From NCBI RefSeq assembly GCF_018362995.1, contig NZ_CP074372.1, positions 2,356,001 through 2,420,000 of the forward strand: a stretch of 64,000 nt of DNA, given 5' to 3'. Source of the stretch: Chryseobacterium indologenes. Its GTDB lineage: Bacteria > Bacteroidota > Bacteroidia > Flavobacteriales > Weeksellaceae. How positions within the stretch are numbered: the stretch's first letter is position 1; the number at the start of each line of letters is the position of its first letter. Below the pieces are notes generated by a model that had not been told where the DNA came from, did no database searches, and was given only the letters and a program-made list of their open reading frames with translations. Made by a program: the position numbers and the translations under genes. Of this stretch, positions 1 through 64,000 are shown in pieces.

Positions 1-372
1 CTTTCCGAGATATCCTACAATCCAGTATTCATCAGACTTGTCCATTTTTAGGTATTCTATTCTGTAATATTCCGGGCGTATTTTTCCGATATGCTTAGGC
101 GCAAGAGTTGTGTTTTGATCGGTTTTATTTACATTGATCAGATAAAAATCCAATGCCTGAGGAAGTTTATTAATAACCTGCAGTCCCACAGAATTATCCA
201 CAAACGCTACCGCACTTTTCTTAATAAACCAATACGTAAAAACAGAAATTGAAAAAACTACTGTTACTATACGGAACAGCTTTGTCCACTTCACCATACC
301 TCCCGATTTCACTTTAAATAAAACCAGAGAAAGAACAGATGCCAGAAATATTATAAAAATAATGAGTGTCAT
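1..372 (-). CDS. Partial membrane-anchored protein, C-terminus cut by window edge
   Basis: An open frame begins at an ATG at 372 and runs off the left edge without a stop, giving at least 124 residues. Residues 1-19 are strongly hydrophobic (MTLIIFIIFLASVLSLVLF) and a second hydrophobic stretch lies near residues 35-50. The rest is polar and ends in a Tyr/Ile-rich part. It looks like a small membrane protein with one or two N-terminal helices. I do not recognise the family. It is divergent from the beta-barrel gene at 441. Confidence 0.7.
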   Translation of the reverse strand, partial: MTLIIFIIFLASVLSLVLFKVKSGGMVKWTKLFRIVTVVFSISVFTYWFIKKSAVAFVDNSVGLQVINKLPQALDFYLINVNKTDQNTTLAPKHIGKIRPEYYRIEYLKMDKSDEYWIVGYLGK

Positions 373-406
373 ATTCTACAAAGATACTTCTTCTCTCTAT
401 TTTATC

Positions 407-414
407 TATATTTG
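407..414 (+). promoter_or_regulatory. Candidate -7 element TATATTTG
   Basis: TATATTTG matches the Bacteroidetes -7 consensus TAnnTTTG and lies 26 bp before the ATG at 441. No clear TTG is seen at the usual -33 distance, so this is only a candidate. Confidence 0.45.
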
Positions 415-440
415 CGCGCATATTTTAATCTTAACTAACC

Positions 441-1688
441 ATGAAAAAAATACTTTCAGCGCTCGCTTTCTTTAGTATAGCTTCATTTTACGCTCAAGTC
501 AAATTCGAAAAAGGATATATTATAAACCAAAATAACGTAAAAAAAGAGGTTCTTATTAAAAATAAAGGCTGGGTAAGCAATCCTGATAACTTTGTTTTTA
601 AAACAGATGAAAACTCAGTTGAAGATAAGGGAATACCATCTACCATTAAAGAATTCGGAATATACAATGATGCCAAATACGTTAGTTATACTGGTGATAT
701 CGACTACTCATCAGATGATATTTCCAGTTTTTCCCATACCAATGAGCCTAAGTTTGTAAAAAGTTCATTATTCCTGAAGGAGCTTGTTGGCGGAAATAAA
801 AAACTATATACTTATAAAGGCCATATTACAAGGTACTTTTATTCTGAATCAGATTCTGTCATTCATCCATTAATTTATAAAAAATATTTTTTTAATGGGA
901 ATAGTTCACAGGTTGCTACCAATGATCAATATCTTGATCAGTTAAAAGCTATTTTTTCTGATAACAGTGATATCCAGACATTAGTAAACAGAACACAATA
1001 TACAGCCACCAGCTTAACAAAAATATTCAAGGCTTATAATAGTAAAAATTCTGATGGTTCAACTACTAATCAAACCAATGATCAGAATTTTACAGAAAAT
1101 AAAAAACAGGTAAAATTCAACCTTAATATCAGGCCAGGAATTAATTTTTATGCACCGCTAAAATTAGAAGAATCTTACCCTAACCCTGGCTTTTCTTCAA
1201 AATCAAATTTCAGAATAGGCCTAGAAGCTGAATTGATATTACCATTTAATAAAAATAAATGGTCTATCATTCTTGAGCCTACATACTCACAGTATACCAA
1301 TAAAAGAACAACTATTTCAACAGATGACAATCTGTATAATATTACAATGGATAGCTATTCTTCTATTAATATTCCAGTAGGGATAAGATATTCTATGTTT
1401 TTGAATGATAAGTCAAAAATCTTTGTTAATGCCACGATCAATGTTTTCAACATAAGAGCAAGCTCACCATCTTCAATAGATGTTGATTATGATGGAGCTG
1501 TATTTGATAAGATAGCTCTTGCTTCTAGTCAAAGTTTCAGGGGTTCCTCTCTTGGTGCAGGATTTAATTACAATAATAAATTTAGTATAGAAGCAAGATT
1601 TAATAATCGTACCAACATTATGTATAAGGATCTTCCTCATGCGGATCTTAAATCTTTTTCTTTAATCCTAGGATATAATATTTTCTAA
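441..1688 (+). CDS. Outer membrane beta-barrel (porin-like) protein
   Basis: The protein has 415 residues. The N-terminus is a typical signal peptide (MKKILSALAFFSIASFYAQ, cut after the AQ). The C-terminal half (about 225-415) alternates hydrophobic and polar residues with aromatic strand ends and finishes in LILGYNIF, a beta-barrel end. This resembles the PorT / outer membrane beta-barrel domain proteins common in Bacteroidetes. The middle holds an Asn/Thr/Gln-rich linker near 200-220. It probably sits in the outer membrane; its ligand is unknown. Its stop overlaps the stop of the convergent HD gene by 4 bp. Confidence 0.75.
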   Translation: MKKILSALAFFSIASFYAQVKFEKGYIINQNNVKKEVLIKNKGWVSNPDNFVFKTDENSVEDKGIPSTIKEFGIYNDAKYVSYTGDIDYSSDDISSFSHTNEPKFVKSSLFLKELVGGNKKLYTYKGHITRYFYSESDSVIHPLIYKKYFFNGNSSQVATNDQYLDQLKAIFSDNSDIQTLVNRTQYTATSLTKIFKAYNSKNSDGSTTNQTNDQNFTENKKQVKFNLNIRPGINFYAPLKLEESYPNPGFSSKSNFRIGLEAELILPFNKNKWSIILEPTYSQYTNKRTTISTDDNLYNITMDSYSSINIPVGIRYSMFLNDKSKIFVNATINVFNIRASSPSSIDVDYDGAVFDKIALASSQSFRGSSLGAGFNYNNKFSIEARFNNRTNIMYKDLPHADLKSFSLILGYNIF

Positions 1689-2329
1689 TCTACATTCCAT
1701 TCTTTATAAAACTGGTCGAGGAAATTCAGCATGTAATCGTGTCTTTCTTCGGCCATTTTTTTTCCTTTTTCGGTGTTCATCATATCTTTCAGAAGCAATA
1801 ATTTTTCGTAGAAATGATTGATGGTTGTGCCATCAGACTTTTTATATTCTTCTTTTGACATTCCCAATTTAGGCTTCATATCTGGATGATACATCAGGTT
1901 ATTCTTAAAGCCTCCGAAGTTAAACGTTCTGGCAATTCCAATTGCTCCAATTGCATCAATACGATCGGCATCCTGCACAATTTTAAGTTCAACAGGTGGA
2001 TTTACCGGAGCCTGATCTCTGTTTTTAAATGAAATATTTTCAATCACAAATAAAACCTTCAGGATTGTTTCTTCGGGAACATTCTGCTCTTCAAGAAATG
2101 CTCTGGATATTTTGGGAGCAATAGTTTCATCTCCGTTATGAAATTTAGGATCTGCAATATCATGAAGAAGCGCAGATAATGCTACTACCTCTTGATCACA
2201 ATCTTCTGTTTCAGCTATCTGAGCGGCCAGTTTCCAGACTCTTTCAATATGGAACCAGTCATGTCCAGCTTCTGCTCCTTCTAATTTTTCTTTTACAAAT
2301 GCTATTGTGTTGTCAATCGTACTTTTCAT
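1685..2329 (-). CDS. HD-domain phosphohydrolase (YpgQ/YedJ-like)
   Basis: A 214-residue HD-superfamily protein. The metal-binding residues are visible: His23/His27 in HDWFHIERVW, His56-Asp57 in LSALLHDIAD, and Asp120/Asp122 in QDADRIDAIGAIGIART. This arrangement is typical of the YpgQ/YedJ group, which hydrolyses nucleotides or pyrophosphate-type substrates; the substrate here is not known. Its ATG overlaps the stop of the upstream hydrolase (ATGA), so the two are probably translationally coupled. Confidence 0.85.
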   Translation of the reverse strand: MKSTIDNTIAFVKEKLEGAEAGHDWFHIERVWKLAAQIAETEDCDQEVVALSALLHDIADPKFHNGDETIAPKISRAFLEEQNVPEETILKVLFVIENISFKNRDQAPVNPPVELKIVQDADRIDAIGAIGIARTFNFGGFKNNLMYHPDMKPKLGMSKEEYKKSDGTTINHFYEKLLLLKDMMNTEKGKKMAEERHDYMLNFLDQFYKEWNVD

Positions 2330-3171
2330 TTATCTATCAGTTCATTTAAAATAATATCCCAGAGTTTACTGTTGTAACTTCTAAAAAAATTGACATGTCC
2401 GATTTCCTTTTTATCAGATTCTGAAACAGCGACCAATCTGTAAGTTGGTTTAAGATTAGGATAAGTATTATTCAATAAGCTTAAAACTCCTTTTTCTGTC
2501 AGCCAGACATCATCTTCCGCACGGATTACAAATACTTTCTGTGTCAATTTTTTAGAAAAGTCATCAATTTTTTCCAACAGTCTGTTGGTTGATTTCTTGT
2601 TTAAAATTAAGGTTCTCCAGTCATATGCGCAATTTTTTGGAAGACTTTCTCCCAGTCCAAACCAATGTGCCGGAAAATATCCTAATAATGAAGTGGTTAA
2701 TGGCTGAACAATTCCAAAGCCAAAGTATGCTTCAATTTTTGTTCTCCATTTCAGATTACCAACAAAAGCATTTTGTGTTCCCACAAAAACAAATTCTTCA
2801 AAAATTACAGAGTCTTCATTCATCCCCAGAATTAAAGCGCCTACAGAATGCCCTAAGCAATACTTTTTGTGGTCTTTAAAATTCGTTTTGATATATTGGG
2901 TTAAAGCTTTATAATCCTTTGAGCCCCACAATCTCATAGAACCATGAAATCCTCTCATATCTTTCGGCTTGGAAAGTCCTATTCCCCTGTAATCATAAGT
3001 AATCACTGTAAATCCCTGTTCAGAAAAATAGCTGGCAAAAGAAAAATACACCTGCTGCTTTACTCCTGTTGCTGAATTGATCAGCAATAGTTTCCCATTA
3101 CTTCTTTCCGGTTTAAAGAGATGGACAGCCAGAGAAATATGGTCTTCCGTGGTCAATATTAGTTTTTCCAT
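2326..3171 (-). CDS. Alpha/beta hydrolase
   Basis: A 281-residue alpha/beta-hydrolase fold protein. The nucleophile elbow is GHSVG (residues 107-111, Ser109). The segment VITYDYRGIGLSKP near 56-69 is the usual oxyanion-region strand and loop, and the acid/base part includes RAEDDVWLT and a His in KKEIGHVNFFRSYN near the C-terminus. It resembles the COG4757 group of predicted esterases. No signal peptide, so cytoplasmic. The stop codon overlaps the start of the HD hydrolase. Confidence 0.85.
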   Translation of the reverse strand: MEKLILTTEDHISLAVHLFKPERSNGKLLLINSATGVKQQVYFSFASYFSEQGFTVITYDYRGIGLSKPKDMRGFHGSMRLWGSKDYKALTQYIKTNFKDHKKYCLGHSVGALILGMNEDSVIFEEFVFVGTQNAFVGNLKWRTKIEAYFGFGIVQPLTTSLLGYFPAHWFGLGESLPKNCAYDWRTLILNKKSTNRLLEKIDDFSKKLTQKVFVIRAEDDVWLTEKGVLSLLNNTYPNLKPTYRLVAVSESDKKEIGHVNFFRSYNSKLWDIILNELIDK

Positions 3172-3182
3172 AATATAAAAAG

Positions 3183-3205
3183 AAAAAATCCACTATAAAA
3201 GTGGA
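3183..3205 (-). terminator. Rho-independent terminator after ribokinase
   Basis: Read on the minus strand, TCCACT / AGTGGA form a 6-bp stem around a 5-nt loop, followed by a run of six T. It lies in the gap between the ribokinase stop (3262) and the downstream hydrolase start (3171). Confidence 0.6.
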
Positions 3206-3261
3206 CATTTTACTTATATTTTTATGTTAAGTTTCAGACTTTTGATATGTCGTAAATAGCT

Positions 3262-4152
3262 TTAAGAAAAGAAGTCTGACATTCTTGGCAGCCCTGTCTG
3301 AGAACCTTTACCTCCTGAAACTCTTGATGAAACTTCATTTCCAAATTTCACACATTCTTCGATAGAGTTTCCATGGCAAAGCGCGATAGCAAATCCTGAG
3401 GTAAATGCATCACCCATTCCCATTTTATAAACTTTCTCGTCTTTGTCGTTTCTATAATATTTCATCTCTGTCCCATCAAAATAAATGGTTGAGTTGGTAT
3501 CATCTCTTACAAAAACTTTATTGAAATATTTCTTAAGGACCTCTTCCCTCTTTTCTTCTCCGAAAATGGTGTATAACTCGTTGCTTTTAGCTACAATAAA
3601 ATCAACCTTTTCTAAAATTTCTTCATTGACTCTCATTGCAGGAGAAGCATATAGGCCAACTTTCTTACCATATTTCTTGGCTTTTTTGACGGTATGCTCT
3701 ACCACCTCCATAGAAACTTCAAGCTGTACCAATACAAGATCTGCAGTATTAAAATACTTATCTGCTTCGTCTATATGTGATTTGCTGAGATATTTATTGG
3801 CTGCCGGCACAACAACAATAGCTGCATTGCCATGAGAAGTAGTCACATAAGCTGTTCCTGTAGCCTCTTTATCTGTTTCATGTACAAAACCTACATTTAC
3901 ATTTTCACTTACCAGATTTCTCATAATCTGCTGACCAAGTGGATCCATTCCCACACATCCTATAAAGTACACACTTGCACCCAGCCTGGCAGTACCTACC
4001 GACTGATTGGCTCCTTTACCCCCAAAATAGCTATCTGACTTAACAGCCAAAACCGTTTCATTGGGTGAAGGAAGTTTTTCGGTTTCAAGAACCAAATCTA
4101 TGGATGAGCTGCCCACAACAATAATTCGGGGTTGTTCTGATGAGAAATTCAT
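3262..4152 (-). CDS. rbsK: Ribokinase / PfkB-family sugar kinase
   Basis: A 296-residue PfkB-family kinase. The first signature GGKGANQSVG lies at 44-53 and the second at 244-254 as KMGMGDAFTSG, with Asp248 as the expected catalytic base. Overall it matches ribokinase, which phosphorylates ribose at O5 with ATP. The second signature is unusual: family members normally have DTTGAGD, here MGMGD, so the anion-hole glycine pattern is altered by Met. No ribose transporter or rbs operon is nearby, so the sugar could differ. It is a single-gene unit with its own terminator. Confidence 0.8.
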   Translation of the reverse strand: MNFSSEQPRIIVVGSSSIDLVLETEKLPSPNETVLAVKSDSYFGGKGANQSVGTARLGASVYFIGCVGMDPLGQQIMRNLVSENVNVGFVHETDKEATGTAYVTTSHGNAAIVVVPAANKYLSKSHIDEADKYFNTADLVLVQLEVSMEVVEHTVKKAKKYGKKVGLYASPAMRVNEEILEKVDFIVAKSNELYTIFGEEKREEVLKKYFNKVFVRDDTNSTIYFDGTEMKYYRNDKDEKVYKMGMGDAFTSGFAIALCHGNSIEECVKFGNEVSSRVSGGKGSQTGLPRMSDFFS

Positions 4153-4219
4153 TGTGTTTTGTATTAGCTTTAAAATTTATAACTGACAAAATCGTGTTCC
4201 AAAAATAACTAATTTTAAA

Positions 4220-4855
4220 TTAACTTATTTCTATAAATTCAGTAATTATTTTCACAGGCAGTTGATCTTGATCATAGGCTATATAACTGGCATAAAATCC
4301 TTCTCCATATCCAGTTTCAAAAGCAAATATAGTTCCGGGATGTTCTTTTGCAGGTTTCAGGAAGGCATATTGGTCAATAGCACCATTTTCATCAAAGAAA
4401 TATTCATGGAAAAATTCTTCATAGATTCCCATAAAATCTCCGCCTTTATTCTGGAATAATCTCTGTTCAAGCTCGTTGAGACTGTTTTGAGTATCAACAT
4501 CCATGAAACATCCCATCCCGCTTTCTACAGGATAACCAAAGATTTCTTCTTTGGCCAGATCTTTTATATTCTGCCCTGCTGTGGTTGCCAGTTTCCATTC
4601 TTTAATTTCAGAATTATTGAATATGATTTCAGCATAAGCCACACAGTTACTGTTTCTTTCTTTGTGCACGATCACAGAAAAATCCCCCTTCGGAAATTCT
4701 GTAGTGAAAGGAAGCATATCATTGGTGATCAATGGATCGCAGGCAACCAGCTTTCCACTGGAAAGATAAATCTTCCCTGCTTCAAAACTTTCTAACAATG
4801 GATTTTCTACAAAATCCTTCGAGAATAGTTTTTCTATGTTTTCTATATGTGTCAT
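4220..4855 (-). CDS. DUF4241 domain-containing protein
   Basis: A 211-residue soluble protein without signal peptide. The pattern GKLVACDPLI near 34-43, the ATTAGQ segment and ESGMGCFMD near 117-125 fit the DUF4241 family, which has no known biochemical function. DUF4241 proteins are often found near toxin or immunity-like genes, but here the neighbours are ribokinase and a GIY-YIG nuclease, so no role can be inferred. The downstream GIY-YIG gene on the same strand begins upstream at 5226 and ends 5 bp before this ATG. Confidence 0.7.
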   Translation of the reverse strand: MTHIENIEKLFSKDFVENPLLESFEAGKIYLSSGKLVACDPLITNDMLPFTTEFPKGDFSVIVHKERNSNCVAYAEIIFNNSEIKEWKLATTAGQNIKDLAKEEIFGYPVESGMGCFMDVDTQNSLNELEQRLFQNKGGDFMGIYEEFFHEYFFDENGAIDQYAFLKPAKEHPGTIFAFETGYGEGFYASYIAYDQDQLPVKIITEFIEIS

Positions 4856-4860
4856 TTTAT

Positions 4861-5226
4861 TTATTCTTTATTTTCAGTGTCAGGCTGAGCGGAGTCGAAG
4901 CCTTTGGGATTTTTATCTTTAAAATTATCTGCGTGGCTGTCATTTCGGCAAATAGATAATTCTTTCAGCTTATCCCAATTATCATTTATAATAGCTTCTT
5001 TTTTCTTACGACTCCAGCCCTTCACTTGTTTTTCAAATGCTATCGCCTGAAGAATATCATTAAACGTATAAAAGAAGACCAGCTCAACCGGTCTTCTTTT
5101 ATACGTATAGCTTTCAGGAAATTTCCCCGACTGATGCTGAGAAAATCTCAATTCAATATCATTGGTAACTCCTGTATAATAGGAATCATCGGAACATTTT
5201 AAAATATATACAAAATATTGTTTCAT
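4861..5226 (-). CDS. GIY-YIG nuclease flanked by inverted repeats
   Basis: A 121-residue single-domain GIY-YIG endonuclease (UPF0213/YhbQ type). It starts MKQYFVYILKCSDDSYYTGV: the GIY part is YFVYIL and the YIG part is YYTGVTN. The catalytic Arg and Glu regions are ELRFSQHQSGKF and AIAFEKQVKGWSRKKKEAI. The last residues (GFDSAQPDT) are the translation of a 25-bp repeat (4878-4902) whose exact inverted copy lies just upstream of the start (5237-5261). The catalytic core is complete; the tail is repeat-encoded. It may act in DNA repair or as a repeat-mobilising nuclease; the latter is inference. Confidence 0.85.
   Translation of the reverse strand: MKQYFVYILKCSDDSYYTGVTNDIELRFSQHQSGKFPESYTYKRRPVELVFFYTFNDILQAIAFEKQVKGWSRKKKEAIINDNWDKLKELSICRNDSHADNFKDKNPKGFDSAQPDTENKE
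4878..4902 (-). repeat. REP-like repeat, copy inside 3' end of GIY-YIG gene
   Basis: This 25-bp stretch is the exact reverse complement of 5237-5261. Core on the minus strand: CTTCGACTCCGCTCAG. It supplies the C-terminal codons of the GIY-YIG protein. Related copies lie at 23179-23206, 23258-23285 and in part at 48339-48355. Confidence 0.85.
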
Positions 5227-5236
5227 CTTTCAAAAA

Positions 5237-5261
5237 GGCTTCGACTCCGCTCAGCCTGACA
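5237..5261 (+). repeat. REP-like repeat, copy upstream of GIY-YIG gene
   Basis: Exact inverted match over 25 bp to 4878-4902. It begins about 10 bp upstream of the GIY-YIG start codon and lies between that gene and the valS stop. Confidence 0.85.
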
Positions 5262-5294
5262 TTCCGACAAATTAACCTATTTATTAGGTAATTT

Positions 5295-7910
5295 TTACAA
5301 ACTTTTCAGTTTCTCTTCAAGGATCGCAATTTTATCCTGAGCATCTTTCTGCTTCTTACGCTCTACTTCTACAATTTCAGGTTTAGCATTGGCAACAAAC
5401 TTCTCATTAGAAAGTTTTTTATCTACTGAAATTAAAAATCCTTTTAAATATTTCAATTCTTCTTCAGTTTTTGCTTTTTCTTCTCCTAAATCTAAGTTTT
5501 CACTTAAAGGAATAGAAACTTCAGTCGCTCCTACCAGAAAAGTAAAGCTAGGCTTATCTGTTTTCTGTCCAAAATGGATTTCAGAAACATTAGCCAGTTT
5601 TCTTACTACAGCTTCATTGGCAAATTCAGATGCATTGGTATAAACCTCCACAGCCTCTCTTGGTGAAATTCCTTTTGTCTGACGGTAGTTTCTAACTCCA
5701 GAAATCAATTCAGCTGTAATTTCAAAGTTTTTAATAACTTCTTCACTAAAGCTATCTGCATTCTTCTGCTGAGCAATAACAAGCGCTTCATCAATACTTC
5801 TTTCAGAAATCAACTGCCAGATTTCTTCAGACTGGAATGGCATGAACGGATGAAGCAGCTTCATCAATTCTTCAAAGAAATAAATGGTTTTATCATAAAC
5901 TTCTTTAGAAATTCCCTCTCCATAGTTAGGCTTGATGGCTTCAAGATACCAACCACAAAAATCATCCCAAATTAATTTATAGATCAAATGCAGCGCATCA
6001 GAAATTCTGAACTTCTCAAACTGATCATTAATTTCAACGATTGTTTTGTTCAGTTTATTTTCAAACCATTCAATAGCCTGATTATCTGTAGCAACGGTTG
6101 GTTTATCTTCATGATTCCACATATTGATCAAACGGAATGCACTCCAGATTTTGGTCATAAAGTTTCTTCCCTGAAGCATTAAGTCTTCATCAAAAAGAAG
6201 GTCATTTCCTGCTGCAGAACTCAATAGAATTCCTACGCGTACACCATCAGCACCATATTTTTCCATTAATTCAATAGGATCTGGAGAGTTTCCTAAAGAT
6301 TTTGACATCTTTCTTCTCTGTTTATCTCTTACAATTCCTGTAAAATAAACATTTTTAAACGGAACTTCTTTTCTGTATTCCAATCCGGCCATAATCATTC
6401 TAGCTACCCAGAAGAAAATAATATCCGGACCTGTTACCAGATCAGACGTTGGATAATAGTAGTTGATATCTTTATTTTCAGGATCAAGCAATCCGTCAAA
6501 GACAGACATTGGCCATAACCATGATGAGAACCATGTGTCTAATGCATCGTCATCTTGTCTAAGGTTTTCTGCTGTCAGATCTGAATTTCCTGTTTTTTGT
6601 TTCGCCAGTTCTAAAGCTTCAACTTTAGTTTCTGCTACTACGAAATCATTTTCTCCTTCTCCATAGTAATAAGCAGGAATTTGCTGTCCCCACCAAAGCT
6701 GTCGGGAAATATTCCAGTCACGGATGTTTTCCATCCAGTGCTTGTAGGTATTTTTAAACTTCTCAGGATAGAACTTAACCTCATCATCCATTACTACATC
6801 CAAAGCAGGCTTAGCAATTTCAGACATTTTAAGGAACCATTGTACTGAAACCTTAGGTTCAATAACAGCACCTGTTCTTTCTGAAGTTCCTACTTTATTA
6901 ACATAGTCTTCAGCTTTCAGCAAAAGATCTTTTTCTTCAAGTTCTTTAGCGATCTGCTTTCTTACATCAAATCTGTTTTTTCCTGCATAATGTAATCCAT
7001 GCTCATTAAGGTTTCCGTCATCATCCAGTGCATCAATCATTTTCAACTGATGTTTCTGTCCGATTTCGTAGTCATTAATATCATGTGCCGGTGTAATTTT
7101 CAAAGCTCCTGTTCCGAATTCAATGTCAACATATTCATCTTCAATAATTGGGATTACTCTGTCAACAATTGGTACAATTACATTTTTACCTTTCAGGTGA
7201 GCATATCTTTCATCATTCGGGTTGATACATACTGCTGTATCCCCAAAAATAGTTTCAGGACGTGTAGTAGCTACTGAAAGGAACTCTTCTGAACCCTCAA
7301 TCTTATATTTAAGGAAATAAAGCTTTCCGTTCTGCTCTTTAAATATTACTTCTTCGTCAGAAATATTGGTCTTTGCTTCAGGATCCCAGTTGACCATTCT
7401 GTATCCTCTGTAGATCAATCCTTTACTATAAAGGTCTACGAAACTTTTGATAACCTGCTGAGAAAGTTTATCTTCCATAGTAAAACGGGTTCTGTCCCAG
7501 TCGCAAGAACATCCCAGCTTTTTCAGCTGTTCAAGAATAGTTCCGCCATATTTATTGGTCCAGTCCCATGCGTGGTTTAAAAACTCTTCACGGGTAATAT
7601 CTGACTTATTGATTCCTTCAGACTTCAATTTAGCAACAACTTTAGCTTCAGTAGCAATTGAAGCGTGATCTGTTCCCGGAATCCAACAAGCATTAAACCC
7701 GCGCATTCTTGCACGACGGACCAGAACATCTTGAATGGTATTGTTCAACATATGTCCCATGTGTAATATCCCCGTCACGTTTGGAGGAGGAATGACCACG
7801 GTATATGGTGGTTTGTCATTAGGTTCTGAGTGGAAATATTTATTTTCCAACCAGTAATTGTACCATTTCTGTTCTGTTTCCTGTGGATTGTACTTTTCTG
7901 AAATCTGCAT
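5295..7910 (-). CDS. valS: Valyl-tRNA synthetase
   Basis: A class I aminoacyl-tRNA synthetase that charges tRNA-Val and edits mischarged Thr. The HIGH motif is HMGH within PPPNVTGILHMGHML near the N-terminus and the KMSKS loop is RRKMSKSLGNSPDP. The CP1 editing domain (TTRPETIFGDTAV), an anticodon-binding domain and a C-terminal coiled coil (from about 800, Lys/Glu-rich) follow. Length about 871 residues is normal. I chose the ATG at 7910 (MQISEKYN) because family members start there; an in-frame start 24 bp upstream adds eight residues (MQAKEIEF) without homology that I recognise. Confidence 0.97.
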   Translation of the reverse strand: MQISEKYNPQETEQKWYNYWLENKYFHSEPNDKPPYTVVIPPPNVTGILHMGHMLNNTIQDVLVRRARMRGFNACWIPGTDHASIATEAKVVAKLKSEGINKSDITREEFLNHAWDWTNKYGGTILEQLKKLGCSCDWDRTRFTMEDKLSQQVIKSFVDLYSKGLIYRGYRMVNWDPEAKTNISDEEVIFKEQNGKLYFLKYKIEGSEEFLSVATTRPETIFGDTAVCINPNDERYAHLKGKNVIVPIVDRVIPIIEDEYVDIEFGTGALKITPAHDINDYEIGQKHQLKMIDALDDDGNLNEHGLHYAGKNRFDVRKQIAKELEEKDLLLKAEDYVNKVGTSERTGAVIEPKVSVQWFLKMSEIAKPALDVVMDDEVKFYPEKFKNTYKHWMENIRDWNISRQLWWGQQIPAYYYGEGENDFVVAETKVEALELAKQKTGNSDLTAENLRQDDDALDTWFSSWLWPMSVFDGLLDPENKDINYYYPTSDLVTGPDIIFFWVARMIMAGLEYRKEVPFKNVYFTGIVRDKQRRKMSKSLGNSPDPIELMEKYGADGVRVGILLSSAAGNDLLFDEDLMLQGRNFMTKIWSAFRLINMWNHEDKPTVATDNQAIEWFENKLNKTIVEINDQFEKFRISDALHLIYKLIWDDFCGWYLEAIKPNYGEGISKEVYDKTIYFFEELMKLLHPFMPFQSEEIWQLISERSIDEALVIAQQKNADSFSEEVIKNFEITAELISGVRNYRQTKGISPREAVEVYTNASEFANEAVVRKLANVSEIHFGQKTDKPSFTFLVGATEVSIPLSENLDLGEEKAKTEEELKYLKGFLISVDKKLSNEKFVANAKPEIVEVERKKQKDAQDKIAILEEKLKSL

Positions 7911-7988
7911 AAATTCTATTTCTTTGGCTTGCAATTTGCAAAAATAGTCTAAAGAAAAAAATTTTTAAGCATGAATTAAAATAATTTT

Positions 7989-7996
7989 TAACTTTG
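7989..7996 (+). promoter_or_regulatory. Candidate -7 element TAACTTTG
   Basis: TAACTTTG fits the TAnnTTTG consensus and would start transcription about 35 nt before the DUF1573 ATG at 8039. No good -33 TTG is seen. Confidence 0.5.
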
Positions 7997-8038
7997 TTTC
8001 ACAAAATTTATCTAACAAACGTATTAACATTCAAGAAT

Positions 8039-8515
8039 ATGAAAAAACTAATTGCAGGAATTGCACTATTCGGGACATTTGCAATTGCATCTGCACAAAC
8101 GATTACATTTGATAAAACAACTTTCGATTACGGTACTATTAAGCCTAATGCTGATGGTACGAGATTCTTTACTGTAACGAATTCAGGTGATAAGCCTTTG
8201 ATTCTTTCAAACGTAAAGCCTTCTTGTGGATGTACAACTCCTGAGTTCAGCCAAGATCCTATCATGCCGGGTAAATCCGCTAAGATCAAAGTTGGATACA
8301 ACACTGCTATTCCTGGAGGTTTCAACAAAATGATTGAGGTTTTCTCTAACGACCCCGTAAACAGTAGAAGTGTAATCTACATTAAAGGTAATGTAGACGC
8401 TAATGCTCCTGCTCCTGTTGCTGAAGCAAAAGTATTGACTCCTGCAGAGCAGAAAGAAGCTGCTAAAGCTGAGAAAAAAGCTGCTAAACTAGCTAAAAAA
8501 GCTGCTGCAAAGTAA
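8039..8515 (+). CDS. DUF1573 domain secreted protein
   Basis: The ATG at 8039 gives a clean signal peptide (MKKLIAGIALFGTFAIASAQ); an in-frame start 45 bp upstream would put 15 polar residues before it and is unlikely. The mature part is a single Ig-like DUF1573 domain: FDYGTIKPNADGTRFFTVTN, then the CGCTTPEF motif typical of the family, then an SNDPVNSRSVIYIKG strand. The tail is Ala/Lys-rich (about the last 35 residues). Such proteins are periplasmic or cell-surface in Bacteroidetes; function is not established. It has its own promoter candidate and a strong terminator. Confidence 0.85.
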   Translation: MKKLIAGIALFGTFAIASAQTITFDKTTFDYGTIKPNADGTRFFTVTNSGDKPLILSNVKPSCGCTTPEFSQDPIMPGKSAKIKVGYNTAIPGGFNKMIEVFSNDPVNSRSVIYIKGNVDANAPAPVAEAKVLTPAEQKEAAKAEKKAAKLAKKAAAK

Positions 8516-8532
8516 TCTCTACTCAAAAAAAT

Positions 8533-8564
8533 AAAAAAACCGTCTCTATAGAGGCGGTTTTTTT
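8533..8564 (+). terminator. Rho-independent terminator after DUF1573 gene
   Basis: CCGTCTC and GAGGCGG pair over 7 bp around a TATA loop, with an A run before and a seven-T run after. Confidence 0.85.
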
Positions 8565-8645
8565 ATTACATTTATGTTTGTTTAGGTGGCAGGTAATGGA
8601 TAACAGGTGGCAGGAAATAGAATTGATATTTATCTAAAAATTAGG

Positions 8646-8705
8646 TTTTGGCTGAAGCCTTTGAATTTTTCTTTAGATGACCGGAATAAAGCCTGCCTCT
8701 ATTGA
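8646..8705. repeat. Dispersed repeat, GGCTNAAGCC...CTATTGA family (copy 1)
   Basis: It starts TTTTGGCTGAAGCC and ends GCCTGCCTCTATTGA. The same ends occur at 48291-48376 and 56617-56678. This copy is the most diverged. It is non-coding and lies between the DUF1573 terminator and the tandem repeat. Confidence 0.6.
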
Positions 8706-8722
8706 GTTTTAATAACAACATC

Positions 8723-8778
8723 ATTTAATCATTTAATCATTTAATCATTTAATCATTTAATCATTTAATCATTTAATC
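8723..8778. repeat. Seven tandem copies of ATTTAATC
   Basis: Seven perfect 8-bp units run from 8723 to 8778 and end 9 bp before the PPK2 start codon at 8788. Each change in copy number would shift the spacing between any promoter and the ATG by 8 bp, a common arrangement in phase-variable genes. Confidence 0.95.
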
Positions 8779-8787
8779 TTAAAATAT

Positions 8788-9657
8788 ATGGACACCAATT
8801 TCTCAGATGACTTTAAGGTAAACGGAAAATTTTCAATAAAAAAAACTTCAACATCTTATAAAGGAAAGCTCACCAAAGAAGACGGAGAGCAAATGCTGAT
8901 TCAGGAGAAAGAAAAGCTTCGTGAACTGCAGGAAAAATTATATGCTGACGGAAGCCAGTCTCTACTGGTTGTATTACAGGCTATGGATGCAGCGGGAAAA
9001 GACAGCATGATAGAACATGTTTTCGGAGGAGTGAATCCGCAGGGATGCAATGTGACCAGTTTTAAAACACCGAGTTCTAAAGAATATTCCCACGATTTTT
9101 TATGGAGACATTATCTCGCGTTGCCACAGAAAGGAATGATCGGGATTTTCAATCGCTCTCATTATGAAAGTGTCCTGGTCTGCAAAGTACATCCAGAATA
9201 TAATTTAAGTGAAAAAACATGGTCTTCAGTAAAAGATTTCGACAATAAATTCTGGGAAAACAGATATGAAAGTATCAGGAATTTTGAAAAACACCTTTCG
9301 CAGAACGGAACAACGGTTGTAAAGATCTTTTTACATGTTTCTAAGGATGAACAGAAAAAAAGGCTTCTGGACAGAATTGATGAGCAGGAAAAAAACTGGA
9401 AATTCTCTGCAGGAGATCTTCCGGAAAGAGCATTATTCGATCAGTATATGGAAGCTTATGAAAATGCCATCAATGAAACATCAAAAGATCATGCTCCCTG
9501 GTATGTACTGCCTGCTGACAACAAATGGTTTGCAAGAGTAGCTGCCATCCAGATCATTATTGACACCCTTGAAAAAATGAATCTTAAATATCCTACACTT
9601 TCTGATAAAGACAGACAGGATTTGCAGGAGTCTAAAAAACAATTGGAAAGCGAATAA
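8788..9657 (+). CDS. Polyphosphate kinase 2 family protein
   Basis: A 289-residue PPK2 protein, which transfers phosphate between polyphosphate and nucleotides. Walker A is DAAGKDS (67-73) and Walker B is FNRSHYE (121-127); the lid region is Lys/Arg-rich (EQKKRLLDRIDEQEKNWKFS). One-domain length fits class I or class III PPK2; the nucleotide specificity cannot be read from sequence by eye. It stands alone, with a tandem repeat directly upstream and an inverted repeat downstream facing rnpB. Confidence 0.9.
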   Translation: MDTNFSDDFKVNGKFSIKKTSTSYKGKLTKEDGEQMLIQEKEKLRELQEKLYADGSQSLLVVLQAMDAAGKDSMIEHVFGGVNPQGCNVTSFKTPSSKEYSHDFLWRHYLALPQKGMIGIFNRSHYESVLVCKVHPEYNLSEKTWSSVKDFDNKFWENRYESIRNFEKHLSQNGTTVVKIFLHVSKDEQKKRLLDRIDEQEKNWKFSAGDLPERALFDQYMEAYENAINETSKDHAPWYVLPADNKWFARVAAIQIIIDTLEKMNLKYPTLSDKDRQDLQESKKQLESE

Positions 9658-9660
9658 ATT

Positions 9661-9745
9661 GATTGGAAGTTATAGGCTGGAAGATGGAGGTTTAAAATCA
9701 TTACTTAAAAAAAACTTCACTCTTCCAGCCTCTAGCTTCCAAATT
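9661..9745. repeat. GGAAG-rich inverted repeat between ppk2 and rnpB
   Basis: The arms 9664-9693 and 9717-9742 are imperfect inverted copies (GGAAGTTATAGGCTGGAAGA against GGAAGCTAGAGGCTGGAAGA). They can fold into a long hairpin between two convergent transcripts and may act as a two-way terminator. Similar GGAAG-rich stretches lie near 20261, 27907 and 47073-47233. Confidence 0.7.
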
Positions 9746-9757
9746 TTTAAAAAATCA

Positions 9758-10078
9758 CGAGAAAATCTATAAGCCGGATTTTGTACTTCCGAAAAAGTGC
9801 CTGTTATTTATCTACGTGTTACATTGCTGCAACACTTGAGCTGATTACCCCTCGGTTTTCAGGACGAGCCGCCCCTATTTCCATTACTGAAAAGAACCGA
9901 TATACTTACCATTGCACCGCAAAGAGTTTACCTGGTTTCACTACAGCCGAACTGTACTTGCTTTCTGTTGCACTTGTCCTACCCTCACGGGTGACGGATG
10001 TTATCCGCTTTGCTGCTCTATGGTGTCCGGACTTTCCTACCTCCCGTAAAACGGGAAATCAACAGGCCGATTTTCTCG
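9758..10078 (-). ncRNA. rnpB: RNase P RNA, class A
   Basis: Read on the minus strand, the hallmark GGAAAGTCCGGACACC lies near the 5' end and the matching AAAATCCGGCTTATAG near the 3' end. The termini CGAGAAAATC and GATTTTCTCG pair perfectly over 10 bp as helix P1, which fixes the limits. The length of about 320 nt is slightly short for the class. The RNA is the catalytic part of RNase P, which matures tRNA 5' ends. An apparent plus-strand frame over this gene is a shadow. Confidence 0.95.
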
Positions 10079-10234
10079 CGGATGCAAAGATACATAATTT
10101 TCGCAAAAAAAGCGGAGAAAGCCGGGACTGCAGAGAAAACCAAATTGTAAATTCTCTTTTCGCATTTTTACGATTTTACATTATAATTTTCACTAATTAC
10201 CACATTATTATTATCTTCGTGCCATTATACATCT

Positions 10235-10726
10235 ATGGATTCCAGAGAAAAAGAATTTGCGAAGCTTATCAAGGATAATCAGGGTCTGATTATCAAAGTA
10301 TCGCGCCTGTATACCAATTCTCTGGAAGATGAAGAAGATCTTTTCCAGGAAATTGTTTTACAGCTTTGGAGAAGTTATGATTCCTTTAAAGGAAATTCCA
10401 AGATTTCCACATGGATGTATCGCGTAGCGCTCAATACAGCCATTACCCTCTTTAGAAAAAAAAGCAAAAGTCTTCCTACGAATGAGCTGGACATCAACCA
10501 CAAGGATTTTGTGGAAGATGACGATGACAAACAGCAGCAGGTATCACTTTTGTATACTGTAATCAAGACTCTTCCTAATGTAGAAAGAGCCATTGTCATG
10601 ATGTATCTTGACGATCTGCCTTACAAGGATATTGCAGAAAACCTCGGTATCACTGAAGTCAATGCACGTGTGAAAATGAACAGATTAAAGAAAACCCTTA
10701 AAGAACAGATGGAAAAATATGCCTGA
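10235..10726 (+). CDS. ECF-type RNA polymerase sigma factor
   Basis: A 163-residue sigma-70 family factor. Region 2 is DEEDLFQEIVLQLWRSYDSF with the ISTWMYRVALNTAI segment at about 57-70, and region 4 is LPYKDIAENLGITEVNARVK near 128-147. It has only regions 2 and 4, as in ECF factors. The next gene overlaps by 8 bp and encodes a membrane protein, suggesting a sigma / membrane regulator pair. The target promoters are unknown. Confidence 0.9.
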   Translation: MDSREKEFAKLIKDNQGLIIKVSRLYTNSLEDEEDLFQEIVLQLWRSYDSFKGNSKISTWMYRVALNTAITLFRKKSKSLPTNELDINHKDFVEDDDDKQQQVSLLYTVIKTLPNVERAIVMMYLDDLPYKDIAENLGITEVNARVKMNRLKKTLKEQMEKYA

Positions 10727-11393
10727 ATTTGATCTAGATAGTTTAAAAAAAACATGGCAGGAACAGCCTGTACAGCCTAAATATGACGACAAGGAGATTC
10801 TCCAGATGTTGAATAGAAAGTCACGTAATTACATCAAATATATTTTCTGGATCAGCGTTGTGGAATTTTTATTCTTTTCCGTATTAGGTCTGTTTTATCT
10901 TTTCCCGGAAGAAGAATCAGACAGTTTCCGTAAAATGCTGGAAAGACTAGGTGCCCAGGAAGCTCCGGAAGTAGAAAACAACTTCGGTCATGCTTATTTA
11001 GCTATAAAGATCTTAAGTCTATTGATTACAGCCTATTTTGTATTGAAATTCTATCAGAATTACAGAAGAATCAAGATTGAGGAAAATCTGAAGGGGCTTA
11101 TCACCAGAATTATTAAATTCAAAACAACAGTGAATGCTTTTATCCTGATCAGCATTGTATTATTGCTGATATTCACGTTTGTATTAACCGCGTTCATATT
11201 TTACACTTTAAATTCTCAGAATATACAGCCTAGCGGCTCGAATCTTACCATCATTATCGTAGGAATTATTGTCAGTACTTTATTAGGCATATCTATGATC
11301 TGGCTTTATTACAGACTGGTATATGGTACAATTATTAAAAAGCTTGATAAAAATTTAAAACAGCTTAAAGAAATTGATTCTCAGGAAAGTTAA
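10719..11393 (+). CDS. Multi-span membrane protein, putative partner of the ECF sigma factor
   Basis: A 224-residue protein with a soluble N-terminus (about 1-38) and about four hydrophobic helices (near 42-62, 88-106, 140-165, 175-200). It overlaps the sigma factor gene, so the two are co-translated. The soluble N-terminus could bind the sigma factor as an anti-sigma domain, but no zinc-binding ZAS motif (HxxxCxxC) is present, so this is inference from position. Conserved gene pairs of this sort are frequent in flavobacteria. Confidence 0.65.
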   Translation: MPEFDLDSLKKTWQEQPVQPKYDDKEILQMLNRKSRNYIKYIFWISVVEFLFFSVLGLFYLFPEEESDSFRKMLERLGAQEAPEVENNFGHAYLAIKILSLLITAYFVLKFYQNYRRIKIEENLKGLITRIIKFKTTVNAFILISIVLLLIFTFVLTAFIFYTLNSQNIQPSGSNLTIIIVGIIVSTLLGISMIWLYYRLVYGTIIKKLDKNLKQLKEIDSQES

Positions 11394-11452
11394 TATACAT
11401 TAGGCATATTTCGGGATATAATTATTAATTTTAGCCCACCAAATCTTAAACT

Positions 11453-13075
11453 ATGCCCTTATCTTATGTATATGGAACTTCTGAGATTCCATTATTAGGA
11501 CAGACCATCGGAGCCAATCTCAAAAGTACTGTCGAAAAATATCCCCATCAGGAAGCATTAGTCTGTGTTCATCAGAATTACAGAGCTACATACCAGGAAT
11601 TTTACAATCAGACAACCGCCGTTGCAAAAGCTTTACTGCTTTTGGGTGCAAAATCCGGTGACAGAATCGGGATCTGGTCTTCCAACCGTTATGAATGGGT
11701 TCTTTTACAGTATGCCACTGCGAGAATAGGAACTATTTTAGTCAATATCAATCCGGCCTACAGGACTCATGAACTCACGTATGTTCTTAATCAATCTGAA
11801 GTTCGTTTTATTTTTTCGTCTTTAAGCTTTAAAAGCAGCAACTATAAAGAAATGGTTCAGTATGCCAAAGAAGTATGCCCCACCCTTGAGCATGAGATAT
11901 TCTTTGACGAAAACTGGGAAACATTTGTTAATAACGGCCAGGATATTTCAGATGAAGTTCTCCACAGCTTTGAAGAACATGTACAGTTTGATGATCCTGT
12001 TAATATTCAATATACTTCCGGAACTACAGGTTTCCCGAAAGGCGTTACGCTTTCTCATCATAATATCCTGAACAACGGCTATTTTATCGGAATCAGATTA
12101 AAATATACTGAGAAAGACCGTGTCTGTATTCCGGTACCTTTTTACCACTGCTTTGGTATGGTAATCGGAAATATATGCTGCACAGCCCACGGAGCCTGCA
12201 TGGTAATTCCTAACGACAGCTTTGATCCGGAAATCACTTTAAAAGCCGTTTCTGACGAAAAATGTACTTCTTTGTATGGTGTTCCTACCATGTTTATTGC
12301 GGAACTGGCAGTAAAAGATTTTGATAAGTATGATTTTTCAAGTTTAAGAACAGGTGTCATGGCAGGATCAGTATGTCCTCCGGAAATTATGAAAAAGGTA
12401 GAGAGCCTGATGAATATTAAAGAAATGAGCATCTGCTACGGAATGACGGAAACTTCACCCGTATCTACCCAGACTTTAATAGGAACACCGCTGGAGAAAC
12501 AGGTTAGTACTGTAGGAACTGTTCAGGATCATCTTGAGATCAAAATTGTGGATGAAAATGGCAGAACCCTGAAACGCGGCGAGCATGGCGAACTTTGTAC
12601 AAGAGGCTATTCTGTCATGCTGAAATACTGGAATGATCCTGAAAACACAAAAAAAGTACTGGATGATGCCCGCTGGATGCATACCGGAGATATGGCAGTA
12701 ATGGATAAAGACGGATATATTACTATTTCCGGAAGAATAAAAGACCTCATCATCCGTGGCGGAGAAAATATTTCACCTAAGGAAATTGAAGATTTTTTAT
12801 ATACTTACACCAACATTCTTGATGTTCAGATCATTGGCGTTCCAAGTGAAAAATTCGGGGAAGAGGTGATGGCCTGGGTCAAAGTAAGGAAAGGATTTAC
12901 TATCACAGCAGAAGAATTACAGGAATACTGCAAAGGAAGAATTGCCCACTATAAAGTCCCGAAATACTGGAAATTTGTAGATGAGTTTCCTATGACCATT
13001 TCCGGAAAAATAAGAAAGGTAGAAATGCGGGAGATATCTATGAAAGAGCTTGAATTAGGAAGTTTTAAAGATTAA
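11453..13075 (+). CDS. Acyl-CoA synthetase (AMP-binding)
   Basis: A 540-residue ANL-superfamily ligase that activates a fatty acid to acyl-AMP and then acyl-CoA. The P-loop-like motif is YTSGTTGFPKGVTLSH near 187-202; the A5 motif is CYGMTETSP; the hinge is GRIKDLIIRGGENISPKE; the catalytic Lys is in MTISGKIRKVE near 520. It matches medium/long-chain FadD-type ligases of Bacteroidetes. It has no partner genes in the window and probably serves fatty-acid uptake or beta-oxidation. Confidence 0.9.
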   Translation: MPLSYVYGTSEIPLLGQTIGANLKSTVEKYPHQEALVCVHQNYRATYQEFYNQTTAVAKALLLLGAKSGDRIGIWSSNRYEWVLLQYATARIGTILVNINPAYRTHELTYVLNQSEVRFIFSSLSFKSSNYKEMVQYAKEVCPTLEHEIFFDENWETFVNNGQDISDEVLHSFEEHVQFDDPVNIQYTSGTTGFPKGVTLSHHNILNNGYFIGIRLKYTEKDRVCIPVPFYHCFGMVIGNICCTAHGACMVIPNDSFDPEITLKAVSDEKCTSLYGVPTMFIAELAVKDFDKYDFSSLRTGVMAGSVCPPEIMKKVESLMNIKEMSICYGMTETSPVSTQTLIGTPLEKQVSTVGTVQDHLEIKIVDENGRTLKRGEHGELCTRGYSVMLKYWNDPENTKKVLDDARWMHTGDMAVMDKDGYITISGRIKDLIIRGGENISPKEIEDFLYTYTNILDVQIIGVPSEKFGEEVMAWVKVRKGFTITAEELQEYCKGRIAHYKVPKYWKFVDEFPMTISGKIRKVEMREISMKELELGSFKD

Positions 13076-13130
13076 TTCCTGAATAAAATTGGGAGCAACC
13101 ATACTTATATTTCTTCCGGCGATAAAATGA

Positions 13131-13163
13131 AAAAAAAGCATTTCAATTTGAAATGCTTTTTTA
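13131..13163. terminator. Two-way terminator between acyl-CoA ligase and rpoN
   Basis: AAAGCATTTCAA and TTGAAATGCTTT form a perfect 12-bp stem with no extra loop bases beyond the turn, flanked by an A run on the left and a T run on the right, so it can work in both directions. Confidence 0.85.
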
Positions 13164-13167
13164 TGTT

Positions 13168-14631
13168 TTAAAGTTCTTTTCTTAATCTTGCTACAGGAAT
13201 ATTGAGCTGTTCACGATATTTTGCAATCGTTCTTCTGGCAATATTATAACCCTGCTCTTTTAGGATTACCACTAATGCATCATCTGTAAGTGGCTTTCTT
13301 TTATTTTCTTTGTTGATTACTTCCTGAAGATGGGTTTTGATCTCTTTGGTAGAGACTTCTTCTCCGTCATCATTCGTTAAGCTGTCTGAAAACAGGTCTT
13401 TAAGATATACAATACCATTAGGGGTATCTGCATATTTACTTTTTACCACCCTTGAAATGGTAGAAATATCAAATCCTGTAATATCTGCAACATCCTTTAA
13501 AATCATTGGTTTCAGAGACTTTTCGTCTCCGGTAATGAAATAATCCTTCTGGAACTTCACAATCGCTGTAATCGTCTGTAATAAGGTATTCTGACGCTGA
13601 TTAATAGCATCAATATACCATTTTGCAGCATCCAGTTTCTGTTTGATAAATAATGCAGCCTGCTTATGCTCCGATGAATTTTTATCATGGGAATAAGTAG
13701 TCAGAATATCTTTATATTCTTCAGAAACTCTTAAAGTAGGTGCATTTTTGCTGTTAAGCATAGGAATTACTAATCCGTCTTTTACCTGAATCACAAAATC
13801 CGGAATAATTTCCTGGTTAATTGTAATAGTCTGTGTATCGAAGTTCCCACCTACTTTCGGGGATAATTTTGAGATTTCGTCCAGTGCGTCTTTCAGATCT
13901 TCCTCTTCAATATCATATTTCTGAATGATCTTGTTGTAGTGCTTATTCGTCAGGGCTTCAAACTGATGTCTCAAAATATTGGCAGCTAAAGAAACTGCTT
14001 TATCTGAGCTTACTTTCTTTTCAATTTGCAGCAATAAGCATTCCTGCAGCCCTCTTGCTCCTACTCCGGACGGATCCAGTTTCTGAACATAGTTCTCCAG
14101 GATATCCTCAACTTTTTCTTTAGTTGTATAAATTCCTTGTGAGAAAGCAAGATCATCAACAATAGACTTGATTTCTCTTCTAAGATATCCGTCTGTATCT
14201 AAGTTCCCGATAAGGTATTCTGCAATCTTAAGATCTTCCTCACTGATATTCACCAGGTGTATCTGCTCTGTAAGATAGTCGTATAAGGACTGTCCCTCCG
14301 TGAGAAGACTTTCATTATCAAATTCTTCATCATCCGGAGAATAGTTGCTGGATGCGGTTTTATAGCTTGGTTCATCGTCATAGATATATTCATTGACGTC
14401 GAAATCTGTTTCAATGCTTTCTGTACCCTCATCCTTATAAGCATCTTCCAGAGAAGAGTATTCATCTTCCTTAGAATCTTCTTTCGCAATTTCCAAAGCC
14501 GGGTTTTCTTCTAACTCTCTCTCCAACTCCTCTTCAAATTCCAGAGTATGAAGTTGAATAAGCTTCATCAACTGGATTTGCTGAGGGGCCAGCTTTTGTC
14601 CTAATTTGAGTTGTAAGTGTTGTTTAAGCAT
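13168..14631 (-). CDS. rpoN: RNA polymerase sigma-54 factor
   Basis: A 487-residue RpoN. Region I is the Gln-rich N-terminus (LGQKLAPQQIQLMKLIQ), followed by an acidic region II (about 45-115), the core-binding domain, the HTH (DISTISRVVKSKY) and the RpoN box RRTIAKYREQLNIPVARL at the C-terminus, which reads the -24 element. It needs AAA+ activators; none is encoded in this window. It ends at a shared terminator. Confidence 0.95.
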   Translation of the reverse strand: MLKQHLQLKLGQKLAPQQIQLMKLIQLHTLEFEEELERELEENPALEIAKEDSKEDEYSSLEDAYKDEGTESIETDFDVNEYIYDDEPSYKTASSNYSPDDEEFDNESLLTEGQSLYDYLTEQIHLVNISEEDLKIAEYLIGNLDTDGYLRREIKSIVDDLAFSQGIYTTKEKVEDILENYVQKLDPSGVGARGLQECLLLQIEKKVSSDKAVSLAANILRHQFEALTNKHYNKIIQKYDIEEEDLKDALDEISKLSPKVGGNFDTQTITINQEIIPDFVIQVKDGLVIPMLNSKNAPTLRVSEEYKDILTTYSHDKNSSEHKQAALFIKQKLDAAKWYIDAINQRQNTLLQTITAIVKFQKDYFITGDEKSLKPMILKDVADITGFDISTISRVVKSKYADTPNGIVYLKDLFSDSLTNDDGEEVSTKEIKTHLQEVINKENKRKPLTDDALVVILKEQGYNIARRTIAKYREQLNIPVARLRKEL

Positions 14632-14750
14632 ATTCTTATTTGCGTTTTAACATAACATATTCTACGAATTTAATAAATTTATTTGACAAAAAAACACATT
14701 TAGCATGATTTTTGCAGTATACATCCCATCTTAATAAACTATTGAAAAAT

Positions 14751-14786
14751 AAAAAAAGCCTTAACTTGTGATTAAGGCTTTTTTTA
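14751..14786 (-). terminator. Terminator after asnS
   Basis: GCCTTAA and TTAAGGC form a 7-bp stem around a short loop, with A and T runs on both sides. On the minus strand it ends the asnS transcript. Confidence 0.85.
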
Positions 14787-14791
14787 TTGCT

Positions 14792-16240
14792 CTAGAATTC
14801 AGCGCTTTTCGGCGTTCTTGGGAAAGGAATCACATCTCTGATATTTGTCATTCCTGTTACGAAAAGAACTAGTCTTTCCAGTCCTAAACCAAAGCCCGCA
14901 TGCGGCACAGAACCGAATTTTCTGGTATCAAGATACCACCAAAGCTCGTGCTCATCTACATGCATATCTGCCATTTTCTGTTTTAAAACATCTAATCTTG
15001 CTTCTCTTTCAGATCCACCGATGATCTCACCGATACCAGGGAAAAGAACATCCATCGCTGCAACGGTTTTGTTGTCATCGTTCAGTTTCATATAGAAAGC
15101 TTTGATTTCTTTCGGATAGTCAAATAATACTACCGGGCTTTCAAAATGTTTTTCAACAAGGTATCTTTCATGCTCAGACTGAAGGTCTGTTCCCCATTTT
15201 TCAACCGGGTAAGCAAATTTTCCTTTTTTGTTTTCTTTCGAGTTCAACAGGATTTCGATTGCTTCTGTATAGCTTACACGCTTGAAACGCTTAGCCACTA
15301 CATTCTGAAGTTTTTCGATAAGACCTTCTTTGGCTCTTTCTTTTTCCGGTTTTGTTTTCTGCTCTTCTGCAAAACGGTTGTCTAAGAACTCAAGATCATC
15401 TTTGCAGTTATCCAATACATACTGGATCACATATTTTAAGAAATCTTCCGCAAGGTCGATGTTATCTTCAAGGTTGTTGAAAGCTACTTCCGGCTCAATC
15501 ATCCAGAACTCCGCAAGGTGTCTTGTGGTGTTAGAATTTTCAGCACGGAAAGTAGGTCCGAAAGTATAAATTCTTCCCAATCCCATAGCTGCAGTCTCTC
15601 CTTCAAGCTGTCCTGAAACGGTAAGGTTTGTTTTTTTACCGAAGAAATCCTGTGCAAAATCAATTTCGCCTTCTTCCGTTTTCGGCATGTTGTTCAGATC
15701 AAAGTTGGTTACTCCGAACATTTCACCAGCTCCTTCCGCATCTGCACCTGTAATTACCGGTGTGTTGATATAGAAAAACTGGTTCTGGTTGAAGAACGAG
15801 TGAACAGCAAAACTTACTGCGTGACGTACTCTGAACACCGCTCCGAAAAGATTCGTTCGGAATCTTAAGTGAGCCTGCTCACGAAGTTTTTCAAGACTGT
15901 GTTTCTTAGGCTGAAGAATTGTACTCTGAAGTTCTTCTGTAAAGTTATCTCCTAAAATAATAATCTTTTTAGCGATAATTTCCACAGATTGTCCTGCTCC
16001 CTGGCTTTCCACTACTTCTCCTACTACTTTCAGGGAAGAAGCTGTACTGATATTCTTGATAATAGCTTCATCAAAATTTTCGAAATCAACAACTATCTGC
16101 AAATTATTAATCGTAGAACCATCATTAAGCGCAATAAAGCGATTAGCACGGAAGGATCTTACCCATCCGTAAACAGTAATGTCATGATGTAATACTTTCT
16201 TGTAATCCTTTAGGATTTCTTTGATCGTTTGCTTTTTCAT
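14792..16240 (-). CDS. asnS: Asparaginyl-tRNA synthetase
   Basis: A 482-residue class IIb synthetase. The N-terminal OB fold binds the anticodon ([20 protein letters not shown]). Motif 2 is [20 protein letters not shown] and motif 3 is [16 protein letters not shown]; the end is [16 protein letters not shown], typical for AsnRS rather than AspRS. It charges tRNA-Asn with asparagine. It seems to be a single-gene unit. Confidence 0.97.
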
Positions 16241-16289
16241 TTGTTGATGATAAATTTTTTATATAAAAATTAATGTCTGCAAAGTTACA

Positions 16290-16320
16290 AAAAAACAGCG
16301 CAACTTGATGATTGCGCTGT
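16290..16320 (-). terminator. Terminator-like hairpin
   Basis: CAGCGCAA and TTGCGCTG form an 8-bp GC-rich stem (16296-16303 with 16312-16319). Read on the minus strand it is followed by seven T. No annotated minus gene ends within 650 bp upstream of it, so it may end a small unannotated transcript. Confidence 0.7.
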
Positions 16321-16913
16321 CTTTAAAAATCATTTAACAGGTATTTAAACTTTCAGTTCAGGAAATTTACCTTTTTTCTTCTGCAGACTCTTCTTCATTT
16401 TCAGGTACATTTCCACTCAATATTATCCTGAACTTCAATAAAATCCGGATACACCCGGAATGAACACACTTACACTATCACTTTTAAAAAGAATAAAATT
16501 TTATTTTACTCTGGGTTTTCATGGAATTAGTTTTATTGAAATGGTTATTAGTTTTTAAGTGATAAGTTCGTGGTAAATTACCGGGTCATACATCCATTTT
16601 TAGACTATACTATACTTTTAAACTTTGTGGTGGATTAACCGGATTTACGGTTTAATGATTTTAAATGATCACTACACTTTACATCTCTAAATTCTGAACA
16701 ATTACTTCATTATTTACATTTTAATTTTCTGGTTATTTTTTCTGGTTTTTATCCTCTTCATTATTAGTTTTTATGATACAATTCCTAACTTGATTTTTGA
16801 GTGATCAACAGTTTGGAACTGATATCTTGTATTGTGCACATACAAAATAAATGGTTGTGTTTTTACCTGAAGCAAAGATGCAGGAAGTGAAATAATGACA
16901 CAAGTGAATGGTC

Positions 16914-16955
16914 TATAGATTCATAAATTTATATACATAAAATCATGAATCTATA
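16914..16955. repeat. Perfect 11-bp inverted repeat
   Basis: TATAGATTCAT (16914-16924) and its complement ATGAATCTATA (16945-16955) flank a 20-bp AT-rich loop, 33 bp beyond the stop of the TPR-AraC gene. It could be a weak hairpin or a binding site. Confidence 0.7.
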
Positions 16956-16988
16956 AACAATAATCAAATGAATACCAACAAATTAAAC

Positions 16989-18722
16989 CTAATTCGAAGA
17001 CATATTTTCAATTTCTTTCAGATAGATAGATAGAGGGGTTCCGGTTCTTTTTTTGAAGGCTAAAGTGAAAGCCTGTTCGTTATTATATCCTAATTCTTCT
17101 GCAATAAAAGGAATTTTATAGGACCTGAATTTTCTGTCAGTAGCCAATCTGCTGATGGCATAATCAATACGGAGATCGTTGAGATACGTTGCAAAGTTTT
17201 TTCCTTTGTAAGTATTGATAATTTCTGACAGATATTTAGAGTTTGTTTTTATTTTTTTAGCAAGACTTCCCAGCGTAATTCCTTTATTTAAAAACTGATC
17301 TTTGCTTTCAAATATTTCAAGTTCCTTTAAGATGGTCTGGGCAATATCTTCAGAAACAGTTCTGGATGTTTTGTCTTCAGAATTTTCCGTATTTTCTACC
17401 GGATAAATTTCTTGTCCGGCTTCCGGTTCTTTATTTTTCCCTACTCTATTTTCATTTACGGATTGAATCAGATCCTGGGCTATCTTTTTATAGTTCTTTT
17501 CAGATTTTTTATATTTAAAATAAACATTGATAAACAGGAGGTGCGATATCAACAAAAGACTCAGTACAATATAAAACAGACTCTTCCTTTTGGTAAGCTC
17601 GTTAGTAATATCTTCCTTCTCCTGCTGCAACTCCGGCGTATCATATCTTCTTGGAAGCTCTCTGGAAATATACCTGAACTGTGTATCCAGGACCTGATCA
17701 ACTTTTAGAAAACGGTCTACATAATACAGCTGCTTTTCTTTATCATTATTTTCTTTATAATAATCAATCAGGTAAGTGTATACGTCCCTGAGCTCAGGAT
17801 AAATATAATTTGTTTTAAGAACCATGGAATCGATCTTCCTGAAAAAATCTGCTGCTTTTTCTTTTTTCTGAAGACCGGCATAGGATTTCCCTAAATACAA
17901 AAGTGTATAATTATGGTTTCTTTTACTGCCATTATTCTTGGTAAAGAAGTATTTTTCACATTCCAATAAGCCATCAATCGCTTTCTGATAATTTTTTGAA
18001 TGAAGATTATAGTATCCTAATAACCCAAGATTCTGATAATAACGGTAAACATCTTTATTTTTTTTGGAATCCAGCATGCCTTCCTGTATCAATGCATAAG
18101 CAGAATCCATTTTATTGATCTCTATATAAGCATCTGCAAGGTTCAATTTGAGGGAATTGACCTCCGTCTCATTCATATAATCGGCATCATAAGCATAATG
18201 CCTCAGTACTTTTGCAGTCTCCTCATGTTTCCCGATATAATTGTTGAGATAGGCAATACTGATATGGGCCATGGCAATCTGCCTTTTATTTCCTTTTTCT
18301 TTTGCATATTTTAATCCCAGGATATAGTTGTTTAATGCAGCCTGGAGGTTATCAGTCTTGAAATACAGGTTTCCTCTTAACAGGTAAATTCTTGCCGGAT
18401 AGGTATTTTCTTTTGAATTCCTGGTGATGTATTGTAAGCTGTCAAGGTATTTTAGTGCATTGGGTAATTCTTCGTCAAAATGAAGCATAACGTACCCTTC
18501 AGCAATCTGAGTTGTATTGTTTTCAGACTTTGCCTTTTTAAGATAAGAACTGGCAATACTTTTTGAGTTGTTGGTATCTCCGGGAAGGACCTTATAAAAT
18601 TCGTCTTCCAATTCTTTATAAGTCCGTTTTTCCGGAATATTTTTTTCAGTATTATTGGTCTGTGCATGAAAAAACACATTCCATATCATCAAAAAAAGGA
18701 TTAAACATTTTATTTTCATCAT
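16989..18722 (-). CDS. TPR-membrane-AraC hybrid regulator
   Basis: A 577-residue protein with a signal-like N-terminus (MKIKCLILFLMIWNVFFHAQ), a TPR-type helical region (about 60-350), one membrane helix (about 375-395, LFYIVLSLLLISHLLFINVY), a linker, and a C-terminal AraC-type DNA-binding domain (from about 455, LGSLAKKIKTNSKYLSEIIN and IPFIAEELGYNNEQAFTLAF). This build is typical of flavobacterial one-component regulators that sense in the periplasm and bind DNA in the cytoplasm. Targets are not known. Two adjacent ATG codons (18722, 18719) are possible starts. Confidence 0.9.
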   Translation of the reverse strand: MMKIKCLILFLMIWNVFFHAQTNNTEKNIPEKRTYKELEDEFYKVLPGDTNNSKSIASSYLKKAKSENNTTQIAEGYVMLHFDEELPNALKYLDSLQYITRNSKENTYPARIYLLRGNLYFKTDNLQAALNNYILGLKYAKEKGNKRQIAMAHISIAYLNNYIGKHEETAKVLRHYAYDADYMNETEVNSLKLNLADAYIEINKMDSAYALIQEGMLDSKKNKDVYRYYQNLGLLGYYNLHSKNYQKAIDGLLECEKYFFTKNNGSKRNHNYTLLYLGKSYAGLQKKEKAADFFRKIDSMVLKTNYIYPELRDVYTYLIDYYKENNDKEKQLYYVDRFLKVDQVLDTQFRYISRELPRRYDTPELQQEKEDITNELTKRKSLFYIVLSLLLISHLLFINVYFKYKKSEKNYKKIAQDLIQSVNENRVGKNKEPEAGQEIYPVENTENSEDKTSRTVSEDIAQTILKELEIFESKDQFLNKGITLGSLAKKIKTNSKYLSEIINTYKGKNFATYLNDLRIDYAISRLATDRKFRSYKIPFIAEELGYNNEQAFTLAFKKRTGTPLSIYLKEIENMSSN

Positions 18723-18834
18723 TCATCCGAGCTATATTACAAAAATATTATTTTTCTTCTGTAGATGCACCACTGCTTTTGCTTTTTTCATGTATTAATC
18801 AATATTTTCATTAAATTTAATGCTGATAAGTCTC

Positions 18835-18870
18835 TAAAAAGAGAGCACAGACTAATGGCTGTACTCTCTT
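18835..18870 (-). terminator. Terminator after secreted hypothetical protein
   Basis: Arms GAGAGTACAG and CTGTGCTCTC (minus strand) pair with one mismatch and are followed by a T run. Confidence 0.7.
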
Positions 18871-18877
18871 CAAAAAA

Positions 18878-19519
18878 TTATTTCCATTCTACTCTACCCT
18901 CAAGATAATATACTCTTCCATCACTCTCGTAAAGAAGATCATATCCCTGGGATGTCAGATAAAAATGACAAACCTTTGTTTCTCCGCTTCTATCTTTAAA
19001 ATTGATAACAGCAGGACACATTTTAGCGTGATCCATTTTTTTCACAATCAGGTCAAAATTTTTCTGAATATTTTTTTTGCTGTAAAGCGACAGCATCCTG
19101 TCATCAATAAACCGAATATATTTCAGAGATGAAAGCGGATAAGTAATCAATGTAAAAGGTTTTCCCGCAAGCTTTGCTGCATTTTCATTAAAAAAATTCG
19201 TGATTGAAAGACTATCCCGGGTAATATTTTTCACCACGCTTGATTCATATCTTTGTCCATCCGTAAATTCCATACTGTAGATGGCTTCCATTTTAATGGC
19301 AAAACCTTTCCCTGATTTTCTTAAATCTTTTAAATCTGTAAATTCTTTCCCTTTTTTGATCACAATCAAAACATTTCCTTCTCCAAAATCACAGTCATAA
19401 TATTTTTTATAATCAAAAGGTTCTTCTGTAGAAGTATTCACTGTATCATGAGTGGTATTTTGTGAAAAAATACGTGCTGAAAACAGTAATAAAAATAATA
19501 TGAGTTTATAATTTTTCAT
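18878..19519 (-). CDS. Secreted protein of unknown function
   Basis: A 213-residue protein with a signal peptide (MKNYKLILFLLLFSARIFSQ). The mature part is mixed alpha/beta, with a Lys/Asp-rich centre and one Cys pair region (MCPAVINF, KVCHFYL). I do not recognise the family. It follows the LA_2272-type gene with 2 bp between stop and start, so both are probably in one transcript that begins at the divergent promoter region near 20200. Confidence 0.6.
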   Translation of the reverse strand: MKNYKLILFLLLFSARIFSQNTTHDTVNTSTEEPFDYKKYYDCDFGEGNVLIVIKKGKEFTDLKDLRKSGKGFAIKMEAIYSMEFTDGQRYESSVVKNITRDSLSITNFFNENAAKLAGKPFTLITYPLSSLKYIRFIDDRMLSLYSKKNIQKNFDLIVKKMDHAKMCPAVINFKDRSGETKVCHFYLTSQGYDLLYESDGRVYYLEGRVEWK

Positions 19520-19521
19520 GT

Positions 19522-20151
19522 CTAATTTGTTTTCTGTTTTTTAAAATTCCAGTTGATGAGTGGAAGTTTTCTTTTTCCGTTTTCATTCCATCCGCCGATC
19601 TGGATTCCTCTGAAATCTTCACATTTGTTGTACAAACCAATCTGCAATCCACGACATTTATGTCCAATATTGGCCAACGGTGCTGCAGAAACACCTTTCA
19701 TCTCGTGATGCAGATTAAAAAATGGGGAAACAGATACTCCGTTAGTCACCGCATATGTGTTGATATTACTCGAAACATTGATCTCCAGACCATTTGTAAC
19801 AGTAGGCTCCATATTGATCAGAGACAATTGAAGTCCATTGATTGTATTCATCTTTTCACGGGGCACTATTACATAATCATCATTGCCTGGTAATTGTAGG
19901 TTGAAAAGCATCAACGGAGGAAGAAAAATACCCAGGAAATTGAATCCCATTCCCAATCCGTTTACTTTTTTAGGCTTAAAATGATCTTCCTCATCATAGT
20001 ATTTAAATAAAATCCCGTTGACATTTCTGACATTCTTTGAAGGGGAAGCTGCAATAAATCTAGGTTTCAAAGAATCTGCTTTTAAACTGTCTGATGCATA
20101 AACCAGACTATTGAATAAAAGAACTGCTATTAATAAAATTCGTGTTTTCAT
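19522..20151 (-). CDS. LA_2272-type surface repeat protein
   Basis: A 209-residue protein with a signal peptide (MKTRILLIAVLLFNSLVYA). The C-terminal half contains short repeats of the form N-G-[LV]-x-[LIV]-[SG]-[LP]: INGLQLSLIN, TNGLEINVSS, TNGVSVSPFF, CRGLQIGLYN, FRGIQIGGWN. This pattern matches the LA_2272/LA_2273 surface repeat family. It is probably exported; function unknown. It is divergent from a HTH regulator gene, and the region between them carries two copies of a palindromic site. Confidence 0.75.
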   Translation of the reverse strand: MKTRILLIAVLLFNSLVYASDSLKADSLKPRFIAASPSKNVRNVNGILFKYYDEEDHFKPKKVNGLGMGFNFLGIFLPPLMLFNLQLPGNDDYVIVPREKMNTINGLQLSLINMEPTVTNGLEINVSSNINTYAVTNGVSVSPFFNLHHEMKGVSAAPLANIGHKCRGLQIGLYNKCEDFRGIQIGGWNENGKRKLPLINWNFKKQKTN

Positions 20152-20236
20152 AACTCGTTATTTTAAAATTACAGTTCAAAATTATCAGCAGAAACCACAG
20201 TTCCGAATGTGAAAAAAAATTAAAAAAAATATTCTG

Positions 20237-20253
20237 TTTGTGAAAATCACAAA
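20237..20253. promoter_or_regulatory. Palindromic operator candidate, copy 1
   Basis: TTTGTGAAAATCACAAA is a 7-3-7 palindrome and is identical to 20445-20461. This copy lies 86 bp upstream of the start of the LA_2272-type gene. Confidence 0.65.
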
Positions 20254-20444
20254 ATATATGGTTGGAAGCGGGAAGAAGGAGGCAGGAAGTTACTTTCAGT
20301 GATCAATAGTAATAGTGATTATAAATCCAATTACTTTCAAATTGTTATTGATTATTTCGACCTCCGATACTTCCCTTCTCCCAGTTTTAATCTTTCAGCC
20401 TTCTAAACAGAAAATCAACAGTTCTTTACACAAAAAATACTACA

Positions 20445-20461
20445 TTTGTGAAAATCACAAA
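20445..20461. promoter_or_regulatory. Palindromic operator candidate, copy 2
   Basis: Same 17 bases as 20237-20253. It overlaps a -7-like element TACATTTG (20441-20448) and ends 3 bp before the regulator's ATG at 20465, so binding would block transcription or translation start. Confidence 0.65.
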
Positions 20462-20464
20462 ACT

Positions 20465-21394
20465 ATGCACCAGGAAGCTCTATTGAAGGAAATCCGAAGA
20501 AAAATCGGGGAAAAATCTTTAAATGATGAGATTGCCAACATTCTTAACATCAGTTATGATGCGGCCCACAGAAGAACTTCTTTGAAAGCTAAGTTCAGCT
20601 TTGAGGAAGCGCTGGAGCTTGCCAGGTACTATCAGATCTCATTGGATCAGTTTCTGGGAACAGAAAACCAATTGGTTGTCAAAAGAACACAGCCGGTAAG
20701 AACAACTGAAGATCTTTTAAATTATTTCGAGAACTCATTGAAAATTTTAAACGTTTTTCAGAATATCAGCAATTCCAAAGTATTCTATTCTGCAAAAGAC
20801 ATCCCGTTTTTCTATACCATTTCAGATTCAATGTTATCCCGTTTCAAGTTTTATGTCTGGATGAATTTACTGAATCAGGACAAATTTTTAAGTCCGTTTC
20901 ATGAGTTTAATATGGAATATCATTCAGTAAAAAATGACATGCTGAAAGATCTTTATGATAAACAAAACGTAACCGAAATCTGGAATGACACCACCATTAT
21001 GAGTGCTCTGAGACAAATTTCTTTCTATTATGAAATGGGTCTGTTGAAGAAAAATGATGTGGATCTTATTCTTGATGACCTGAGGAAATTACTGGAAGGT
21101 CTGGAAATTAAAACACTGGAAAAAACTAATTATCAGATCTATGTCAATGATTTAGTAATTTTAAACAACAGTATTTTATTCAAAAATGAGCAGCAATGTT
21201 CCTTTTTCGTTCCTTTCAGCATGTTTGGATATATGATGACCAATGATAAAATCACCTGTGAAGATTCTCTGAGCTATTTTGAGCATCAGATCAAGAACTC
21301 CAGATCCCTGAACGAATCCGGAAACCGGGAAAGGAAAATGTTCTTTAATAAAATGTATGAACAGATTGACCGATTAAAACAAAATTTATCATGA
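20465..21394 (+). CDS. Helix-turn-helix regulator
   Basis: About 309 residues from the ATG at 20465. An in-frame start 150 bp upstream would overlap the operator and adds residues of low-complexity type, so I reject it. The N-terminus is a DNA-binding helix-turn-helix (LNDEIANILNISYDAAHRRTS, 17-37), of the BetR-like kind. The remainder is helical and unlike known ligand domains. The gene overlaps the next AraC gene (ATGA), so the two regulators are co-expressed. Palindromes directly upstream suggest autoregulation (inference). Confidence 0.75.
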   Translation: MHQEALLKEIRRKIGEKSLNDEIANILNISYDAAHRRTSLKAKFSFEEALELARYYQISLDQFLGTENQLVVKRTQPVRTTEDLLNYFENSLKILNVFQNISNSKVFYSAKDIPFFYTISDSMLSRFKFYVWMNLLNQDKFLSPFHEFNMEYHSVKNDMLKDLYDKQNVTEIWNDTTIMSALRQISFYYEMGLLKKNDVDLILDDLRKLLEGLEIKTLEKTNYQIYVNDLVILNNSILFKNEQQCSFFVPFSMFGYMMTNDKITCEDSLSYFEHQIKNSRSLNESGNRERKMFFNKMYEQIDRLKQNLS

Positions 21395-22197
21395 ATACCC
21401 TGCGTAAAGGCGAATATTTTGGAGAAACCAATCAAATGGTCACTGTAGAAGGATTGACCATCACTGATACGGAGTATACGCATCCTTACGTAGACTGGCA
21501 TTATCATGAAAATGCTTACTTCACTTTTTTGCTTCAGGGCAATATGACGGAAGGGAACAGAAAAGAAACCTATGGCTGTTCTGCCGGAACATTACTATAC
21601 CATCATTGGGAAGATCCGCATTACAATATTAAGCCGGATATTTTTACAAGAGGCTTCCACATTGAACCTTCACAAAGCTGGTTTGATCGGTTTGACATTC
21701 AGAAAAATAAAGTGGAGGGCAGCTTTAATATAAAAGATCCCGCTTTAAAACTACTGGTTTATCAGATGTTCAAAGAAACGAAAACCAATGATTTATCTTT
21801 TGAGCTGGCTCTTAATCAGTTATTATTAAATCTTTTCAGTCAGTTGACCCATCAGAAGGAAAGTAGTGATAGAAAACCAGTCTGGGTAGGGCAGATCAAT
21901 GAAATTCTACATGAAAGCTTTACAGAAAGCCTGAATCTTACGGAACTTTCTAAAACATTGAATATTCATCCTATTCATCTCAGCAGGGATTTTCATAAAT
22001 ATTTCCACTGTAATCTGGGTGAATATCTCAGAAAATTAAAACTTAACAAATCACTTGAATTGCTGACTTTACCCCACTCTTTGACGGATATTGCCATAGA
22101 ATGCGGCTTTTCAGATCAGAGTCATTTTACCCGATGTTTTAAAGAAAATATCGGAATTACACCTTTGAAATACAGGAACCTTCTGAAAAATTATTAA
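21391..22197 (+). CDS. AraC-family regulator
   Basis: A 268-residue regulator with an N-terminal cupin-like domain (HPYVDWHYHENAYFTFLLQG; His-rich metal or ligand site) and a C-terminal AraC domain with two HTH units (LTELSKTLNIHPIHLSRDF and LTDIAIECGFSDQSHFTRCF). It starts on the stop of the preceding HTH gene. The next gene, an SDR oxidoreductase, follows after 130 bp holding a paired direct repeat of the AraC-site type, so that gene is the likely target. Confidence 0.88.
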   Translation: MNTLRKGEYFGETNQMVTVEGLTITDTEYTHPYVDWHYHENAYFTFLLQGNMTEGNRKETYGCSAGTLLYHHWEDPHYNIKPDIFTRGFHIEPSQSWFDRFDIQKNKVEGSFNIKDPALKLLVYQMFKETKTNDLSFELALNQLLLNLFSQLTHQKESSDRKPVWVGQINEILHESFTESLNLTELSKTLNIHPIHLSRDFHKYFHCNLGEYLRKLKLNKSLELLTLPHSLTDIAIECGFSDQSHFTRCFKENIGITPLKYRNLLKNY

Positions 22198-22234
22198 AAG
22201 TTCTCTGAATGCAAAGGAAATAAATCATCATTCA

Positions 22235-22269
22235 CGATTTGGATACATCATTCCCCGATTTGGATACAT
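22235..22269 (+). promoter_or_regulatory. Tandem direct repeat, likely AraC-family binding site
   Basis: CGATTTGGATACAT occurs at 22235-22248 and again at 22256-22269, 21 bp start to start (two helical turns), the spacing usual for AraC-type dimers. The second copy ends where the -33 element would be for a -7-like CATCTTTG at 22289-22296, a class II activation layout. Confidence 0.75.
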
Positions 22270-22327
22270 TTTACCTTCTGTAACTTTCCATCTTTGTACC
22301 ATCATTTAAACAAAAAAATATTTAAAA

Positions 22328-23167
22328 ATGGAAACAAAAAAAGTATGGTTCGTGACAGGAGCTTCAAAAGGCTTAGGATTCGAGTTGGTAAAAAAATTAT
22401 TATCCGAAGGATTTCAGGTTGCTGCAACAAGCCGTACCGTTGAATCCCTGATCTCAACCCTCGGAGAGACTTCTGAAAACTTCCTTCCGCTCAGCGTAAA
22501 CATTACAGACAATAACGATATTAAATCTGCCATTGCCAAAACGGTTGAACATTTCGGAAAAATTGATGTAGTTGTGAATAATGCAGGTTATGGACAAATC
22601 GGAACATTGGAAGAACTTACAGATGAAGAGGCGAGAGAAAATTACGCTGTGAATGTTTTCGGAACCTTAAATGTGATCAGAAATGCCATGCCTTATCTTC
22701 GTGAACAAAGGTCTGGAAACATCTTCAATATTTCTTCCGTTGGTGGATATTCCGCTAATTTTCCGGGTTGGGGAATTTACTGCTCAACAAAATTTGCTGT
22801 TGCCGGATTTACTGAAGCTTTGGCTGAAGAAGTAAAAGATTTCGGAATTCATGCTACTGTAGTGTATCCCGGATATTTCCGTACTGATTTTTTAACTAAA
22901 GATTCTGTGAAAACCCCTTCCAATCCTATTCAGGCTTATGAAGCGGCAAGAAATTCTGAACAGGCTCATCTTAATGAGATCAACGGAAATCAGCCTAATG
23001 ATCCTGAGAAGGCAGCTGATGTACTGATTCAGATCAGTAAAGAGAAAAATCCGCCGGTACATTTATTATTGGGAGTAGGAACGATGGAGTTTCTGAATAA
23101 TAAGATTGATATCTTAAAGAAAGATGCTGAGAAATGGGAAAGCCTTACCGTTTCTACTGCGATTTAA
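22328..23167 (+). CDS. SDR-family oxidoreductase
   Basis: A 279-residue classical short-chain dehydrogenase. The cofactor loop is TGASKGLG (10-17), NNAG is at 84-87, the catalytic Ser is in NISSVGG (136/137) and Tyr151/Lys155 in YCSTK. Cofactor preference is probably NADP(H) (Arg36 in TSRT). The substrate is unknown. The AraC gene upstream and the tandem site before this gene suggest it is induced by that regulator. Confidence 0.92.
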   Translation: METKKVWFVTGASKGLGFELVKKLLSEGFQVAATSRTVESLISTLGETSENFLPLSVNITDNNDIKSAIAKTVEHFGKIDVVVNNAGYGQIGTLEELTDEEARENYAVNVFGTLNVIRNAMPYLREQRSGNIFNISSVGGYSANFPGWGIYCSTKFAVAGFTEALAEEVKDFGIHATVVYPGYFRTDFLTKDSVKTPSNPIQAYEAARNSEQAHLNEINGNQPNDPEKAADVLIQISKEKNPPVHLLLGVGTMEFLNNKIDILKKDAEKWESLTVSTAI

Positions 23168-23178
23168 TTTGATACTAT

Positions 23179-23285
23179 CCTTCGACTCCGCTCAGGATGA
23201 CATTCCTAATACTTAATATTTTAATTTAATCGGATGAATTAAATATAAAACGTTAGAGAATCCAGCCTGACCGGAGTTGAAGGCT
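23179..23285. repeat. Inverted pair of REP-like repeats
   Basis: Copy a (23179-23206) and the inverted copy b (23258-23285) belong to the family seen around the GIY-YIG gene; core CTTCGACTCCGCTCAGG and the diverged CTTCAACTCCGGTCAGG. They could fold back across a 51-bp spacer and end the SDR transcript. Confidence 0.75.
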
Positions 23286-23335
23286 TTATGATATCATGCA
23301 TTATAATTTTTACAAAAAAACTTAACTTCGCTATT

Positions 23336-24250
23336 ATGAAACAGCTTGTTCGTTTTAATTCCATTTCAGATTTTCATGCTTTCTGCAGTCTTCCGAATCC
23401 TGAGCATCCACTGATCAGCTTGATAGATTACAGCAAGGTTCGTTATGTTGTAGAAAATGAAGAACTGAAGTGGATCCAGAATTTTTATTCTATTGGTTTG
23501 AAAAAAAATGTCACTCCAAAGTTTAATTACGGTCAGCAGCAATATGATTTTGACTCCGGAGTACTGTGTTTTGTTTCTCCACAGCAGTTTTTAAGCCTGG
23601 AAATAAGGCAGGATGTTGAAGTAGAGCCTACCGGATTTTTATTACTGATTCATCCCGATTTTCTATGGAATACTGCATTAACCAGGAAAATAAAATCTTA
23701 TGATTTTTTCAGTTATCAGGTAAAAGAAGCTCTTTTTCTTTCCGATAAAGAAGAGATAATTATTGTTGATATTCTTAAAAATATTGAACGTGAATATCAG
23801 GCAAATACCGATAAATTCACACAGGAGCTGATTATTTCACAGATTGAATTGTTACTGATCTATTCTGAACGTTTTTATGAACGGCAGTTTTTCACCCGAA
23901 AAAAATCGAGTCATGAACTACTACATAAATTTGAAGACATTCTTTCTCACTATTTTGAAAGCGGAAATCTTCTTGAAAGTGGAATTCCTTCGGTAAAAAC
24001 AATAGCCGAGCAAATGAATATTTCACCTAATTATCTTGGAACCTTACTCCGCCTACATACGCAGCAAAATACACAGCAGCATATTCAGAATAAATTGATT
24101 GATTCTGCCAAAGAACGCTTGAGTACCACAAGCTTATCTGTAAGTGAGATCGCTTATGAATTGGGATTTGAACATCCGCAGTCTTTCAGTAAACTCTTTA
24201 AACAAAAGACGAATCAGTCTCCCGGAGAATTCAGAAAGCTGTTCAATTAG
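23336..24250 (+). CDS. AraC-family regulator
   Basis: About 304 residues from the ATG at 23336. An in-frame upstream start at 23288 falls within 3 bp of the repeat and adds hydrophobic residues unlike the family, so I use the later ATG. The N-terminal cupin-like part (about 1-180) precedes a C-terminal AraC domain (VKTIAEQMNISPNYLGTLLR and LSVSEIAYELGFEHPQSFSKLF). Such regulators often sit next to the enzyme they control; here the SDR gene or the serine hydrolase are candidates. Confidence 0.85.
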   Translation: MKQLVRFNSISDFHAFCSLPNPEHPLISLIDYSKVRYVVENEELKWIQNFYSIGLKKNVTPKFNYGQQQYDFDSGVLCFVSPQQFLSLEIRQDVEVEPTGFLLLIHPDFLWNTALTRKIKSYDFFSYQVKEALFLSDKEEIIIVDILKNIEREYQANTDKFTQELIISQIELLLIYSERFYERQFFTRKKSSHELLHKFEDILSHYFESGNLLESGIPSVKTIAEQMNISPNYLGTLLRLHTQQNTQQHIQNKLIDSAKERLSTTSLSVSEIAYELGFEHPQSFSKLFKQKTNQSPGEFRKLFN

Positions 24251-24314
24251 AATATATGGCGAATAATAAAATAGCAATGTTAATTTCATTCTATTTTACC
24301 AGGAAGAAGTTTGT

Positions 24315-24322
24315 TACTTTTG
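24315..24322 (+). promoter_or_regulatory. Candidate -7 element TACTTTTG
   Basis: TACTTTTG fits TAnnTTTG and lies 17 bp before the serine hydrolase ATG. No clear -33 TTG. Confidence 0.4.
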
Positions 24323-24339
24323 TTTAAATACTTCTTCCA

Positions 24340-25992
24340 ATGAAACCAGTTCTATTATTGATCTTTATTTTCACATTTTATCTGTATCAGGGACAAAACA
24401 AAAACATAGTCAATCCTGAAAAAATTGAAAATCCGATTCAAAAAAATCATCTCGGAAAAATTGTTTTCGTTAATAAAACTATTGCTCTTGAAAACCTTAA
24501 AGATTCGGACTTTCTCAGTTCTTCTTTATTCCAGGAAAACGGAGATCTTGGTATTCATGCTTTTTTTGATAACTCTCTAGTTAATTATCTGCATCAGCTT
24601 GAGCCCAATTGGACGGTTGATGAACTGCTCAAAAACGGAAATTATCAGTTCTCATTTTACGTAGACGGAAAACTGATCTATAAAGAAAATCTCAATACAG
24701 GTGCAGGCATTGCAGATCATAAAAAAGTTAAAACCACACTGCGAATTCCTCTTCTCAGCAACAAAAACGAAGATTCATGGGGAAGGTATTTATGGATGCG
24801 TTTTTATATGTCCCATAACGGGATTGATGCTCTGTCAGAAGGAAATCATACCTTAAAAATTGAAATACGCCCGTATCTCAACGCTTCTACACTCAAAACA
24901 GGCCCTGTTATCGCAGAAGGTCAGATCAATCTCAATGTTCCTTCCCAAAATATCCCGGAGCAGCAGATCGCCATTCAACCCATTCAATCCAACAGCGGAT
25001 GGAAGGTTTCTCAGGAAAAGATCAATACAGAAGCTATCAGAAATCTGAATAAGAAAATTGCAGAAAACAGGTTTAAAAATATAACCGGAATTGTAATCAT
25101 AAAAAGCGGAAAATTGCTTCTGGAAGAATATTTCAACGGATCAGGAAGAGATTCTTTGCAGGATACCCGTTCTGTAGGGAAGTCATTTTCTTCAGCGTTG
25201 ACGGGAATTGCTGTCAAAGAAGGATATTTAAAAAGCGAAAATCAATATCTGAAAGAGTTTTACGATTTGAAACAATTTAAAAACTATTCTTCTCAAAAAG
25301 AGAATGTTACTATAAAAAGTTTGTTGACAATGAGTTCCGGATTTGATGGGAATGATGAAAATTACGAATCTCCAGGAAATGAAGAAAATATGTATCCTAC
25401 CGAAAATTGGGTAAATTTTACATTGGATCTGCCAATGACGGAGAATACACCAGGAAAAAACTGGAGTTACTTTACAGCCGGAGTTGTGGTCACCGGAGAT
25501 ATTCTGGATAAAACAGTTCCGGAAGGCTTAAAAAACTATGCAGATAAAAAATTATTCCAACCCCTTGGAATCAAAAATTATAAATGGCAGTTTACTCCGC
25601 AGCAAAAGCCTTCTCTGGCTGGAGGACTTCGTATGAAAGCTCTTGATTTTGCAAAATTCGGGCAGCTGTACAGCAATAATGGAGTTTGGGAAGGGAAAAC
25701 TATTTTGAGTAAAGATTGGGTTAAGAAATCTTTTACCAATTACTTTCCGGACCGTCAGGATTTTGAAGGGTATGGATATTTATTCTGGAGAAAAGTTTAT
25801 ACGGTGGGAAACAGCAGTTATGAAGCTTTTCAATCCAGCGGAAATGGTGGAAACAAAATCATCATCTTCACCAAAATACCCGTTGTAATGGTAATTACCG
25901 CACAAGCTTACAACAAACCTTATGCCCATTCACAAGTTGAAAAAATGGTACAGGAATATCTTTTACCCGCCTTAAAAATGAGTAATGAGTAG
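24340..25992 (+). CDS. Secreted serine hydrolase (class C beta-lactamase fold) with N-terminal extra domain
   Basis: A 550-residue protein. Signal peptide MKPVLLLIFIFTFYLYQGQ. Residues about 30-205 form a beta-rich domain I do not recognise. Residues about 225-545 are a class C beta-lactamase-like domain with SxxK as SVGK (278-281), the second motif around YFTAG and a C-terminal SGNGGN replacing the usual KTG/HxG. Likely a periplasmic or surface esterase or peptidase, not proven to act on beta-lactams. Confidence 0.85.
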   Translation: MKPVLLLIFIFTFYLYQGQNKNIVNPEKIENPIQKNHLGKIVFVNKTIALENLKDSDFLSSSLFQENGDLGIHAFFDNSLVNYLHQLEPNWTVDELLKNGNYQFSFYVDGKLIYKENLNTGAGIADHKKVKTTLRIPLLSNKNEDSWGRYLWMRFYMSHNGIDALSEGNHTLKIEIRPYLNASTLKTGPVIAEGQINLNVPSQNIPEQQIAIQPIQSNSGWKVSQEKINTEAIRNLNKKIAENRFKNITGIVIIKSGKLLLEEYFNGSGRDSLQDTRSVGKSFSSALTGIAVKEGYLKSENQYLKEFYDLKQFKNYSSQKENVTIKSLLTMSSGFDGNDENYESPGNEENMYPTENWVNFTLDLPMTENTPGKNWSYFTAGVVVTGDILDKTVPEGLKNYADKKLFQPLGIKNYKWQFTPQQKPSLAGGLRMKALDFAKFGQLYSNNGVWEGKTILSKDWVKKSFTNYFPDRQDFEGYGYLFWRKVYTVGNSSYEAFQSSGNGGNKIIIFTKIPVVMVITAQAYNKPYAHSQVEKMVQEYLLPALKMSNE

Positions 25993-26055
25993 TGAGTAAT
26001 AAAGTAATAGTAATGTAGAAAATTGAGGAAGAATAGCTTATTGCTTATTGCAAAA

Positions 26056-26598
26056 CTATTCGTCTTTCTTGGATGGAACCAGAAATACGTCAATAAGACC
26101 TTCAGGAAGTTCCATTTTGATTATTCTTTCTTCTCGGTCAACTTCAAGAATCCAGTCTTTGATCATAGGAATAACCACCTCTTTTCCATCCAGATTGGTA
26201 ATGAAATACACCTGCGCCGTCTGATCATTTACAGATCTGATCACTCCACAGTTATTATCATTTTGATCAAAGATTTCAAACCCGATGATCTCGTGATAGT
26301 AGAATTGTTTTCCCGAAAGTTTAGGCAGTGAGGCAAGCGGAAGGTAAACACTTTTACCCAACACCTGGTCTACCATAGCCTCAGAAGAGTTTTTGAATGC
26401 AAGATTCAGAGCATCAAGTTTGCTCCATGATGATCTTTCAATAAAAAATGGAACCAATAATCCGTTGATTTCAACGAATATTGATTCCAATTTATTGTAA
26501 AGCTCGGGTTGATCGGTATCCAATTTAAGGATTACGTTACCCGCAAGTCCGTGTCTGCGTGTGATTTTTCCTAAAAAATAGCAATCTTCTTTACGCAT
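26056..26598 (-). CDS. rimM: Ribosome maturation factor RimM
   Basis: A 180-residue protein with the RimM N-terminal beta-barrel (YFLGKITRRHGLAGNVILKL) and the PRC-barrel domain at the C-terminus (GKEVVIPMIKDWILEVD). It helps 30S assembly by binding the 16S 3' domain and S19. It follows rpsP by 14 bp in one transcript. The usual trmD-rplS partners of this operon are absent here. Confidence 0.92.
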   Translation of the reverse strand: MRKEDCYFLGKITRRHGLAGNVILKLDTDQPELYNKLESIFVEINGLLVPFFIERSSWSKLDALNLAFKNSSEAMVDQVLGKSVYLPLASLPKLSGKQFYYHEIIGFEIFDQNDNNCGVIRSVNDQTAQVYFITNLDGKEVVIPMIKDWILEVDREERIIKMELPEGLIDVFLVPSKKDE

Positions 26599-26612
26599 AA
26601 CAGGGTTTGTTC

Positions 26613-27179
26613 TTAAGCTTCAGTGTTTTCTTCAGTTTCAGCAGCAGGAGCTTCTCCTTCTGTAGCTTCAGCAACAACTTCTTCAGCAGGTGCGTTAGCA
26701 GCTTCTTCAGCAGCTTTAGCATCAGCCTCAGCTTGTGCAGCAGCAGCAACTCTAGCTTCGTTTACTTTTACTTCAGCTTCTAAAGCAGCTTTCTTAGCAT
26801 CAGCTTTAGCAGTTGCTAAACCTTCTACTTTACCTTGTACTTTAGAGTCTTTAGCTTCTACCCAAGCATTGAATCTTTTTTCAGCTTCAGCTTCGTCAAA
26901 AGCACCTTTAGCTACACCACCTTGTAAGTGTTTTTTGTAAAGAGCACCTTTGTAAGATAAAATAGCTCTAGCAGTATCAGTAGGCTGAGCACCGTTGTTT
27001 AACCACTGTACAGCGGAATCAACGTTCAATTCGATAGTTGCTGGATTAGTAATTGGGTTGTAAGTTCCTAGTTTTTCGATGAATCTACCATCTCTTCTAG
27101 CTCTAGAATCTGCAACCACGATGTGGAAAAAAGGTTTTCCTTTTTTACCGTGTCTTTGTAATCTGATTTTTACTGACAT
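26613..27179 (-). CDS. rpsP: 30S ribosomal protein S16
   Basis: A 188-residue S16. The conserved core is residues 1-80 (SVKIRLQRHGKKGKPFFHIV, ADSRARRDGRFIEKLGTYNP). The remaining about 105 residues are an Ala/Glu/Lys-rich tail that is long but common in flavobacteria; E. coli S16 is only about 82 residues. It starts the rpsP-rimM pair. Confidence 0.95.
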   Translation of the reverse strand: MSVKIRLQRHGKKGKPFFHIVVADSRARRDGRFIEKLGTYNPITNPATIELNVDSAVQWLNNGAQPTDTARAILSYKGALYKKHLQGGVAKGAFDEAEAEKRFNAWVEAKDSKVQGKVEGLATAKADAKKAALEAEVKVNEARVAAAAQAEADAKAAEEAANAPAEEVVAEATEGEAPAAETEENTEA

Positions 27180-27375
27180 AATGTTTGAATTTTACGGGAA
27201 CTCGTCCCAGTTAAATATTTAAGAGTGCAAAGATAGTAAAAAAGTTTGAAGTAAAAAGCTACAAGTAAAAAGTTTTATAAAATTCATTTTCCAGAAGCCG
27301 GGAACCTGCTCTCGCTACTCGCTTTTTTCTTTTAGAAAGAAAAAGAGTTTAAACAAACCGCTCGATCAGGGCTAT

Positions 27376-27888
27376 TTATTCCAAATTACCCATATAAAAC
27401 AATCCCAGACACTTCTGGTTTTCTTCAATAATAAGAGAATCTTTCAATTCATCTACAATTTTGGGAGAACTCCAATAGCATCCGATATTATTCGCTGTAC
27501 AGGTAAGATACATGTTCTGAACCGCCATTGAAACCGCTGCTATTTCTTCCCATTCAGGAACCATTCCGCTGAAGTTGACTACGATAGAAACTACAACATT
27601 GGCTTTATTGATTTTAAAACCGATATCATTGTATTTTTTTTCCAGGAAAAGCTGCTCAGGTGTAATTGTTTTATAGATAGCCTGCATTTCCGAGGCCAGC
27701 TGTGTTTTCTCTTCACCTTTGAATATTTTAAAACGCCAGGGTTTTGTACGTTTGTGATTGGGAGCAAGTGTAGCAGCATTTAAAATTTCCTCCAAAACTT
27801 CCTGAGATATTTCTGTATCCTGATAATCTTTTGGGAAAATACTTCTTCTTTGCTCTATGATCTCTTTTAAAATGGATGCCTTATTCAT
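27376..27888 (-). CDS. Nitroreductase-family protein (C-terminus short)
   Basis: A 170-residue FMN-dependent nitroreductase of the YdjA type. The N-terminus IIEQRRSIFPKDYQDTEIS and the FMN part (LAPNHKRTKPWRFKIF) are typical, as is the AVQNMYLTCTANNIGCYWSS core. The protein stops right after CLGLFYMGNLE, where relatives usually have about 10-20 more residues; the bases after the stop (IALIERFV) do not rescue it. It may be natural variation. Confidence 0.8.
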   Translation of the reverse strand: MNKASILKEIIEQRRSIFPKDYQDTEISQEVLEEILNAATLAPNHKRTKPWRFKIFKGEEKTQLASEMQAIYKTITPEQLFLEKKYNDIGFKINKANVVVSIVVNFSGMVPEWEEIAAVSMAVQNMYLTCTANNIGCYWSSPKIVDELKDSLIIEENQKCLGLFYMGNLE

Positions 27889-27991
27889 GTAACAAAATTA
27901 CAAAAAAGATGGAAGCAGAAAGCGGGATGAAGGAAGTTTAATATTTAGCCGGATGAAAGATGTCCGAAGCTTGTCAAAATTACTTTTACTT

Positions 27992-28441
27992 TTACAAAAC
28001 CTCTATAACCTTCTGATGGATCTTGTTTAAAGTAAATTCATCGCCGGATTTCATACCCATCATTTTTTTGGCCATGGGACTTTCGGGAGAGATTGCATAG
28101 AACCGGTCTCCTTCAAAAAAGAATTCCCCTAGTGACACGGATATATAAAACCGGGCCTTATTGGTAATGACCAGCGAGCCAAGCTGTACTCTTTCCGTAG
28201 CGGTATTCAGAACTTTTGCCATATTTCTTTTAAGATCATTCAAAGCTCCCAACTGTCGTTGCATCTGGTAAATCTCCTCCTGCATCTCTTCTCTCATACT
28301 GTCATATTTCGGAGTTTTTTTGATGTCACGGCTAGCTTCCAGGGTAAATTCGATAAAGTTTTTAAGCTTTTCAATTTTCTCTGCGATGGTAGTTTTCACA
28401 AAGTCTCTGATATCACTTTTTTCAAATACGATCTTCTCCAT
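27992..28441 (-). CDS. GreA/GreB-family transcription factor
   Basis: A 149-residue protein. The N-terminal half is a helical coiled coil (about 15-80) and the C-terminal part is the GreA/GreB FKBP-like domain with the pattern SPESPMAKKMMGMKSGDEFTL, close to the Gre signature SPxSPxGxxLxGxxxGD. It may bind RNA polymerase through the secondary channel. The N-terminus lacks the usual acidic tip pattern, so cleavage activity is uncertain. Confidence 0.8.
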   Translation of the reverse strand: MEKIVFEKSDIRDFVKTTIAEKIEKLKNFIEFTLEASRDIKKTPKYDSMREEMQEEIYQMQRQLGALNDLKRNMAKVLNTATERVQLGSLVITNKARFYISVSLGEFFFEGDRFYAISPESPMAKKMMGMKSGDEFTLNKIHQKVIEVL

Positions 28442-28567
28442 ACAATCTATTCTTTATATAAAGATAATATTTTTAGAATAATATTTCTGGGGCTAATATA
28501 AAATAACTTGGTAAACAAAATTGGTAAGAAAGAATTGTGAGTCGTCCTAAAATAGGTTGACATAAAA

Positions 28568-29393
28568 TTAGACAATATTTAATCCGGAGAAGTATTTATT
28601 TTCTTCGGATTTTTTATGCACTTTATCTGGCGTTTGCATATTAAGACTTAAATGTGGTCTTTTAGTATTGTAGATATTAATACTTTCTTTTATCAAAGAG
28701 TTTAAGTCTTGTATATTCTTTGTTTTACAAAACAGAATTCCTGCTTTAATATTCCATTAATTCTCTCAGCCAATGCATTTTGATAACAATCATAACCATC
28801 AGTCATAGAAGGTTTTATTCTATTTTTATTAAGCATGTTTTGGTAATAGCCAGAACAGTACTGCAGTCCTCTATCTGAATGATGAATCAAAGGAGTATTT
28901 GAAACTCTATTTTTCACTGCCATTTTTAAAGCTTTGGCTACATTCTCAGTATTCATATTTGAGCTTAATGAATATCCCATGATTTTTCTGCTGTAAGCAT
29001 CTGTTACTAAAGACAAATAGCAGGTAGATTCCCTTGTTTTAATATAGTTATATCGCTTACAAAAACCTGTTCTGCTTTTGCGATCTTTAATTCTTTCAAT
29101 AAATTAGGATGTTTTCTAAGCCAATGTTTTGAAAAAGTTGTCTTAACATACTTTTTTTGAGCACGCACAAGCATATTCTCTCTTTTTAGATAAGCAAATA
29201 AAGCATCTCTGCCTATTTTGATTCCTTCATTTTTGAACCCTTCTTTAAGTAGGTAATAAAGCTTTCTGGTTCCAAGTCTGGGCATTTCCATTCGTACTTT
29301 TTGTACGAGTATCTTTATTTTTAGTAATTCTTTTTCACGGGTTAAGCTCCTCTGCTTATTTTGATAAACTGCCTGACGGCTTATCCCAAACAA
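28568..29393 (-). pseudogene. IS3 transposase orfB, two frameshifts
   Basis: The integrase-like DDE domain can be followed through two frames. The first frame ends after QVFVSDIT because one base is missing near 29045-29049 (SDITYIKTRESTCYLSLVTD would otherwise continue). The second frame ends after GILKQEFCF because one base is missing near 28734 (true continuation NIQDLNSLIKESINIYNT). The catalytic residues are still recognisable (SDIT, HHSDRG, NALAER), but the enzyme is not expected to be made. Confidence 0.85.
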
Positions 29394-29413
29394 TCTGCAC
29401 AGCCTGGATATGC

Positions 29414-29803
29414 TTATTCCTTCTCTGTGGAGTCTGAAGATTGTTGGGAGGAAAACTTTTTTCTGATTTGGGTGCCATACTGCTTATCTGACATATCAAT
29501 CATGGTATTAAGAACCTTAGTTTTTAGCTTTTCATCAGCTAATTCTTTTTCCAAACGCTTAATTTTTTGAGCCGGAGTTTCTTTAGAGTTATGCATAATA
29601 TGGAATTTAGGTTTACTCCAATCTAAGTTACCATATCTTCGCAACCAAACCAAAACTGTACTTCTGCCTTGGATACCATATTCTTTTTGGGCTTGTTTAT
29701 AAGTGTAATAACCGTTTTCTACCTGAGAAACAACTCGTAATTTAAAGCCTATACTGTAATCTCTTTGAGTATGTTTTTCCTTTTTTAATTCTTGAGCTTT
29801 CAT
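29414..29803 (-). CDS. IS3 transposase orfA
   Basis: A 129-residue OrfA: helix-turn-helix (YSIGFKLRVVSQVENGYYTY and QKEYGIQGRSTVLVWLRRYG) followed by a leucine-zipper type coil (AQKIKRLEKELADEKLKTK). The slippery heptamer A-AAA-AAG lies at 29456-29462 (minus strand), and the -1 frame then runs uninterrupted into orfB, so OrfAB is made by programmed -1 frameshifting. Confidence 0.9.
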   Translation of the reverse strand: MKAQELKKEKHTQRDYSIGFKLRVVSQVENGYYTYKQAQKEYGIQGRSTVLVWLRRYGNLDWSKPKFHIMHNSKETPAQKIKRLEKELADEKLKTKVLNTMIDMSDKQYGTQIRKKFSSQQSSDSTEKE

Positions 29804-29851
29804 AATATAAGTTGATTAAGTGTCAACTTATTTCAGGACGGGACATTGTAA

Positions 29852-29884
29852 TAAAAAAAGCCTTGTAAAATTTACAAGGCTTTC
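29852..29884 (-). terminator. Terminator after the SRPBCC gene
   Basis: GCCTTGTAAA and TTTACAAGGC form a 10-bp stem and are followed on the minus strand by seven T. The IS insertion lies only a few bases beyond it. Confidence 0.9.
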
Positions 29885-29887
29885 ATT

Positions 29888-30418
29888 TTATTTTTCAGCA
29901 AGTTTCTTCAGATCACCCAGCCCCTGGCTAAACATTTTATCCATGTTTCCGTTCATCAGTGGTTTCATAATTTTCATCATAGGAGTAAGTTCATTATCTA
30001 TCATCCAGGTCACTTTGGTACCGCTTCCTTCGGGAACCATAACAAAATTAGCCTTCATATCTCCTTCAAAAGGTTTTATAAAGTGAAGTTTTGTAGCCAT
30101 TTTCTGATTAGGAACCAGCTCAGTAATTGCCTGCTCTCCTTCTCCTACATTTTTATCACCTTTCCAGTGATAGGAATCTCCTAATTTATCACCGTTCCCT
30201 GAATACGTAATCACAATATTTTTATCAGCCTTGGAAAAAGGATCCCATTGATTGTAGCCTTTTAAAGTACCTACATAAGGCCATACTTTTTCCTGGGGCG
30301 CATTAATGACAACAGATTTTTCATAATGATAATCTTTACTGAAAGCCAGTATTGCAATTACAGCATAGATGATAGCCAGCACAATGATGGCAGCAATGAT
30401 TTTTAAGAGTATTTTCAT
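29888..30418 (-). CDS. SRPBCC-family membrane-anchored protein
   Basis: A 176-residue protein: one N-terminal membrane helix (about 5-27, IIAAIIVLAIIYAVIAILAF) followed by a START/polyketide-cyclase fold domain (VINAPQEKVWPYVGTLKGYN, ending in MDKMFSQGLGDLKKLAE). The domain binds hydrophobic ligands in relatives. The ligand here is unknown. Confidence 0.85.
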   Translation of the reverse strand: MKILLKIIAAIIVLAIIYAVIAILAFSKDYHYEKSVVINAPQEKVWPYVGTLKGYNQWDPFSKADKNIVITYSGNGDKLGDSYHWKGDKNVGEGEQAITELVPNQKMATKLHFIKPFEGDMKANFVMVPEGSGTKVTWMIDNELTPMMKIMKPLMNGNMDKMFSQGLGDLKKLAEK

Positions 30419-30518
30419 AGTCTATATATTTTAAGGTTATTTATTTTAAATCTGTTTCAAAATTAAATATTCCCGCATCACTCCCACTTTCCATATGACA
30501 AGATTATTTAAAGATAAG

Positions 30519-30526
30519 TATTTTTG
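30519..30526 (+). promoter_or_regulatory. Candidate -7 element TATTTTTG
   Basis: TATTTTTG fits TAnnTTTG and lies 90 bp before the ATG of the M3 peptidase at 30617. Confidence 0.35.
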
Positions 30527-30616
30527 TCATAGCTTGTGAGTAAGGCATTATTTTTGAGCGTTTCAGCTGTGATTCCCAATGAATCATTACATTTACCTTT
30601 TATAAAAAATCAAAAA

Positions 30617-32635
30617 ATGAATATTTTAACAGAAAAATTTACTACTCCATATCATTCAGCACCATTCAGTGACATTAAAAATGAAGATTATCTTCCGGCG
30701 TTTAAAGAGCTGATTCAAAAATCTGAAGCAGAAATTGATGCTATTGTCAACAATACGGATGCACCCACTTTTGAAAATGTTATTGAAGCATTGGCGTATT
30801 CAGGAGAACAGCTGGATGTGGTTTCAAATATTTTTTTCAACTTAAATTCTGCTGAGACCAGCGATGAGATCCAGCAGATTGCCCAAGAGGTTTCTCCGAT
30901 ATTAACGGAATATTCTTCAAAAATATCTCAAAACGAAGCCCTTTTCAACAAAATCAAGAAAGTATATGATGAAAAGGATCAATATAATCTCAACGAAGAG
31001 CAGGAAATGCTTCTGAATGAAACCTACAAAGGTTTTGTAAGAAGCGGAGCTTTATTGAATGAGGAAGACAAAGAAAAATTAAAGAAAATCAGCATGGATC
31101 TTTCTTTAAAGTCTTTACAGTTCGGACAAAATGTTTTGGCTTCTACAAATGCTTATTTTAAACATATTACGAATAAGGAAGATCTTGCAGGAATTCCCGA
31201 GGCTATTATCGATCAGTATGCAGAAGAGGCTAAGGAAAGAAACCTTGAAGGCTGGGTAGTGACTTTACAATACCCAAGCTATATTCCGTTCATGACGTAT
31301 GCTGAAAACCGCGAACTGAGAAAGGAACTGGCGCTGGCAAACGGTAAAAAATCCTTTGATGGCGGAGAATTTGACAATCAGAATCTGATTAAAGAACTAC
31401 TTAATCTAAAACAGCAGAAAGCTGAATTTATCGGGTATAAAAATTATGCAGATTTCGTTCTGGAAGAAAGAATGGCGAAGTCTCCGGTAAAAGTTTTTGA
31501 TTTCTTAAACGAGCTTTTAACCAAAGCAAAACCATATGCTGATAAAGAAATTGAAGAACTGAAATCTTTAGCCAAAGCTGACGGAATTGAAGAAATGCAG
31601 GGCTATGATCATGCATTCTATGCTGAAAAACTTCGTAAGCAGAAATTTGATCTTAATGATGAGGAATTAAAACCTTACTTCCCTTTAAATCAGGTACAAG
31701 AAGCTGTATTTGGATTGGCAGGAAAACTTTTCGGACTGACTTTTGAGGAAAGAAATGATATTCCGAAATACCATGAAGATGTAAAAGTATATGAAGTAAA
31801 AGAAAATGGAATTTATAAATCTCTGTTATATGTTGATTATTTTCCAAGAAAAGGGAAAAGAGCCGGCGCATGGATGACCAGCTACAAAAATCAGTATAAG
31901 CAAAACGGTGAAAACTTCCGTCCGCATATTTCAATCGTTTGCAACTTCAGCAAACCGACAAAAGATACCCCTAGCTTACTGACGTTCCAGGAAGTGACTA
32001 CCTTATTCCACGAGTTCGGGCACGCGCTTCACGGGATGATGGCAGATACTCAATATCCTACGCTCTCAGGAACTTCTGTAAAATGGGACTTTGTGGAACT
32101 TCCATCTCAGTTTCTGGAAAACTTCTGTTATGAACCTGAGTTCTTAAAAACATTTGCCAAACATTATAAAACCGGGGAAGTGCTTCCTGACGAAAAAATT
32201 GAAAAGATTGAACAGTCTAAAAATTTTATGGAAGGCTATCAAACTTTAAGACAGCTTGGATTCGGACTTCTGGATATGAATTATCATACAAAAGTTGGAG
32301 AGTTGGAGAATGAAAGTATAAAGGATTTTGAAGATAAATATACCAAAGCAACCACTCTTTATCCTTCCAATGCTGAAACGGCAATGAGCCCAAGTTTCTC
32401 CCATATTTTCCAGGGCGGATATTCTGCCGGATATTATTCTTACAAATGGGCTGAAGTTCTGGATGCGGATGCTTTCCAGTATTTCAAGGAAAACGGAATC
32501 TTCAACCCTGAGATTGCAGCCAAATATAAAGTATTGCTTTCTTCAGGAGGAACAAAAGATCCAATGGAACTTTATAAAAGTTTCAGAGGCAGCGAACCGA
32601 AAGTGGAGAGTTTGTTGAAAAGAGCTTTTGGATAG
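30617..32635 (+). CDS. M3-family metallopeptidase (peptidyl-dipeptidase Dcp-like)
   Basis: About 672 residues from the ATG at 30617; an upstream GTG start would add 27 residues without family match. The zinc motif is HEFGH in TLFHEFGHALHGMM, with the third ligand Glu downstream in EFLENFCYE-like context. This matches oligopeptidase A / Dcp (thimet oligopeptidase clan), which cuts short peptides in the cytoplasm; no signal peptide is seen. It is a single-gene unit. Confidence 0.92.
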   Translation: MNILTEKFTTPYHSAPFSDIKNEDYLPAFKELIQKSEAEIDAIVNNTDAPTFENVIEALAYSGEQLDVVSNIFFNLNSAETSDEIQQIAQEVSPILTEYSSKISQNEALFNKIKKVYDEKDQYNLNEEQEMLLNETYKGFVRSGALLNEEDKEKLKKISMDLSLKSLQFGQNVLASTNAYFKHITNKEDLAGIPEAIIDQYAEEAKERNLEGWVVTLQYPSYIPFMTYAENRELRKELALANGKKSFDGGEFDNQNLIKELLNLKQQKAEFIGYKNYADFVLEERMAKSPVKVFDFLNELLTKAKPYADKEIEELKSLAKADGIEEMQGYDHAFYAEKLRKQKFDLNDEELKPYFPLNQVQEAVFGLAGKLFGLTFEERNDIPKYHEDVKVYEVKENGIYKSLLYVDYFPRKGKRAGAWMTSYKNQYKQNGENFRPHISIVCNFSKPTKDTPSLLTFQEVTTLFHEFGHALHGMMADTQYPTLSGTSVKWDFVELPSQFLENFCYEPEFLKTFAKHYKTGEVLPDEKIEKIEQSKNFMEGYQTLRQLGFGLLDMNYHTKVGELENESIKDFEDKYTKATTLYPSNAETAMSPSFSHIFQGGYSAGYYSYKWAEVLDADAFQYFKENGIFNPEIAAKYKVLLSSGGTKDPMELYKSFRGSEPKVESLLKRAFG

Positions 32636-32705
32636 AATATTAATTTAAAGGTCCTGAATTCAAAGACCTTTATTTTTTAAACTAATAACTATAAAAACAC
32701 CTATA

Positions 32706-33848
32706 ATGATTGATTATGATATAAAAAATTGGAACCTGCCTCCTTTAAAATACATTGAACATCTTTCAAAAAGTAAAAAATATACTACTAAATCCATTTG
32801 GAATCTACGATATAGCTGCCTAAATTTATATGCACTTTTCAGAATCATTTTGAAAGCTCCTAATGGTATATATACTATAATGAAGGAAGGAATGCCTCTA
32901 GATAATCCTATATGGTGGGACTTTGCTATTGAACATCCAGCCGGATTTATACATTTAGTTAGAACTTGTAAACAACTTGAAATTACATATTATCATAATG
33001 ATGAAAGCTTTAATATTCATCAATTCCTTCAAAAAAATTTAGAAAAATATAGAGAAGAAATCAATGGTGAAATTTTGAAATTTGAAAAACATATAGTTTA
33101 TATTAATCATTATAAAAGTTATTTAAATTCAATAGAAAATTTAGAAAAAGAAATAAAAGAAATAGATTTACAAGAACCTGAAACTATAGCAGGACATCTC
33201 ATTTCTCAAGAAAAATTAGAGCTGTATACTAATAATTTAGAAAACTATACAAATAATTTAACATTATTCCATCCTAAAGCAAAGTCTTTACTTTTAAACA
33301 CTGCTTTTATGATAGAATCATTTATAAATATAGTAATTCGAATTGGTATCAAAAAAGAACTGATCATTTATACTGATGTACTTAAAAAATACTTAAATAC
33401 TTCTTTTAAAGACAAATTACAAAATATAAAATTTTATACCCTTTTTTTCAAAAAAGATATAGATTTAGAATTACAAGTAGTAAAAGATGTTTTGGAACTA
33501 ATGTCAATTAGAAATAAATACGTTCATTTTGATGAATATTCTAAAATAAATATTTTAGGCGAAGAATATTTTGATGACTCTTTTCCCTTGTTTGATGTTA
33601 CAAAAAAAACATTCCAAATTGAGGTATTGCAGAAAACATATCTTAATCCAAGTAAAGAGACCATTGATAAACATTATAAAAATGCTTTTGAATTCAAAGA
33701 TTACATATACAGTATTATTGATGATAAATACGTAGATGCTATAAAAAAATTAGTACAAGTAAATCCCTTAAGCTATAATACCAAACGTAATGTTTATTCT
33801 TCCATTTTCCCAAGCGCTATAATGGAATTTTATCTTCCTCAAAAATGA
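32706..33848 (+). CDS. AT-rich gene; HEPN-like motif, unknown function
   Basis: A 380-residue helical protein, clearly more AT-rich than its neighbours (many AAA, ATA, TTA codons), suggesting horizontal gain. I do not recognise a full family. The C-terminal half contains MSIRNKYVHF, an R-N-x3-H pattern that is the catalytic signature of HEPN-domain RNases (R-x4-6-H with a polar residue after R), preceded by long helices with an aromatic/hydrophobic face. HEPN proteins are often toxins or defence effectors. This is a suggestion only. Confidence 0.6.
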   Translation: MIDYDIKNWNLPPLKYIEHLSKSKKYTTKSIWNLRYSCLNLYALFRIILKAPNGIYTIMKEGMPLDNPIWWDFAIEHPAGFIHLVRTCKQLEITYYHNDESFNIHQFLQKNLEKYREEINGEILKFEKHIVYINHYKSYLNSIENLEKEIKEIDLQEPETIAGHLISQEKLELYTNNLENYTNNLTLFHPKAKSLLLNTAFMIESFINIVIRIGIKKELIIYTDVLKKYLNTSFKDKLQNIKFYTLFFKKDIDLELQVVKDVLELMSIRNKYVHFDEYSKINILGEEYFDDSFPLFDVTKKTFQIEVLQKTYLNPSKETIDKHYKNAFEFKDYIYSIIDDKYVDAIKKLVQVNPLSYNTKRNVYSSIFPSAIMEFYLPQK

Positions 33849-33879
33849 AACATTTCATCTTTATATTTAGAAATTTCAC

Positions 33880-34296
33880 ATGACCATCCAAGAACAGATC
33901 AAAGACTATATTGACAGACAACCTGAGAAGAAGCGCAATGATATGCAGGAACTCCATCACATCATTCTGGACCTTATGCCGGAATGCCAGTTATGGTTTC
34001 TGGATGGAAAAAACAGTGAAAATAAGACTGTTTCCAATCCCAATATCGGATATGGATTCTACACCATACAATATACTGATGGAAAAACCAGAGATTTTTA
34101 TCAGATCGGAATGAGTGCCAATACTTCCGGAATCTCAATTTATGTTCTCAACATTGCCGATAAAACCTATCTGAGCACAACCTATGGATATAAAATAGGT
34201 AAAGCCAGCGTAACCGGATATTGCATTAAATTCAAAGCGTTGAAAGATATCAACATTGAAATCCTGAAAGCAGCAATAAAGGATGGTCTTAAGTAA
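33880..34296 (+). CDS. DUF1801-type domain protein
   Basis: A 138-residue protein similar in layout to DUF1801 (YdhG-like) proteins: MQELHHIILDLMPECQLWFL at the N-terminus, a central beta part YTDGKTRDFYQIGMSAN, and VTGYCIKFKALKDINIEIL at the end. The function of DUF1801 is unknown. It stands 31 bp after the AT-rich gene and 38 bp before the next gene. Confidence 0.75.
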   Translation: MTIQEQIKDYIDRQPEKKRNDMQELHHIILDLMPECQLWFLDGKNSENKTVSNPNIGYGFYTIQYTDGKTRDFYQIGMSANTSGISIYVLNIADKTYLSTTYGYKIGKASVTGYCIKFKALKDINIEILKAAIKDGLK

Positions 34297-34300
34297 TATA

Positions 34301-34329
34301 TTTGTGAATAAAAATATCTTTTAACTTTG
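34301..34329 (+). promoter_or_regulatory. Promoter, TTTG-N17-TAACTTTG
   Basis: TTTG at 34301-34304 and TAACTTTG at 34322-34329 fit the Bacteroidetes promoter with 17 bp between. The ATG follows at 34335, so the transcript would be almost leaderless. Confidence 0.6.
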
Positions 34330-34334
34330 TCTTT

Positions 34335-35645
34335 ATGGCAACAATTAAACAGCTTTATACAACCTTAGATGAACGCAGACGTCCAGAAGATGTTGCAGAA
34401 ATGATCGTTGATTTCATGAAAAGCGATCTGAAAATTCAGGAACATGCTATTTTAAGTAAAGCAGCCAGCCGTTCGCTGAATAAAAACTTCTATGGATATA
34501 CCTCGATGCTGGAAACTTTTGGAACAGCCATCGGAGCAGGAAAGCAGATCAAAAAAGCGATTGAGATTTTTAAAATCAATGAAAAAGAAAATTCAGGGTA
34601 TAACAATGTGGATGAAATTGAAGTCTTCCTAAAAGAAGTGTCTCCGATTATTCACAAAGATATCGGACAAAATGATTTCAGAAGTGACCGCCTTAACAGG
34701 GAGCTGAGGAAGTTGGCCGGACTGGATATTTCTAAGCGGAACTACAATAAAAAATGGAGACTGCTAAAACGAATTGAGATCAGGCTTCAGAAATTTATTC
34801 AGGAATCAAAAAAAATTGAGCTTCAGAAAATTGCCAAGCACGGTCTTTCTCATACCATCAGCTTTGAAGATTTCTCCGTTGATATGAATACCGCATGTTT
34901 TATTGCTTACTTCAATGCGCGCAGCAATCTGAGAAGCACATTTACCAATCAAAGTCAGGACAGACCTTTTGATGAAATATGTGAAATGCTTTTCAACCGA
35001 TGTAAACAAAATCCGTCAGAAACAAACTGGTCAGCTATTTCCTATATCTACTCTTCCAAAGAAGTTTTACAGCATTTGACAGATGAACAGAAAGGAAATT
35101 TATTAGGTAGATGGACCGTTATTCTTGAAGAAATTTCAGAATTTCTGGAAATACTTTGGAATGAAAATGATATCTACCGAAAAACCATGGCTGTCAAAAA
35201 AGGGAATGATTCCACCACCTGGAATAATACGGCCGGAGCCTGGAATAAAGCCAGAGATAACTGGATGAATCTGATTTATGCGCTAGGGCTCGATTCTGTT
35301 CTTGACGATCTCTGCTTTGGAAAAGTAATGCGTCTGATGGCTGCCGATGTTATCGCATGGCACTTATCTTCCGGCGGTAAGATTGATCCCAATACAGAAG
35401 TGTGGAATAATGTACCTTTGCCGTGGGAAGTTTTTCAGGAAAAAGTTTTTTGTAATAAAGAAACCATTGTCAATGCTTGTAAAGAAGCTGGCATAGATCC
35501 TGAAAAATCAGGTTGGATTGCACCCCGTACTCATGGAGTAAGCCCGTTCAGACCCACTCCCGAACTGGTTCATGGTGTAACGGTTTCAAATCCTTTTTTA
35601 GCAAAGGTTTTAAAACAGAATAAATATTTTTCAGGAAAAATCTGA
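34335..35645 (+). CDS. Unknown 436-residue protein next to tRNA-like sequences
   Basis: A 436-residue soluble protein without signal peptide or membrane span. It is mainly helical, with Lys/Glu-rich heptads in the first 150 residues and Trp-rich stretches later (WNNTAGAWNKARDNWMNLIY). I see no known catalytic motif. Its promoter is the nearly leaderless one at 34301, and the gene is followed 13 bp later by two tRNA-like sequences. Position next to RNAs may mean an RNA-linked role; this is speculation. Confidence 0.75.
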   Translation: MATIKQLYTTLDERRRPEDVAEMIVDFMKSDLKIQEHAILSKAASRSLNKNFYGYTSMLETFGTAIGAGKQIKKAIEIFKINEKENSGYNNVDEIEVFLKEVSPIIHKDIGQNDFRSDRLNRELRKLAGLDISKRNYNKKWRLLKRIEIRLQKFIQESKKIELQKIAKHGLSHTISFEDFSVDMNTACFIAYFNARSNLRSTFTNQSQDRPFDEICEMLFNRCKQNPSETNWSAISYIYSSKEVLQHLTDEQKGNLLGRWTVILEEISEFLEILWNENDIYRKTMAVKKGNDSTTWNNTAGAWNKARDNWMNLIYALGLDSVLDDLCFGKVMRLMAADVIAWHLSSGGKIDPNTEVWNNVPLPWEVFQEKVFCNKETIVNACKEAGIDPEKSGWIAPRTHGVSPFRPTPELVHGVTVSNPFLAKVLKQNKYFSGKI

Positions 35646-35657
35646 AAGAAAAATAAA

Positions 35658-35719
35658 GGATAGATTAGCTCAGTGGCAGAGCACCCGGGTTGACGCAGGT
35701 TCGAGCCCTGCATCTATCC
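35658..35719 (+). ncRNA. tRNA-like sequence lacking the anticodon arm
   Basis: It has an acceptor stem of 8 bp (GGATAGAT with ATCTATCC), a D-arm (GCTC...GAGC) and a complete T-arm (GCAGG, TTCGAGC, CCTGC), but between them only CCCGGGTTGAC instead of an anticodon arm and variable loop. It is 62 nt long. The D-arm and neighbouring CACCCGG are identical to those of the next tRNA, so it may have arisen by duplication and loss of the anticodon hairpin. It would not decode codons. Confidence 0.65.
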
Positions 35720-35724
35720 TGATA

Positions 35725-35786
35725 TCTGATATAGCTCAGTGGCAGAGCACCCGGCTCTTGGACCGGGAGGACACAGGTTCGAGCCC
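35725..35786 (+). tRNA. tRNA, anticodon loop of 8 bases; possibly Gln
   Basis: Acceptor TCTGATA/TATCAGA, D-arm GCTC/GAGC, anticodon stem CCCGG/CCGGG, variable loop AGGAC, T-arm ACAGG TTCGAGC CCTGT. The stems leave an 8-base anticodon loop CTCTTGGA rather than 7. Reading TTG gives Gln, supported by the weak U1-A72 pair typical of Gln tRNA; reading from the usual U33 gives CTT (Lys). The next base is C (position 73), unusual outside His. CCA follows as CCA at 35787-35789 only if no discriminator base is assumed. Identity is uncertain. Confidence 0.6.
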
Positions 35787-35893
35787 TGTTATCAGACCAA
35801 ATAATACAATAATGAACAGGAAATACGAATCTTTCTGTTCTAAGAAGCTAAATTTGTATAGCATAAGAAACATCCATTCTGTAATTTTAAATA

Positions 35894-36277
35894 ATGAGTA
35901 CGATACCTCAAAGATTAGAAAACGTAAAAAAACTTCAGGCTAAAAGATGGGAAAATGAAGATCACTGGGACACTTTGAATGATCTACTAGTCAAAGAACT
36001 GGATGAAATTTTATTGATTGAGCCTGAAAACACTTCTGCTTTGGTTAATATTGGTGCTGTTTATTCTGATATGGGAGAAAACGAAAAGGCTCTGGAGTAT
36101 TTAAAAATGGCTTTAAACTTAGGTTCTAAAGACAAAAATCTGTTTGTAAACCTGGCTATTGTTCTTGTTTACATGGAAAAGCATCAGGAAGAATATTTAG
36201 AATATCTTGAAGAAGCTGAAGATAAAACTGAAGATCCGCTTACTTTTAAAGCTTATTTTGATCCTCAATCCCATTAA
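35894..36277 (+). CDS. TPR-repeat protein
   Basis: A 127-residue soluble protein with about two TPR units (LVNIGAVYSDMGENEKALEY and NLFVNLAIVLVYMEKHQEEY). Short TPR proteins mediate protein contacts; partner unknown. It follows the tRNA-like pair by about 100 bp. Confidence 0.75.
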   Translation: MSTIPQRLENVKKLQAKRWENEDHWDTLNDLLVKELDEILLIEPENTSALVNIGAVYSDMGENEKALEYLKMALNLGSKDKNLFVNLAIVLVYMEKHQEEYLEYLEEAEDKTEDPLTFKAYFDPQSH

Positions 36278-36305
36278 AATTCTGTACAATTAAAATTTAA
36301 AAATC

Positions 36306-36506
36306 ATGTTACTGGCCATATTACTTCCCTTCTTATCCTTCATTGTCCGTGGAAAAGTTCTCACCGGAATTATCTGCCTGATTTTACAGATCACTCTGAT
36401 CGGATGGCTTCCTGCCGCTATATGGGCTATTCTTTCTTTAAACAATGAAAGAGCGGATAAACGTAATGACAAACTGATTAAAGCAATGCGAAAAAATCAA
36501 AAGTAA
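36306..36506 (+). CDS. YqaE/Pmp3-family small membrane protein
   Basis: A 66-residue protein with two membrane helices (LLAILLPFLSFIVRGK and GIICLILQITLIGWLPAAIW) and a charged C-terminus, matching the Pmp3/YqaE family linked to salt or membrane stress. It is 28 bp after the TPR gene and may be co-transcribed. Confidence 0.8.
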   Translation: MLLAILLPFLSFIVRGKVLTGIICLILQITLIGWLPAAIWAILSLNNERADKRNDKLIKAMRKNQK

Positions 36507-36702
36507 CTTATCAATTCCCGACGCAAGCAATACTTTAATAATATATAACAGCATTTGGGTTCTGATATAATTGTCGTAAATTTACATAGGCCTTTCTCAC
36601 CGGAGAAAATTACCGGAATGATAAAATTCCTTTGACTGAAAGATTTTCAAAGTCTGAAACGTATTAGTTTAACATCAAAAGAACCGTCAATTTCTTTATG
36701 CT

Positions 36703-37434
36703 ATGAAAGAAAATAAATACGACAATCCGTCATTTTTTGACCAGTACGAAAAAATGCTCCGCTCACAGATAGGATTGGAAGGAGCCGGAGAATGGCATAC
36801 TTTGAAAAATATGCTGCCTGATTTTCATGGAAAAGATATTCTTGACCTAGGTTGTGGTTTTGGATGGCACTGCCGTTATGCCATGGAAAATGGTGCAGAA
36901 TCCGTGATCGGAATTGATCTTTCGGAAAGAATGCTGGCAAAAGCTCAGGAAATTAATAGTCTGGAAGGAATCCGATATGAAAGAAAAGCTCTGGAAGATG
37001 TTGATTATCCTGCTGAAAAATTTGATATCATATTGAGTTCGCTCACATTGCATTATGTAGAATCATTCGATACTATAGTTCAGCATATTTACAAATGGCT
37101 GAGTCCCGGAGGATCTTTTGTCTTTTCAGTGGAGCATCCTGTTTTCACGGCTGAAGGCGGTCAGGACTGGGTATATGATAAAAACGGCGAAAAAACCTGT
37201 TGGCCCGTAGACCGTTATTTTATGGAAGGAAAAAGAAACACTACTTTTTTAGGAGAAAATGTGATTAAATACCACCGTACCTTAACTTCTTATTTAAATA
37301 CTTTATTGAAACACGGCTTCAAAATCAAAGAAATTATTGAACCGGAACCAGGTCAGGAAATGTTGAAAGAAATCCCGGAGATGAAAGAAGAACTCCGCAG
37401 ACCTATGATGTTGTTAATCTCAGTGGAAAAATAG
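36703..37434 (+). CDS. SAM-dependent methyltransferase
   Basis: A 243-residue class I methyltransferase. The SAM-binding motif I is DILDLGCGFGWHC, the acidic end of strand 2 is GIDLSERM, and motif III-like IILSSLTLHYVESFD follows. The substrate is unknown (small molecule likely). It is a lone gene, followed by about 100 bp before the serine hydrolase promoter region. Confidence 0.85.
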   Translation: MKENKYDNPSFFDQYEKMLRSQIGLEGAGEWHTLKNMLPDFHGKDILDLGCGFGWHCRYAMENGAESVIGIDLSERMLAKAQEINSLEGIRYERKALEDVDYPAEKFDIILSSLTLHYVESFDTIVQHIYKWLSPGGSFVFSVEHPVFTAEGGQDWVYDKNGEKTCWPVDRYFMEGKRNTTFLGENVIKYHRTLTSYLNTLLKHGFKIKEIIEPEPGQEMLKEIPEMKEELRRPMMLLISVEK

Positions 37435-37514
37435 TTTCTTATAAAAACTCATTCTATTTTTTAGAAAAAAACACAAATCACTATATTGTATAACATAGTA
37501 ATAATAATTAATTA

Positions 37515-37522
37515 TATCTTTG
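37515..37522 (+). promoter_or_regulatory. Candidate -7 element TATCTTTG
   Basis: TATCTTTG fits TAnnTTTG and lies 20 bp before the ATG at 37542. The 10-mer TTGTATAACA occurs twice around it (37486-37495 and 37520-37529), a possible binding-site pair. Confidence 0.5.
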
Positions 37523-37541
37523 TATAACAAATTACATAAAT

Positions 37542-38651
37542 ATGGTTATTAAAAAACTAACTTCCTTTTTGATATTGCTTCTGTTTTTCAGCAATATAAT
37601 TGATGCTCAAATCCATACTAAAGGATATGAAAAGAAAATTGACAGTATTATCCAGACAGAATTCGGGAATGAAAATGAACCCGGCGGCGTTTTCCTGATT
37701 ACTCAAAAGGGAAAGAATCTCTACCGGAAAGCATTTGGAAAAGCCAATCTTGAACTCAATGTCAATATGACCCCGGAGAATGTTTTCCAGATCGGATCTA
37801 TGACCAAACAGTTTACCGCTGTAGCTATTCTGATGCTGGAACAACAGGGCAAACTTACTGTCAACGACCCCATTTCCAAATACATTAAAGATTATCCTAA
37901 CGGAGATAAAATTACCATTCATCACCTTCTGACACACACCTCAGGAATTAAGGATTTTACCAAAATGAAATCCATTTCTTCGATTGCACAAAAAGAGATG
38001 AAGCCTGAAGAAATGGTTAATTTTTTCAAGAATGAACCTGTAGATTTTGCTCCCGGAGAAAAGTTTGATTACAACAATTCCGGATACGTAGTTTTAGGCT
38101 ATATCATTGAACTGGTTTCCGGAACTTCTTATGAAGATTTTATTAAGAAAAATATTTTTGATAAAATAGGAATGATCCATTCTTATTACGCTTCTGATAG
38201 AAAAATGATCCCTCAAAGAGCCTATGGTTATCACAAAAAAGAACAGGGATTTGTCAATAAAACGGTCATCAGTTTCAGTGTTCCTTTTTCTTCAGGTTCA
38301 CTGATGTCTACTGTAGATGATATGCTGAAATGGCAGCAGGTTTTACTTCAGAATATCTTGCTGAATTCAACAGAAACCCAAAAAGCATTTAAGAAATATA
38401 AATTAAGCAATGGTGAAGAATTTACCTACGGATACGGATGGCATTTGAAAGATATTAATGGAACTCCAGACCGGGAACATGGTGGAAGTGTATTTGGATT
38501 TAAAAGCATGGGTGTTTATATCCCCAGTGAGGATATCTATGTGATAGGATTCAGCAACTGTGACTGCCACTCTCCTACTGAAGTGACCAGAAATATTGCA
38601 AAAGCGACGTTAAGTGAAGTCAAAACCTCATCAAAAAAAACAAACAAATAA
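37542..38651 (+). CDS. Secreted serine hydrolase (class C beta-lactamase-like)
   Basis: A 369-residue exported hydrolase. Signal peptide ends near IIDAQ. SxxK is SMTK (86-89), the YxN motif is YNN in KFDYNNSGYVVLG, and the third motif is HGGS (REHGGSVFGF). This matches class C-type serine hydrolases, D-aminopeptidases and esterases; activity on beta-lactams is not shown. It ends 6 bp before the convergent MFS stop. Confidence 0.88.
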   Translation: MVIKKLTSFLILLLFFSNIIDAQIHTKGYEKKIDSIIQTEFGNENEPGGVFLITQKGKNLYRKAFGKANLELNVNMTPENVFQIGSMTKQFTAVAILMLEQQGKLTVNDPISKYIKDYPNGDKITIHHLLTHTSGIKDFTKMKSISSIAQKEMKPEEMVNFFKNEPVDFAPGEKFDYNNSGYVVLGYIIELVSGTSYEDFIKKNIFDKIGMIHSYYASDRKMIPQRAYGYHKKEQGFVNKTVISFSVPFSSGSLMSTVDDMLKWQQVLLQNILLNSTETQKAFKKYKLSNGEEFTYGYGWHLKDINGTPDREHGGSVFGFKSMGVYIPSEDIYVIGFSNCDCHSPTEVTRNIAKATLSEVKTSSKKTNK

Positions 38652-38657
38652 TCCTGA

Positions 38658-40064
38658 TTATTTTTTCCGCCTTATTTCAGGAAGAACATGATTAGGAACT
38701 CTGAAAACTGAAGCTATGACAAAAACCAGGCAGAGAATATTGATCAATACGGCTACTGAAAATGCATTGTGATAATGCTTTACCAAAGGTTTCATTCCCA
38801 GAAAATAGTAGAAAACACTTCCTACAGCAACAATTCCAATGATGGCAGCTACCTGCTGAAAAGTATTATAGACCCCGGATGCATTTCCAATAAGCTTTTC
38901 AGACATTCCCGACAGGGCAATATTGGCCAGCGAAGGAATGATTGAGCCTACTCCCAGCCCATGCAGAAACAACAGCAGGCAGAAAATGGGAAAGCCAATC
39001 TGTATTCTGAATAAAAACAGCTGAAGAATAAGAATAACAATAATAAAGCTCAGCCCTGCAATCAGGGCTTTTTTCCCATATCTCAAAATCAGTTTTACAG
39101 AAACTGCGGACGCCAGTATGAATCCCAGTCCCTGAAAGACTATAATTTCTCCAGCGGCTAACGGACTGATCTTTAATCCATTCTGAAAAAAAAGCGACAG
39201 AATATAAAAATAGGAATCCAGCATAATGAAGAAGAAGGAAACTGCCAAAATTCCCAGATTAAAATTTTTATAATGGAACAGTTCAAAATCAATCAGATAA
39301 GAACGTTTATTTTGTACTCTTCTCTTCTGATTTTTGATAAAACCGAAAATAATTCCGGCTGAGATAACCATCAGTGCAGCATTTTTGAAATGAAAACCTT
39401 CATGTTCAGACATCGTAAGAGCATAAGTAGCACAGAACAATCCTGCAGAAAGCATGGCAACACCACCCATATCAAAAGACTGCTTTACTGAAGTTTTGGA
39501 TTCATTTAATAATTTCAGGCTAAGAAAAATTGCGGGCAGACATATAGGAATATTCATCAGAAAAATAAGTCTCCAGGGCTCTTCCATGATTGTAAGCGAT
39601 GAAAAATATCCACCGAGAAACTGTCCCATAATGGTTCCTATTCCAATAGTGATCCCATACCAACCCATGGCTTTTGTACGCTCATGATGAGCAGTAAATA
39701 AAATCTGAATCATGGAAAGAACCTGTGGAGCCATCATTGCAGCACTTATCCCCTGTACAAATCTCGAAATAACAAGTTGCTCAGCTCCTGCGGAAATTCC
39801 GCAAGCCATAGAACTTACCATAAAAGCTATTAATCCGATGATATAGATCTTTTTTCTTCCGTAGAGATCGCCCAACCGGCCTCCGGTAATCAGAAAAGAA
39901 GCAAATCCGATAAGATAAGCCGCAATCATAAACTGCATTTCACCGTTGGAAGCATGAAGATCACGCTGTATGGAAGGTATAGACACATTAATGATAAAAA
40001 TATCCATAATCGTCAGTAACTGACCAAAGAGTATAACCAATAATTTCAAATACTTATGTTTCAT
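38658..40064 (-). CDS. MFS transporter, DHA2-type drug pump
   Basis: A 468-residue membrane protein with about 14 helices. Motif A is GGRLGDLYGRKKIYIIG and motif C-like stretches follow; the layout is EmrB/QacA (DHA2), proton-driven drug efflux. A TAGATATATCTA palindrome lies 7 bp upstream of the start and a TetR gene lies directly upstream on the same strand, so it is probably repressed by it. Confidence 0.9.
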   Translation of the reverse strand: MKHKYLKLLVILFGQLLTIMDIFIINVSIPSIQRDLHASNGEMQFMIAAYLIGFASFLITGGRLGDLYGRKKIYIIGLIAFMVSSMACGISAGAEQLVISRFVQGISAAMMAPQVLSMIQILFTAHHERTKAMGWYGITIGIGTIMGQFLGGYFSSLTIMEEPWRLIFLMNIPICLPAIFLSLKLLNESKTSVKQSFDMGGVAMLSAGLFCATYALTMSEHEGFHFKNAALMVISAGIIFGFIKNQKRRVQNKRSYLIDFELFHYKNFNLGILAVSFFFIMLDSYFYILSLFFQNGLKISPLAAGEIIVFQGLGFILASAVSVKLILRYGKKALIAGLSFIIVILILQLFLFRIQIGFPIFCLLLFLHGLGVGSIIPSLANIALSGMSEKLIGNASGVYNTFQQVAAIIGIVAVGSVFYYFLGMKPLVKHYHNAFSVAVLINILCLVFVIASVFRVPNHVLPEIRRKK

Positions 40065-40071
40065 TTTTATA

Positions 40072-40083
40072 TAGATATATCTA
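40072..40083. promoter_or_regulatory. Palindrome TAGATATATCTA upstream of MFS
   Basis: A perfect 12-bp palindrome 8 bp upstream of the MFS start. The same half-site TAGATA/TATCTA, with 4 bp in the middle, forms the palindrome upstream of the TetR gene (40695-40720). Confidence 0.65.
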
Positions 40084-40104
40084 TTTTTTAATATTCAAAA
40101 AAAA

Positions 40105-40668
40105 TTAGGGTAATAAACCCTGAACAATTTTTTTAACCTGATCAAAAGAATCATTTTGTTTGCTGATGGTGGAGGTTACAACCGCTCCTTCTATTAACAG
40201 GAAAATATTTTCTGTTACTAAATCAATATCAGAAAGTTTTCCTTGTACACCATATTCTTTTACAAGTGTTTTAATCAGATCTTTCTGTTTTTGTTTATGA
40301 TGCTTGGCAAAACTAGAAACAGAAGGATTTCCCTCTCCTATTTCAGAAACTATTTTTATGAAATGACATCCTGCAAACTTAGAGGTTTTTTGTAGTTTCT
40401 TCCTGTAATCAATGAGTGCCAGAAGTTTTTCTCTGGGTTCTGAAATGCTGGACATGCTGTTTTCGTACCCCTCAAACCAGCTCAGTTCTTCTTTGATCAG
40501 ATAAGCCTGAAGAAGATCGTTTTTAGATGAAAAGTGGTTGTACAGTGAACCGATGGCAATATCAGCTTCTGCAATAATCTGGTTGATTCCTGTAGAATTG
40601 AATCCTTGCTTATAAAATAAATCTGAGGCAACCCTGATAATCCTCTCGCGAACTTTTTCTTTTTTCAT
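40105..40668 (-). CDS. TetR/AcrR-family regulator
   Basis: About 187 residues from the ATG at 40668 (upstream in-frame start at 40695 lies inside the palindrome, so I reject it). The N-terminal HTH is GINQIIAEADIAIGSLYNHF, the rest is the TetR ligand-binding helical domain. It lies 40 bp upstream of the MFS gene on the same strand and both carry related palindromes, so it probably represses itself and the pump. Confidence 0.85.
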   Translation of the reverse strand: MKKEKVRERIIRVASDLFYKQGFNSTGINQIIAEADIAIGSLYNHFSSKNDLLQAYLIKEELSWFEGYENSMSSISEPREKLLALIDYRKKLQKTSKFAGCHFIKIVSEIGEGNPSVSSFAKHHKQKQKDLIKTLVKEYGVQGKLSDIDLVTENIFLLIEGAVVTSTISKQNDSFDQVKKIVQGLLP

Positions 40669-40694
40669 CGTGAAAATTTTTACAAATCTAAACA

Positions 40695-40720
40695 AAAAAT
40701 AGATAAGTCTATCTATTTTT
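40695..40720. promoter_or_regulatory. TetR operator candidate upstream of TetR gene
   Basis: AAAAATAGATA and TATCTATTTTT, 11-bp arms around AGTC, form a perfect inverted repeat 27 bp upstream of the TetR ATG. Confidence 0.7.
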
Positions 40721-40854
40721 AAAATACAGATAAAAACTTTATTTTAGATCAAAAAAATAATCCCTGCCATGAAATCTCCGTTTCCTTCTTCCTGTTTTTA
40801 TTACTAATAACTGTATCTTGCAGTCAATCATAGAAAACTAACCTTGGAAAAAAT

Positions 40855-41234
40855 ATGAAATCGACTAATCCTGTAGTATATTTTGAAATCCCTGTGCATG
40901 ATCTGGAGCGTGCAGAAAAGTTCTATTCTGCTGTTTTCAACTTTAGTTTTGAGAAAGAAATCATAGACCGTTATGAGATGGCACTGTTTCCTTTTGAAGA
41001 AAAAAACAGTGGGATTACAGGAGCTCTGGCTAAAGGTGATGTCTACAAACCTTCCAAAAGCGGTGTTATTATTTATTTTAAAACAGAGAGTATTGATTAT
41101 ACCCTGAAAAAGGCTGTACAACATGGAGGAACTGTTTTCTATCCTAAAAAACAGATGAAAAGTATGGTTTTGCCGTAGCAGAATTTGAAGATTCAGAAGG
41201 AAACAGAATTGCACTGCATGAGACGGTAAAATAG
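40855..41234 (+). pseudogene. VOC/glyoxalase-family protein, frameshifted
   Basis: The first 100 or so codons give a VOC domain (VVYFEIPVHDLERAEKFYSA, FPFEEKNSGITGALAKG). The frame stops early at 41178, but one extra A in the run of six A at 41146-41151 would restore PKKTDEKYGFAVAEFEDSEG and the usual end NRIALHETVK, stopping at 41232-41234. So a single A has been lost here or missed in sequencing. Confidence 0.8.
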
Positions 41235-41330
41235 TTATACCATTCGCTACATATTATTTTTTTAAATAAGATTGAAGCATATTTTGTATCTTTCAATAAC
41301 CATTTTCAAAAGATTATCTGGTAAATACCT

Positions 41331-41954
41331 ATGGCGGAAGAACTTTATTTCATCAAAACCAACCCTACTATTGCCAAAATTAATTTGTACAATAAGCTTG
41401 ACCGTGAAGAGGAAAATATTCTACAATTCCTGCCATCTGATGCAAAACACACACTTGAAAATATCAAAAACAAGGTAAAGGATTCTGTTGAAGAACTTAC
41501 TCAGGAGGAGCTTCTCCTTATTTTTCAATGGTTTAGTAAAGTATATTCTTCAGATCATGAGGAAGCTAAAACACAGCTTTTTATCAATGGTATTGATCTT
41601 TTTTATGAAATACCGACAACCGTTCATGCCGAAAACTTTCTCCAGATTCTTTCAGATTATGAAAAGCTCCTGAAACAGGACATGAATTATATTGTAGATT
41701 CCAAAAACTTCAATCAATTCCTGATCTACGGAATATTTCTCACAGAAATTATCAATAGAGACCAGCATCAGGATAATATACTTTGTGAATACCTGAAACC
41801 GGACAACCAATCTTTATATCTTCTGGCAGAAAACCAATGTGATTCAAAAGAATTTGACGGAAAAATCATTCCTGAGCTTCAACATCATTTTGCTGATCTG
41901 TATGATCTGACCAAGTTTTACAAAGGTCCTATTATCAAACTGGAACAGGAATAA
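41331..41954 (+). CDS. Unknown conserved-looking protein
   Basis: A 207-residue soluble, acidic protein without signal peptide or membrane span. It is mostly helical and I recognise no motif. It lies between the VOC pseudogene and an intergenic region of 260 bp. The coding look (no breaks, normal codon use) supports a real gene. Confidence 0.55.
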   Translation: MAEELYFIKTNPTIAKINLYNKLDREEENILQFLPSDAKHTLENIKNKVKDSVEELTQEELLLIFQWFSKVYSSDHEEAKTQLFINGIDLFYEIPTTVHAENFLQILSDYEKLLKQDMNYIVDSKNFNQFLIYGIFLTEIINRDQHQDNILCEYLKPDNQSLYLLAENQCDSKEFDGKIIPELQHHFADLYDLTKFYKGPIIKLEQE

Positions 41955-42216
41955 AACCCTTGCATTCGCTTTTAGCTGTCCTGATATCCTTCATTGTTAT
42001 CGGGACTAAATTTCTTTATCCTTATTCAAAGGGGTAAGTTTAAAAAATATTCTTCTGCTCATGTAACATTCCTGATTCAATAATTGTCTTGTATATATAA
42101 TCGAAAGAATGCTGCTGATAAAAAAGTACAACTGAGATTAACCAGAATGATTGAATCAGGATAAAAACTATACCACAGCCAGCAGTCTCTTTTACGATGT
42201 AGATTTGTTGGCTTTT

Positions 42217-42576
42217 TTATTTATTTACAGCCAAATTCTTTACTGCAACAAAATAATATACCATTCCTCCGGCAAAATAAGCAAGTACATCAAAAGCATC
42301 TCCGGTAAATTGAGCAGATAGTTTCGGGCAAAGCACTTCAAACAAAAAAGACAGATAGAGCACTGAAGTCAATATAAATTTTAGATCTGGTTTCCATAGA
42401 TAGCCTAAGATTGAATTCATCGTATATTCTATCAGATAACAATACATAGGAACAGTAATACCGTCCGTAAAATAATCATTGATAACGGGAATATAAATTC
42501 CGTTTTGTCTCAGCAAAACAATCATTCCCCAGGCTGCCAGTCCCAGCAGAAACCAATATGAAATTCTTTTTTTCAT
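42217..42576 (-). CDS. Small membrane protein, VanZ-like/'citrate transporter' type
   Basis: About 119 residues from the ATG at 42576 with four hydrophobic helices. The C-terminus FTGDAFDVLAYFAGGMVYYF and the middle part resemble small Bacteroidetes proteins often annotated as 'magnesium citrate secondary transporter'; a transport role is unproven. Its ATG overlaps the stop of the tiny upstream gene (TGATG), so it is coupled to it. Confidence 0.7.
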   Translation of the reverse strand: MKKRISYWFLLGLAAWGMIVLLRQNGIYIPVINDYFTDGITVPMYCYLIEYTMNSILGYLWKPDLKFILTSVLYLSFLFEVLCPKLSAQFTGDAFDVLAYFAGGMVYYFVAVKNLAVNK

Positions 42577-42710
42577 CACATGTGGAGTACTGCCATTATT
42601 ATCCCAAGAACAACCTGCAGTATTTTGGATATAACTTCCTGAGGATCTGTTTTGCTTTCATCCTCGTTTTTGCCTGCTGATTCGTAATCAAATTTTGGTT
42701 TGCCTTCCAT
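42576..42710 (-). CDS. Tiny coupled gene, 44 residues
   Basis: Start ATG at 42710, stop TGA at 42578-42576 that shares its A with the next ATG. The peptide has an acidic, Lys-rich N-terminal half and a hydrophobic C-terminal helix (ISKILQVVLGIIMAVLHM), so it may be a single-pass membrane peptide. It is the first gene of the unit facing the TetR gene across the palindrome. Confidence 0.65.
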   Translation of the reverse strand: MEGKPKFDYESAGKNEDESKTDPQEVISKILQVVLGIIMAVLHM

Positions 42711-42738
42711 TGTCTTATGATTTTATTCTGCAAATATA

Positions 42739-42766
42739 TAAAATTAGAACAATTGTTCTAATTTTA
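42739..42766. promoter_or_regulatory. Perfect 28-bp palindrome, divergent TetR operator
   Basis: Half-site TAAAATTAGAACAA, reversed in the second half (TTGTTCTAATTTTA). It lies 43 bp upstream of the TetR start (42810) and 28 bp upstream of the tiny gene start (42710), so one site can control both. Confidence 0.85.
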
Positions 42767-42809
42767 AAAATATGATTTATATCCGTTCTTATATTCTTAT
42801 CTTTGAGCT

Positions 42810-43430
42810 ATGAAGACCAAGGATAAAATTCTGTCTAAAGCGCTGGAGTTATTTAATGAAAAGGGATATAATAATATCACCACAAGGCATATTGCGGCTG
42901 ACCTCAACATCAGTGCAGGCAATCTGCATTACCATTTCAGGCACTCGGAAGACATTATTAAAATTCTTTTCTCAGAGCTTACCCAGAAAATGGATGAGCT
43001 TCTGAACCAAATGAAAAAACTGGAGAATAAAAGTCTGGAAGATCTTTATCAGTTTACCTATTCTACCTGTGAGATCTTTTATTTTTACCGTTTTATATTT
43101 ATTAATTTTATAGATATACTCAACCGGATTCCTGAAATAGAATCCAGGTATGAAGGGATCAATTTCAGCAGAAAAGAGGAATTTCAGCTCATCTTTTCAG
43201 ATCTTCAAAAGAGTAATATTTTCCAGAAAGATGTTCCTCATTTTATCGTAGATTGTCTTACTGAACAGATATTCATTATTGCAGACAACTGGCTTACTCA
43301 CAACAGGCTTATTTTAAAACTCAGTCCCCAAGAAGCAATACAACATTATACGCTTCTGCAGATGAATCTTTTCTATCCACTTCTTAATAAAGAACAGCAA
43401 AAACTTTATGAGCAGCAATACATCCAATAG
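42810..43430 (+). CDS. TetR/AcrR-family regulator
   Basis: A 206-residue regulator with an N-terminal HTH (ITTRHIAADLNISAGNLHYH) and a C-terminal helical domain. It is divergent from the small membrane pair and faces the 28-bp palindrome, its probable operator. Its end overlaps the GNAT gene start. Confidence 0.88.
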   Translation: MKTKDKILSKALELFNEKGYNNITTRHIAADLNISAGNLHYHFRHSEDIIKILFSELTQKMDELLNQMKKLENKSLEDLYQFTYSTCEIFYFYRFIFINFIDILNRIPEIESRYEGINFSRKEEFQLIFSDLQKSNIFQKDVPHFIVDCLTEQIFIIADNWLTHNRLILKLSPQEAIQHYTLLQMNLFYPLLNKEQQKLYEQQYIQ

Positions 43431-43902
43431 TCACAGTATCACCATCAGAAAAGGGCTCAGGAAAGATCTCCCGGAAATGCTGGAGCTTTTCACATCCACT
43501 ATAGATGAGGTATGCAAAAAAGACTACAATCCCCAACAACTTGAAGCATGGAAATCCGGTGCAGAAAACGAGAAAAGATGGATGAATGTGATCAGCAGTC
43601 AGTATGTTTTAATTGCTGAAAATAGAAATCAGATCAGAGGATTCTGTACTCTTGATAAGGGAAACTATATTGACCTGCTTTTTGTACACAAAGATTATCA
43701 GCAAAAAGGGACAGCAGTGATGCTTTACCATGAAATTGAAAAGGAAGCTCTGAAGCATGATACGAAACAAATTACAGCAGATGTAAGCAAAACCGCCAGA
43801 CCATTTTTTGAAAAGATGGGTTTTCATGTAATTGAAGAACAGACTGTTCATGTAAAGGGAATTGCCCTTACTAATTATAAAATGGCAAAAAACTTTTCTT
43901 AA
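43408..43902 (+). CDS. GNAT-family acetyltransferase
   Basis: A 164-residue GNAT protein: VLIAENRNQIRGFCTL strand part, then the acetyl-CoA loop LFVHKDYQQKGTAVMLYHEI (Q/R-x-x-G-T-A, a variant of the usual Q/R-x-x-G-x-G/A). Substrate unknown. It overlaps the TetR gene by 23 bp and stops 10 bp before the AraC gene, so the three genes form one unit. Confidence 0.85.
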   Translation: MSSNTSNSHSITIRKGLRKDLPEMLELFTSTIDEVCKKDYNPQQLEAWKSGAENEKRWMNVISSQYVLIAENRNQIRGFCTLDKGNYIDLLFVHKDYQQKGTAVMLYHEIEKEALKHDTKQITADVSKTARPFFEKMGFHVIEEQTVHVKGIALTNYKMAKNFS

Positions 43903-43912
43903 TTTCTTAATT

Positions 43913-44731
43913 ATGGAATTAACACCGGAATATAATGAGTTTAGGATTTCAGTTCCTCAGGAATTTGAAAATGTATTTACTCATTTTTATTTTGCTGAAA
44001 ATACTTCCGATCTATCTGTTACCAAAACTCTTTTACCCACGTACCAGACGATTCTGCTGTTCTGCTTTGGAGAAAGTACTACAATGTCTACCCGGGAGAA
44101 GACGATCATTGGTGTTGATAAATGTATGGTATTTGGTCCGGTAAGACAATCTTTTGAATATACGCTTCCTGCAGGCTGTTCTATTCTGGTAGCCAATTTT
44201 AAAGATGATGCTTTCTTCAGATTTTTTGGAAAAATATCCATTGAACAATTGGTAAGGCATCCTGATGAACTGCTGGAGGAAAATTGTTTTACAGATCTGT
44301 GGCAACAGTTGAAAAAATTAGCTTCAACTCAAGAACAAGTAAATCACATCCTTGAATTCTGCAAACCTTATCTTCAACATCAGGATATTACCAGTAAACT
44401 TTTGAGCAGTTTTGAAAATGATCTTTTGAATCCGGTCAAAGTAATTGCAGAACAGACTCAGCAGACGGAAAGAAATATTCAGCGCAAGCAGAAAGAGCAA
44501 TTCGGATATTCTTTGAAAGAGCTTAACCGCTATAACCGTTTTTTAAAAGCTGTAAAAGTCATAGAAGAGGCAACCGGAAAGCACAATAAAGTGAAGTGGT
44601 TTACCATCATTGATGAATGTGGTTATTATGATCAAAGCCAGCTTATTCATGATTTCAAACATTTTATGAACATTTCGCCAGCTCAGTATTTAAAATTTCA
44701 GCAGGAGATCTGCAATCCAAAATCCAAATAG
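43913..44731 (+). CDS. AraC-family regulator
   Basis: About 272 residues from the ATG at 43913 (an earlier in-frame start lies inside the GNAT gene). The N-terminal part is a DUF6597-like sensing domain (HFYFAENTSDLSVTKTLLPT) and the C-terminal part is an AraC HTH pair (VKVIAEQTQQTERNIQRKQK and FTIIDECGYYDQSQLIHDFK). The NAD(P)H oxidoreductase gene follows and is the likely target. Confidence 0.82.
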   Translation: MELTPEYNEFRISVPQEFENVFTHFYFAENTSDLSVTKTLLPTYQTILLFCFGESTTMSTREKTIIGVDKCMVFGPVRQSFEYTLPAGCSILVANFKDDAFFRFFGKISIEQLVRHPDELLEENCFTDLWQQLKKLASTQEQVNHILEFCKPYLQHQDITSKLLSSFENDLLNPVKVIAEQTQQTERNIQRKQKEQFGYSLKELNRYNRFLKAVKVIEEATGKHNKVKWFTIIDECGYYDQSQLIHDFKHFMNISPAQYLKFQQEICNPKSK

Positions 44732-44806
44732 CCCGTTTCGTTTTCTTACAATTTTTGAAAAGTACATCCGGCTACTTTTGTCTCAATAATCTTAACAAGA
44801 AAAACA

Positions 44807-45397
44807 ATGAGACATTTAATAATTTACGCCCATCCGAATGAGAACAGTTTAAATCATCAACTTTTAAACACCGTTATTAAAACGCTTGAATCCCGAAATC
44901 AGGAAATTGTAGTAAGAGATCTGTATGCAACAGGTTTTGATCCTGTACTTTCTTTGGCTGATATGCAGGGACAGCGCATGGGAAAAGTAGCTGATGATAT
45001 ACAAGTTGAACAGGATTATATTTCCTGGGCAGAACAGATTACTTTTATTTATCCTGTCTGGTGGACAGGTCTTCCTGCAATGATGAAAGGTTATATAGAC
45101 CGGGTCTTTAGTTACGGATTTGCTTATCGTTATGATCAGGGTATACAGAAAGGACTTCTGACGGGTAAAAAAACTGTCATTATCAATACCCACGGAAAAT
45201 CTCATGAAGAATATGAACAAACCGGAATGGATAAAGCCCTTACTCTAACCTCGGATAATGGAATTTTCATCTACTCCGGACTGGAAATTATCCGACATTT
45301 ATTTTTTGATAAGGCAGATAAAGCGGCTCCCGAAGATATTGAAATCTGGGAAGATCAAATTAAAAACTTATATTCTGAACATGTCCTTAATTATTAA
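44807..45397 (+). CDS. NAD(P)H-dependent oxidoreductase (flavodoxin-like, quinone reductase type)
   Basis: A 196-residue flavodoxin-fold protein: HLIIYAHPNENSLNHQLL N-terminus, and FIYPVWWTGLPAMMKGYIDR, the FMN/FAD-binding region of the NQO1/MdaB/YwrO family. It reduces quinones or similar compounds with NAD(P)H. It follows the AraC gene with a clear gap of 75 bp. Confidence 0.88.
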   Translation: MRHLIIYAHPNENSLNHQLLNTVIKTLESRNQEIVVRDLYATGFDPVLSLADMQGQRMGKVADDIQVEQDYISWAEQITFIYPVWWTGLPAMMKGYIDRVFSYGFAYRYDQGIQKGLLTGKKTVIINTHGKSHEEYEQTGMDKALTLTSDNGIFIYSGLEIIRHLFFDKADKAAPEDIEIWEDQIKNLYSEHVLNY

Positions 45398-45407
45398 ATA
45401 ACAATTC

Positions 45408-45539
45408 ATGAAAACAAACACTGATAAACAAACCGTTAATCCTTTATTAATCAACACTTATAAGCCGACAAAGAAAATAATAAAATACGGTTTTTACATC
45501 TTTATCCTGTATTTTGCTTTTAAAGGATTTATGGCATGA
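45408..45539 (+). CDS. 43-residue single-span membrane peptide
   Basis: Start ATG at 45408, stop TGA at 45537-45539. The N-terminal half is polar, then KIIKYGFYIFILYFAFKGFM gives one membrane helix. It starts 10 bp after the quinone reductase stop and may be co-transcribed. Function unknown; a small membrane protein of the kind that modulates larger partners. Confidence 0.6.
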   Translation: MKTNTDKQTVNPLLINTYKPTKKIIKYGFYIFILYFAFKGFMA

Positions 45540-45705
45540 AATTAGCTTCAAAAATCGCAAGTAAAATTGTTTTGAACCATTATTTTAAGCCATTAAGATA
45601 GATGGATGGTTAAGTTTTTTTTAAAACAAATCTTGTTATAACCCTGCAATACGTCTTAATGGTTTAAATATTGGATCCTCAGAAATTCTGTACATTTACA
45701 ACATC

Positions 45706-45804
45706 ATGAAACATTTAAACAGTATACTACGTCTTCCATTCTTCAGTGAATATTACGTTCCGAGCTATCGTTCGGGAAGAGTTTCTATATCTGTAATTCA
45801 ATAA
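45706..45804 (+). CDS. Leader peptide of tyrS, 32 residues with Tyr codons
   Basis: ATG at 45706, TAA at 45802-45804. It contains FFSEYYVPSY, with three Tyr codons (two adjacent, TAT TAC at 45751-45756, one at 45766-45768), and ends ahead of a strong terminator. It has a -7-like TACATTTA about 18 bp upstream. Tyrosine codons in a peptide before a tyrosyl-tRNA synthetase are what a ribosome-stalling attenuator needs. No other role is apparent. Confidence 0.6.
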   Translation: MKHLNSILRLPFFSEYYVPSYRSGRVSISVIQ

Positions 45805-45825
45805 AATAATCTAACGTATATATAG

Positions 45826-45860
45826 AGCCCGGACAGTACCTGTCCGGGCTTTTCATTTTT
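45826..45860 (+). terminator. Terminator in the tyrS leader (attenuator)
   Basis: AGCCCGGACA and TGTCCGGGCT form a perfect 10-bp stem around GTACC, followed by TTTTCATTTTT. The tyrS ATG follows only 14 bp after the T run (45874), too close for a separate promoter, so tyrS must be read through this terminator. The 5' arm CCCGGAC (45828-45834) can alternatively pair with GTTCGGG (45770-45776) inside the leader gene, which would be an antiterminator. Confidence 0.8.
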
Positions 45861-45873
45861 AAAACTATTCAAC

Positions 45874-47073
45874 ATGATTCATTTACTACAAGAAAATGTG
45901 GCTATCATCCTTCCTGAAAATGGTTTGGAAGAAAAACTTACACAAGCCGAAAAGGAAAACAGAAAACTATCTATCAAACTGGGATTTGACCCTACTGCGC
46001 CTGACCTGCATCTGGGACACGCGGTAGTACTGAAAAAACTGAAACAATTTCAGGATCTGGGACATCAGATCATTATCGTGGTAGGAAGCTTTACAGCGAG
46101 AATTGGTGATCCTACAGGAAAAAATAAAGCCCGAAAGCCTTTAAGTGCTGAAGATGTACAGCATAATGCCCAGACTTATATCAATCAGCTTTCCAAAGTA
46201 GTTGATGTTCAGAAGACAAAGATTGTTTTCAATTCTGACTGGCTGGATGCGCTTGACTTTTCAGAGGTTATCCAATTGCTGTCAAAAGTAACTGTTGCTC
46301 AACTGATGCACCGCAATGATTTTAATAAAAGATTTACAGAAAATACCCCTATTGCCATGCATGAACTTGTGTACCCCATTCTTCAGGGTTTTGATTCTGT
46401 AAAAATTGAGTGCGACATCGAAATGGGCGGCACAGATCAGCTTTTCAACTGTACGATGGGAAGGCAGCTTCAGGAGGTACATGGAATGCCTACACAGATT
46501 GTCATGTGTATGCCTCTGCTTAAGGGTCTTGACGGAAAGGAAAAAATGAGTAAGTCACTGAACAATATTATCGGGCTGACAGACGAGCCTAATGAAATGT
46601 TTGGAAAGACAATGTCTATTCCCGATGCATTAATTGAGGAATTTATTAACCTGACTACAGATTTCTCGGTGGAAGAAAAAAAGGATCTTGTTTCGAGAAT
46701 AACGGAAGGTGAAAATCCTATGAATATTAAAAAGCTCATTGCGAAAAATATCATCAGCCAATACCATGATCATGCTTCAGCAGAAAATGCGGAACAATTC
46801 TTTATCAATCAGTTTCAGAATAAAAATTTTGAAGAGAAGGTATATGAACCTGTTTCTATACATAATTTGAAGAGTATCCAAAACAAAGTATCTCTTGTGG
46901 AACTTTGCCATCAGCTTAAAAATGACCTCAGCAAATCGGCAGTCCGGAGGTTAATTGAAAATGGAGGCATTCAGGTCAATAACATCAAAATAACAGATGC
47001 TAATGAAGAAATGGAACTGATCCCTCAAACAAAGATAAAAATCGGGAGAAGAGGTTTTTTTGAGTTAATATGA
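45874..47073 (+). CDS. tyrS: Tyrosyl-tRNA synthetase (TyrZ-like type)
   Basis: A 399-residue class I synthetase. HIGH is HLGH (46-49 in GFDPTAPDLHLGHAVVLKKL), the KMSKS loop is EKMSKSLNN near 225, and the C-terminal S4 RNA-binding domain covers about 335-397. The N-terminal pattern (GFDPTAPDLHLGH, GDPTGKNKARKPL) is of the TyrZ/H. influenzae TyrS branch rather than the E. coli/B. subtilis TyrS branch, so it may be a second, accessory enzyme. It is controlled by the leader attenuator. Confidence 0.95.
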   Translation: MIHLLQENVAIILPENGLEEKLTQAEKENRKLSIKLGFDPTAPDLHLGHAVVLKKLKQFQDLGHQIIIVVGSFTARIGDPTGKNKARKPLSAEDVQHNAQTYINQLSKVVDVQKTKIVFNSDWLDALDFSEVIQLLSKVTVAQLMHRNDFNKRFTENTPIAMHELVYPILQGFDSVKIECDIEMGGTDQLFNCTMGRQLQEVHGMPTQIVMCMPLLKGLDGKEKMSKSLNNIIGLTDEPNEMFGKTMSIPDALIEEFINLTTDFSVEEKKDLVSRITEGENPMNIKKLIAKNIISQYHDHASAENAEQFFINQFQNKNFEEKVYEPVSIHNLKSIQNKVSLVELCHQLKNDLSKSAVRRLIENGGIQVNNIKITDANEEMELIPQTKIKIGRRGFFELI

Positions 47074-47233
47074 GGCTGGAAGAGGGAAGTTGGGAGAGGG
47101 AAGTTTTTATCAGACGTGAAACATCTGAAATTTTTTGATTGAAATATTTTTAAAACAAAAGTTAAAATTAAAAAACTCAGAAGTTCACTACAGCACAATA
47201 GTAACTTCCAGCTTCCCTCCCAGCTTCCACCTT
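47073..47233. repeat. GGAAG-rich inverted repeat after tyrS
   Basis: Arms 47073-47107 (GGCTGGAAGAGGGAAGTTGG) and 47203-47233 (complement GGAAGCTGGGAGGGAAGCTG) are inverted, GGAAG-rich, and belong to the family near 9661. They may end the tyrS transcript. Confidence 0.6.
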
Positions 47234-47289
47234 AAACATTACATTATCCAGCTTATTTCAATATCTTCGTTTTCTTAAAACTATTTCCA

Positions 47290-47811
47290 ATGAGCTACAT
47301 CATGGTTGACATAGAATCGGATGGGCCGATTCCCGGTGATTTTTCAATGGTCTGTTTCGGGGCTGTACTCGTTACAGAGGAACTGGATACCACTTTTTAT
47401 GGAAAACTGAAGCCGATTTCTGATAAATTCAATCCTGATGCTTTAGCAGTTTCCGGCTTCAGCAGGGAAGAAACAATGAATTTTGATGATCCTGAGACTG
47501 TAATGCTCGCCTTTGAAGACTGGATTAAAACGAACTCCAAAGGAAGACCTATTTTCATCAGTGATAATAATGGTTTCGACTGGATGTTTATCTGCTGGTA
47601 TTTCCATCATTTTCTCGGACGGAATCCTTTTGGCTTTTCTTCCAGAAGACTGTCTGATCTTTACTGCGGTTTGGAAAAGGATACTTTTGCCCAATGGAAA
47701 CATCTCCGCAAGACTGAGCATACCCATAATCCTGTAGATGATGCCCGGGGAAATGCAGAAGTTTTGCTGCATATGAAAGAGAAAATGGGACTGAAAATTG
47801 CATTAAAATAA
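47290..47811 (+). CDS. DEDD-type 3'-5' exonuclease
   Basis: A 173-residue 3'-5' exonuclease fold. The acidic residues are in YIMVDIESDG (DEDD motif I), FISDNNGFDWMF (motif II) and HNPVDDARGNAE (motif III with His/Asp). It matches the small 3'-5' exoribonuclease family (RNase T/oligoribonuclease-like). Substrate not known. Confidence 0.85.
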   Translation: MSYIMVDIESDGPIPGDFSMVCFGAVLVTEELDTTFYGKLKPISDKFNPDALAVSGFSREETMNFDDPETVMLAFEDWIKTNSKGRPIFISDNNGFDWMFICWYFHHFLGRNPFGFSSRRLSDLYCGLEKDTFAQWKHLRKTEHTHNPVDDARGNAEVLLHMKEKMGLKIALK

Positions 47812-47833
47812 AATCTAATTTTTATTTTTGAAT

Positions 47834-48274
47834 ATGAATCTTGACCTGCGCTACAAACAAGCTGATGCTACCGATATTGATTTTCTTCTCAATCTCAGAA
47901 TGAAAACAATGAACCCTCATTATGAAAATTCCGGGCTGTCTACTGACAGAGAAACAACTTTGCAAAGAGTTCTGTACCAGTTTGAAAAAGCCAATATTAT
48001 TCTTTTAAACAATCAACCCCTTGGACTGTTAAAAGTAGACCGAACATTTACCAACATTGAAGTTCTGCAACTTCAGATTGATCCCAGCCAACAAGGTAAG
48101 GGACTTGGAAAAAAGATTTTGTCTGATATTCTGGAGGAAGCTTCGTTAGCAGGAAAAACGGTATCATTAAGTGTCTTAAAAACCAATAAGGCACAGCATC
48201 TTTATACAAGTCTTGGTTTTAAAATTGTGGGTGAAGATCAGTATTCTTACTTCATGGAAACTGAAAAATCATGA
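47834..48274 (+). CDS. GNAT-family acetyltransferase
   Basis: A 146-residue GNAT protein from the ATG at 47834. Acetyl-CoA loop QIDPSQQGKGLGKKIL (Q-x-x-G-x-G), then SLSVLKTNKAQHLYTSLGFK. Substrate unknown. It follows the exonuclease by about 20 bp and may be in the same transcript. Confidence 0.88.
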   Translation: MNLDLRYKQADATDIDFLLNLRMKTMNPHYENSGLSTDRETTLQRVLYQFEKANIILLNNQPLGLLKVDRTFTNIEVLQLQIDPSQQGKGLGKKILSDILEEASLAGKTVSLSVLKTNKAQHLYTSLGFKIVGEDQYSYFMETEKS

Positions 48275-48290
48275 ATTGAAAATCATGTAA

Positions 48291-48376
48291 GTTTTGGCTA
48301 AAGCCGGAGTACTTTATTTTTTATTTTAAACGGGCTCTCTTCGACTAAGCTCAGAATTATAGCCCGTTCCTATTGA
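48291..48376. repeat. Dispersed repeat, GGCTAAAGCC...CTATTGA family (copy 2), with REP-like insert
   Basis: Starts GTTTTGGCTAAAGCCG and ends AGCCCGTTCCTATTGA. AACGGGCT (48329-48336) and AGCCCGTT (48361-48368) form a hairpin whose loop contains a shortened REP-like copy (CTTCGACTAAGCTCAGA, 48339-48355). Confidence 0.65.
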
Positions 48377-48394
48377 TTTTTTCGCAATGATATT

Positions 48395-49906
48395 TTATTG
48401 ATTGGCCATGGTCACATAGATTAATCTTCCTCCTTCTTCTGAGGAAAGCAATATTTTCTTACCATCAGTCAGTTCAACCATTGAACCTGGCGGAATTTCT
48501 TTCTGTTCTGTGATATCTTTCATTCCTGACAAACTTTGGTTTACCAATACCCATTTTCCCTGATGGAAGGTAAAATATCCTACAGGCATTTTATCCTGCA
48601 TCGTCAGGTTTTCGTTGCGTATCACTTTCCTGGAAACATGCCATTTGAATAAATATTGATTGTGATAGACCATCAGTCTGTGGTTTTCCGGTTTCCATAC
48701 CTCATCATCAAATTTGAAATACAAATCTAAAACAGGTAATGTTCCCTGATGTGGGGTTCCACAGAACGGGCATTTAGGACTGCTGGTATTATCAAAGACA
48801 TACCATTTTTCGGTACAGCTGGAATTATGGCATGGTTGTATCAGATCTACGGTTTTAAGTAATGCAGCTTCCCATTCATTGGCTGTGGGGCGTCTGATCG
48901 GGTCATGCAAACCGTCTATAAAAGTTTTCCGGAATAATTCTGAAATATAAGGACCTGTAACCGTATAAGGAATTTTTTGAGGATCGCCCCAGAATGCATC
49001 CCATTTCCGGAGATGATCTGCTTTTATCTGATTGGAAGGGTTTTCCGGATGTTCTACAAACAGGGCTTTTTCTCCCATAGATATAATTTCATCTTTTTCG
49101 GAGTCCAGATCCCAGATTTTCCCTCCACGCAAAGGATGTCTTCTTAAAAGGTACATATAAATCAGAACAGCAAGGGCGTGCAGATCTGTTTTTTGATTAG
49201 GCAGGTGTCTTCCCGGATCCTGAAGGCTTAAATGTTTTGTTTTCAACACTTCAGGAGCAATAAAATCTGCCGTTCCTATTACTTCCGGTGGAAACAGTTT
49301 GGGAACAACAAGGCCATCTATATCAATGATACAGGCAGATTTCGTTACGGGGTCAACCAGAATATTATTGTAAGATAAATCGGAGTGTGCCAACCCCATC
49401 TGATGCAGCTTTTTCACACCTCTGCTGATATTGACTGCAATCTGAAAATAACTCAGCCAGTCTCCCAGTTCCGACGGATCCAGTCTCAAGGGATACTGCT
49501 GATTCCTGAACATGGGCGCCGTAAACCATTTTCCTACTTTATCCTGACCCTGAATATTTTCGGAACCGATATATCCTTTCGCAAAATAGAATTTATTATG
49601 GTAAACAGGAACCACAATTCCTGTAAGTTTATTTCTTTCAACAATATCGTAAGGCCACCTGAATATTTCATTCAGAAAATACTCTGAAGCATTCCCGTTT
49701 TGTATACTCTGCAGATAGGTTGAAACAATTCTCATGATTCTTTCTTTTTGCCCTTCATCCAGCGGATTCCGGTAAAAAGCCACCACATAATCTTTATCAG
49801 GAGAAAAATAAACATCTTTCACACCGCCCCGGATAGGGTTTTCATCTACATATTCATAGGATTTGGCTGTGTCCAGAACAGAAACAACCTTAATGGTCTT
49901 TTTCAT
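48395..49906 (-). CDS. Divergent protein kinase of the TerY-P triad
   Basis: A 503-residue kinase-fold protein. The catalytic loop is AHSDLSYNNILV (HSD in place of HRD) and the metal motif is DIDGL (DFG equivalent); a Lys in the small lobe is likely YVVAFYR-adjacent. After the kinase comes a zinc ribbon (CHNSSC ... CPFCG) and a C-terminal beta domain. It is the last gene of the Ter cluster, 4 bp after the phosphatase. In known TerY-P systems kinase and phosphatase act as an antagonistic pair. Confidence 0.8.
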   Translation of the reverse strand: MKKTIKVVSVLDTAKSYEYVDENPIRGGVKDVYFSPDKDYVVAFYRNPLDEGQKERIMRIVSTYLQSIQNGNASEYFLNEIFRWPYDIVERNKLTGIVVPVYHNKFYFAKGYIGSENIQGQDKVGKWFTAPMFRNQQYPLRLDPSELGDWLSYFQIAVNISRGVKKLHQMGLAHSDLSYNNILVDPVTKSACIIDIDGLVVPKLFPPEVIGTADFIAPEVLKTKHLSLQDPGRHLPNQKTDLHALAVLIYMYLLRRHPLRGGKIWDLDSEKDEIISMGEKALFVEHPENPSNQIKADHLRKWDAFWGDPQKIPYTVTGPYISELFRKTFIDGLHDPIRRPTANEWEAALLKTVDLIQPCHNSSCTEKWYVFDNTSSPKCPFCGTPHQGTLPVLDLYFKFDDEVWKPENHRLMVYHNQYLFKWHVSRKVIRNENLTMQDKMPVGYFTFHQGKWVLVNQSLSGMKDITEQKEIPPGSMVELTDGKKILLSSEEGGRLIYVTMANQ

Positions 49907-49910
49907 GGTA

Positions 49911-51188
49911 TTAATAGATTATTGCCAATGTTCGGTCATCGTGATTTCCTCTGCTCCAGAAATCGCTCCATATTAAAAGCTGTTCATCAATTTTTTCGTC
50001 GTTGATAAAATCTGCTTTCGTACGGTCATCATTATTTCCGGCCAGATCTTCAAAAAGTAACTTCCAGCTTCCTGTATCTTCCAGTTTATTTTCTGTGATG
50101 AATTTCGGATCATAAATACCATCCGTCATCAGGACGAGATAAGAAAAATCATCCACACAGGTGATCCGGAAACGGGAAGCCATCTGATCGTTGAAAATTT
50201 CTTTCATGGTAATAAAACGGGTACCTCCGCTAAACTCTCCTACATCCATCTGATTTAAAAGTTTCACTTCAGAAAAATCAGGATTGATAAGATTAATAGG
50301 GCAATCTCCTACTCCAAAGCTAAGAATGACATACCCGAAACTAAACTTTTTAAGTAATACAAAGATCAACGTAGCATGCAGGTCACTTACAGACAGAGCA
50401 TTTTCTGCTGCCGTTTTTTCCAGTGTCTGATAGACATATAAAACGCTTTCCGATAAAATATTTTTGATATTTTGTTCAGCATCCGATTGCTCTTTATTTG
50501 AAGAACCTGAAGCATACATTTGATTGATATTATTTTCAATTTCGCTAACAATTTCCTGTGAATTGAAAAACTGACTGATCGTTGCCGTTGCCAATCTTGA
50601 GCCTTCTCTTGCAGCAGCTGCCGAGCCCGCTCCATCTGAAACAGAAACAACATTCCAGTCTTCAGGAAGGTTATTCACTGAAAAATCATCTTCACGGAAT
50701 TTTCCTTCATGGGCATGGGAACGTCCTCTTTTGGAAGCCACAACAATTTTTTTGTCTGAAAAGGAACCTTTGAAAGAATCTTCTTCCGATTTATAAAAAG
50801 CTGCATTTGCATCGCTTGGAATATTTTTCCACAAATCTTTTGGGTCCGCGTTGACAAAGAGCTGTATTTTTTTTGTCTCGATCTGCTTCTGATCATGAAT
50901 GTGATAAAACTGAACATCCAGATGATACATATTGTTGGTAACCGGAATTCCTGAAATTGTATCGTTTTCAAAAGTAAGGCCAGTTTCTTCAAGACCGCTG
51001 ATATTCAGAATTTTTATGTTCGGAAAATCTTCCATGTCAAGATGGAATTCATAGAACTGCTTTGCACTGGCATTCATCAATACCCAATGCGCATCTTTGA
51101 ACTCTTCTTTTTCTCTATAAACAGTAGCCTGTTCCAGCGTCTTTGGCTTAGATTCCGAGGCCGATTTCCTGAAGAATTTACCCATCAT
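49911..51188 (-). CDS. PP2C-family phosphatase with N-terminal Ig-like domain
   Basis: A 425-residue protein. The N-terminal about 100 residues resemble a putative Ig domain (GLTFENDTISGIPVTNNMYH); the rest is PP2C: VVSVSDGAGSAAAAREGSRL (metal site) and VLMTDGIYDPKF (second Asp). It likely removes phosphate put on by the neighbouring kinase. The start overlaps the stop of the VWA gene by 1 bp (TAATG). Confidence 0.85.
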   Translation of the reverse strand: MMGKFFRKSASESKPKTLEQATVYREKEEFKDAHWVLMNASAKQFYEFHLDMEDFPNIKILNISGLEETGLTFENDTISGIPVTNNMYHLDVQFYHIHDQKQIETKKIQLFVNADPKDLWKNIPSDANAAFYKSEEDSFKGSFSDKKIVVASKRGRSHAHEGKFREDDFSVNNLPEDWNVVSVSDGAGSAAAAREGSRLATATISQFFNSQEIVSEIENNINQMYASGSSNKEQSDAEQNIKNILSESVLYVYQTLEKTAAENALSVSDLHATLIFVLLKKFSFGYVILSFGVGDCPINLINPDFSEVKLLNQMDVGEFSGGTRFITMKEIFNDQMASRFRITCVDDFSYLVLMTDGIYDPKFITENKLEDTGSWKLLFEDLAGNNDDRTKADFINDEKIDEQLLIWSDFWSRGNHDDRTLAIIY

Positions 51189-52231
51189 TATCCTAAGGTT
51201 CTGTTAATATCAAATCCTCCACCGGAAAACCCGTAATAATCCGAGGTTCCGCACCATGGACATTTGCTGTATCCTTCTCCTCTCAGACAGTGAATACCGC
51301 CACAGGAGCAGGTTGCCAGCGCAATCGGATTAGCACAGTGAGGACATGAAGTTCCTCCATCCAGCTCTTCTATATTGATTTTAAGATGCGTTTTTTGGTT
51401 TGAAGAAAGTCTGTAGTAGGCTTTTTCATCAATTTTATAAGCTCCATCCAGTCTGTAATATCTTGTTGCCATTCCGGGAATGCTTGATTCTGCAAATGCT
51501 TTTTTAAATTTCATCAGGTAAAGCTTTTCAGTTTCCTGACATTTCCCGTTTAATACTACAAAATTGTTATCCGGAAATCTCTGTTCCATTTCAGGATCTA
51601 CTTTCTCCAAAATAAGGGAATCGATTTTAGACAAATTAATTCCTTCTTTTTTGGCTTCTGTAACACTCTGGCTGGTTGTTTTAATAGAATCGGTTACCCA
51701 TTTGAAAAATTCTTTATAGGAATTCTCATCAGAGTTATTAAACAGCAGTACATTATCTGCTAATGAACCAAGAAGTTTGTAATTTGTATTTTCCCCTATA
51801 GATACAGCGATGGTATTGGATTTCCCGCTGTACTTGTTATTCCACCTCTCAATAGCTTTGGTAGCATCATCAGTGGGAACTCCGTCAGTAAAAAGGAAAA
51901 CGATAGGTTTCCAATCACCTTTTCTTTCATAGGTAGTTTTCACAATATCTCTGTCGATACAATCCATTACTTTGATCAAACCCTGAGAAAGTGATGTGCC
52001 ACTCCCGATTGGAATTTTAGGTGGATAAAAGCTGATAATATCCTGCATAGGAGTAATCACTTCCGCTTCTCCTGCAAAACCTATCACGGAAATATAAACG
52101 GTTTCGAGCGAGTACGGATCTTTTTTTAATTCCCTTATGATATTGGCGATACCTTCCTGTACCTGCTCAATAGGTTCTCCTACCATAGATTCGGAGATGT
52201 CTACTAAAAAATAAATAGGCAGTCTTCTCAT
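51188..52231 (-). CDS. VWA protein with C-terminal zinc ribbon (TerY-C type)
   Basis: About 347 residues from the ATG at 52231 (an earlier in-frame start lies inside terY). The VWA MIDAS is DISESM near the N-terminus with T and D later (SGTSL, FTDGVP). The C-terminus has a Cys-rich ribbon (CPHCANP, TCSCGG, CPWCG), as in TerY-C proteins of Ter systems. It may scaffold the kinase and phosphatase. Confidence 0.82.
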   Translation of the reverse strand: MRRLPIYFLVDISESMVGEPIEQVQEGIANIIRELKKDPYSLETVYISVIGFAGEAEVITPMQDIISFYPPKIPIGSGTSLSQGLIKVMDCIDRDIVKTTYERKGDWKPIVFLFTDGVPTDDATKAIERWNNKYSGKSNTIAVSIGENTNYKLLGSLADNVLLFNNSDENSYKEFFKWVTDSIKTTSQSVTEAKKEGINLSKIDSLILEKVDPEMEQRFPDNNFVVLNGKCQETEKLYLMKFKKAFAESSIPGMATRYYRLDGAYKIDEKAYYRLSSNQKTHLKINIEELDGGTSCPHCANPIALATCSCGGIHCLRGEGYSKCPWCGTSDYYGFSGGGFDINRTLG

Positions 52232-52248
52232 GCTGTAAAGACAATTTT

Positions 52249-52887
52249 TTAAATAATAATATTTAGCTCCGATGGTGGTGGAGGCAATGTGATATTTTCT
52301 CCCGTATTCTGCGAATGTCCTCCCTGTGTAATGGAAGAACTTACCCATCTGAAAAAAGAAGAAAGGGTGATAGCGTCTGTGGTATCCAGTTTTACCACAT
52401 GATCGGTCAGTTCTTTCAAAAACTGTTCATCAGCTTTCGGGCCGGCAGCACAACCTACGATGGCTCCAAACTCCAGTCCTCTGATCACTGGAATCATCTG
52501 TCTGTATTTCTGAATATCCGAAGGTTTTCCATCGGTAAATATAAAAAGTAACGGTTGCCAGTCTCCTTTTGCATCTGCCGATTCTTTTACCATCTCTTTC
52601 TTCACCAATTCTGAAACCATTTCCAATGCAGCTCCCGTATGGGTTGGCCCGCTATCCGGACAGGTAATTTCCATAGGATAAAAGCTCGCCAGATCTGTTA
52701 AAGGAATAATATTTTTCACTTCTCTATCGAAGGTAATAACGCTCAGATGCAGACTGTCCATCGCTTGCGGATCTGCGCGAAGCATACTGATCAATCCGTT
52801 GAATCCATTATTCAGTGCCTGAATAGGCTCACCGTTCATAGAACCTGAGGTATCTAATAAAAAATAAGCTAATAATCTCCTGCTCAT
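52249..52887 (-). CDS. terY: VWA-domain protein, TerY-like
   Basis: A 212-residue VWA-domain protein with the MIDAS motif DTSGSM (12-17) and FTDGKPSD, and a Pro-rich C-terminus (LPPPPSEL). It corresponds to TerY, the VWA partner in TerY-P triads of kinase and phosphatase. It begins the part of the cluster after an 87-bp gap with a hairpin. Confidence 0.85.
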   Translation of the reverse strand: MSRRLLAYFLLDTSGSMNGEPIQALNNGFNGLISMLRADPQAMDSLHLSVITFDREVKNIIPLTDLASFYPMEITCPDSGPTHTGAALEMVSELVKKEMVKESADAKGDWQPLLFIFTDGKPSDIQKYRQMIPVIRGLEFGAIVGCAAGPKADEQFLKELTDHVVKLDTTDAITLSSFFRWVSSSITQGGHSQNTGENITLPPPPSELNIII

Positions 52888-52908
52888 TGTATGACAATAT
52901 TAAGTCTG

Positions 52909-52946
52909 AAGCCGGCGGAGGGAGTCGGAGACTTCCAAGCCGGCTT
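52909..52946. promoter_or_regulatory. Hairpin in the terD-terY gap
   Basis: AAGCCGGC (52909-52916) and GCCGGCTT (52939-52946) form an 8-bp GC-rich stem with a long loop. In the minus (operon) direction no T run follows, so it may be an mRNA-processing or stability element rather than a terminator. Confidence 0.5.
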
Positions 52947-52974
52947 TTATTTTGGTTTGATAAAAATTTAGAAT

Positions 52975-53652
52975 CTAGTTGGAATAAGCGTACTGCTGTC
53001 TCAGAATATCTATAAAGTTATCTGTATGGTGCGGCTCACCCACGGCACGGAATTTCCAGTCTCCGTTATGACGGTATGCTTCTGCAAAAACCATTGCACA
53101 CATTCCATTCATACTTGAATCTCCGGAAAGGCTGTATTTTGTAATTTCTTTTCCTGTAGCATCCACCGCACGGATAAATGCATTATCGATCATCCCGAAG
53201 TGTTGGTTATTCGTTCTTCCCTGATAAATGGTAACAATGAATACTATTTTCTGATAACTCTGGTCCAGCTGATCCAGCCTTACAATGATCTGCTCATCAT
53301 CCCCATCTCCCGCTCCGGTTCTGTTGTCTCCTGTAAGCCATACATTCCCGCTTGGGTGCTGCATAGAATTGAAGAAAACCACATCTCCCTGGTAAAGCCC
53401 CATCTGCCTTCCGTCATTGGTCTGTACCGTTCTTCCAAGATTGGCTACTTTGCCATTACCATCTAAAAGAAAAGCCACAGCATCAAGGTCATACTCAGCT
53501 TCTTTACTGAACAGTTTTCCAAAGAACCCTCCGCCTTGCTTTCTTACATCCCATCCTAAGCCAATGGTTACTTTTGAAAGATCATAAACGCTTTCTCCGC
53601 GGTCATTCTTTCTTAAATCTATCGTTTGTCCTTTCTGTAAATTAATTGCCAT
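52975..53652 (-). CDS. TerD-family protein, copy 1
   Basis: A 225-residue TerD-domain protein. It has the TerD calcium-binding pattern GDNRTGAGDGDDEQIIV near 123-139 and the N-terminal LQKGQTIDLRK. It carries an extra insert near 35-50 (KQGGGFFGKLFSK). TerD proteins bind calcium and act in Ter stress response complexes. It follows copy 2 by 27 bp. Confidence 0.88.
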   Translation of the reverse strand: MAINLQKGQTIDLRKNDRGESVYDLSKVTIGLGWDVRKQGGGFFGKLFSKEAEYDLDAVAFLLDGNGKVANLGRTVQTNDGRQMGLYQGDVVFFNSMQHPSGNVWLTGDNRTGAGDGDDEQIIVRLDQLDQSYQKIVFIVTIYQGRTNNQHFGMIDNAFIRAVDATGKEITKYSLSGDSSMNGMCAMVFAEAYRHNGDWKFRAVGEPHHTDNFIDILRQQYAYSN

Positions 53653-53679
53653 AGTTATAGTTTTGTGTATTTGATGATT

Positions 53680-54255
53680 TTATTTGATAATTTGTCCTTT
53701 GTAGTATTTCTCTAGAAAGAAACCAAGATCTGCTCTGTATCCTATTCCTGAAGCTTCAAATTTCCAGCTTCCGTTTCTCTTGTACAGCCTTCCGAACTCT
53801 ACACCGGTTTCAATAGAAAAATCTTCATCTAGCTCATATTTTGCAATTTCCTGGTTTGAATGATTATCAACAACCCGGATATAAGAGTTTCTTACCTGTC
53901 CGAAATTCTGTCTTCTTCTTTCAAAATCTTCTATAGTGACTACGAAAAGAATTTCTTCTACCCTTGAATCTACTTTATCAAGGTCTATTACGATGGCTTC
54001 ATCATCGTCACCATCACTGTTTTTACCACTGGGATCATCTCCTGTATGGGTAAGAGCTCCGTCCGGAGAATTCAGGTTATTGTAAAAAACAAAATATTCT
54101 TCGCTTACCAATTTTCTGTCAGAATCAATCATGATTGCAGAAGCATCAAGGTCAAAATCATAGCCGGTTCCTTCGTTGGGATCCCAGCCTAATCCAATCG
54201 TCATTTTCGTCAATCCTATCTCGATCTTTTGCCCTTTCTGTAGATTAATTGCCAT
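53680..54255 (-). CDS. TerD-family protein, copy 2
   Basis: A 191-residue TerD protein: LQKGQKIEIGLTKMTIGLGW, DFDLDASAIMIDSDRKLV and the calcium motif HTGDDPSGKNSDGDDDEAIV. First gene of the six-gene Ter cluster, read from a candidate promoter just upstream. TerC, TerA and TerB homologues are not present here. Confidence 0.9.
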   Translation of the reverse strand: MAINLQKGQKIEIGLTKMTIGLGWDPNEGTGYDFDLDASAIMIDSDRKLVSEEYFVFYNNLNSPDGALTHTGDDPSGKNSDGDDDEAIVIDLDKVDSRVEEILFVVTIEDFERRRQNFGQVRNSYIRVVDNHSNQEIAKYELDEDFSIETGVEFGRLYKRNGSWKFEASGIGYRADLGFFLEKYYKGQIIK

Positions 54256-54312
54256 AGTGTTTTATATTATGATTATTTTTCGCATTAAGATAGAAGTGAT
54301 TTATGAACTGAC

Positions 54313-54320
54313 CAAATTTA
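54313..54320 (-). promoter_or_regulatory. Candidate -7 element TAAATTTG of the Ter cluster
   Basis: Minus-strand TAAATTTG fits TAnnTTTG and lies about 58 bp upstream of the first TerD start. The nearest TTG is 26 bp upstream, longer than the usual spacer. Confidence 0.45.
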
Positions 54321-54378
54321 TTTATGAAAAAATGATCTCTAGAACGCAATTAAAGCTGCTTAAGTCACCCATCACCAT

Positions 54379-54409
54379 AAAAAAGGTCCAATTAAAAAAT
54401 TGAACCTTG
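54379..54409 (-). terminator. Terminator after the flippase-like gene
   Basis: AAGGTTCAATT and AATTGGACCTT pair with one mismatch and are followed on the minus strand by six T. Confidence 0.75.
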
Positions 54410-54431
54410 TATTGTACAAAAGAGTATTAAA

Positions 54432-55460
54432 TTAATTTTCAAAATCCTTGTTGGAAACGGCAGCATTTCTTGCTTTGGCCAGCATAGGAATGGAAATCAG
54501 TCCCATCACCAGCATGATCACAATCTGCAGCGGTAAAGAAATAAAGGAATACGTCAATCCCATTTCCCCACCGAAATCAGCACTTTTTCCTACGGATATA
54601 AAAAGCGCCATAAAGCCATACTTCATCGCAAGGTTATAAGCCCCAATACCTCCACTGGCAGGAATAATCATTCCCAATGTTCCTACTACGATAATAAAGA
54701 AACCGTCTGCAAAGGTAAATGCAGATGTTTCCGGAAGTGCAAAGCAAACCAGATAAGCCGCTAAATAATAACAAATCCAGATTCCTAATGTATAAAGAAT
54801 GAATTTTCCCTTTTCTTTTAATTTAAAAATGGAAGTGATCCCCTGGAAAATCCCATCAATAAAATTGACAATTTTTCCTAAAAAGGGAATTCCTGAAAGT
54901 TTCTTCTTGAATACAAAAAATAAAACGGTTCCTGCAATCAGAATTGAAAGGACCAATACAATCTTATTAGGATTCATATTGATTCCGGAATTTTTATAGA
55001 ACGACAGAATTGCATCGTATTTAAACAATAATGTCAATCCCAAGAAACCGAGCATACATATCAGATCTACCACCCTTTCCAGAATGATCGTTCCAAAAGA
55101 CTTGTCCACAGGTACTTTTTCTACCCCATACAAAGCCGTAGCTCTTGCCACTTCACCACTCCTCGGAATGGTAAGGTTCATCAGATATCCGAATGATATA
55201 GACCAAAGAGAATTGGAGTTTGAAATTTTGTATCCCATGGGTTCCAGCATCAGATTCCAGCGAATGGCCCTGAACCAATACGCAAGAAGACCAAATACAG
55301 ATGCAAACAGTACCCAAAGATAATTCGCTTTTGCCAGTGACTTCTGAATGACTTTAAAATCAAGACCTCTTAAGGCAAGCCATAAAAAAAAGCCTGCAAA
55401 AGCAAGCGATATTACTATTGTTAATATTGATTTTACCGGACTTTTTGATGTTTTCTCCAT
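54432..55460 (-). CDS. Flippase-like membrane protein (UPF0104/YbhN)
   Basis: A 342-residue membrane protein with about eight helices, of the lysylphosphatidylglycerol synthase TM / YbhN family. Typical parts: LWSISFGYLMNLTIPRSGEV, a small flippase motif, and GGIGAYNLAMKYGFMALF. No synthase domain is fused. It starts 3 bp after panD and is probably co-transcribed with it. Confidence 0.88.
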   Translation of the reverse strand: MEKTSKSPVKSILTIVISLAFAGFFLWLALRGLDFKVIQKSLAKANYLWVLFASVFGLLAYWFRAIRWNLMLEPMGYKISNSNSLWSISFGYLMNLTIPRSGEVARATALYGVEKVPVDKSFGTIILERVVDLICMLGFLGLTLLFKYDAILSFYKNSGINMNPNKIVLVLSILIAGTVLFFVFKKKLSGIPFLGKIVNFIDGIFQGITSIFKLKEKGKFILYTLGIWICYYLAAYLVCFALPETSAFTFADGFFIIVVGTLGMIIPASGGIGAYNLAMKYGFMALFISVGKSADFGGEMGLTYSFISLPLQIVIMLVMGLISIPMLAKARNAAVSNKDFEN

Positions 55461-55463
55461 GTA

Positions 55464-55814
55464 CTAGGTAAGAAGATTTGTTTTTTCATCCGGGAAAACG
55501 ATCTTTGGCTGGAAGTCTTTAGCCTCTTCCGGGGTCATCTGCGCATAAGCAATAACAATGATAATATCATCTTTCTGTACTTTTCTTGCCGCAGGCCCGT
55601 TCAGACATACTTCTCCGGATTTTCTTTTTCCTTTGATAACGTACGTGTCAAAACGTTCTCCGTTGTTCACATTCACAATATAGACCCTTTCTCCCACTAC
55701 CAGACCGGCAGCTTCAATAAGATCTTCATCTATTGTTATACTTCCTATATAATTAAGGTCAGAGGCAGTTACTCTCACCCTATGAATCTTAGACTTGAAA
55801 ACTTCTATTAGCAT
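55464..55814 (-). CDS. panD: Aspartate 1-decarboxylase
   Basis: A 116-residue PanD. The self-processing site is Gly24-Ser25 in NYIGSITID; cleavage there makes the pyruvoyl group on the alpha chain that decarboxylates aspartate to beta-alanine for pantothenate/CoA. Length is normal. It begins the panD-flippase pair. Confidence 0.96.
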
Positions 55815-56149
55815 GTTGCAAATTTATTAATAAAAATTAATAAATCAGGTCTTTAGTATCATTTAAAAACTCCCACAAACACAGGCGTTTAATTTCACAG
55901 AACACAAGGATTCCGAAAATTACTTATAGATTTAATAATCATATGGTCAAAAAAATTAATTGTTTATACAGAATTTAGGATTTAATAAATACGAAAAATA
56001 ATATTAACTTTTTGCTAAAGTCAATAAGCATAAGCATTTGGCATGATTTTAGTAACCTGTAACGTAGATTTTCTGTAAAAAGTGGAATTATCATATTTTA
56101 ACTGATTTCACCGAAAAGCAAAAAAATTTTACAAGTTTTAATAAAAAAA
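55815..56149. other. Intergenic region between panD and the HU gene
   Basis: Very AT-rich. Apart from the HU promoter at its right end I see no gene and no clear repeat. Confidence 0.5.
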
Positions 56150-56179
56150 TTGCACAATTAGAAAATAGTATTATATTTG
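56150..56179 (+). promoter_or_regulatory. Promoter TTG-N19-TATATTTG of the HU gene
   Basis: TTG at 56150-56152 and TATATTTG at 56172-56179 are separated by 19 bp, exactly the Bacteroidetes consensus. The start codon follows 34 bp later. Confidence 0.85.
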
Positions 56180-56213
56180 CTATAATTACGAACTAACTTT
56201 AATATTAAAAATT

Positions 56214-56504
56214 ATGAACAAGTCTGAATTAATCGACGCAATCGCTAAAGATGCAGGTATCACTAAAGTTGCAGCAAAAGCTGCTTTAGAATCTTTCATT
56301 GGTAACGTAACTACTACATTAAAGAAAAAAGACGGAAAAGTGTCTTTAGTAGGTTTCGGTACTTTCTCAGTAGCTGAGAGAGCTGCTAGACAAGGGATTA
56401 ACCCTGCAACTAAAAAACCGATCAAGATCGCTGCTAAAAAAGTTGCTAAATTTAAAGCTGGAGCTGATTTATCAAATGCAGTTTCAGGTGCTAAGAAAAA
56501 ATAA
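56214..56504 (+). CDS. HU/IHF-family DNA-binding protein
   Basis: A 96-residue HU protein: MNKSELIDAIAKDAGITKVA, VSLVGFGTFSVAERAARQGI and the KKIAAKKVAKFKAG tail. It bends and compacts DNA. It has a clear promoter and a terminator and is a single-gene unit. Confidence 0.95.
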   Translation: MNKSELIDAIAKDAGITKVAAKAALESFIGNVTTTLKKKDGKVSLVGFGTFSVAERAARQGINPATKKPIKIAAKKVAKFKAGADLSNAVSGAKKK

Positions 56505-56525
56505 TCATTCAGATTAAAAAAATTC

Positions 56526-56556
56526 AAGGGCTGTTTCTTAGAAATAGCCTTTTTTT
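56526..56556 (+). terminator. Terminator after the HU gene
   Basis: GGCTGTTTC and GAAATAGCC form a 9-bp stem with a TTA loop and a seven-T run. Confidence 0.88.
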
Positions 56557-56616
56557 ATTTTTAAATAATAGAGAAATTAAACCATTAAGAAGTTTTTAAG
56601 TGGTTAAGAATTATTA

Positions 56617-56678
56617 AGTTTCGGCTAAAGCCGATATTATTGCAAATAAATAAGCGGGCTAAAGCCCGCTTCTATTGA
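56617..56678. repeat. Dispersed repeat, GGCTAAAGCC...CTATTGA family (copy 3)
   Basis: Starts AGTTTCGGCTAAAGCCG and ends GCCCGCTTCTATTGA with the inner palindrome GCGGGCTAAAGCCCGC. This is the best preserved copy and fits a short non-coding mobile (MITE-like) repeat. Confidence 0.75.
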
Positions 56679-56765
56679 TAGTACAAAGTTTTATATTTTC
56701 AGTATTCCTTTTATAATAAAACGATTATCATTAACTTCTAATTTCTAGCTTCTCTAATTCCTCAT

Positions 56766-57407
56766 CTAAGGAGCCAGTCTTGAAATCTTCCAGTCCAGAT
56801 CTTCCAGCTGGTAAATAATTCTGTCATGAAGACGGTTGGGTCTGCCCTGCCAGAATTCAATCTCATAAGGTCTTGCCAGATATCCACCCCAATTGGCAGG
56901 TCTTGGAACTTCAATATTCTCATATTCCTTTTCCAGTTCTTTTAATTTATCTTCCAAAAACTCTCTGTTCGGAATCACCTCGCTCTGTGGAGAAACTACA
57001 GCTCCCAACTGACTTCCTTTAGGTCTTGAGTGGAAATAACCATCACTTAAGTTTTCTGCCAGCTTCTCAAGATCTGCTTTAATGATGATCTGCCTTTCAA
57101 GATTAGGCCAGAAGAAATGCAGACATGCTTTATGATTGTTTTCTATTGCTTTTCCCTTTCGGCTGTTATAGTTGGTATAAAAAATAAATCCTTCATGGGT
57201 ATATGCTTTAAGAAGCACCATTCTTGTTCTCGGACACCCGTCTTCCTCTACTGTAGAAACAGCCATAGCATTGGATTCTGAGATCATTGGGCTCTCACTG
57301 GCCTCCAAAAACCAGTCTCTGAACTGCTCAATTGGATTTTGTTTTATCTCACTTTCAATAAGTTGGGATTTCTCGTACACTTTTCTTTTGTCGTGCAGGT
57401 TTTCCAT
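56766..57407 (-). CDS. pdxH: Pyridoxamine 5'-phosphate oxidase
   Basis: A 213-residue PdxH. FMN-binding parts ESNAMAVSTVEEDGCPRTRM and FYTNYNSRKGKAIENNHKAC, and the C-terminal WQGRPNRLHDRIIYQLE. It makes pyridoxal phosphate. It is divergent from the YqgE gene. Confidence 0.95.
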   Translation of the reverse strand: MENLHDKRKVYEKSQLIESEIKQNPIEQFRDWFLEASESPMISESNAMAVSTVEEDGCPRTRMVLLKAYTHEGFIFYTNYNSRKGKAIENNHKACLHFFWPNLERQIIIKADLEKLAENLSDGYFHSRPKGSQLGAVVSPQSEVIPNREFLEDKLKELEKEYENIEVPRPANWGGYLARPYEIEFWQGRPNRLHDRIIYQLEDLDWKISRLAP

Positions 57408-57431
57408 AAATATTTTTTATTAAATTTGAGT

Positions 57432-57980
57432 ATGAATCACTCATACAAAGGTAAAATATTAATCTCGACACCTGACATTTCCGGCGATATTTTTTCAAGA
57501 TCGGTAGTGCTGGTTATTGAACATAACGAAAGTGGTGCATTTGGTTTGATCCTGAATAAAAAGAACAGCCAGATGAGCAGCAAGTTCAAAGATTTTTTTG
57601 ACTTTAAAATTGAGGTGTATGACGGAGGTCCTGTAGAGAACGACAAAGTGTTTTTTATTGTAAAAGGTAAAAGGGTTACTGAGATCTATACAGACATCAC
57701 AGATGAATATTATCTTACAGAAGATATTGAACGTATCATCAATGCTGTTTTGAGCAGCGAACTGGATATTGAGCACATCAAAATATTTTCAGGGTATTCC
57801 GGATGGTCTCCGGGTCAGCTTGACACTGAAGTTCAAAGAAAAATGTGGACGGTAGTAGATGTGTATAATCTGGACTATACGCTTCCAAACGATCAAACTC
57901 TCTGGAAATCTATTATGCAGAATCTTGGTGGTGAATTTCTTCTTTGGGCCAATTCTCCTGAAGACATTTCACTGAATTAA
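57432..57980 (+). CDS. YqgE/AlgH-family protein
   Basis: About 182 residues from the ATG at 57432 (MNHSYKGKILIS); an earlier in-frame start would be inside pdxH. The YqgE fold is shown by KGKILISTPDISGDIFSRSV, HNESGAFGLILNKK and FSGYSGWSPGQLDTEV. Function unclear; relatives link to transcription regulation. Confidence 0.88.
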   Translation: MNHSYKGKILISTPDISGDIFSRSVVLVIEHNESGAFGLILNKKNSQMSSKFKDFFDFKIEVYDGGPVENDKVFFIVKGKRVTEIYTDITDEYYLTEDIERIINAVLSSELDIEHIKIFSGYSGWSPGQLDTEVQRKMWTVVDVYNLDYTLPNDQTLWKSIMQNLGGEFLLWANSPEDISLN

Positions 57981-58082
57981 TGTACTATTTTCATGTCAAT
58001 CAGACAATTAACAAACTTTAAGATTCCTTTAACCAATTTTAAAGAAAGTTTTTCCGTTCTTTGAAAAACTAAAATCACTGAT

Positions 58083-58664
58083 ATGAAAGGTATTACATTA
58101 CTTGCTTTATCAATATTTTCTACCGCATTTTTATCATTTACTCCCATTAACAAAAAATATATTGTCATAGATGCCGGTCATGGCGGAAATGATTTTGGGG
58201 CTACGCATGGTGAAATTCGTGAAAAAAATATATCGTTAAGTGTTGCGAAGGAAATCCAGAAGATCAATGAAAGCCAGGATAAATATGAAATTATTCTGAC
58301 AAGGGATTCTGACACGTATCCTTCACTTTCTGAAAGAACAGCTCAAATCAATAAACTTAATCCTGAAATGGTCATTTCACTCCATGTCAACTCCTCTCCT
58401 GAACAAGAGAGATCTGATAACGGTTTTGAGGTGTATGTTCAAAATTCTGATGTTTCAAAGGAACTTGCGGGAAAAATTTATAAGAAATTCAATGCCCGTA
58501 AAATATCGGAGAGCAATCTTCATATTTTAAGAGAAACTAAAGCCCCTGCCGTATTGGTAGAACTTGGATTCATCAATAATTCTGAAAACAGAAATTATAT
58601 AACAAGTGAAAAAGGGCAGAAAGAAATCGCACAGAAATTTGTTGAAATCATCAACGAATACTAA
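58083..58664 (+). CDS. N-acetylmuramoyl-L-alanine amidase (Amidase_3)
   Basis: A 193-residue enzyme with a signal peptide-like N-terminus (MKGITLLALSIFSTAFLSFT). Zinc ligands are His33 (IVIDAGHGG), Glu47 (REKN) and His101 (ISLHVNSS); catalytic Glu160 is in LVELGFINN. It splits the amide bond of peptidoglycan between muramic acid and L-Ala, in the periplasm. Confidence 0.92.
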   Translation: MKGITLLALSIFSTAFLSFTPINKKYIVIDAGHGGNDFGATHGEIREKNISLSVAKEIQKINESQDKYEIILTRDSDTYPSLSERTAQINKLNPEMVISLHVNSSPEQERSDNGFEVYVQNSDVSKELAGKIYKKFNARKISESNLHILRETKAPAVLVELGFINNSENRNYITSEKGQKEIAQKFVEIINEY

Positions 58665-58697
58665 ATAAAATAAACAATTTCTGATTTACTCAGAATA

Positions 58698-58745
58698 AAA
58701 CCCGGTAAAGGACTTCTGGAACTTTGTTGTTTACCGGGTTTGTCA
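58698..58745. terminator. Two-way terminator between amidase and aminotransferase-like gene
   Basis: AAACCCGGTAAA and TTTACCGGGTTT form a perfect 12-bp stem with a 20-bp loop between two convergent genes. Confidence 0.75.
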
Positions 58746-58749
58746 ATTT

Positions 58750-59565
58750 TTATTGATTAAAACTTTTCTTCCAGTTTTCTACTAATTCTGAGAAGCGGGA
58801 GTTTTCAAAAGTCTTATTTCTAATCTTACCTACAGAAAATATACCTTTTTCTTCAGAAATCATTAAAATTTCTTCAGCTTTCTGAGATTCAAATGCGATA
58901 ATTTCGTGTTCCTGAATATCAGCAAGGTTATTTTTATGTAAAAAAGTAACAAAGTTTTCCATCAAAGGAGAAATGTAAGCTCCTTCAGTCTGCTTGGGTA
59001 CTTTAATAACATCCCCTTCTAAAAAAAGAAGATTTCCGGCAGTAGTACGTGCTATCCTTTTGTTGGGGTTAAGAAGAATAACGTCATCAAGGTCGTTTTC
59101 CTGGGCATAGATCGCTCCGTAGATATTTTCCGGGCAGTGAACTCTGATATTGCTCAGAAGGTTGTTATTAACGTTAATTTCTTTAATCAAATCCAATTCT
59201 AAAGGTCTTTGATGAACTGACAGCACATCCGCCATTTCTGAAACTTCGTAAAAATAGGAAACAGAAGATTTTGCCAATGTTACGCCGTCATTATTCCTGA
59301 ACACCTGGAAATTGATAATTCCGTTCTTTACTCCTTTACCTTCAATAATTTCTTTTTGAAAAAGAGTCTGGAAAAACTCCAGAGTGTACGTTAAAGGAAT
59401 ATTCATTCTCATCTTTCTCATGGAAGCCATCAGGAAAAAATAGCATTCTTCGTCCATGATCAATCCACCATTTCTTACAAAGAAAGAAACTTTCACTGAG
59501 TCGCCCCAAAGGAAGGCTCTGTTCTTTACATTTAACTCGTCTGATGTAAAATATTGATTTTCCAA
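58750..59565 (-). CDS. Class IV aminotransferase-fold protein lacking the PLP lysine
   Basis: A 271-residue protein of the BCAT/PabC fold. The end of the active site part DDVILLNPNKRIARTTAGNLLF is typical. By alignment the expected catalytic lysine (as in N-x-K-T/S-x-N/L) is replaced by Arg141 in LLSNIRVHCPENIYG, so PLP could not form a Schiff base there. It may have lost aminotransferase activity. No partner genes point to pab or branched-chain metabolism. Confidence 0.75.
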   Translation of the reverse strand: MENQYFTSDELNVKNRAFLWGDSVKVSFFVRNGGLIMDEECYFFLMASMRKMRMNIPLTYTLEFFQTLFQKEIIEGKGVKNGIINFQVFRNNDGVTLAKSSVSYFYEVSEMADVLSVHQRPLELDLIKEINVNNNLLSNIRVHCPENIYGAIYAQENDLDDVILLNPNKRIARTTAGNLLFLEGDVIKVPKQTEGAYISPLMENFVTFLHKNNLADIQEHEIIAFESQKAEEILMISEEKGIFSVGKIRNKTFENSRFSELVENWKKSFNQ

Positions 59566-59585
59566 TTTTTGATGTGATTTATTTA

Positions 59586-59615
59586 CAAAAAAATAATGAA
59601 CGATAAATCGTTCAT
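59586..59615 (-). terminator. Hairpin with T run after the START-like gene
   Basis: ATGAACGAT and ATCGTTCAT form a 9-bp stem with an AA loop, followed on the minus strand by a T-rich stretch. Confidence 0.65.
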
Positions 59616-59643
59616 CAGTTTTATCATTTAATATAGCCCGGTA

Positions 59644-60030
59644 TTATGCCGCACCTAGTTTTATTCTCAGGTTTTCGATAAGATTTTCCCAATACATTGC
59701 ATTTTCCTCTTCATCACCTTCTTCACAGAAGTCTGTAATATTTAAAGCAAGATCTTCTGTAATATCATCAATTGTGATTGTCATTTCAAAGAAATTTTTT
59801 GTTCCTTCATCTTCTTCCCATCTGAAACGCACGAAACCTTCAGGCTTATATCTGATCAAAGTGGCCTTCTCAGCAGGTCCTCCACCCCAGCTAAAAAAGA
59901 AATCATCGCCTTTCTCTGTTACCTCATCCGCAAACCATTCAGACAATCCCTCTGCAGTCGCCAGATATTCATATAAAATCTCTGATAAACAGTGCATTGG
60001 AAATTCGTAATGGACTTTATGTTTCGCCAT
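59644..60030 (-). CDS. START-like domain protein
   Basis: A 128-residue protein, AHSA1/START-like fold, acidic: LSEILYEYLATAEGLSEWFA, FFFSWGGGPAEKATLIRYKP and the C-terminal amphipathic helix MYWENLIENLRIKL. It is a conserved small flavobacterial family; function unknown. Confidence 0.85.
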   Translation of the reverse strand: MAKHKVHYEFPMHCLSEILYEYLATAEGLSEWFADEVTEKGDDFFFSWGGGPAEKATLIRYKPEGFVRFRWEEDEGTKNFFEMTITIDDITEDLALNITDFCEEGDEEENAMYWENLIENLRIKLGAA

Positions 60031-60184
60031 ATAATCTTTGTTTTATCGTCCCGCAATATATAAATTAATTTTTTTATTACGCAAAAAAACAATTACTTTT
60101 TTATAGAATCTGTATGATATTTATCACGGGATTTAAATCCCTATTCTATTAATTTTTAATGGCTAAAACTATCATGTAAAGCAT

Positions 60185-60216
60185 AAAAAAATCTCTCCTT
60201 TCCGGAGAGATTTTAT
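60185..60216 (-). terminator. Terminator after the class III aminotransferase
   Basis: ATCTCTCC and GGAGAGAT form an 8-bp stem around TTTC and are followed on the minus strand by a T run. Confidence 0.85.
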
Positions 60217-60218
60217 CT

Positions 60219-61409
60219 TTAATTTTCGTTCAGGATATCAAGAATAATCTGACATCCTTCTTTGATTTCATCTTTAGATAATGTAAGAGGCGGAGAAATT
60301 CTCAGGTATTCATTTCTGTACAGCTGCCAGAAAACAATAAGCCCTTTTTCCATACATTTTTTTGCCACTTCGAGTGTATATTCCGGTGTTCCGAGATTCA
60401 CGGCAAGCATTAGACCTTTACCATTGATATTTTTAATTTTAGGGTGAACTAAAAGTTCTCTGAACAGTTTTTCTTTTTCTTCCACTTCATTCATCAGCCC
60501 ACTGTCCAGCACTTCTTTTAAAGTAGCGTAACTTGCGGCTGCAATCAACGGGTTTCCTCCAAAAGTAGTAATATGACCAAGCTTTGGTGAATGTGATAAG
60601 CTTTCCATGATTTCTCTGGAACTCATAAAAGCTCCTACAGGAACTCCTCCTCCCATTCCTTTACCCATTACCAGGATATCCGGAACAATTCCAAAGTGTT
60701 CAAAAGAAAATAACTTTCCTGTTCTTCCAAATCCGGGTTGGATTTCATCTAAAATCAAAAGCGCTCCCACTTCTTCACATCTTCTCTTCAGTTTGATCAG
60801 ATAGTCTTTATCAGGAACCAGAAATCCTGCTGCCCCTTGAATGGTCTCAAGGATAACACAAGCTGTTTTCTCTGTGATCTTATCGAGGTCTTTTTCATTG
60901 TTAAATTCAATGAAAGAAACCATCGGCAATAAGGGACGAAATTCTCTTTTATGGGTTTCATTTCCTGAAACACTCAAAGCACCATGGGTATTTCCGTGAT
61001 AAGAGTCTTTAAAGGAAACAATTTCTTCTCTGCCCGTATATCGTTTTGCCAGCTTCAGACTTCCGTCAATGGCCTCGGCACCACTGTTTACAAGGTAGGT
61101 AACTTCTAAAGGCTCCGGAGTAGCTTCTGCAAGCAGCCTGCATAAAGCTACTGGCTTTTCCTGGGCATATTCGCCATACACCATTACGTGAAGATATTTA
61201 TCTGCCTGTTCTTTGATCGCATTTACGATCTTAGGATGTGAATGTCCCAGCGTATTGGCAGAAACTCCTGCTACAAAGTCAAGGTATTTTTTTCCGTCTG
61301 TACCGTAAATATAGCTTCCTTCTGCTTTTTCAACTTCAAAACCTGCCGCAAATTTTGTGGTTTGAGCCTGATATATAAAAAAATCTTTATGCATTTCCAT
61401 TGTCTCCAA
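60219..61409 (-). CDS. Class III aminotransferase (acetylornithine/aspartate family)
   Basis: A 396-residue PLP enzyme. The PLP lysine is in VMGKGMGGGVPVGAF; the Asp ring contact is in ILDEIQPGFGRTG; GAEAIDGSLKLAKRYTGRE and KDSYHGNTHG are typical. It transfers amino groups of ornithine- or aspartate-type substrates, but the exact substrate is not fixed by sequence. The start at 61409 or an inner Met a few residues later is possible. Confidence 0.9.
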   Translation of the reverse strand: METMEMHKDFFIYQAQTTKFAAGFEVEKAEGSYIYGTDGKKYLDFVAGVSANTLGHSHPKIVNAIKEQADKYLHVMVYGEYAQEKPVALCRLLAEATPEPLEVTYLVNSGAEAIDGSLKLAKRYTGREEIVSFKDSYHGNTHGALSVSGNETHKREFRPLLPMVSFIEFNNEKDLDKITEKTACVILETIQGAAGFLVPDKDYLIKLKRRCEEVGALLILDEIQPGFGRTGKLFSFEHFGIVPDILVMGKGMGGGVPVGAFMSSREIMESLSHSPKLGHITTFGGNPLIAAASYATLKEVLDSGLMNEVEEKEKLFRELLVHPKIKNINGKGLMLAVNLGTPEYTLEVAKKCMEKGLIVFWQLYRNEYLRISPPLTLSKDEIKEGCQIILDILNEN

Positions 61410-61458
61410 AATTTCAGCAAAGCTATAAAAGATTCATTAAAGGCTAAAATTAATCCAC

Positions 61459-61488
61459 AAAAAAAAGACCAGTGAGTACTGGTCTTTT
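61459..61488 (-). terminator. Terminator after the OstA-like gene
   Basis: AAGACCAGT and ACTGGTCTT form a 9-bp stem around GAGT, followed on the minus strand by eight T. Confidence 0.88.
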
Positions 61489-61491
61489 ATA

Positions 61492-63231
61492 TTATTTTCT
61501 GGTTCTTTTCGGCTTTTTAGCTTCTTCTTTGGCTTTTTCATCATCAATTGCTTTCTGAGCTTTATCGAAGAGTTCGCTATCAGCGGTATATTGTATTTCC
61601 TCGTTGTTCGGGCTGTCTACAAGGATATCCTGCCATTTCCGGATCCGGTCTTTCGTATTCCAGTTAAAATCGGGGAACTTCCTTCGTGCAGGTTCTATTT
61701 TGCTCATCGGATAGGTGTCTGAATTTGCTCCAATACTGCATGAAATAATCTGCAGAGCTCTTTCTTCAAACAATGCTCCGATAATTCCGCAGGTAGAAAG
61801 GGTAATTCCTATTCTTTCCGGTTTTTTGGTTTCCTGATCGGTATCATCTACATAGACAATAGACTGAGCATTTCCAACGACTCTGGCTTCTTTAATATCA
61901 TTTTTCTCATAGTAAACCGTCATGAATTTTCCTTTTACCTGGTTGAATTCATCTTTTAGATTGAGTGAATCAACTTTACTGATGGCAAAGGCATTTCCGA
62001 TTACTTTTAATGAGTCTATATCTTCTGTCTTGGTATTAAAGTAAGCTTCTACTTTATCACCTGTAACCTGTTTTTCACCGCTCCACAGAATCGGACTTGT
62101 ATACATATGCATGATTCCATCTGTTTCATTGAAAGCAATAGAATCTGCTCTTCCCTGTGCATTGGATTTATAAATACGGGCTTTTTTAAAGGCTCTGAGA
62201 TAGCTTTTCTTTACTTTAATATCCAATGAATCCGGTTTTTGATAAGAGATAATTTTTTCTGCAGCAAAATAAATGGAATCTTTTTCCATCACTTTTACGG
62301 CATAAGGGTTTTTCGTCATCATTGCAGAATCTTTTTTCTCAAAAATCTCTCCATACCCTCCTTTTATATATCTTCTTTCTTTTGGATCATCAAGGGTTAC
62401 ATTTCCTGTTGCCTTACCAAATCCGGAAATCTGATTGTAGTACATATCATCACCGGTAAGGATTTTCTCATTATAAAAGATCCTGGAGTTTTTGGTTAGA
62501 TAAGCCTCCTTGGAATCCATTTTATAGGTTCCTCTTTCAGTATAGATTCTGTTTCGGGGATTGGTTTTGCTGGTAATGGTTGTAGGACCATTAAAATCTG
62601 CAATTTTAGTATTCTGATTCTGCTTGATGTTGGGACCATCTATAATATACTGAGGTGTTTCGATCTTTACATTTCCGGTAAGATCAACAACTCTTGTATT
62701 GAGGAAGTAAGTTCCCACTTTGGCATAGGTTACATTCTGACCATCAGAAATAGTTCCTCCTGTATTAAAATAAGCCTGGTTAGCCAGTCTGTCGTAATAC
62801 AGAATATCTGTCTTTATGGTTTGTTTAGGGTCGGTTAAGACCACGTTTTTTCTGGCAACACCTTTTTGGGTATTGGCATCGTATTCCATTTCTCCTGCTG
62901 TAATTACTGAGCCATCTGTATTTTGAAGCCTTGTATTACCTATTGCTTTTACAAAGTTTTCTTCATTATACAGGACAACTTCATCTGCGGTAAGAATGGA
63001 GCCCTGATGTTCAATCTGAACATGACCGGTAAAATACTGGTTTCCGTCGTACTTTTCAGGGTCTTTCTTGATCTCGTCCGCATGGATGATCTTTACTTTA
63101 TCTTCAGGTCTCATCTGTTTGGGCTGAGCCGGTGAAGGAGCCTGCAAATAAGGATCTCTCTTCACAGGAGTTTTATCCTGCGCAAAGTTGAGCGTAGAAA
63201 TAAAGATTAGCAGAAAAAGGATTATTCTCAT
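61492..63231 (-). CDS. OstA/LptA-like outer membrane transport protein
   Basis: A 579-residue secreted protein (signal peptide ending LNFAQ). It consists of OstA/LptA-type beta-jellyroll repeats (for example TGHVQIEHQGSILTADEVVLY, GEMEYDANTQKGVARKNVVL, TYFLNTRVVDLTGNVKI). This family carries lipopolysaccharide across the periplasm. The end is Lys-rich. The Fur gene ends 3 bp upstream, so both are in one unit. Confidence 0.9.
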   Translation of the reverse strand: MRIILFLLIFISTLNFAQDKTPVKRDPYLQAPSPAQPKQMRPEDKVKIIHADEIKKDPEKYDGNQYFTGHVQIEHQGSILTADEVVLYNEENFVKAIGNTRLQNTDGSVITAGEMEYDANTQKGVARKNVVLTDPKQTIKTDILYYDRLANQAYFNTGGTISDGQNVTYAKVGTYFLNTRVVDLTGNVKIETPQYIIDGPNIKQNQNTKIADFNGPTTITSKTNPRNRIYTERGTYKMDSKEAYLTKNSRIFYNEKILTGDDMYYNQISGFGKATGNVTLDDPKERRYIKGGYGEIFEKKDSAMMTKNPYAVKVMEKDSIYFAAEKIISYQKPDSLDIKVKKSYLRAFKKARIYKSNAQGRADSIAFNETDGIMHMYTSPILWSGEKQVTGDKVEAYFNTKTEDIDSLKVIGNAFAISKVDSLNLKDEFNQVKGKFMTVYYEKNDIKEARVVGNAQSIVYVDDTDQETKKPERIGITLSTCGIIGALFEERALQIISCSIGANSDTYPMSKIEPARRKFPDFNWNTKDRIRKWQDILVDSPNNEEIQYTADSELFDKAQKAIDDEKAKEEAKKPKRTRK

Positions 63232-63234
63232 TAA

Positions 63235-63708
63235 TTAGTCATTCTTAGTGCCATAGAAATATAGCGAATGAGAATCAATTTTTACGCCAAATGCTTCTTC
63301 AATGGCTTCTTTGATTCCTTGGATTCTTGGGTCGCAGAATTCAATAATTTCTTCAATCTCTTTATCAGAGTCTTTTTTGTAGATCACCAGGTGGTCATGC
63401 TGTTTGTCAAAATAAGACTTCTCATAAGATGAAGAGGTCAATGTCTTTTCTCCGAACTGATGCTTACGGATCAAACCTGCATCAAGGAAAATCTCAATAG
63501 TGTTGTAAATCGTTGCTTTGGAAACATGATATTTCTTCTGCATCATCAGAAGATACAGATCATCAACGTTGAAGTGATGATCCATATTATAAATCTCTTC
63601 TAATATCGTATATCTTTCAGGTGTGTTTCTGAACCCTTTTTCTAATAAGTAGTTTCTCAAAACATCCTTGATCAAAGCTATATTTTTTTCTTTTTGTACT
63701 GTATCCAT
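63235..63708 (-). CDS. Fur-family metal-dependent regulator
   Basis: A 157-residue Fur-family regulator: HHFNVDDLYLLMMQKKYHVS, ATIYNTIEIFLDAGLIRKHQ and the HDHLVIYKKDS metal-site part. The typical CxxC zinc pairs are missing (only CDPRI). It may sense iron or peroxide. It precedes the OstA-like gene by 3 bp. Confidence 0.88.
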   Translation of the reverse strand: MDTVQKEKNIALIKDVLRNYLLEKGFRNTPERYTILEEIYNMDHHFNVDDLYLLMMQKKYHVSKATIYNTIEIFLDAGLIRKHQFGEKTLTSSSYEKSYFDKQHDHLVIYKKDSDKEIEEIIEFCDPRIQGIKEAIEEAFGVKIDSHSLYFYGTKND

Positions 63709-63774
63709 TAAAAAAATTATCTACAAATTTATTGAATTTTATTTAAATAGATAGTATGGTTCAACGCCAGAAGA

Positions 63775-64000
63775 CTAAGAGTTGTGACGGAAGTACCCCG
63801 ACTGCTCAATCTTATTATCATAAACCGTAAGTTCTGTAATAGGTGCAGATTCTACTTCAACGTTATGAGAAGATACTCCCCAGGCCTTAAAGTCATCACT
63901 TCCGATATACTTCACAAAGTTATAAATGTTAAGAATAATCTTTTGCTTAACAGTTAAAAGGATATCGTTGATATAAGTATTATCTATGATTACATATTTA
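63775..64000 (-). CDS. Partial protein, C-terminal end only
   Basis: An open minus-strand frame enters at the right edge and stops at 63775-63777. The last part reads about 75 residues and ends in YDNKIEQSGYFRHNS. I do not recognise the family from this piece. It is on the same strand as the Fur gene, 66 bp before it. Confidence 0.65.
   Translation of the reverse strand, partial: KYVIIDNTYINDILLTVKQKIILNIYNFVKYIGSDDFKAWGVSSHNVEVESAPITELTVYDNKIEQSGYFRHNS

Follow-up and report, generated by a model that had tools for sequence, protein, structure and literature searches.

The window (the whole stretch of 64,000 nucleotides of Chryseobacterium indologenes DNA that was analysed) carries a gene for a tyrosyl-tRNA synthetase (TyrRS), preceded by a short open reading frame and by sequences predicted to fold into alternative hairpins. 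The features of the locus, with the RNA elements numbered 1 to 4 in the manner of amino-acid attenuators, are the following:

45671..45698, + strand: Bacteroidota-type promoter, predicted from the sequence, with TTG at 45671-45673 and the -7 element TACATTTA at 45691-45698
45706..45804, + strand: leader peptide gene of 32 codons, MKHLNSILRLPFFSEYYVPSYRSGRVSISVIQ, recognised by its sequence and by in-frame selection
45751..45756, + strand: sensor, the tandem Tyr codons 16-17 (TAT TAC)
45758..45777, + strand: predicted 1:2 hairpin hiding element 2, 45758-45765 with 45770-45777 (8 bp; folding, -10.1 kcal/mol)
45770..45834, + strand: antiterminator (2:3), core 45770-45776 with 45828-45834 and a predicted second helix 45783-45790 with 45820-45827 (folding, together -13.7 kcal/mol)
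45824..45860, + strand: intrinsic terminator (3:4), stem 45824-45836/45840-45852, loop 45837-45839 and T-rich tail to 45860 (folding, -22.7 kcal/mol)
45874..47073, + strand: auxiliary tyrosyl-tRNA synthetase gene tyrS, 399 aa, KMSKS type, which in the S/Z naming of TyrRS types we take to be the TyrZ type (TIGR00234, 350 bits)

The 32-residue leader with three Tyr codons, two of them adjacent, that a first-pass annotation had pointed out was indeed present as described (Tyr codons at 45751-53, 45754-56 and 45766-68). In the window, 6 of 449 short ATG-started ORFs contained at least three Tyr including a Tyr-Tyr pair. A terminator-like site was found once between 45400 and 47300, a count that is uninformative because shuffled sequences averaged 1.1, and a complement to the terminator arm as long as that of the window arose in 300 of 5000 leader shuffles. 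From the window alone the case for an attenuator is thus only suggestive, and it was decided by conservation in relatives.

Two further RNA features were observed elsewhere in the window. At 35659-35798 lie two tandem tRNA-like genes. The first is only 61 nt long and seemingly devoid of a normal anticodon arm; for the second, ARAGORN gives a four-base 'anticodon', cttg, which in our reading means an anticodon loop of 8 nt. A bacterial RNase P class A RNA gene occupies 9754-10078 (- strand).

The regulated gene had been annotated simply as tyrS. Its product is a TyrRS with the signature GKEKMSKS, whose best sequence matches among solved structures were the TyrRSs 6bqy and 1h3e, but by sequence it is an auxiliary, KMSKS-type enzyme and not the housekeeping one. 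The latter is encoded separately in the same genome (G000:C1:4632838-4634127), is 28% identical, 431 aa long and of the KFGKS type (GSKFGKS), and has relatives in 78/78 genomes of the genus, in two pieces in 2 of them. In the window's own genome, no Tyr-rich short ORF was found before this second TyrRS gene.

A TyrRS search of genome contigs confirmed 191 relatives of the auxiliary enzyme, of which the best 80 were examined for a leader, sought upstream as a short ORF whose second residue is K and which contains part of the ILRLPFF motif. These 80 loci were mostly from Chryseobacterium, but also from Weeksella, Vaginella, Faecalibacter, Flavobacterium, Arenibacter, Gelidibacter and Oceanihabitans, with Telluribacter as a member from outside the order. 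The same leader and terminator, for which the first-pass annotation had proposed a search in relatives, preceded tyrS in 80/80 of these best loci with none dropped (the L020 leader starting with GTG). Together with the window, Tyr stood at codons 16 and 17 in 81/81 sequences, codon 16 being always TAT and codon 17 being TAT in 46 and TAC in 35. The third Tyr of the window, at codon 21, recurred in 45/81; since a ribosome stalled there would, by our estimate, cover element 2, this codon should not help.

The association of leader and gene was surveyed further with a covariance model built from 32 of the 81 leaders, whose E-values are rough. In a sample of 395 Flavobacteriales genomes, including 42 members of the genus, the TyrRS was found at E<=1e-60 in 22, all in the window's genus, and the leader model matched these same 22/22 genomes at E<=7.9e-22, each match stopping 16-20 nt upstream of the gene; the best match among the 373 genomes without the gene was 4.5e-7. 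Likewise, 9/259 Flavobacterium genomes had the TyrRS and 9/9 of these had the leader, 8 at E<=4.9e-21 and the ninth (G1196) directly before the gene at 5.5e-8, a value close to the best gene-less matches (3.8e-7, 4.5e-7), the former being the best among the 250 Flavobacterium genomes without the gene. Not all survey positives are independent, as some genomes supplied model sequences (the L013 contig lies in G296). In a class-level sample, the gene was found at E<=1e-120 in only 1/395 genomes, the window's own.

The leader of G1196 (L158; G1196:C1:3896596-3896756) was the most diverged of all, having lost ILRLPFF while keeping Tyr-Tyr at codons 16-17 and the terminator. Several other matches were set aside. 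That in G443 (4.5e-7; L137, C29:44476-44607, - strand) is a different short ORF with a terminator; this Flavobacterium ORF reads MKTIKCHTNFYTMWISSARASME, and its TGCAAGGGC could pair with the 5' arm of the terminator that follows, so that it is perhaps another attenuator. The match in G1081 (3.8e-7) looks like chance. The one in G273 (8.1e-7; L138, C1:540369-540495, - strand) looks like the remnant of a Flavobacteriaceae-type leader, in a member of the genus that does not have this TyrRS; the 3' arm that would complete its terminator is missing, as though this genome had formerly carried both gene and switch. Weak matches at 2774863-2774928 of the window's genome and in G012 and G520 closely follow a gene read as rplL and correspond to an ordinary terminator. 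A degenerate pattern for other ILRLPFF leaders in the window's genome returned three sites, namely tyrS itself and two whose frames, measured from stop to stop (12 and 38 residues), are unlike leaders.

In a quick tree of 62 rows (the window, 34 of the 80 loci and 27 of 29 distant TyrRSs), the leader-bearing enzymes formed one side of a branch with SH-aLRT 100 and length 1.78. No leader resembling that of the window was found before the 29 distant TyrRS genes (42-47% identical), 3 of which had a short ORF with at least 3 Tyr (start codons being estimated). Within the leader-bearing enzymes, that of C. tagetis grouped with those of Flavobacteriaceae and relatives, at a fork with SH-aLRT 94, and its leader is of their type, which points to a transfer of gene and leader together. 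Across 18 listed loci, gene neighbours were common within close groups (several Chryseobacterium; two Flavobacterium) and differed between genera, and therefore gave no clue to function. Very probably, the switch has travelled with the spare gene through flavobacteria.

A sensor other than the ribosome might act on the same terminator, be it a T-box-like tRNA-binding RNA, a riboswitch or the TyrRS binding its own leader. Gram-positive TyrRS genes do use T-boxes (PMC3315439, in the part covered), but at the leader no Rfam match reached the gathering score, none of 16 sub-threshold matches was a T-box, and the conserved part proved to be in-frame coding sequence. Specifically, no T-box match was obtained at the gathering score in the window, nor at E up to 10 in 45640-45880, and leader families of Rfam stayed below their gathering scores (His_leader 23.8 of 49, trpB motif 23 of 59 and Thr_leader 15.5 of 55 bits). 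Searches of Rfam, Pfam and NCBIfam yielded no family that fits the leader. We therefore regard a sensor of this kind as highly improbable, and return to a ribosome reading the leader.

To judge from promoter-like motifs, the RNA probably begins no more than a few bases ahead of the leader ORF. In the window, the -7 element TACATTTA departs from the consensus TAnnTTTG at the last base, and transcription is predicted to start at about 45703, which would leave a 5' untranslated region of 3 nt. When the best motif within 30 nt upstream of the leader ATG was taken from each sequence, it matched TAnnTTTG in full in 49/81, against 1.0% of shuffles; a single mismatch, as in the window, occurred in 26/81 and is common by chance (22.8% of shuffles). 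The best such motif stood 2-9 nt upstream of the leader ATG in 79/81, and a TTG 15-26 nt upstream of the motif (about -33) was present in 51/81. With the published position of the -7 element, which places its G at -5 (PMC6847099, in the section covered), the leader would have a 5' untranslated region of about 0-5 nt in 78/81. No Shine-Dalgarno-like motif preceded the leader ATG in any of the 81. In Flavobacterium psychrophilum, only 5.5% of mRNAs are leaderless, according to the covered part of PMC9723704.

The leader is under marked selection at the amino-acid level over its first half only. Computed pairwise over related sequences and without a formal test, pN/pS was 0.11 for codons 2-13, 0.05 for codons 7-13 and 0 for codons 16-17 (78 distinct sequences), and rose to 0.89 for codons 18-25 (77 sequences); in the two other frames, codons 2-13 gave 1.21 and 2.26 versus 0.11 in frame. 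Leu8, Pro11 and Phe13 were present in 81/81 despite synonymous change. This pattern indicates that selection acts on the peptide as far as the sensor codons, and beyond them on the RNA.

The conservation of the peptide as such, together with the promoter-like motif ahead of it, might in turn suggest an ordinary small protein gene closed by its own terminator, with tyrS transcribed from a separate promoter downstream. However, amino-acid selection ends after codon 17 while the later RNA elements are still conserved, and the leader accompanies this tyrS in every sampled genome that has the gene. Moreover, the gap of 14-37 nt that separates the terminator stem from tyrS contained no TAnnTTTG motif better than 6/8 in any of the 81 sequences, in agreement with the earlier view that no separate promoter fits there. 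A small protein gene is therefore a very improbable account of the locus, and we continue with the attenuator.

The selection on the N-terminal peptide exceeds the needs of a plain attenuator. Leaders such as trpL are not known for comparable peptide conservation, so that the nascent chain may help at the pause. In its strongest form this becomes an arrest peptide, MKxLNxILRLPFF, stalling the ribosome at Tyr-Tyr upon an exit-tunnel ligand (an inhibitor or a tyrosine analogue) and then acting through the same antiterminator, with tRNA shortage as a secondary cue. The selection at the amino-acid level on codons 2-13, which leaves synonymous change free and ends at Tyr-Tyr, is what such a peptide would leave, but the invariable Tyr-Tyr (81/81) ahead of a TyrRS gene is a cognate match that tRNA sensing explains, and the G1196 leader has kept this pair without ILRLPFF, while L157 has ILHLTFF. 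We thus consider arrest by a ligand unlikely. A hybrid of attenuator and arrest peptide can be put forward tentatively: the first 15 residues encoded by a near-leaderless mRNA may act in the exit tunnel and make the ribosome hypersensitive at the two Tyr codons. A mobile spare TyrRS would thereby be switched on as a rescue enzyme, perhaps when natural inhibitors hit the housekeeping one. The G1196 leader speaks against nascent-chain help being indispensable.

Turning to the RNA beyond the sensor, a terminator was found in 81/81 sequences (80 loci and the window). In the window it is stronger than the 10-bp stem initially noted, with 13 pairs and a 3-nt loop, and in an alignment of 32 leaders it forms in 98.6% of cells, with changes on both sides in 6/11 pairs. 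Its 5' arm has a complement of 6-9 bp upstream in 81/81; the pairing of 45828-45834 with 45770-45776, already proposed for the window, was confirmed at 7 bp with one G-U. The best complement lies 17-21 nt downstream of the first Tyr codon in 72/81, and the distance from codon 16 to the start of the TCGG core of element 2 is 20 nt in 2 sequences, 21 nt in 62 and 23 nt in 17. The remaining 9/81 have a longer or stronger complement closer to the first Tyr codon, 8-9 nt downstream of it, which counts against the model. At the usual toeprint distance, a ribosome whose A site holds codon 16 or 17 would end a few nucleotides short of element 2. An antiterminator strand sharing the 5' arm of the terminator was hence found just ahead of where a ribosome stalled at the sensor codons would stand, with weaker support for the rest of the predicted helix.

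Covariation was examined in the 32 aligned sequences. The key column pair of the 2:3 helix was U-A in 21 and C-G in 11 with 0 broken, a compensatory change in a column that also covaries in 3:4. The helix was unpaired at column 66 in 18/32 and at column 73 in 12/32, and two of five measures of 2:3 covariation were not above shuffles. The covariation of the core is mostly one clade-level change. Among 19 divergent sequences, the duplex of element 2 with its own element 3 averaged -16.8 versus -14.1 for swapped partners (0/10000 permutations); within the 12 leaders not of the Chryseobacterium type, 304/10000 swaps matched the own pairing. The core helix was supported by the consensus folds of both groups. 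It had 6 bp plus 3 in a set of 16 made up of Flavobacteriaceae-type and other leaders, and 7 bp in 24 chosen Chryseobacterium-type leaders, in whose fold no pair had two-sided changes. The outer antiterminator helix was absent from the latter consensus fold, though present in the window's own fold.

The antiterminator of the window had been flagged as weaker than the terminator. It is larger than was claimed, given the predicted second helix, and still weaker (-13.7 against -22.7 kcal/mol; z -1.7 versus shuffles). Over the 81 sequences, mean energies were -20.2 for the terminator and -14.1 for the antiterminator, and antiterminator z-scores against shuffles ranged from 0.1 to -2.8 in 13 sequences, L065 being no better than shuffled. 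As the terminator is the more stable, capture of its 5' arm must be kinetic. A 1:2 hairpin is predicted in the window, as first annotated with 45757-45763 as the partner of element 2, but is best drawn with 45758-45765 and 45770-45777; the core of element 2 is paired upstream in the predicted fold of only 62/81 leaders and the hairpin is absent in 19/81, with the 8 listed leaders lacking it coming from Flavobacteriaceae, Vaginella, Faecalibacter and Telluribacter. Another concern, that the leader stop lies after element 2, is eased by the finding that the 5' arm of the terminator stays free in 81/81 when a ribosome at the stop codon is assumed to cover 15 nt.

Taken together, we propose with a probability of roughly 0.87 that transcription of the spare TyrRS gene is controlled here by ribosome-mediated attenuation and is induced by scarcity of charged tRNA-Tyr. 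This upholds the original suggestion of tyrosine-codon attenuation, with Tyr-Tyr, a terminator and a 6-9 bp complement in 81/81 sequences and one compensatory change. RNA polymerase would initiate just upstream of the leader ATG, and a ribosome would read the leader almost from the 5' end of the RNA. With ample Tyr-tRNA(Tyr), this ribosome would move past codons 16-17 to the stop codon, covering sequence near the predicted outer antiterminator strand and leaving the terminator arm free, so that the terminator forms. If too little charged tRNA-Tyr is available, because tyrosine is scarce or because the housekeeping TyrRS is inhibited or saturated, the ribosome would wait at codon 16 or 17, with its front edge just short of element 2 and with element 1, where present, covered. 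Element 2 could then pair with the 5' arm of the terminator before the 3' arm is made, and tyrS would be transcribed. The nascent chain, with its conserved MKxLNxILRLPFF, may modulate this pause of the ribosome. In leaders without a 1:2 hairpin, the ribosome at the stop codon presumably masks the outer antiterminator strand, so that the terminator would win.

If so, the locus provides the Bacteroidota with a well-supported candidate sensor of tRNA charging for a TyrRS gene, as well as an example of a spare synthetase moving together with its own starvation switch. The selection that ends at the sensor codons offers a testable case for attenuator leader peptides acting via the nascent chain, and a near-leaderless sensor ORF would suit a phylum that does without Shine-Dalgarno sequences.

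TyrRS genes under T-box control are known from Bacillus subtilis (tyrZ). Enterococcus durans tyrS is another (PMC3315439, in the part covered). The proposed switch shares with these genes induction by uncharged tRNA-Tyr through antitermination, but a T-box RNA binds the tRNA directly, whereas here a ribosome would read Tyr codons. Within the phylum, leader-peptide attenuation has been proposed for amino-acid biosynthesis operons of F. psychrophilum, where conserved 5' elements before pheA, hisG and alaS, among others, and structured 5' untranslated regions of aminoacyl-tRNA synthetases have also been described (PMC9723704, in part), and leader-like sORFs occur in 5' untranslated regions of Bacteroides thetaiotaomicron (PMC7366714, in part). 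The locus resembles the cases in these portions of the two papers in placing a leader peptide ahead of a structural gene. The earlier statement that attenuation of a synthetase gene by a leader peptide was not known to be described in flavobacteria thus needs narrowing in view of those biosynthesis operons, and holds for tyrS insofar as this gene is not named in the main text of PMC9723704, nor in the covered parts of PMC7366714. A tyrS leader peptide in Bacteroidota was not found in the literature searched, though Lopatovskaya et al. 2010 (Mol Biol 44:128) may hold one.

The candidate switch also has counterparts among synthetase genes under ribosome-mediated attenuation. Escherichia coli pheST is such a gene, controlled by the leader peptide PheM with cognate codons and alternative hairpins, and the locus is like it in these respects; unlike the window's gene, pheST encodes a housekeeping enzyme, and its leader has Phe codons and a ribosome-binding site. 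The closest parallel in logic is the attenuator of the auxiliary TrpRS of Streptomyces, likewise a spare synthetase gene under ribosome-mediated attenuation. Our locus differs from it in having no known inhibitor, in using tyrosine and not tryptophan, in belonging to the Bacteroidota, in probably having nearly no 5' untranslated region, and in its conserved 17-residue N-terminus.
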